Part shown: positions 1-14,790 of the stretch, in pieces
Numbering within the stretch: position 1 is the stretch's first letter
Layout: each line of letters opens with the position of its first letter
Assembly (NCBI GenBank): GCA_028695895.1
Contig: JAQVIE010000011.1
Span: forward strand, 1-14,790
Direction of reading: 5' to 3'
Length of the DNA: 14,790 nt
Source: Methanospirillum sp.
GTDB lineage: Archaea; Halobacteriota; Methanomicrobia; Methanomicrobiales; Methanospirillaceae
The notes under the pieces: model-generated
Database searches by the model: none
What the model was told of the DNA's origin: nothing
What the model saw: only the letters and a program-made list of their open reading frames with translations
Translations under genes and position numbers: made by a program

Positions 1-286
1 CCTGCCCTGGAGTCATAGTTCCTGCGAGTAGTCCGGCAAGGACCATGTTAAGGGAATGGAAATAGCCGACCTGGTACCCTAATGACCTGGACAGGATTAC
101 AATACGAACCCCCCAGAGTGCCAGGGCTAAAATCCTGAATCCGATGGCCAGAAGCAGGAAAAGGATGTTAAATGATAATATGTACTCTATTGTCTCTTCT
201 GTAAACGTAGCCCAGAATACTATTATAATTACAGCCAGACTGAATATTAGTGACATCGCAAATAATTTACGGGATGAGAGTTTCAC
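1..286 (-). CDS. Flippase-like (UPF0104 / AglD-type) integral membrane protein, 5'-end fragment
   Basis: Partial gene: 95 codons are visible and the rest lies beyond the left edge. The start chosen is GTG at 286, because GGAG (293-296, minus sense) sits 6 bases upstream. An alternative TTG at 310 is in frame just after a stop but has no good ribosome site. The visible protein has a short basic N-terminus (MKLSSRKLF), a first hydrophobic segment at about residues 11-27, a second at about 38-58, and then LNMVLAGLLAGTMTPGQ. A LNxxLAGxxxxxxTPGQ stretch is characteristic of the lysylphosphatidylglycerol synthetase transmembrane-region / UPF0104 family, which includes archaeal AglD-like proteins. 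These are multi-pass membrane proteins thought to act in lipid-linked glycan handling. It diverges from a glycosyltransferase gene, which fits that role. The family call is good; substrate and exact function cannot be read here. Confidence 0.75.
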   Translation of the reverse strand, partial: MKLSSRKLFAMSLIFSLAVIIIVFWATFTEETIEYILSFNILFLLLAIGFRILALALWGVRIVILSRSLGYQVGYFHSLNMVLAGLLAGTMTPGQ

Positions 287-403
287 ATCTTTCTCCAGGT
301 TTCCATGCAACTTCCGGAAGCATCATGAATAAACCTTCTATGTAATGGGACTCCAGTGTATAATGGCATTGTATTACTCATAAGAGGGTTTGTATCCGAT
401 ATC

Positions 404-1123
404 ATGATATCTGTTGTTATTCCGGCGTTCAATGAAGAGAAAAGAATAAGAAGAAACTTAGAAGCATTATCCAGCCAGACTGTCTCACGTGACAAATATG
501 AACTGATAGTCGTGGATGGCGGTTCTCATGATAAAACATGTGAAATAGCCAGGAATTATGCTGATCTGGTCTTTGTCCAGGAGTCTGAACGGGTGGCAGG
601 AGCCAGAAATGACGGTTTTCTCCGTGCACGATCCAATCTGGTCGCAACAACTGATGCAGACAGTATTGTCAAACCGGACTGGATTGAGCATGCAATAAAT
701 TCGTTTTCTGATCCTGATGTTGTTTTAGCTTTTGGTCCGGTAACACCGATAGAGAAAAATGTGGTTGATAAACGGTATGCACTGTTGTTTAATGGAATAA
801 TAAAAATCGGTGTGTATACCGGACTTTATTATTATACTCTTGGATGTAATACTGCATTTAGAAAAGATGTCCTGATAAATGCAGGAATGTACAGGATCAT
901 GGATGCAGGGGATGACCTTGAGATTGCTGTCCGGATGAGGAAGAAAGGAAAGGTAATATTTTCTCCTGGTATGAAGGTGGGATTTGATTTTCGCCGGTAC
1001 CATGAGTTTGGTTTCTGGAATACCCTTTATGAATGGTATTATATTGTCCTCCAGGGAGGGTTCTCAGATAAGTATTCCTATACCAGGAGGGAGTACAGTG
1101 ATGACATTATTCAGGGTAAATGA
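404..1123 (+). CDS. Family 2 glycosyltransferase (GT-A fold)
   Basis: Predicted 239-residue cytosolic or membrane-peripheral enzyme that transfers a sugar from a nucleotide- or lipid-linked donor. The start at ATG 404 is preferred because the fold's first strand begins immediately (MISVVIPAFNEE). A GTG at 356 would add 16 residues unlike the family. Seen: the nucleotide-binding strand VVDGG with D38, the DxD-type metal motif TDADS (D84, D86) and an acidic GDDLE at 169-173, near where GT2 enzymes carry the catalytic base. There is no C-terminal hydrophobic pair like that of polyprenyl-phosphate mannosyltransferases, but residues 126-145 are moderately hydrophobic. It diverges from a flippase-like membrane gene, a pairing common in archaeal surface glycan loci (inference). 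It converges with cofC 75 bases downstream. Donor and acceptor are unknown. Confidence 0.88.
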   Translation: MISVVIPAFNEEKRIRRNLEALSSQTVSRDKYELIVVDGGSHDKTCEIARNYADLVFVQESERVAGARNDGFLRARSNLVATTDADSIVKPDWIEHAINSFSDPDVVLAFGPVTPIEKNVVDKRYALLFNGIIKIGVYTGLYYYTLGCNTAFRKDVLINAGMYRIMDAGDDLEIAVRMRKKGKVIFSPGMKVGFDFRRYHEFGFWNTLYEWYYIVLQGGFSDKYSYTRREYSDDIIQGK

Positions 1124-1198
1124 TTCAGGGGAGATTTTTTCCAATATCAGAGTGGTGAAAGACACAAAACTGATAACCGGCTTTCTTTTCATTAAATG

Positions 1199-1831
1199 TC
1201 ATTCATATTCTGGTCTCTTAACGCCTATTCTGCTTTTTCTCATTTCAATTTCAAAACCCTGTCTGATTAACCATTCTTTAGAATGGCCATTATTATGGAT
1301 AAGAACCTCAATCAGATCATCCTTTTCGTCAACATCGCAGTACAACCTGAATGAATCTGTTATTTTGACCATAAGGCCTGTGTTTTTTCCGTATGTGACA
1401 TGTTTTTCAAAACTCATTCCATAATACTGTGCCTGAAACATACTGGCTGATCTTACATAGATTGCATTTGTTCCCCCGCCACGGCCTGGAGCAATTGCAA
1501 GATCCCCGCCTGATGTGAGGAGGGAGATTATTGATGACCTGTCTGCAAGAGCAAGATCTGCCATGATAATTGCCAGGGGTTCATCATTTCCTGCACAAAA
1601 ATCGTTTATTGTCTCATTAAGTCCTTTTTCCTGTATCCTTACAGGGACATCATCAAGTTTTACCGGTGCTGTTGCCAGTATAAGTGGAGAACAATTGGCA
1701 GTTTTTACAGCATTTACCACGTCCCTGAGCATCATGTACGCAAAATTCTGTCTTTCCTCTTCAGTCATTATACAGGAAAGCCTGGTCTTTGGCTGAAGGG
1801 GTTTATATGGAATGACTACTGGTATCTGCAT
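1199..1831 (-). CDS. cofC: 2-phospho-L-lactate guanylyltransferase (F420 biosynthesis)
   Basis: CofC condenses 2-phospho-L-lactate with GTP to give lactyl-2-diphospho-5'-guanosine, which CofD joins to FO to form F420-0. The 210-residue product matches the usual family size. It begins MQIPVVIPYKPLQPKTRLS, the typical nucleotidyltransferase N-terminal loop with a K-TRLS phosphate-binding segment. It continues with a MADLAL acidic motif where the metal-binding aspartate lies, and with APGRGGGTNAIYVR, the conserved GGGTNA loop. ATG 1831 was chosen because homology starts there. ATG 1846 would add five residues, and the open frame continuing further upstream runs antisense into cofG and is not credible. 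No strong Shine-Dalgarno precedes the start. The gene diverges from cofG with 100 bases between start codons, so both may share a control region. Confidence 0.9.
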   Translation of the reverse strand: MQIPVVIPYKPLQPKTRLSCIMTEEERQNFAYMMLRDVVNAVKTANCSPLILATAPVKLDDVPVRIQEKGLNETINDFCAGNDEPLAIIMADLALADRSSIISLLTSGGDLAIAPGRGGGTNAIYVRSASMFQAQYYGMSFEKHVTYGKNTGLMVKITDSFRLYCDVDEKDDLIEVLIHNNGHSKEWLIRQGFEIEMRKSRIGVKRPEYE

Positions 1832-1931
1832 CTTCAAAACAAACATTGCCGCCGAAGATGGAAAAAGGGATCGACATGGCCTCTCAGGTTCAAAACCACC
1901 ATATGTTTCCCATGCACACAACACAGGTATC
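1832..1931. promoter_or_regulatory. Divergent cofC/cofG intergenic control region
   Basis: These 100 bases separate the cofC and cofG start codons. For the plus strand, a TATA-like GGTTTATATGG lies just outside at 1800-1810, within the first codons of cofC. It would place a cofG transcript start near 1834 and a leader of about 98 bases. For the minus strand an AT-rich AACATATGG (minus sense, about 1910-1918) is the only TATA-like candidate for cofC. I see no clear operator palindrome. Promoter positions are inference. Confidence 0.35.
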
Positions 1932-3629
1932 ATGTTGCCGGTAATTACATATTCGCGAAATGTTTTTCTGCCTCTCACCTTTGTATGCAGAAATGCCTGC
2001 GGATACTGTATCTTCCGTCGCCCGCCAGGGGAGGGTTGTGTTTTGTCTCCTGATGAGGTTATGAGAATCCTCAGGTGCGGGGCCGGGGCAGGGTGCACGG
2101 AGGCGCTCTTCACTTTTGGGGAACATCCTGAAGAAGTCGCCGGGTTTATGCCCTGGCTGGAGGATTTTGGTTACTCTTCCATCCTTGAGTACTGTTATGC
2201 AATGGCAGAAGAGGCGCTTGCCATGGGTCTTCTCCCCCATACCAATGCAGGGATCATGAATGCTGATGAGATGAGATATCTTTCTGAAGTGAATGCCAGC
2301 ATGGGTCTGATGCTTGAGACAACAGCTGATATCCCTGCTCACCGGAACTGTCCTGGGAAAGAGCCGGCAAGAAGGATTGCCATGATAGAAGATGCCGGCA
2401 GACTGAAAATTCCCTTTACAACCGGGCTATTGCTTGGAATTGGTGAAACTTCGTCTGACAGGAGAGAGTCACTTGAGGTGATTGCCGGTCTTCACCGAAG
2501 ATATGGTCATATCCAGGAGATTATCATCCAGAACTTCTGCCCAAAGCCTGGGACTGACATGAGCGCTTTTCCTGGTGCAACTCTTCAGGATATTCAGGAG
2601 ACTGTCCGGATGGCAAAGGAGATTCTTTCTCCTGATATTGCCATACAAATACCTCCAAACCTGGCGGATGCTGCCAAAGTTATCCCATGCGGGGTCACAG
2701 ATCTTGGTGGTATTTCCCCGGTGACAATTGATTATGTAAACCCTGAACATCCCTGGCCTGCTTTGGATGAACTCAGGGTTCTTACTAAAGGGTATACACT
2801 CAAAGAACGGCTCTGTATACACCCTGAGTATATAAGGAGAGGATGGTTTCATCCAGGGCTCAGGGATTGTATCAAAAACCTTGAGAACGCAGTACATATG
2901 AGAGGTACATCCGTGATACCGGCAAAACCCCTGTACGAGGGGAAAGCAAAATCAGTATATTCCAGCGAAAAACCTGATGAACTGATTGTTGTCTTTCGAA
3001 ATGATATGACCGCTTTTAACGGGGTCAAGCATGACAAGTTTACTGGAAAGGGTAAACTGAATGCAACGGCGTCCGAATTCTTCATGAAGATGCTGGAGGC
3101 CGAAGGGATTCCTACTCATTTTATCAGGATGTCTGCGCCTGATACCATGATCGTCCGTCGTCTGGAGATGATCCCTCTTGAGGTCATTGTCAGGAATGTA
3201 GCTGCTGGTTCCATGACAAAGAAGTATCCGGTTGCTGAGGGGACAGTACTTGACTGGCCGGTTGTCACTATGGACTACAAGGATGATGAACGGGGAGACA
3301 CGATGATCAATGATGATCTTATCCAAGTTTTTCATATCCTGACCGCCGAAGAACTCATACAGGTAAAAAAGATGGCCATGGATGTGAACAGGGTTCTTAG
3401 CCGGTTCTTTGATGAGTGCGGTATAAGGCTTGTTGATTTCAAGCTTGAGTTTGGAAAGGCAGCAGGAACCATCTACCTTGGTGATGAGATAAGTATGGAT
3501 TCCATGCGTCTTTGGGACAAGGTGACCGGAGAGTCATTTGACAAGGATGTGTACAGGTTTGATAAGGGCGATGTTATCACCGCATACCGTAATGTTCTTA
3601 AAAGGATTATTCCGGATGTTGAAATGTAG
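1932..3629 (+). CDS. cofG/purC: CofG-PurC fusion: FO synthase subunit 1 joined to SAICAR synthetase
   Basis: One uninterrupted 565-residue frame. Residues 1 to about 325 are CofG, the radical-SAM subunit that with CofH makes the deazaflavin FO. Seen: the [4Fe-4S] motif CRNACGYC (C19, C23, C26) and the C-terminal block GGISPVTIDYVNPEHPWP followed by ERLCIHPEYI. Residues about 328-565 are a complete PurC, which joins CAIR and aspartate with ATP in purine synthesis. They start at PLYEGKAKSVY and carry both family signatures: IPLEVIVRNVAAGS (about 414-427) and LVDFKLEFG (about 500-508). Each half has near-normal length, so neither looks decayed. ATG 1932 was chosen because CofG homology starts at MLPVITYSRN; AGGT lies a few bases upstream. 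The 40 codons open before it show no family likeness. No stop separates the halves, and the linker is almost absent. Whether this fusion occurs in other genomes I cannot tell. Confidence 0.88.
   Translation: MLPVITYSRNVFLPLTFVCRNACGYCIFRRPPGEGCVLSPDEVMRILRCGAGAGCTEALFTFGEHPEEVAGFMPWLEDFGYSSILEYCYAMAEEALAMGLLPHTNAGIMNADEMRYLSEVNASMGLMLETTADIPAHRNCPGKEPARRIAMIEDAGRLKIPFTTGLLLGIGETSSDRRESLEVIAGLHRRYGHIQEIIIQNFCPKPGTDMSAFPGATLQDIQETVRMAKEILSPDIAIQIPPNLADAAKVIPCGVTDLGGISPVTIDYVNPEHPWPALDELRVLTKGYTLKERLCIHPEYIRRGWFHPGLRDCIKNLENAVHMRGTSVIPAKPLYEGKAKSVYSSEKPDELIVVFRNDMTAFNGVKHDKFTGKGKLNATASEFFMKMLEAEGIPTHFIRMSAPDTMIVRRLEMIPLEVIVRNVAAGSMTKKYPVAEGTVLDWPVVTMDYKDDERGDTMINDDLIQVFHILTAEELIQVKKMAMDVNRVLSRFFDECGIRLVDFKLEFGKAAGTIYLGDEISMDSMRLWDKVTGESFDKDVYRFDKGDVITAYRNVLKRIIPDVEM
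2901..2915 (+). promoter_or_regulatory. Internal Shine-Dalgarno and GTG at the cofG/purC junction
   Basis: AGAGGT (2901-2906), spacer ACATCC, then GTG (2913-2915) in the CofG-PurC frame. The match to the archaeal 16S anti-Shine-Dalgarno and the 6-base spacing are as good as those of real starts in this window (for example GGAG-6-GTG at 286 and GAGGAG-5-TTG at 6793). It sits at the boundary between the two enzyme domains. Confidence 0.5.
2913..3629 (+). CDS. purC: Possible internally initiated, free SAICAR synthetase (PurC half of the fusion)
   Basis: A nested start would give a 238-residue PurC of ordinary length, catalysing SAICAR formation in de novo purine synthesis. The start would be GTG 2913, with AGAGGT at 2901-2906 six bases upstream. 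This is a strong Shine-Dalgarno match exactly where a stand-alone purC would begin. ATG 2898 is also in frame but lacks a comparable site at proper spacing. The reading frame is the same as cofG, so this product would be made in addition to the fusion, not instead of it. This is inference from the site; the fusion remains the primary call. The arrangement could be a remnant of two separate genes whose intervening stop codon was lost. Confidence 0.35.
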   Translation: MIPAKPLYEGKAKSVYSSEKPDELIVVFRNDMTAFNGVKHDKFTGKGKLNATASEFFMKMLEAEGIPTHFIRMSAPDTMIVRRLEMIPLEVIVRNVAAGSMTKKYPVAEGTVLDWPVVTMDYKDDERGDTMINDDLIQVFHILTAEELIQVKKMAMDVNRVLSRFFDECGIRLVDFKLEFGKAAGTIYLGDEISMDSMRLWDKVTGESFDKDVYRFDKGDVITAYRNVLKRIIPDVEM

Positions 3630-3660
3630 TGATAATGGCAGAATATGGTCTATATCCTTT

Positions 3661-3680
3661 AAAAACGCCTTTTTTCTGGT
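3661..3680 (+). terminator. Possible T-rich terminator after the cofG-purC gene
   Basis: A run of six T (3670-3675), preceded by AAAAACGCC, lies about 40 bases after the stop codon. Archaeal termination often needs only a T-rich stretch. No strong hairpin is seen. Confidence 0.3.
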
Positions 3681-3777
3681 TTATATGGTTGGTAATGCAT
3701 CCCTGATACAAATATTAAATAAAAAGTACTTTATCTGATGTTCCATTATATTGAAGTCTGTGTGAGTTGACACTTAC

Positions 3778-4071
3778 ATGGGAGATCCTGTGGCAGAGAC
3801 TGAAGATGAGATAAGAAATTGGGCGCTGGAGTATTCCCGATCAAAAGGGTGGATCCTGAGTCCGGATGAGAAGCATAATAATGCAGTTATTAAGGGATTA
3901 GCCCGTAATTCTGAAAAGAATGGGGAACGATATTGTCCTTGTCGCGTCAGGTCCGGAGATAAAGAAAAAGATAAGGCGATAATTTGTCCTTGTGAATATC
4001 ATGTACATGAACTTGAACAGGCTGGTCATTGTACTTGTAATTTCTTTTACGATCCTGAATTCCTTTCATGA
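3778..4071 (+). CDS. Ferredoxin:thioredoxin reductase-type catalytic (beta) subunit
   Basis: A 97-residue soluble Fe-S protein of the FeThRed_B family. These use a [4Fe-4S] cluster beside a redox-active disulfide to pass ferredoxin electrons to thioredoxin-like partners. The full cysteine pattern is present: CPC, then CPC about 16 residues on, then H-VHELEQAG-H and CTC, i.e. the three CxC motifs of the family. N-terminal EIRNWALEYSRSKGWILSPDE also fits. There is no variable (alpha) subunit nearby, as expected for non-photosynthetic homologues, and no fused rubredoxin domain. The start is uncertain. ATG 3778 has a TATA-like ATTATATTG (about 3745-3753) placed for a leaderless transcript, whereas GTG 3790 has GGAGA with good spacing and would remove four residues. 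It converges with the next gene. The physiological partner is unknown. Confidence 0.88.
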   Translation: MGDPVAETEDEIRNWALEYSRSKGWILSPDEKHNNAVIKGLARNSEKNGERYCPCRVRSGDKEKDKAIICPCEYHVHELEQAGHCTCNFFYDPEFLS

Positions 4072-4154
4072 TCTGATTTAATTTTTGTTATCCTTTCTCA
4101 TATGCCTGTGGTTTATGACATATCTCTATTTTAATAATATTTTGATATTACTTT

Positions 4155-4169
4155 TGAGAATCAATCTCA
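4155..4169. terminator. Small inverted repeat at the convergent FTR/YgjP gene ends
   Basis: TGAGA (4155-4159), loop of 5, TCTCA (4165-4169), overlapping the stop codon of the minus-strand metallopeptidase gene. The minus-strand RNA continues AT-rich afterwards. The stem is only 5 bp, so a terminator role is speculative. Confidence 0.2.
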
Positions 4170-5183
4170 TAACACCCATTCATATCCGTGTTCTTTCAGG
4201 TACTTCCGTCTCTCCCTGTAATCAGGCATAAGATGTTCAACTGTCTTCCAAAACTGAGGAGAATGGTCAGGGTTTATTTTATGGGCTATCTCATGAGCAA
4301 TGACATATTCAATGATATTTTTCGGAGCCATACACAGCCGGAGATTTAAGTTGATACTTCTTGGTGTACATGACCCCCACTTGGTCTTCTGATCCCGTAT
4401 ATTTATCACTGGAACCGGAATCTTAAGGCATTTTGCATATTGTCTGAAAAAAGGCATTGAAAACTGATAGATCTGATCTGCATAATATGCAGAAATAATC
4501 TTTTTTACCGCTTTATTTGTGTGATATTCAGTAAATTCTCCCGGAATCACCATTTTCAGTTCATCCCCATGAACCTCCCAGGAAAGATTATCTCCCCGCC
4601 TGATCCTGATGGTAACTGACCCTCCCATAAAAGGAAATAACTCCCCATCCTGGTAATTTCGTTCTGGTGGAAGAGGTCGTTCACTTATGATAGAATGAGT
4701 ATAAATCCACTCCGCTTTATGGTGTAAAAAGGCATTGATTTCGCTGGCAGGGATATCAGGAGGAGATACAACACAAACCTCGCGATTCCGGTCTATTTTA
4801 ATAGTTACCCGTCTTGCTCTGGTGCTTCGTCTTATTGAATATGCAATGACATGGCCCTCATAAGTAATCTGCCCGGTTTCCTCCTCTGATGTCCTGGCAG
4901 CTCCTTTGTGTAAATTATTTGAAGAAGTATCAGGAGATGGAAGGTCTATCTTTGGAGCTATCCATGTCTTACGACTTTCTACAAAATCGGTGATAAGGTT
5001 TGTCGGTGCATCATATGGGGCACATACTATTATTGAACCATTGACCTGAATTTTCAGGGTGATACGTTTGTTACGGGTACTCCGGCTGATTTGATAGGGA
5101 ACTGTTTTATCACCTATCTTCAGGAGATGTTCTTCTGCCCCCGGTGGACATTCAGGGCGGTTAAGATAATATTCCCGGTACAT
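4167..5183 (-). CDS. YgjP/DUF45-type zinc metallopeptidase-like protein with duplicated N-terminal module
   Basis: A 338-residue, probably cytosolic protein. The C-terminal catalytic part has the zincin motif HEIAH (H297, E298, H301) with a likely third ligand in DHSPQFW (H307), preceded by the family's KTKWGSC (267-272). That is the YgjP/SprT-like DUF45 (M48-related) arrangement. Typical members have about 220-250 residues with one N-terminal beta module. Here the module occurs twice: residues about 28-75 (VPYQISRSTRNKRITLKI...) and about 113-162 (IAYSIRRSTRARRVTIKI...), joined by a polar linker (78-105). ATG 5183 has only a weak GAAG upstream. The substrate is unknown; HExxH proteins of this family are often predicted proteases without proven targets. 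It is the last of several minus-strand genes but is separated from the MATE gene by 200 bases, so it is probably transcribed alone. Confidence 0.82.
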   Translation of the reverse strand: MYREYYLNRPECPPGAEEHLLKIGDKTVPYQISRSTRNKRITLKIQVNGSIIVCAPYDAPTNLITDFVESRKTWIAPKIDLPSPDTSSNNLHKGAARTSEEETGQITYEGHVIAYSIRRSTRARRVTIKIDRNREVCVVSPPDIPASEINAFLHHKAEWIYTHSIISERPLPPERNYQDGELFPFMGGSVTIRIRRGDNLSWEVHGDELKMVIPGEFTEYHTNKAVKKIISAYYADQIYQFSMPFFRQYAKCLKIPVPVINIRDQKTKWGSCTPRSINLNLRLCMAPKNIIEYVIAHEIAHKINPDHSPQFWKTVEHLMPDYRERRKYLKEHGYEWVL

Positions 5184-5338
5184 TTAATTCTTCAATAAAT
5201 GTGTCTTTATCAAATGTTCTCTGCATAACTGGTATCAGTGGTTATATTCATATGTGTTAAGACGAGAAGAGATTAATTATTGTTCCTTTACTGGTGTAAA
5301 TGCTATAGTATCCAGTGGAAACAAAGGGGTTCATTTTT

Positions 5339-5371
5339 AAAAAAATGACAAAAACCAATAAATTTTTATTA
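5339..5371 (-). terminator. Probable T-rich terminator after the MATE gene
   Basis: Read on the minus strand just past the MATE stop, there is an AT inverted repeat (AATAAA...TTTATT, 5358-5371), then GTTTTTG and a run of seven T (5345-5339). This suits an archaeal oligo-T terminator. The 200 bases between 5184 and 5383 hold nothing else I can call beyond weak TATA-like AT stretches ahead of the metallopeptidase gene. Confidence 0.4.
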
Positions 5372-5383
5372 GTTTATTTTCCG

Positions 5384-6793
5384 TTAATGTAAGTGGTACT
5401 TGAGAAGCTTTGAAAGATAGACTTTTGCCCAGATAATTGCAAGTAATCCGCCAAGAATGTCTCCTGCTACAATGCCCCACCATACACCTATCTCTCCATA
5501 TTGCAGAATTATCCCAAACAGGTAGGCAAACACTGCGATAAACAGGATATTTCTGAAAATATTCAGGATAAGGGAGGTCACCCCTTTTCCTACTCCCTGG
5601 AAAAGGCAGCCTGCCATGATCCCTGGAGCTACGAAGGGATAAAAGAAACACATTGTTGCAAGAAATGCAGCAATAGTTGGTGCAAGATAGGAACTCTCCG
5701 GTGTGTAGGCAAATATTGAGGCTATCTGGTATGCAAAAACCCAGGTAATTATAGAGATAGTAATTGCAATAACTAATCCGAGTTTTAACGAATAATTTAG
5801 AATTATTGGAAGTTTATCATATCTTCTGCCACCAAAGGCTGCACCGGCTACAGAGATGACCGATGTTCCGATTGCAGCAAGCGGAATGATTGAGAATAAT
5901 ACCACTCGCCAGCCTGCAGCATATACTGCAACTGCATCTGTTCCTGCAACATTGACAAGTATACCATTAATGACGATCGCAAGAACTGACATCAGGAAAA
6001 ATTCCAGGCTTGCCGGAATTCCAACATCAAGAATGTTCTGTATGGTCTGCTTATGGAATGTAAAAAATTCTCTTGCGACTGATATATACGTATCTTTCCT
6101 GCCAAAAAACCAGTATGCAAGGACAATTGCCACAAATATCTGCGAAATAATCATCCCCCATGCTGCTCCTGCAATACCCATACCGGCAGTGTAAATAAGG
6201 AGAGGATCAAGGATCATATTCATCAGGGCAGATAAGGCCATCAGGTACATTGATCGTTTTGTGTCACCTTCTGCACGAAGGATGGCAGATCCCACATTGG
6301 TGAGCAGAATCAGGATAGTTCCTCCAAAAACCACCCTTCCATATTCACCACAAAGCTCTGCTGTATTCCCTGCTCCAAACAGAAGTGCAATATCTGTGGT
6401 CCATATTACCAGCGGTATGGTGATTATCGCTGATATGATAATGGCAAGGATGATTGCGTGAACAGCAGCATTGTTAGCACCACGAAGATCTCCTGCCCCT
6501 ATTTTCCTTGCAATAGCTGAAGTTGTTCCGGCCCCAAGACCATTTCCAAGACCTATCATTACAAGAAAAAGAGGTGAGATAAAGCCCACTGCTGCCAGCG
6601 CATCTGAACCAAGTCCGGCAACCCATATTGCATTGACAATATTGTAGGTTGAATAAAGGAGCATGGCGATTATAAGCGGACCGGATAATTTCCTTATTGC
6701 TTTTTCCGGTTCTCCAAGAAGGAGGGAGACACCGACAGTCTCCTTTTTTTCCCGGGCGTTAACAGGTTCGTCCAGATCTGAGCCAGGCTTCAA
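5384..6793 (-). CDS. MATE family multidrug/metabolite antiporter
   Basis: A 469-residue inner-membrane exporter expected to move organic cations or drugs out using a Na+ or H+ gradient. About 12 hydrophobic segments follow a roughly 35-residue cytosolic N-terminus. Family landmarks seen: GFISPLFLVMIGLGNGLGAG, ARKIGAGD, the N-lobe RAEGDTKRSMYLM followed by LNMILDPLLIY (spelled MNMILDPLLIY here), GIAGAAWGMIISQ, and the C-lobe GGRRYDKLP loop with FQGVGKG. The start is TTG 6793, overlapping the marR stop as TTGA. GAGGAG lies five bases upstream, so initiation at this rare codon is convincing and translation is probably coupled to marR. Organisation marR-MATE suggests efflux induced when a ligand releases the repressor. 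Substrate cannot be inferred. Confidence 0.93.
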   Translation of the reverse strand: MKPGSDLDEPVNAREKKETVGVSLLLGEPEKAIRKLSGPLIIAMLLYSTYNIVNAIWVAGLGSDALAAVGFISPLFLVMIGLGNGLGAGTTSAIARKIGAGDLRGANNAAVHAIILAIIISAIITIPLVIWTTDIALLFGAGNTAELCGEYGRVVFGGTILILLTNVGSAILRAEGDTKRSMYLMALSALMNMILDPLLIYTAGMGIAGAAWGMIISQIFVAIVLAYWFFGRKDTYISVAREFFTFHKQTIQNILDVGIPASLEFFLMSVLAIVINGILVNVAGTDAVAVYAAGWRVVLFSIIPLAAIGTSVISVAGAAFGGRRYDKLPIILNYSLKLGLVIAITISIITWVFAYQIASIFAYTPESSYLAPTIAAFLATMCFFYPFVAPGIMAGCLFQGVGKGVTSLILNIFRNILFIAVFAYLFGIILQYGEIGVWWGIVAGDILGGLLAIIWAKVYLSKLLKYHLH

Positions 6794-7254
6794 TTATGCT
6801 CCTCGAGTTTTCGGATTGTTTTAATACTGGATTCTGCAACATGTTTTAGCAAAGCCAGCATCTGTTCTTTTTCTCCGCCTGACAGACCACTACAGATTGT
6901 CTGTTCCCATTCCTGGTCAATTGCCAGGATCTCCGGTGCCATCTCTGATCCTTTCCTGGTTAATGAGAGACAGAGTGCACGGCGGTTTTCAGGATCAACA
7001 CGCCTTGATATCAATCCTGCATCTTCCATCTTTTTTACTGTCCTGGCAATCGTGCCTTTGTCCAGGTGAAAATGTCTGGCCATCGTGTCCTGGGTAATGC
7101 CTGGATGCCTGAGCAGGCACATAAAAACAGGATACTGGCCTGCTGATAATTCAAACTGTTTTAACCGGTTATTCAAAAATATAACCCGCGTCCTGTTAAT
7201 GATCGAGAGCAATGGACCGGGTGGAAGTGTAGATGGAAGTATTGATTCAGACAC
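6790..7254 (-). CDS. MarR family winged-helix transcriptional regulator
   Basis: A 154-residue dimeric DNA-binding protein, most likely repressing its own operon. Seen: helix-turn-helix ITQDTMARHFHLDKGTIART (recognition helix about residues 64-79) and the wing with the conserved RVDPENRRALCLSLTRKG, the D-x-x-R(R) plus LTxKG signature of MarR proteins. N- and C-terminal helices would form the dimer interface. The start is GTG 7254. There is no Shine-Dalgarno, but a TATA box (ATTATATT, minus sense, 7284-7277) is centred about 26 bases upstream, so the mRNA may be leaderless. It overlaps the downstream MATE gene by 4 bases. A palindrome next to the TATA box is a candidate site for this protein. 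Confidence 0.92.
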   Translation of the reverse strand: MSESILPSTLPPGPLLSIINRTRVIFLNNRLKQFELSAGQYPVFMCLLRHPGITQDTMARHFHLDKGTIARTVKKMEDAGLISRRVDPENRRALCLSLTRKGSEMAPEILAIDQEWEQTICSGLSGGEKEQMLALLKHVAESSIKTIRKLEEHN

Positions 7255-7276
7255 TTATACAAATGATTGCTGATAG

Positions 7277-7299
7277 AATATAATGTTGTCTGTGCAACA
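7277..7299 (-). promoter_or_regulatory. marR-MATE promoter with candidate MarR operator
   Basis: The minus-strand TATA box ATTATATT (7284-7277) is immediately preceded by the inverted repeat TGTTGTCTGTGCAACA (7284-7299; arms TGTTG/CAACA, 6-base spacer). The repeat covers the BRE position, so a dimer bound there would block TBP/TFB. The TATA-to-GTG distance of about 26 bases suggests a leaderless transcript. Site sequence is seen; regulator identity is inference. Confidence 0.5.
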
Positions 7300-7326
7300 G
7301 TTGTTTATGCAATAAAAAGGTGAGAG

Positions 7327-7506
7327 TTATTTTTTCCGGTAGATGTTCAGCCCGATCTTTATCTCTTCATGTTCAGGAATTGATATATTTCCTTCAGTAG
7401 AAGCGATTGTGATAGATTTTCCTGATTTCGATTCTCCATAATCCTTACTAATATCAACGGTGATGGTAAGGGTGTTTCCTTCGAGCTTCATCTCTATGTT
7501 CTTCAT
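7327..7506 (-). CDS. Small conserved hypothetical protein (about 59 residues)
   Basis: The product MKNIEMKLEGNTLTITVDIS... ends with SGKSITIASTEGNISIPEHEEIKIGLNIYRKK (C-terminal part from about residue 29). From memory this resembles a family of short uncharacterised bacterial and archaeal proteins with the pattern SGKs-IASTEGN-x-IKIGLNxYRKK; I know no function. Predicted beta strands alternate with polar turns; there are no membrane segments or cysteines. ATG 7506 was chosen because the family-like region begins there. A GTG at 7572, overlapping the upstream stop as GTGA, would add 22 residues and could be used by translational coupling. Neither start has a properly spaced Shine-Dalgarno. 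The gene lies 72 bases before marR, with marR's own promoter in the gap. Confidence 0.65.
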   Translation of the reverse strand: MKNIEMKLEGNTLTITVDISKDYGESKSGKSITIASTEGNISIPEHEEIKIGLNIYRKK

Positions 7507-7568
7507 AAGATATGATTGGTATGAGAATATTTGGATTTTTCCTCCCAAATATTCCGGGTTATTTATGT

Positions 7569-7928
7569 TCACTCAGTATATATCAGTTGAAATTTTTCAC
7601 TTTCATATATCTTAGTCCCTGGTCCTGCATCCGCAGCATCTGATACAGGAGCAAAAATCTGAAATGAGAGATTATGCTCGCCTTTTTTCCTGTACTTTAA
7701 TGGGATATCAAAGAAATGTGTTTCTTTTCCGTCATTACTTAGCCAGTCATGTACCTGTGAGATCTCCTGCCCGTCCAGTATTATTTTTATTATCACCTTC
7801 TGACGCTTATTTGAATCATGTCTGACCTGGTAGAAAAACCTCGAATCACTGACCGGTGTTGTAAGTGTCTTTTGAGGATCAACGTCCCCTGCCTTTGTTG
7901 TCCAGTATCCATGTATTGCAAAATCCAT
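7569..7928 (-). CDS. Hypothetical beta-rich protein, 119 residues
   Basis: I do not recognise this protein. It is soluble, with no signal peptide, membrane segment or cysteine. Alternating strands (FFYQVRHDS, KVIIKIILDGQEI, HNLSFQIFAP, EKFQLIYTE) suggest an immunoglobulin-like beta sandwich, as in carbohydrate- or protein-binding modules; that is inference. ATG 7928 is supported by GGTGA (minus sense, 7939-7935) with good spacing, and a TATA-like TATTAATA (about 7961-7968) lies further upstream. Its stop overlaps an in-frame GTG of the next small gene (GTGA), so the two are probably co-transcribed. Codon use looks like the neighbours. Confidence 0.7.
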   Translation of the reverse strand: MDFAIHGYWTTKAGDVDPQKTLTTPVSDSRFFYQVRHDSNKRQKVIIKIILDGQEISQVHDWLSNDGKETHFFDIPLKYRKKGEHNLSFQIFAPVSDAADAGPGTKIYESEKFQLIYTE

Positions 7929-8075
7929 ACAAAGTCACCAAGTATCTGTATCTCTGTGAGATATTAATAGTGCACATATTGGCTTTTGGAAAAGTCCATG
8001 CCTGTGAGGATTCCCTGTCAGAATAGTTATTATTGGTTAATAATACTGAATATCAGCAAAGGTGCAGTTTTCCTG

Positions 8076-8082
8076 AAAAAAA
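8076..8082 (-). terminator. Possible oligo-T terminator after the HNH gene
   Basis: On the minus strand a run of seven T (8082-8076) follows the HNH stop codon by about a dozen bases, within AT-rich sequence. No hairpin is evident. The rest of the 7929-8094 gap holds the upstream region of the 119-residue gene. Confidence 0.35.
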
Positions 8083-8094
8083 TGGTTTATATTT

Positions 8095-9111
8095 TTATGT
8101 TCTTATCTCATGCTGCTTTTTTCTGTTGTGATTTACTGAAATTGTCCAGGTTTCACCGCTATAACTTATCTTGATATTCTCATTAGTCTTGTCAAGAATT
8201 ATCTCTCCTGCATGAACGGCCCTGTGATGACGTGGACATATGGTGAGCATGTTTTCAGCTTTATCTCTCCCATTCATGGACAATGGAACTATGTGATGGA
8301 CTTCAACCGGTCCGTTTGTCATTTCACCCATGGCAGAACAAACCTGGCAGGTATTATCATGCAGGTTCTTTACAAGGTATGCAAGAAACCGGTTTCTTCT
8401 CATCTGCATCGGAAGGATCCTTCTCTCTTCCTCACAAATCAGGGAATAGATGTCTTTACCTGACTTCAGGGCGGTGGTATACAACCGATGGTACCTCCTT
8501 TCCGATGGCGGCCCTGTGACAGCGCCTGCTGCCTGCATCAATGTCTCATAATCATAGCCTTTTGGATTAACTTCTTTATCATAATCAGGAAAGACATCCA
8601 GCAACCTTATGATAAGGAGAGGATCACCACTTTCAATCCTGTCCTTTATTGTAGGTTTTTCAATAAGTGCATCGAATACCTCCCTTGAACTTAACTGTAT
8701 AAGACCAAACCGTCTCCACCACTCAAGGATAATCAGAAGTTCCGCCTGGTCAGATACCAGAAACTTAAGCCTGCCCCTTTTATTCAGAACCATGTTTGCA
8801 AGAGCATCAGCTGCATTGAGATTGATGAGATTTTGCAGACCAGGAAAAGAAGTAAATAATATTCTTATGACCTCTGCATTCCATTCAAAATCAGGCGAAT
8901 ATGGGCCTTCTGCCTGGTGAAAGAGGTATTCAAGAAAAGAAACAAGATTTGCAGGAACCCGGAGAACATCTTTGTCTGACAGGATATGCCCTGCTGTACA
9001 ACCATCTAATGCTCCCTGTATTTCTGCATCTCCCTTAATGTCCTCTGCCCTGATTTTTTTTGCAACCGCATCAAAACATCGGTGAAAATCACGCCAATGC
9101 ATGGATTTCAT
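8095..9111 (-). CDS. HNH endonuclease-domain protein with unrecognised N-terminal region
   Basis: A 338-residue soluble protein. The C-terminal 80 residues form a zinc-stabilised HNH (beta-beta-alpha metal) nuclease domain: CQVC (C255, C258), VEVHHIVPLS (H272, H273), the central asparagine in AENML (N287), then CPRHHRAVH (C292, H295, H300). All catalytic and zinc residues expected are present, so it should be active on DNA or RNA. The first 240 residues are helical, rich in aromatics and leucines, and match no domain I know; a target-recognition or regulatory role is only a guess. ATG 9111 was chosen (AGG 8 bases upstream). TTG 9150 would overlap the upstream MBL gene by 14 bases without a ribosome site. 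It lies 25 bases downstream of the MBL gene, so they probably form an operon. There is no methyltransferase or toxin neighbour. Confidence 0.8.
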   Translation of the reverse strand: MKSMHWRDFHRCFDAVAKKIRAEDIKGDAEIQGALDGCTAGHILSDKDVLRVPANLVSFLEYLFHQAEGPYSPDFEWNAEVIRILFTSFPGLQNLINLNAADALANMVLNKRGRLKFLVSDQAELLIILEWWRRFGLIQLSSREVFDALIEKPTIKDRIESGDPLLIIRLLDVFPDYDKEVNPKGYDYETLMQAAGAVTGPPSERRYHRLYTTALKSGKDIYSLICEEERRILPMQMRRNRFLAYLVKNLHDNTCQVCSAMGEMTNGPVEVHHIVPLSMNGRDKAENMLTICPRHHRAVHAGEIILDKTNENIKISYSGETWTISVNHNRKKQHEIRT

Positions 9112-9136
9112 GGTTTTTGCCTGACGTAAACCTGAT

Positions 9137-10084
9137 TTATCCTTCACCAAAGTGAAAAGTTGTCCCTACAGTGCTTAAGGCAAATGCATCAGGTAGTGCT
9201 TTTGCAATGGCTACCTGGGCTTGCCATCCGGTGCAGTGCATGGGAATAATATGTACAGGGTTTAATTCCCGAAGGGCTGCAATGGTATCCGGAATAATAT
9301 TTCTGAAATTAGGGCCTGACAGGTGAAAACCTCCAATGATTGCATGAATTGTGTTTATCCCGGTAATCTTTTGTGCATACCTAATTGAATTTATTATTCC
9401 TGCATGTGCACAACCTGATATGATAATCAGACCTTTTCCTTTGAGATGGAGGATAACAGACTGGTCATCCCTGAATGGATCTTTAACAAATGCACCTTTT
9501 TCCATGGCCTCAAGGACAGGGGATCCCTGTTCAAATGGTGTAGTTCTTTCTATCTCCCCTGTAAGGAGTAATTTCTGATTTATTATCAGGGAGGGTTTTT
9601 CTGAGAGAGAAAGGATACCTCCGGCATGGGTGACTTCATCCTGGCTTAATGAAGGAAGGTCTGTATAAGTACCATCCGGACGTTTTTTTCTTCTCATGGA
9701 AAAGGCTGCAGGATGTATATGGACTGGTATACGGCAGGAGGACTGATGAAGAACATGAAAAAGAGCGCCGATATGATCAAAATGGCCATGACTGATTACT
9801 ATCTCGCTGATCTCATCAAGGTCAACCCTTAATATTTCTGCATTTTGTGTAAAGGCCGTTTCTGTTGTTCCGGCATCCATTAAAACTGTGTCTGTCTTCC
9901 CGCCGGATAGAATCCTTACAAGGAAAGACAGGCCATGCTCAGCAAATAAAGTTTTTCCATAAGAAAGAATGGGCCTGCTGATAAGAGGTGTCTCTTCAAC
10001 CATGAGAAGATCGGTGTAATTGTCGATCAGAACAGTAATGTCAAGGCCATCAACGGGTTTTAAGGGGTATATCATAAAAATCAC
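9137..10084 (-). CDS. Metallo-beta-lactamase-fold metal-dependent hydrolase (COG1237 type)
   Basis: A 315-residue cytosolic enzyme with the MBL motif HGHFDHIG (H99, H101, D103, H104) and further ligand candidates in CAHAG (H227), GGFHL (H254) and MHCTG (H283). The SGCAHAGIINSI and GGFHL blocks are typical of COG1237. That family includes a methanogen protein proposed to act in early methanopterin synthesis (dihydropterin-ribofuranosylaminobenzene phosphate synthase), so a role in C1-carrier biosynthesis is possible but not shown. The start is GTG 10084 or ATG 10075; neither has a clear Shine-Dalgarno. It diverges from the RND gene and is followed by the HNH gene after 25 bases. Confidence 0.85.
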   Translation of the reverse strand: MIFMIYPLKPVDGLDITVLIDNYTDLLMVEETPLISRPILSYGKTLFAEHGLSFLVRILSGGKTDTVLMDAGTTETAFTQNAEILRVDLDEISEIVISHGHFDHIGALFHVLHQSSCRIPVHIHPAAFSMRRKKRPDGTYTDLPSLSQDEVTHAGGILSLSEKPSLIINQKLLLTGEIERTTPFEQGSPVLEAMEKGAFVKDPFRDDQSVILHLKGKGLIIISGCAHAGIINSIRYAQKITGINTIHAIIGGFHLSGPNFRNIIPDTIAALRELNPVHIIPMHCTGWQAQVAIAKALPDAFALSTVGTTFHFGEG

Positions 10085-10098
10085 AAATCTGGTTTTAA

Positions 10099-10120
10099 TA
10101 TTCTCTCATATGAGAAAATA
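10099..10120. repeat. 22-bp inverted repeat, candidate operator between MBL and RND genes
   Basis: The core TCTCATATGAGA (10104-10115) is a perfect palindrome. It extends to 10099-10120 with one mismatched pair (10103/10116). It lies 15 bases upstream of the MBL start and far ahead of the RND start. The length and symmetry suit a homodimeric regulator site. The bound protein is unknown. Confidence 0.45.
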
Positions 10121-10178
10121 ATTTCTTTTTAAATTCGGTTTGTCAAGTTATTTAGTTCCTGTAAAGACAAACAATGCA

Positions 10179-10187
10179 CTATAAATA
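10179..10187 (+). promoter_or_regulatory. TATA box for the RND transporter gene
   Basis: CTATAAATA is close to the archaeal TATA consensus and would give a transcript start near 10205, leaving a leader of about 55 bases that contains the GGGAG ribosome site at 10250-10254. A second AT-rich element (AATATAAAA, about 10235-10243) is too near the start codon to serve. Confidence 0.45.
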
Positions 10188-10259
10188 ATCGTCTGGTCTA
10201 ATCCTAATAATAGAATACTGACCGTTTTTCGAAATAATATAAAATGGAAGGGAGAGAAC

Positions 10260-12539
10260 TTGCTCAAACCTTTTGACTGGCTGGCGTACCAGGTTACGAA
10301 CCATACAGGCGTTGTTGCAGGAGTTGCTCTTTTAATTTTTTTCGTATCACTGTTCGGAACAACGCTTGTTACCATGCAGACCGGCAATGAGGCATATCTT
10401 GATAAAAATACTCCTCGCGGTGCATTGCTTGCTCACTATATCGATACCTATGGATCCGATGCCATCATGGTCATTATTGAATCAGATGATGTGACCAGGG
10501 TAGAAACATTATGGTACATCGATCGCCTTTTAAACCATATTCAGAATCAACAGTCAGTTGAAAGTGCATCAGGCATTGTAACACTTCTAAAACAGGGTAA
10601 TAACGGGTTTCTTCCAAGTTCATCTGCTGAAATCAGCGAAATTATTCAAAAAGTCCCTTCGGAAGTCATAAGGAGGAATCTTCCGTCCAATATGATGACC
10701 CTGGGAGTGATAACCCTCATCCCAGGACTTTCAAAAAACCGTCAGAAACAGGTATTGTCAAATATTGAGACCATTGTGAAGACCTCACGCCCTCCCCCGG
10801 GGGTATCTGTAACCCTGTCAGGAGAACCTGCTTTTGAGAGCGAAATGGAAAAAGAGATGGGTTCATCCATGGGTGTTCTTATCCTTGCGGCTATGGTACT
10901 CATGGTAGTTGCCGTCCTGACCCTTTTTTCCCATGTCAGATATGCCCTTCTCCCGGTTGCAATCGTTGCATCAGGTCTTATACTGACTTTTGGTCTCATG
11001 GGACTTACAGGAACCAGAATCAGCATGGTGGTGATAGGTGCATTTCCCGTCCTGATAGGAATTGGAATTGATTATGCCATACAGATGCATTCAAGACTTG
11101 ATGAAGAGATCTACAAATCTTCACTTGCTGAGGCTGTTACCACCACTATAACCAAAACCTGTCCATCGGTCCTTATTGCGATGCTGGCAACTACAACCGG
11201 TTTTATTGCAATGATGTTCGGACCAATACCCATGATCGGGGATTTTGGAATTACCTGTGCATTCGGGGTTATTTCCTGCTATATCGCTGCCCTCATAATG
11301 GTTCCTGTCTTTGCCATGCTTGTACATTATCGTGGTAAAAGGCAGGAAAAAGGAGATGCTCTTATCCAGGAAGACGGCTTTGCCGGCACATTGTCTTCTT
11401 CATCTGCATCCAGTCAGAAATCCCGGGAGTCTGCGGTAGAAAAGTATGACAGGACTCTTGGGCTTACTGCATTAAAAATTGCCAAACATCCGGTTCCAGT
11501 ATTGTTATTTGTTTTTTCAGTTGCCATGATTGGTTTTATCCTGGATAATGAGGTTCCCATCAGTGCAGATGAAAAGACATTCGTCCCTTCTGACATGCCT
11601 GCATTGCTGAACATGAACAAAGTAACAAGGACAATGGGTTCAATAAAGACTATTCCAATCGTTGTATCCGCAGATGATGTCCTGCATCCCGATAACCTTG
11701 AATGGATAAAAAAATTCGGGGAGTATGAGATCAGAAAAAACGACAAAATTACCGGTGTAAGCAGCATTGCCTCCCTGATTTCAGAATATAATAATGGATT
11801 CCTGCCTGACACAAGATCTGAAGCAGGCAGGATTGTCTCTTCCATTCCTGATCAGTACACAAAAAGGTACCTGAATGGTAATAGCGAAGCGGTTATGGAA
11901 TTCTCAACTGGTGATATGGAGATATCACAGGCCAGGGATCTTATAAAAATCATCAGAAAAGACAAGGATTATTATCCGTCTCCACCAGGACTGACGATTA
12001 GGGTTACTGGTTCCCTTGAGATGTTCAGCACTGTTATGGATGATATTGACAGGTCAAAAACTTTCATGACTATCCTGGGTTTCGTTTTTATCTTTGCATT
12101 TTTACTGCTGGCATATCGCAGGCTGAATGCAGCAATACCCCTTATTCCTATCATTGTTATTGTCGGCTGGAACGGGGCTATCATGTATCTTTCAGGCCTT
12201 GACTATACCCCGCTTACGGCAGTTCTTGGATCGATGACTATTGGAGTTGCCTCTGAATACACTATCCTTATCATGGAACGGTGTGATGAAGAACTGGCAA
12301 AAGGTCTCCCGCTTCTTGATGCAATACAGGTAAGTGTTCAAAAAATAGGGACTGCAATCACTGTTTCAGGTCTGACTACCGTATTTGGTTTTGCAGCTCT
12401 TATGCTTTCTGAGTTTAATATTGTTGCAAACTTTGGAATTACCACAGTAATCACGGTTGTGTTCTCACTTACAGGCGCTATATTAATAATGCCTGCTGTC
12501 ATTTCACTTGTATACCGGTACCAGGGATACCAGGTATAA
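10260..12539 (+). CDS. RND superfamily (MMPL/HAE3-like) exporter
   Basis: A 759-residue membrane protein of two homologous halves, each with one helix, a large external loop and five more helices. First half: helix about 17-38, loop 40-203, helices about 205-356. Second half: helix about 411-428, loop 430-598, helices about 600-752. The duplication shows in the loops: residues 103-120 (ASGIVTLLKQGNNGFLPS) against 499-516 (GVSSIASLISEYNNGFLP). The TM4 signature GIGIDYAIQMHSR has D271; the second half has GVASEYTILIMERCDEE with E666, the probable proton-relay acids. No outer-membrane partner or adaptor is encoded, which suits an archaeon. The start is TTG 10260, with GGGAG five bases upstream. 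Related HAE3 proteins move lipids or hydrophobic compounds; the substrate here is unknown. Confidence 0.92.
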   Translation: MLKPFDWLAYQVTNHTGVVAGVALLIFFVSLFGTTLVTMQTGNEAYLDKNTPRGALLAHYIDTYGSDAIMVIIESDDVTRVETLWYIDRLLNHIQNQQSVESASGIVTLLKQGNNGFLPSSSAEISEIIQKVPSEVIRRNLPSNMMTLGVITLIPGLSKNRQKQVLSNIETIVKTSRPPPGVSVTLSGEPAFESEMEKEMGSSMGVLILAAMVLMVVAVLTLFSHVRYALLPVAIVASGLILTFGLMGLTGTRISMVVIGAFPVLIGIGIDYAIQMHSRLDEEIYKSSLAEAVTTTITKTCPSVLIAMLATTTGFIAMMFGPIPMIGDFGITCAFGVISCYIAALIMVPVFAMLVHYRGKRQEKGDALIQEDGFAGTLSSSSASSQKSRESAVEKYDRTLGLTALKIAKHPVPVLLFVFSVAMIGFILDNEVPISADEKTFVPSDMPALLNMNKVTRTMGSIKTIPIVVSADDVLHPDNLEWIKKFGEYEIRKNDKITGVSSIASLISEYNNGFLPDTRSEAGRIVSSIPDQYTKRYLNGNSEAVMEFSTGDMEISQARDLIKIIRKDKDYYPSPPGLTIRVTGSLEMFSTVMDDIDRSKTFMTILGFVFIFAFLLLAYRRLNAAIPLIPIIVIVGWNGAIMYLSGLDYTPLTAVLGSMTIGVASEYTILIMERCDEELAKGLPLLDAIQVSVQKIGTAITVSGLTTVFGFAALMLSEFNIVANFGITTVITVVFSLTGAILIMPAVISLVYRYQGYQV

Positions 12540-12558
12540 CATCCACATCCCCTGGAAA

Positions 12559-12595
12559 AACCACTTATTTATCTGGTTGAATCTGTTTTTGTTTT
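12559..12595 (+). terminator. Probable terminator after the RND gene
   Basis: An inverted repeat AACCA (12559-12563) / TGGTT (12574-12578) with a 10-base loop is followed by TTTTTGTTTT (12586-12595). It lies 20 bases after the stop. The 127-base gap to the kinase gene also holds AT-rich stretches that could be its promoter, but none is convincing. Confidence 0.4.
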
Positions 12596-12666
12596 AAATT
12601 TATTCTATTACCTGAAACACAAATCATTACAATTATCTTCTCATAAACGACATTCTAATTAGGCAC

Positions 12667-14508
12667 ATGGTAATATCGGTCCTCTATGTGGATGACGAGC
12701 CTGATTTTTTATTTCTCGGGAAAAAATTCCTGGACAATGAACCCGATATGATAGTTGATACCATGACGTCAGCCGGACAAGCCCTTGAAACTCTTAAAAC
12801 CCGGACATATGATGCAATTGTATCTGATTACCTGATGCCGGCAATGGACGGCATTCAATTTTTACAAAAGGTTCGTTCACTTTACGGTTCGGTCCCTTTC
12901 ATCCTTTTTACCGGGAAGGGACGTGAAGAGGTTGTAATTACCGCGTTAAACTCCGGGGCAGATTATTATCTGCAGAAGGGCGGGGATGCACCTTCCCAGT
13001 TTGCAGAACTTGCACATAATATCCGCCTGGCTGTGGAGCGAAAAAGAGCCGGGGATCTACTTGTTGAAAGTGATCGAAGGTTTAGAAAAACACTTCAGAA
13101 CATGAAGCTTGTTGCCTTCCAGCTGGATAATGATGGGAAAGTGCTTTTTTGCAATGATCACCTGTTACACCTGACCGGATGGAGCAGAGAAGAGTTAATG
13201 GATCAGGATTTTTTTGAGATGGCAGTTCCTGCTTATCTTAGAGAAAAGAAAAAACGTCTTTTCCAGGAGGCTATGAGAAAGGGGACCATTTCACAGCATG
13301 AAGAGATGAAACTACTTCTAAGAAATGGTGAAGTTCTCGATATTGACGTAATGAATACCGATCTCAGGGATGAACACGGGAAACTTTTCGGGTACATGTG
13401 CATAGGGGATGATGTCACCGAACGAAATGCGGCAAGAAAAGAGATCAAAGCCTGGCGTAACAGGTATAAGATGGTAACCACCTCATCAGGTCTTGTCGTT
13501 TACGATTATGACAGGAAAAATGACAGGATCATTATGAGTGAGAATGTCAGGGATGTTTTCGGTTACGAATATGAACAGATAAATCAGGGATTTTTTCAAT
13601 GGATTTCATTTGTTCATCCCCATGATCGTCAGTCAACTCTTGACGCATTTGAATCTTTAAATAAATCCAGGAATGGAGTTATCAAATACAGGTTCAGGCA
13701 TGCTGATGGGCATTATATCTGGGTTGAAGACAAGGTTTTTGTAACAGATTACCAGAATACATTCAGGCTTATAGGTATCATGGCTGATATCACAAGGCAG
13801 CAGGAGGCAGAAGAGGCCCTCAGGGTAAGTGAGGCAAAGCTCAGGACTGCAAACAATAAGCTTAGCCTTCTCAGCTCTATAACCCGCCATGATATCTCAA
13901 ACTCAGTTCATGCCATGCAGGGTTTTCTCGCTCTCATGGATGAGTATGAGCAAGATGAGATAGGGTTTTTCATAAAAAAACTAAATGAGATTGGCAGATC
14001 GATCGAATCTCAGATGAAATTCTCACATGAATACGAGAAAGTAGGTGTATTAGAACCGGAATGGTTTGAAATCAGAGAATTGCTTGAAAAACTATCATTT
14101 GAAGACATTCACCTGATTTATGACTTTTCTTCTTCACTTGAAATATATGCCGACCCCATGATCTCAAAGGTCTTTTATAATCTTTTAACCAATGCCAAAA
14201 ACCATGGTAAAATCGTTTCTTCAATAACTGTCTCATCCCATTACTCTGAAGATGGCCTTGTTTTATCCTGGGAGGATGATGGAATTGGTATTCCCATTGA
14301 AGAGAAAGAGAAAATATTCAAATATGGATATGGGAAAAATACCGGATATGGCCTGTACCTTATATCCGAAATTCTCAGAATTACTTCTATTACCATCACT
14401 GAGACCGGGATTCCTGGAAAAGGGGCAAGATTTGAGATTTTAATTCCCCATGACGGATATCGCCCAATTAATGAAAACAACAAAAAAACCTTTCCGAATG
14501 TTTTGTGA
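12667..14508 (+). CDS. REC-PAS-PAS cytosolic sensor histidine kinase
   Basis: 613 residues, no membrane segment. Domain order: receiver 1-123 (acidic pair D10/E11, phospho-acceptor D54 in SDYLMP, T82, K104 in LQKGG), first PAS about 138-255, second PAS about 262-378 (ends with the PAC-like LIGIMADITRQQEAEE), short coiled coil 380-400, H-box SSITRHDISNS (H408), then HATPase: N-box NLLTNAKNHG (N505, N509), G1 DDGIGIP (537-543), F-box IFKYGYG (550-556), G2 NTGYGLYLI (558-566). The RHDI type of H-box is typical of methanogen kinases. The receiver at the N-terminus, in place of a sensor, makes this a kinase whose input may be another kinase. No separate response regulator lies nearby, so the output target is unknown. 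ATG 12667 is used; the Shine-Dalgarno is weak. All catalytic residues are intact. Confidence 0.92.
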   Translation: MVISVLYVDDEPDFLFLGKKFLDNEPDMIVDTMTSAGQALETLKTRTYDAIVSDYLMPAMDGIQFLQKVRSLYGSVPFILFTGKGREEVVITALNSGADYYLQKGGDAPSQFAELAHNIRLAVERKRAGDLLVESDRRFRKTLQNMKLVAFQLDNDGKVLFCNDHLLHLTGWSREELMDQDFFEMAVPAYLREKKKRLFQEAMRKGTISQHEEMKLLLRNGEVLDIDVMNTDLRDEHGKLFGYMCIGDDVTERNAARKEIKAWRNRYKMVTTSSGLVVYDYDRKNDRIIMSENVRDVFGYEYEQINQGFFQWISFVHPHDRQSTLDAFESLNKSRNGVIKYRFRHADGHYIWVEDKVFVTDYQNTFRLIGIMADITRQQEAEEALRVSEAKLRTANNKLSLLSSITRHDISNSVHAMQGFLALMDEYEQDEIGFFIKKLNEIGRSIESQMKFSHEYEKVGVLEPEWFEIRELLEKLSFEDIHLIYDFSSSLEIYADPMISKVFYNLLTNAKNHGKIVSSITVSSHYSEDGLVLSWEDDGIGIPIEEKEKIFKYGYGKNTGYGLYLISEILRITSITITETGIPGKGARFEILIPHDGYRPINENNKKTFPNVL

Positions 14509-14666
14509 AAATTGTTTTATTATTCACTGTGAAAAAGTATTTCAATTATTGAGATTACCCATTTGGGCAGATGTTTTTCCCTTTTTAACATACCGTTGAA
14601 CTGCCTGTATCATTTTTGGAACTTATGAAAAATATGTTAATATCAATAATGTATAAATCAACCTAA

Positions 14667-14676
14667 TTTTTAAAAA
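14667..14676 (+). promoter_or_regulatory. TATA-like element before the right-edge reading frame
   Basis: TTTTTAAAAA is centred about 28 bases upstream of ATG 14700, the spacing of an archaeal leaderless promoter. The 191 bases between the kinase stop and 14700 are AT-rich and otherwise hold only short repeats of GTGAA/TTCAC (14505-14509, 14523-14527, 14529-14533), too small to interpret with confidence. Confidence 0.3.
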
Positions 14677-14699
14677 CACTTGAATATTGGATAATTTTC

Positions 14700-14790
14700 A
14701 TGTGCCTGAATGTACATCTATATGAACTATTTCCCAGTTCTGTAAGGATCAGTGAGGCACCTGTAATTGTCAGACAACATGGGATTATTG
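14700..14790 (+). CDS. Possible 5' end of an unidentified gene
   Basis: From ATG 14700 the frame stays open for the 30 codons left in the window, beginning MCLNVHLYELFPSS and continuing with VRISEAPVIVRQHGII. There is no Shine-Dalgarno, but the TATA-like element at 14667-14676 is placed for a leaderless transcript, and an in-frame stop lies at 14664-14666, so no longer start exists. The composition looks protein-like rather than AT-rich intergenic. I do not recognise the product. Thirty codons are too few to be sure it is a gene. Confidence 0.4.
   Translation, partial: MCLNVHLYELFPSSVRISEAPVIVRQHGII

Follow-up and report, generated by a model that had tools for sequence, protein, structure and literature searches.

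A single gene joining cofG and purC lies on the forward strand of a Methanospirillum sp. contig, within the 14,790 nt stretch of DNA that we analyzed (the window, Table 1). CofG, the 7,8-didemethyl-8-hydroxy-5-deazariboflavin synthase, is a radical-SAM enzyme of the F420 pathway, and PurC is SAICAR synthetase. Reading positions 1932-3629 gave one open frame of 565 codons that contained no internal stop and ended in TAG, which agrees with the preliminary description of this DNA, as does the calculated mass (there put at about 63 kDa). Upstream of 1932 the frame stays open back to an ATG at 1812. We took ATG 1932 as the start because each of the seven fused genes described below has the context of this codon, M-x-x-V-I-T-Y-S-R-N.

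Table 1. Features of the cofG-purC locus, numbered from the first nucleotide of the window.
Feature	Position	Strand	Remarks
cofC	1199-1831	-	divergent, about 100 nt before cofG-purC
Whole fused ORF	1932-3629	+	565 aa; computed mass 63.26 kDa
CofG domain (radical SAM)	1932-2873	+	fusion residues 1-314
Junction between CofG and PurC family models	2874-2927	+	residues 315-332; TIGR03550 end (314) to TIGR00081 start (333)
11 codons with invariant third positions in 7 fused genes	2892-2924	+	alignment columns 315-325
Shine-Dalgarno-like GAGGT	2902-2906	+	kept in 7/7 fused genes
GTG in frame, proposed start codon of free PurC	2913-2915	+	GAGGT, 6 nt, GTG; residue V328
PurC (SAICAR synthetase), C-terminal part of the fusion	2913-3629	+	TIGR00081; also the predicted free product, 238 aa
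FTR beta gene	3778-4071	+	follows cofG-purC

Both parts of the protein scored above the curated cut-offs of their NCBIfam families. The CofG part matched TIGR03550 with 444 bits (cut-off 213) over residues 6-314, covering positions 1-321 of the 322 of the model, and the PurC part matched TIGR00081 with 231 bits (cut-off 190) over residues 333-541. The Pfam assignments were in agreement, with PF04055 in the former and PF01259 in the latter. The radical-SAM motif CX3CX2C is present in the CofG part as CRNACGYC, starting at C19. Read from the GTG at 2913, PurC has a computed mass of 27.14 kDa, and its nearest solved relative by sequence is 2yzl/2z02 (E 4.5e-70). The substrate-contact residues listed in PMC3261824 (K11, K13, R94, S100, D175, E179, R199 and R215) were located by adding a fixed 327 to each position, a shift derived from the 2gqr hit of the structure search rather than from a residue-by-residue alignment, and all of them were present; a histidine stands at the position of Gln69, matching what the same source gives for archaea. 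Judged by these features, both halves look functional, as the preliminary description had held in calling them intact. It had also seen almost no linker between them, and indeed the gap between the family models amounts to 11-18 residues, depending on the choice of CofG model.

cofC is divergent beside cofG in the six Methanospirillum loci examined (L033-L036, L038 and L063), and the gene for ferredoxin:thioredoxin reductase (FTR) beta was found downstream of purC in 27/27 loci checked, which had been chosen from 79 for having both domains; in L038 only its first part lies within the locus, and in L051, L058 and L059 it follows about 1 kb further down. Elsewhere in the order, PurC is itself fused without a stop to FTR beta (genome G171, locus L133 at G171:C11:30401-31447, proteins P0229 and P0238). 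These proteins have 348-349 aa and carry PF01259 together with PF02943, and G171 was the only full-length, stop-free case among the matches listed for 231 genomes of the order. The PurC-FTR beta fusion suggests that neighbours in this cluster fuse easily, perhaps neutrally.

We examined how widely the cofG-purC fusion is distributed. The stop-free fused frame was found in seven of the 12 genomes of the genus (G000, G001, G003, G006, G009, G010 and G011). Four others (G002, G004, G005 and G008) carry separate, overlapping cofG and purC genes, and in the twelfth, G007, a contig end cuts within cofG. Close relatives are not uniformly unfused; had they been, the preliminary description would have counted this against the fusion. 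The same fused frame occurs in named records, L034 being M. hungatei M59 and L035 M. stamsii Pt1, and the protein P0004 is named M. purgamenti. Two of the fused genomes, G001 and G003, are single contigs. We found no second close cofG or purC in either of them, the other matches being weak (E 1e-8 to 3e-7) and covering the CofG part only, so neither enzyme is likely to come from any gene but the fused one. One of the fused proteins departs from the rest within PurC: L006 (G009) has SMDSMRKKKKKTGE at a place that reads SMDSMRLWDKxTGE in the five further Methanospirillum fused proteins compared. This is probably an assembly or read error in G009.

An order-wide search of 232 genomes returned full-length, stop-free matches in eight, the seven from Methanospirillum and G024, which belongs to a different genus of the same family. 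Single proteins spanning both domains, which the preliminary description had suggested looking for in archaeal genomes, thus do exist. Among the matches listed, the remaining genomes of the order gave either separate matches or a full-length match interrupted by stops, and no stop-free fusion appeared in families f2-f6. Across 392 genomes of the phylum (order members included), the matches listed, with E up to 1e-100, contained stop-free full-length cases only in G000 and G010. At the protein level, both Pfam domains were present in at least 11 proteins, counted among the best 120 of 8000 candidates scored, and protein databases already contain the 565-aa protein; the fused P0006-P0008, P0010 and P0012 are known here as proteins alone. 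The two genes are neighbours even where they are not fused. In a sample of 61 genomes, all 44 with two separate matches had cofG and purC adjacent on one strand (<200 nt apart) and 14 gave a single full-length match, so that adjacency held in 58/61 relatives searched. It did not hold in G007, which is cut by a contig end, in G013, where the pieces fall on separate contigs (two), or in G016, which lacked a strong match.

To place the fusion in the history of the family we used a tree of CofG with 45 rows, which did not include the rows G018, G033, G045, G041, G051 and P0055. The fused label required three changes on this tree, two of them forced by well-supported branches, a count that by itself cannot separate gain from loss. 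Three fused groups were apparent: the Methanospirillum clade; G024 with P0013; and P0012. P0010 (561 aa) is the basal fused protein on the tree. Two facts led us to read the changes as gains: the order is for the most part unfused, and the three groups differ in their junction residues. The tree thus suggests two or three separate fusions from an adjacent gene pair. The nearest unfused row, P0014, stands beside the fused rows of Methanospirillum with moderate, not starred, support. The metagenomic protein P0013 reads CRNRYHYC in its CofG part, with a tyrosine for the second cysteine of CX3CX2C. Loss of a radical-SAM cysteine in this type of fusion was considered and dropped, since the closely similar genome G024 reads CRNRCHYC.

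We then compared the junction in fused and unfused frames. The four unfused sisters carry a Shine-Dalgarno-like site for purC within the last codons of cofG, GAGGT in three and GAGGA in G004. Their cofG genes end in GAG AGA GGT ATG CTA TGA (3/4) or, in G004, in GAG AGA GGA ATG CAA TGA, and the final TGA shares nucleotides with the ATG of purC (ATGA), which lies 5 nt behind GAGGT or GAGGA. At the same place the fused genes read AGA GGT (A/T)CA T(C/T)C GTG ATA CCG. Aligned by codons, GTG 2913 corresponds to the ATG at which the unfused Methanospirillum genomes start purC, and each stands five codons before the residues PLY. GAGGT and the start codon are separated by 6 nt in the seven fused genes as opposed to 5 nt in the unfused ones, a comparison between living sequences and not with a reconstructed ancestor. 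Because the spacer is one nucleotide longer, cofG and purC share a frame, and the TGA is left out of frame as GTGA; this TGA would be a relic of the ATGA overlap of the sisters. An internal start at the ATG at 2898 was ruled out, as G010 has ACG and G011 has AGG in its place. Outside the genus, the fused junction of G024 has an in-frame ATG located 8 nt behind GGTGA (6 nt behind GAGG). P0010 reads EVAHVVP where the others have RGTSVIP. Judged from the protein sequence, with EVAH replacing RGTS, the motif may have moved or disappeared in P0010, a point against a conserved internal start. Glu-Val in P0010 could itself spell GAGGT in a shifted frame.

We wondered whether the junction is conserved beyond what the protein would require. 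In a codon alignment of the seven fused genes (560 codons), 79% of third positions are variable overall. The longest run of invariant third positions comprises 11 codons and lies at the junction, the next longest being 4, while the amino acids differ in 6 of these 11 columns. Only 1 of 100,000 column permutations reached a run of 11; the permutation treats columns as independent, though the seven genes are related and G003 and G009 are 97% identical. The run remained 11 when the near-duplicate G009 was left out. Over the 21 pairs of fused genes, pS was 0.00 at the junction compared to 0.63 in CofG and 0.60 in PurC, and pN was alike in the three regions (0.096, 0.076 and 0.079, respectively). 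The wider linker (columns 300-325) had a pS of 0.21 and a pN of 0.17. We also considered the 147 windows of 11 codons having at least five variable amino-acid columns. Outside columns 305-335 they contained at most 4 invariant third positions, compared to 11 at the junction. Two sets of three pairs each showed 0 third-position differences at the junction, where the means for 11-codon windows were 10 and 15. The signal was weaker when restricted to columns with invariant amino acids, in which a run of 7 was observed and 250 of 20,000 permutations reached 6 or more. These data demonstrate that, among the fused genes, the DNA of the start region itself is frozen.

The seven fused genes hold 219 in-frame ATG, GTG or TTG codons, 19 of which lie 4-9 nt behind a Shine-Dalgarno 5-mer, scored against what we take to be the archaeal anti-Shine-Dalgarno sequence. 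The junction GTG was the only one of the 219 with a Shine-Dalgarno site kept in 7/7 genes. The end of cofG is also well conserved in the unfused sisters, though not outstandingly: its last 12 third positions include 10 invariant ones, and no run in the gene exceeds 5. The mRNA around the GTG is only mildly more open than the average of the gene, and in G001 it is not: on average 29% of windows were equally or less structured, against 56% in G001.

These observations make it probable, in our assessment of the sequences, that the bifunctional CofG-PurC frame keeps a working internal start (GAGGT, 6 nt, GTG 2913) and also yields free PurC. Ribosomes that have translated cofG would continue through into purC to give the 63 kDa CofG-PurC, and other ribosomes would initiate at GTG 2913 to give a free PurC of 27 kDa. 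We lean, somewhat less firmly, towards the fuller scenario of a nested two-product gene encoding two unrelated core enzymes, in which the frames merged and the purC ribosome-binding site and GTG were then kept by selection; free PurC subunits would occur alongside CofG-PurC, and the two may assemble into mixed PurC oligomers that carry CofG. The fusion probably arose as an almost neutral substitute for translational coupling rather than for channelling. The preliminary description missed the conserved purC-type start within the joined frame, which changes the likely products of the gene. We regard this frozen start as more important than the fusion itself, which matters little on its own, because a single archaeal gene is then predicted to yield two proteins. 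The fusion has seemingly been caught after the loss of the stop with the downstream start still under selection. There is also a practical side to this. In line with an internal start, public gene calls already divide the fused frame, with a separate PurC beginning at differing internal codons (P0122, P0123 and P0125). P0122 and P0125 sit on contigs that match those of L033 and L036 in length, and the sequence of P0123 agrees with that of G001. Public records for the clade hence conflict, giving either a fusion of about 565 aa or a separate PurC of about 240 aa, and annotations should be used with caution.

A less likely explanation, though one to be taken seriously, is an obligate bifunctional fusion made at full length only, with the frozen codons serving RNA structure or the speed of translation at the domain border, or being conserved by chance. 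Domain fusions without internal starts are common, the second start is argued for by DNA-level conservation alone, and the openness of the mRNA at the GTG is unremarkable. Moreover, a Shine-Dalgarno site and a start codon together would not fill the whole of the frozen stretch, which counts against an internal start. An obligate fusion, however, does not readily account for a pS of 0.00 over 11 codons whose amino acids vary, nor for the precise coincidence of these codons with the site where the unfused sisters begin purC.

Selection for a coupling of F420 synthesis to purine synthesis, whether the physical tie of the preliminary description or a regulatory one, appears improbable as the reason for the fusion. 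The adjacency of cofG and purC in 58 of the 61 relatives and the two or three fusions suggested by the tree are in line with such coupling. To our knowledge, however, CofG and PurC have no common substrate, and the link between them via GTP, at which the preliminary description let the two pathways meet, is many steps long. Families f2-f6 of the order were without a stop-free fusion among the matches listed, and PurC is also fused to FTR beta in another genus, as if cluster neighbours fuse easily. A functional tie between the two pathways would have to be inferred, and nothing found here supported channelling or co-regulation.

We give very little credence to a further explanation, in which translation follows the long frame but a +1 slip at the junction TGA sets CofG free by itself. 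GTGA is present in 7/7 fused genes behind the Shine-Dalgarno-like motif, but no slippery codon run was seen at the junction and the TGA can be explained as a relic of the ATGA overlap of the sisters. An assembly or sequencing artefact concealing a stop between cofG and purC, for which the condition of the window's own genome assembly (319 contigs, 76% complete) might speak, was ruled out because the same stop-free frame recurs in seven independent genomes of the genus, among them the single-contig G001 and G003, and in metagenomic proteins.

The preliminary description knew of no reported CofG-PurC fusion. In fact, Brown et al., 2011 (PMC3261824) describe one in M. hungatei, Mhun_1253, with a domain order and genus identical to those of the present fusion. 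As explanations they offer a regulatory radical-SAM domain or co-regulation, and they note that several other archaea have purC behind a radical-SAM gene. They found the fusion in one species only, and section 12 of their paper leaves the origin, the recurrence and an internal start undiscussed. Beyond Mhun_1253, our analysis adds the seven genomes of the genus and G024, two or three likely origins and the frozen internal start region. A search of one open-access library for the locus tag Mhun_1253 found only PMC3261824, and purC is unmentioned in the passages of PMC2686161 consulted. The fusion itself has thus been known since 2011; for the internal purC start we found no report in that open-access library.

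CofG and PurC are each known from other fusions. FbiC (CofG-CofH; NCBIfam PRK09234, CofGH) also contains CofG, but its partner CofH belongs to the same pathway, in contrast to the purine enzyme found here. Accordingly, the CofGH model (849 positions) matched the CofG part only, with 365 bits against a cut-off of 1018. In the animal PurC-PurE protein (ADE2, PDB 2h31) PurC is likewise joined to another enzyme, presumably the purine enzyme PurE, and there PurC is N-terminal, occupying chain residues 10-233 of 425.

For the proposed mode of translation, the closest parallel is Cas11b of Haloferax volcanii, which is produced from within cas8b by means of an internal in-frame start with a possible Shine-Dalgarno motif and is called the first experimental proof in archaea in PMC11899642. 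Cas11b is proven by experiment and is a component of CRISPR interference, whereas the two products of CofG-PurC are predicted, are both metabolic enzymes and are encoded by separate genes in relatives. If true, cofG-purC would follow Cas11b as another archaeal example of translation from an internal in-frame start, in this instance in core metabolism.
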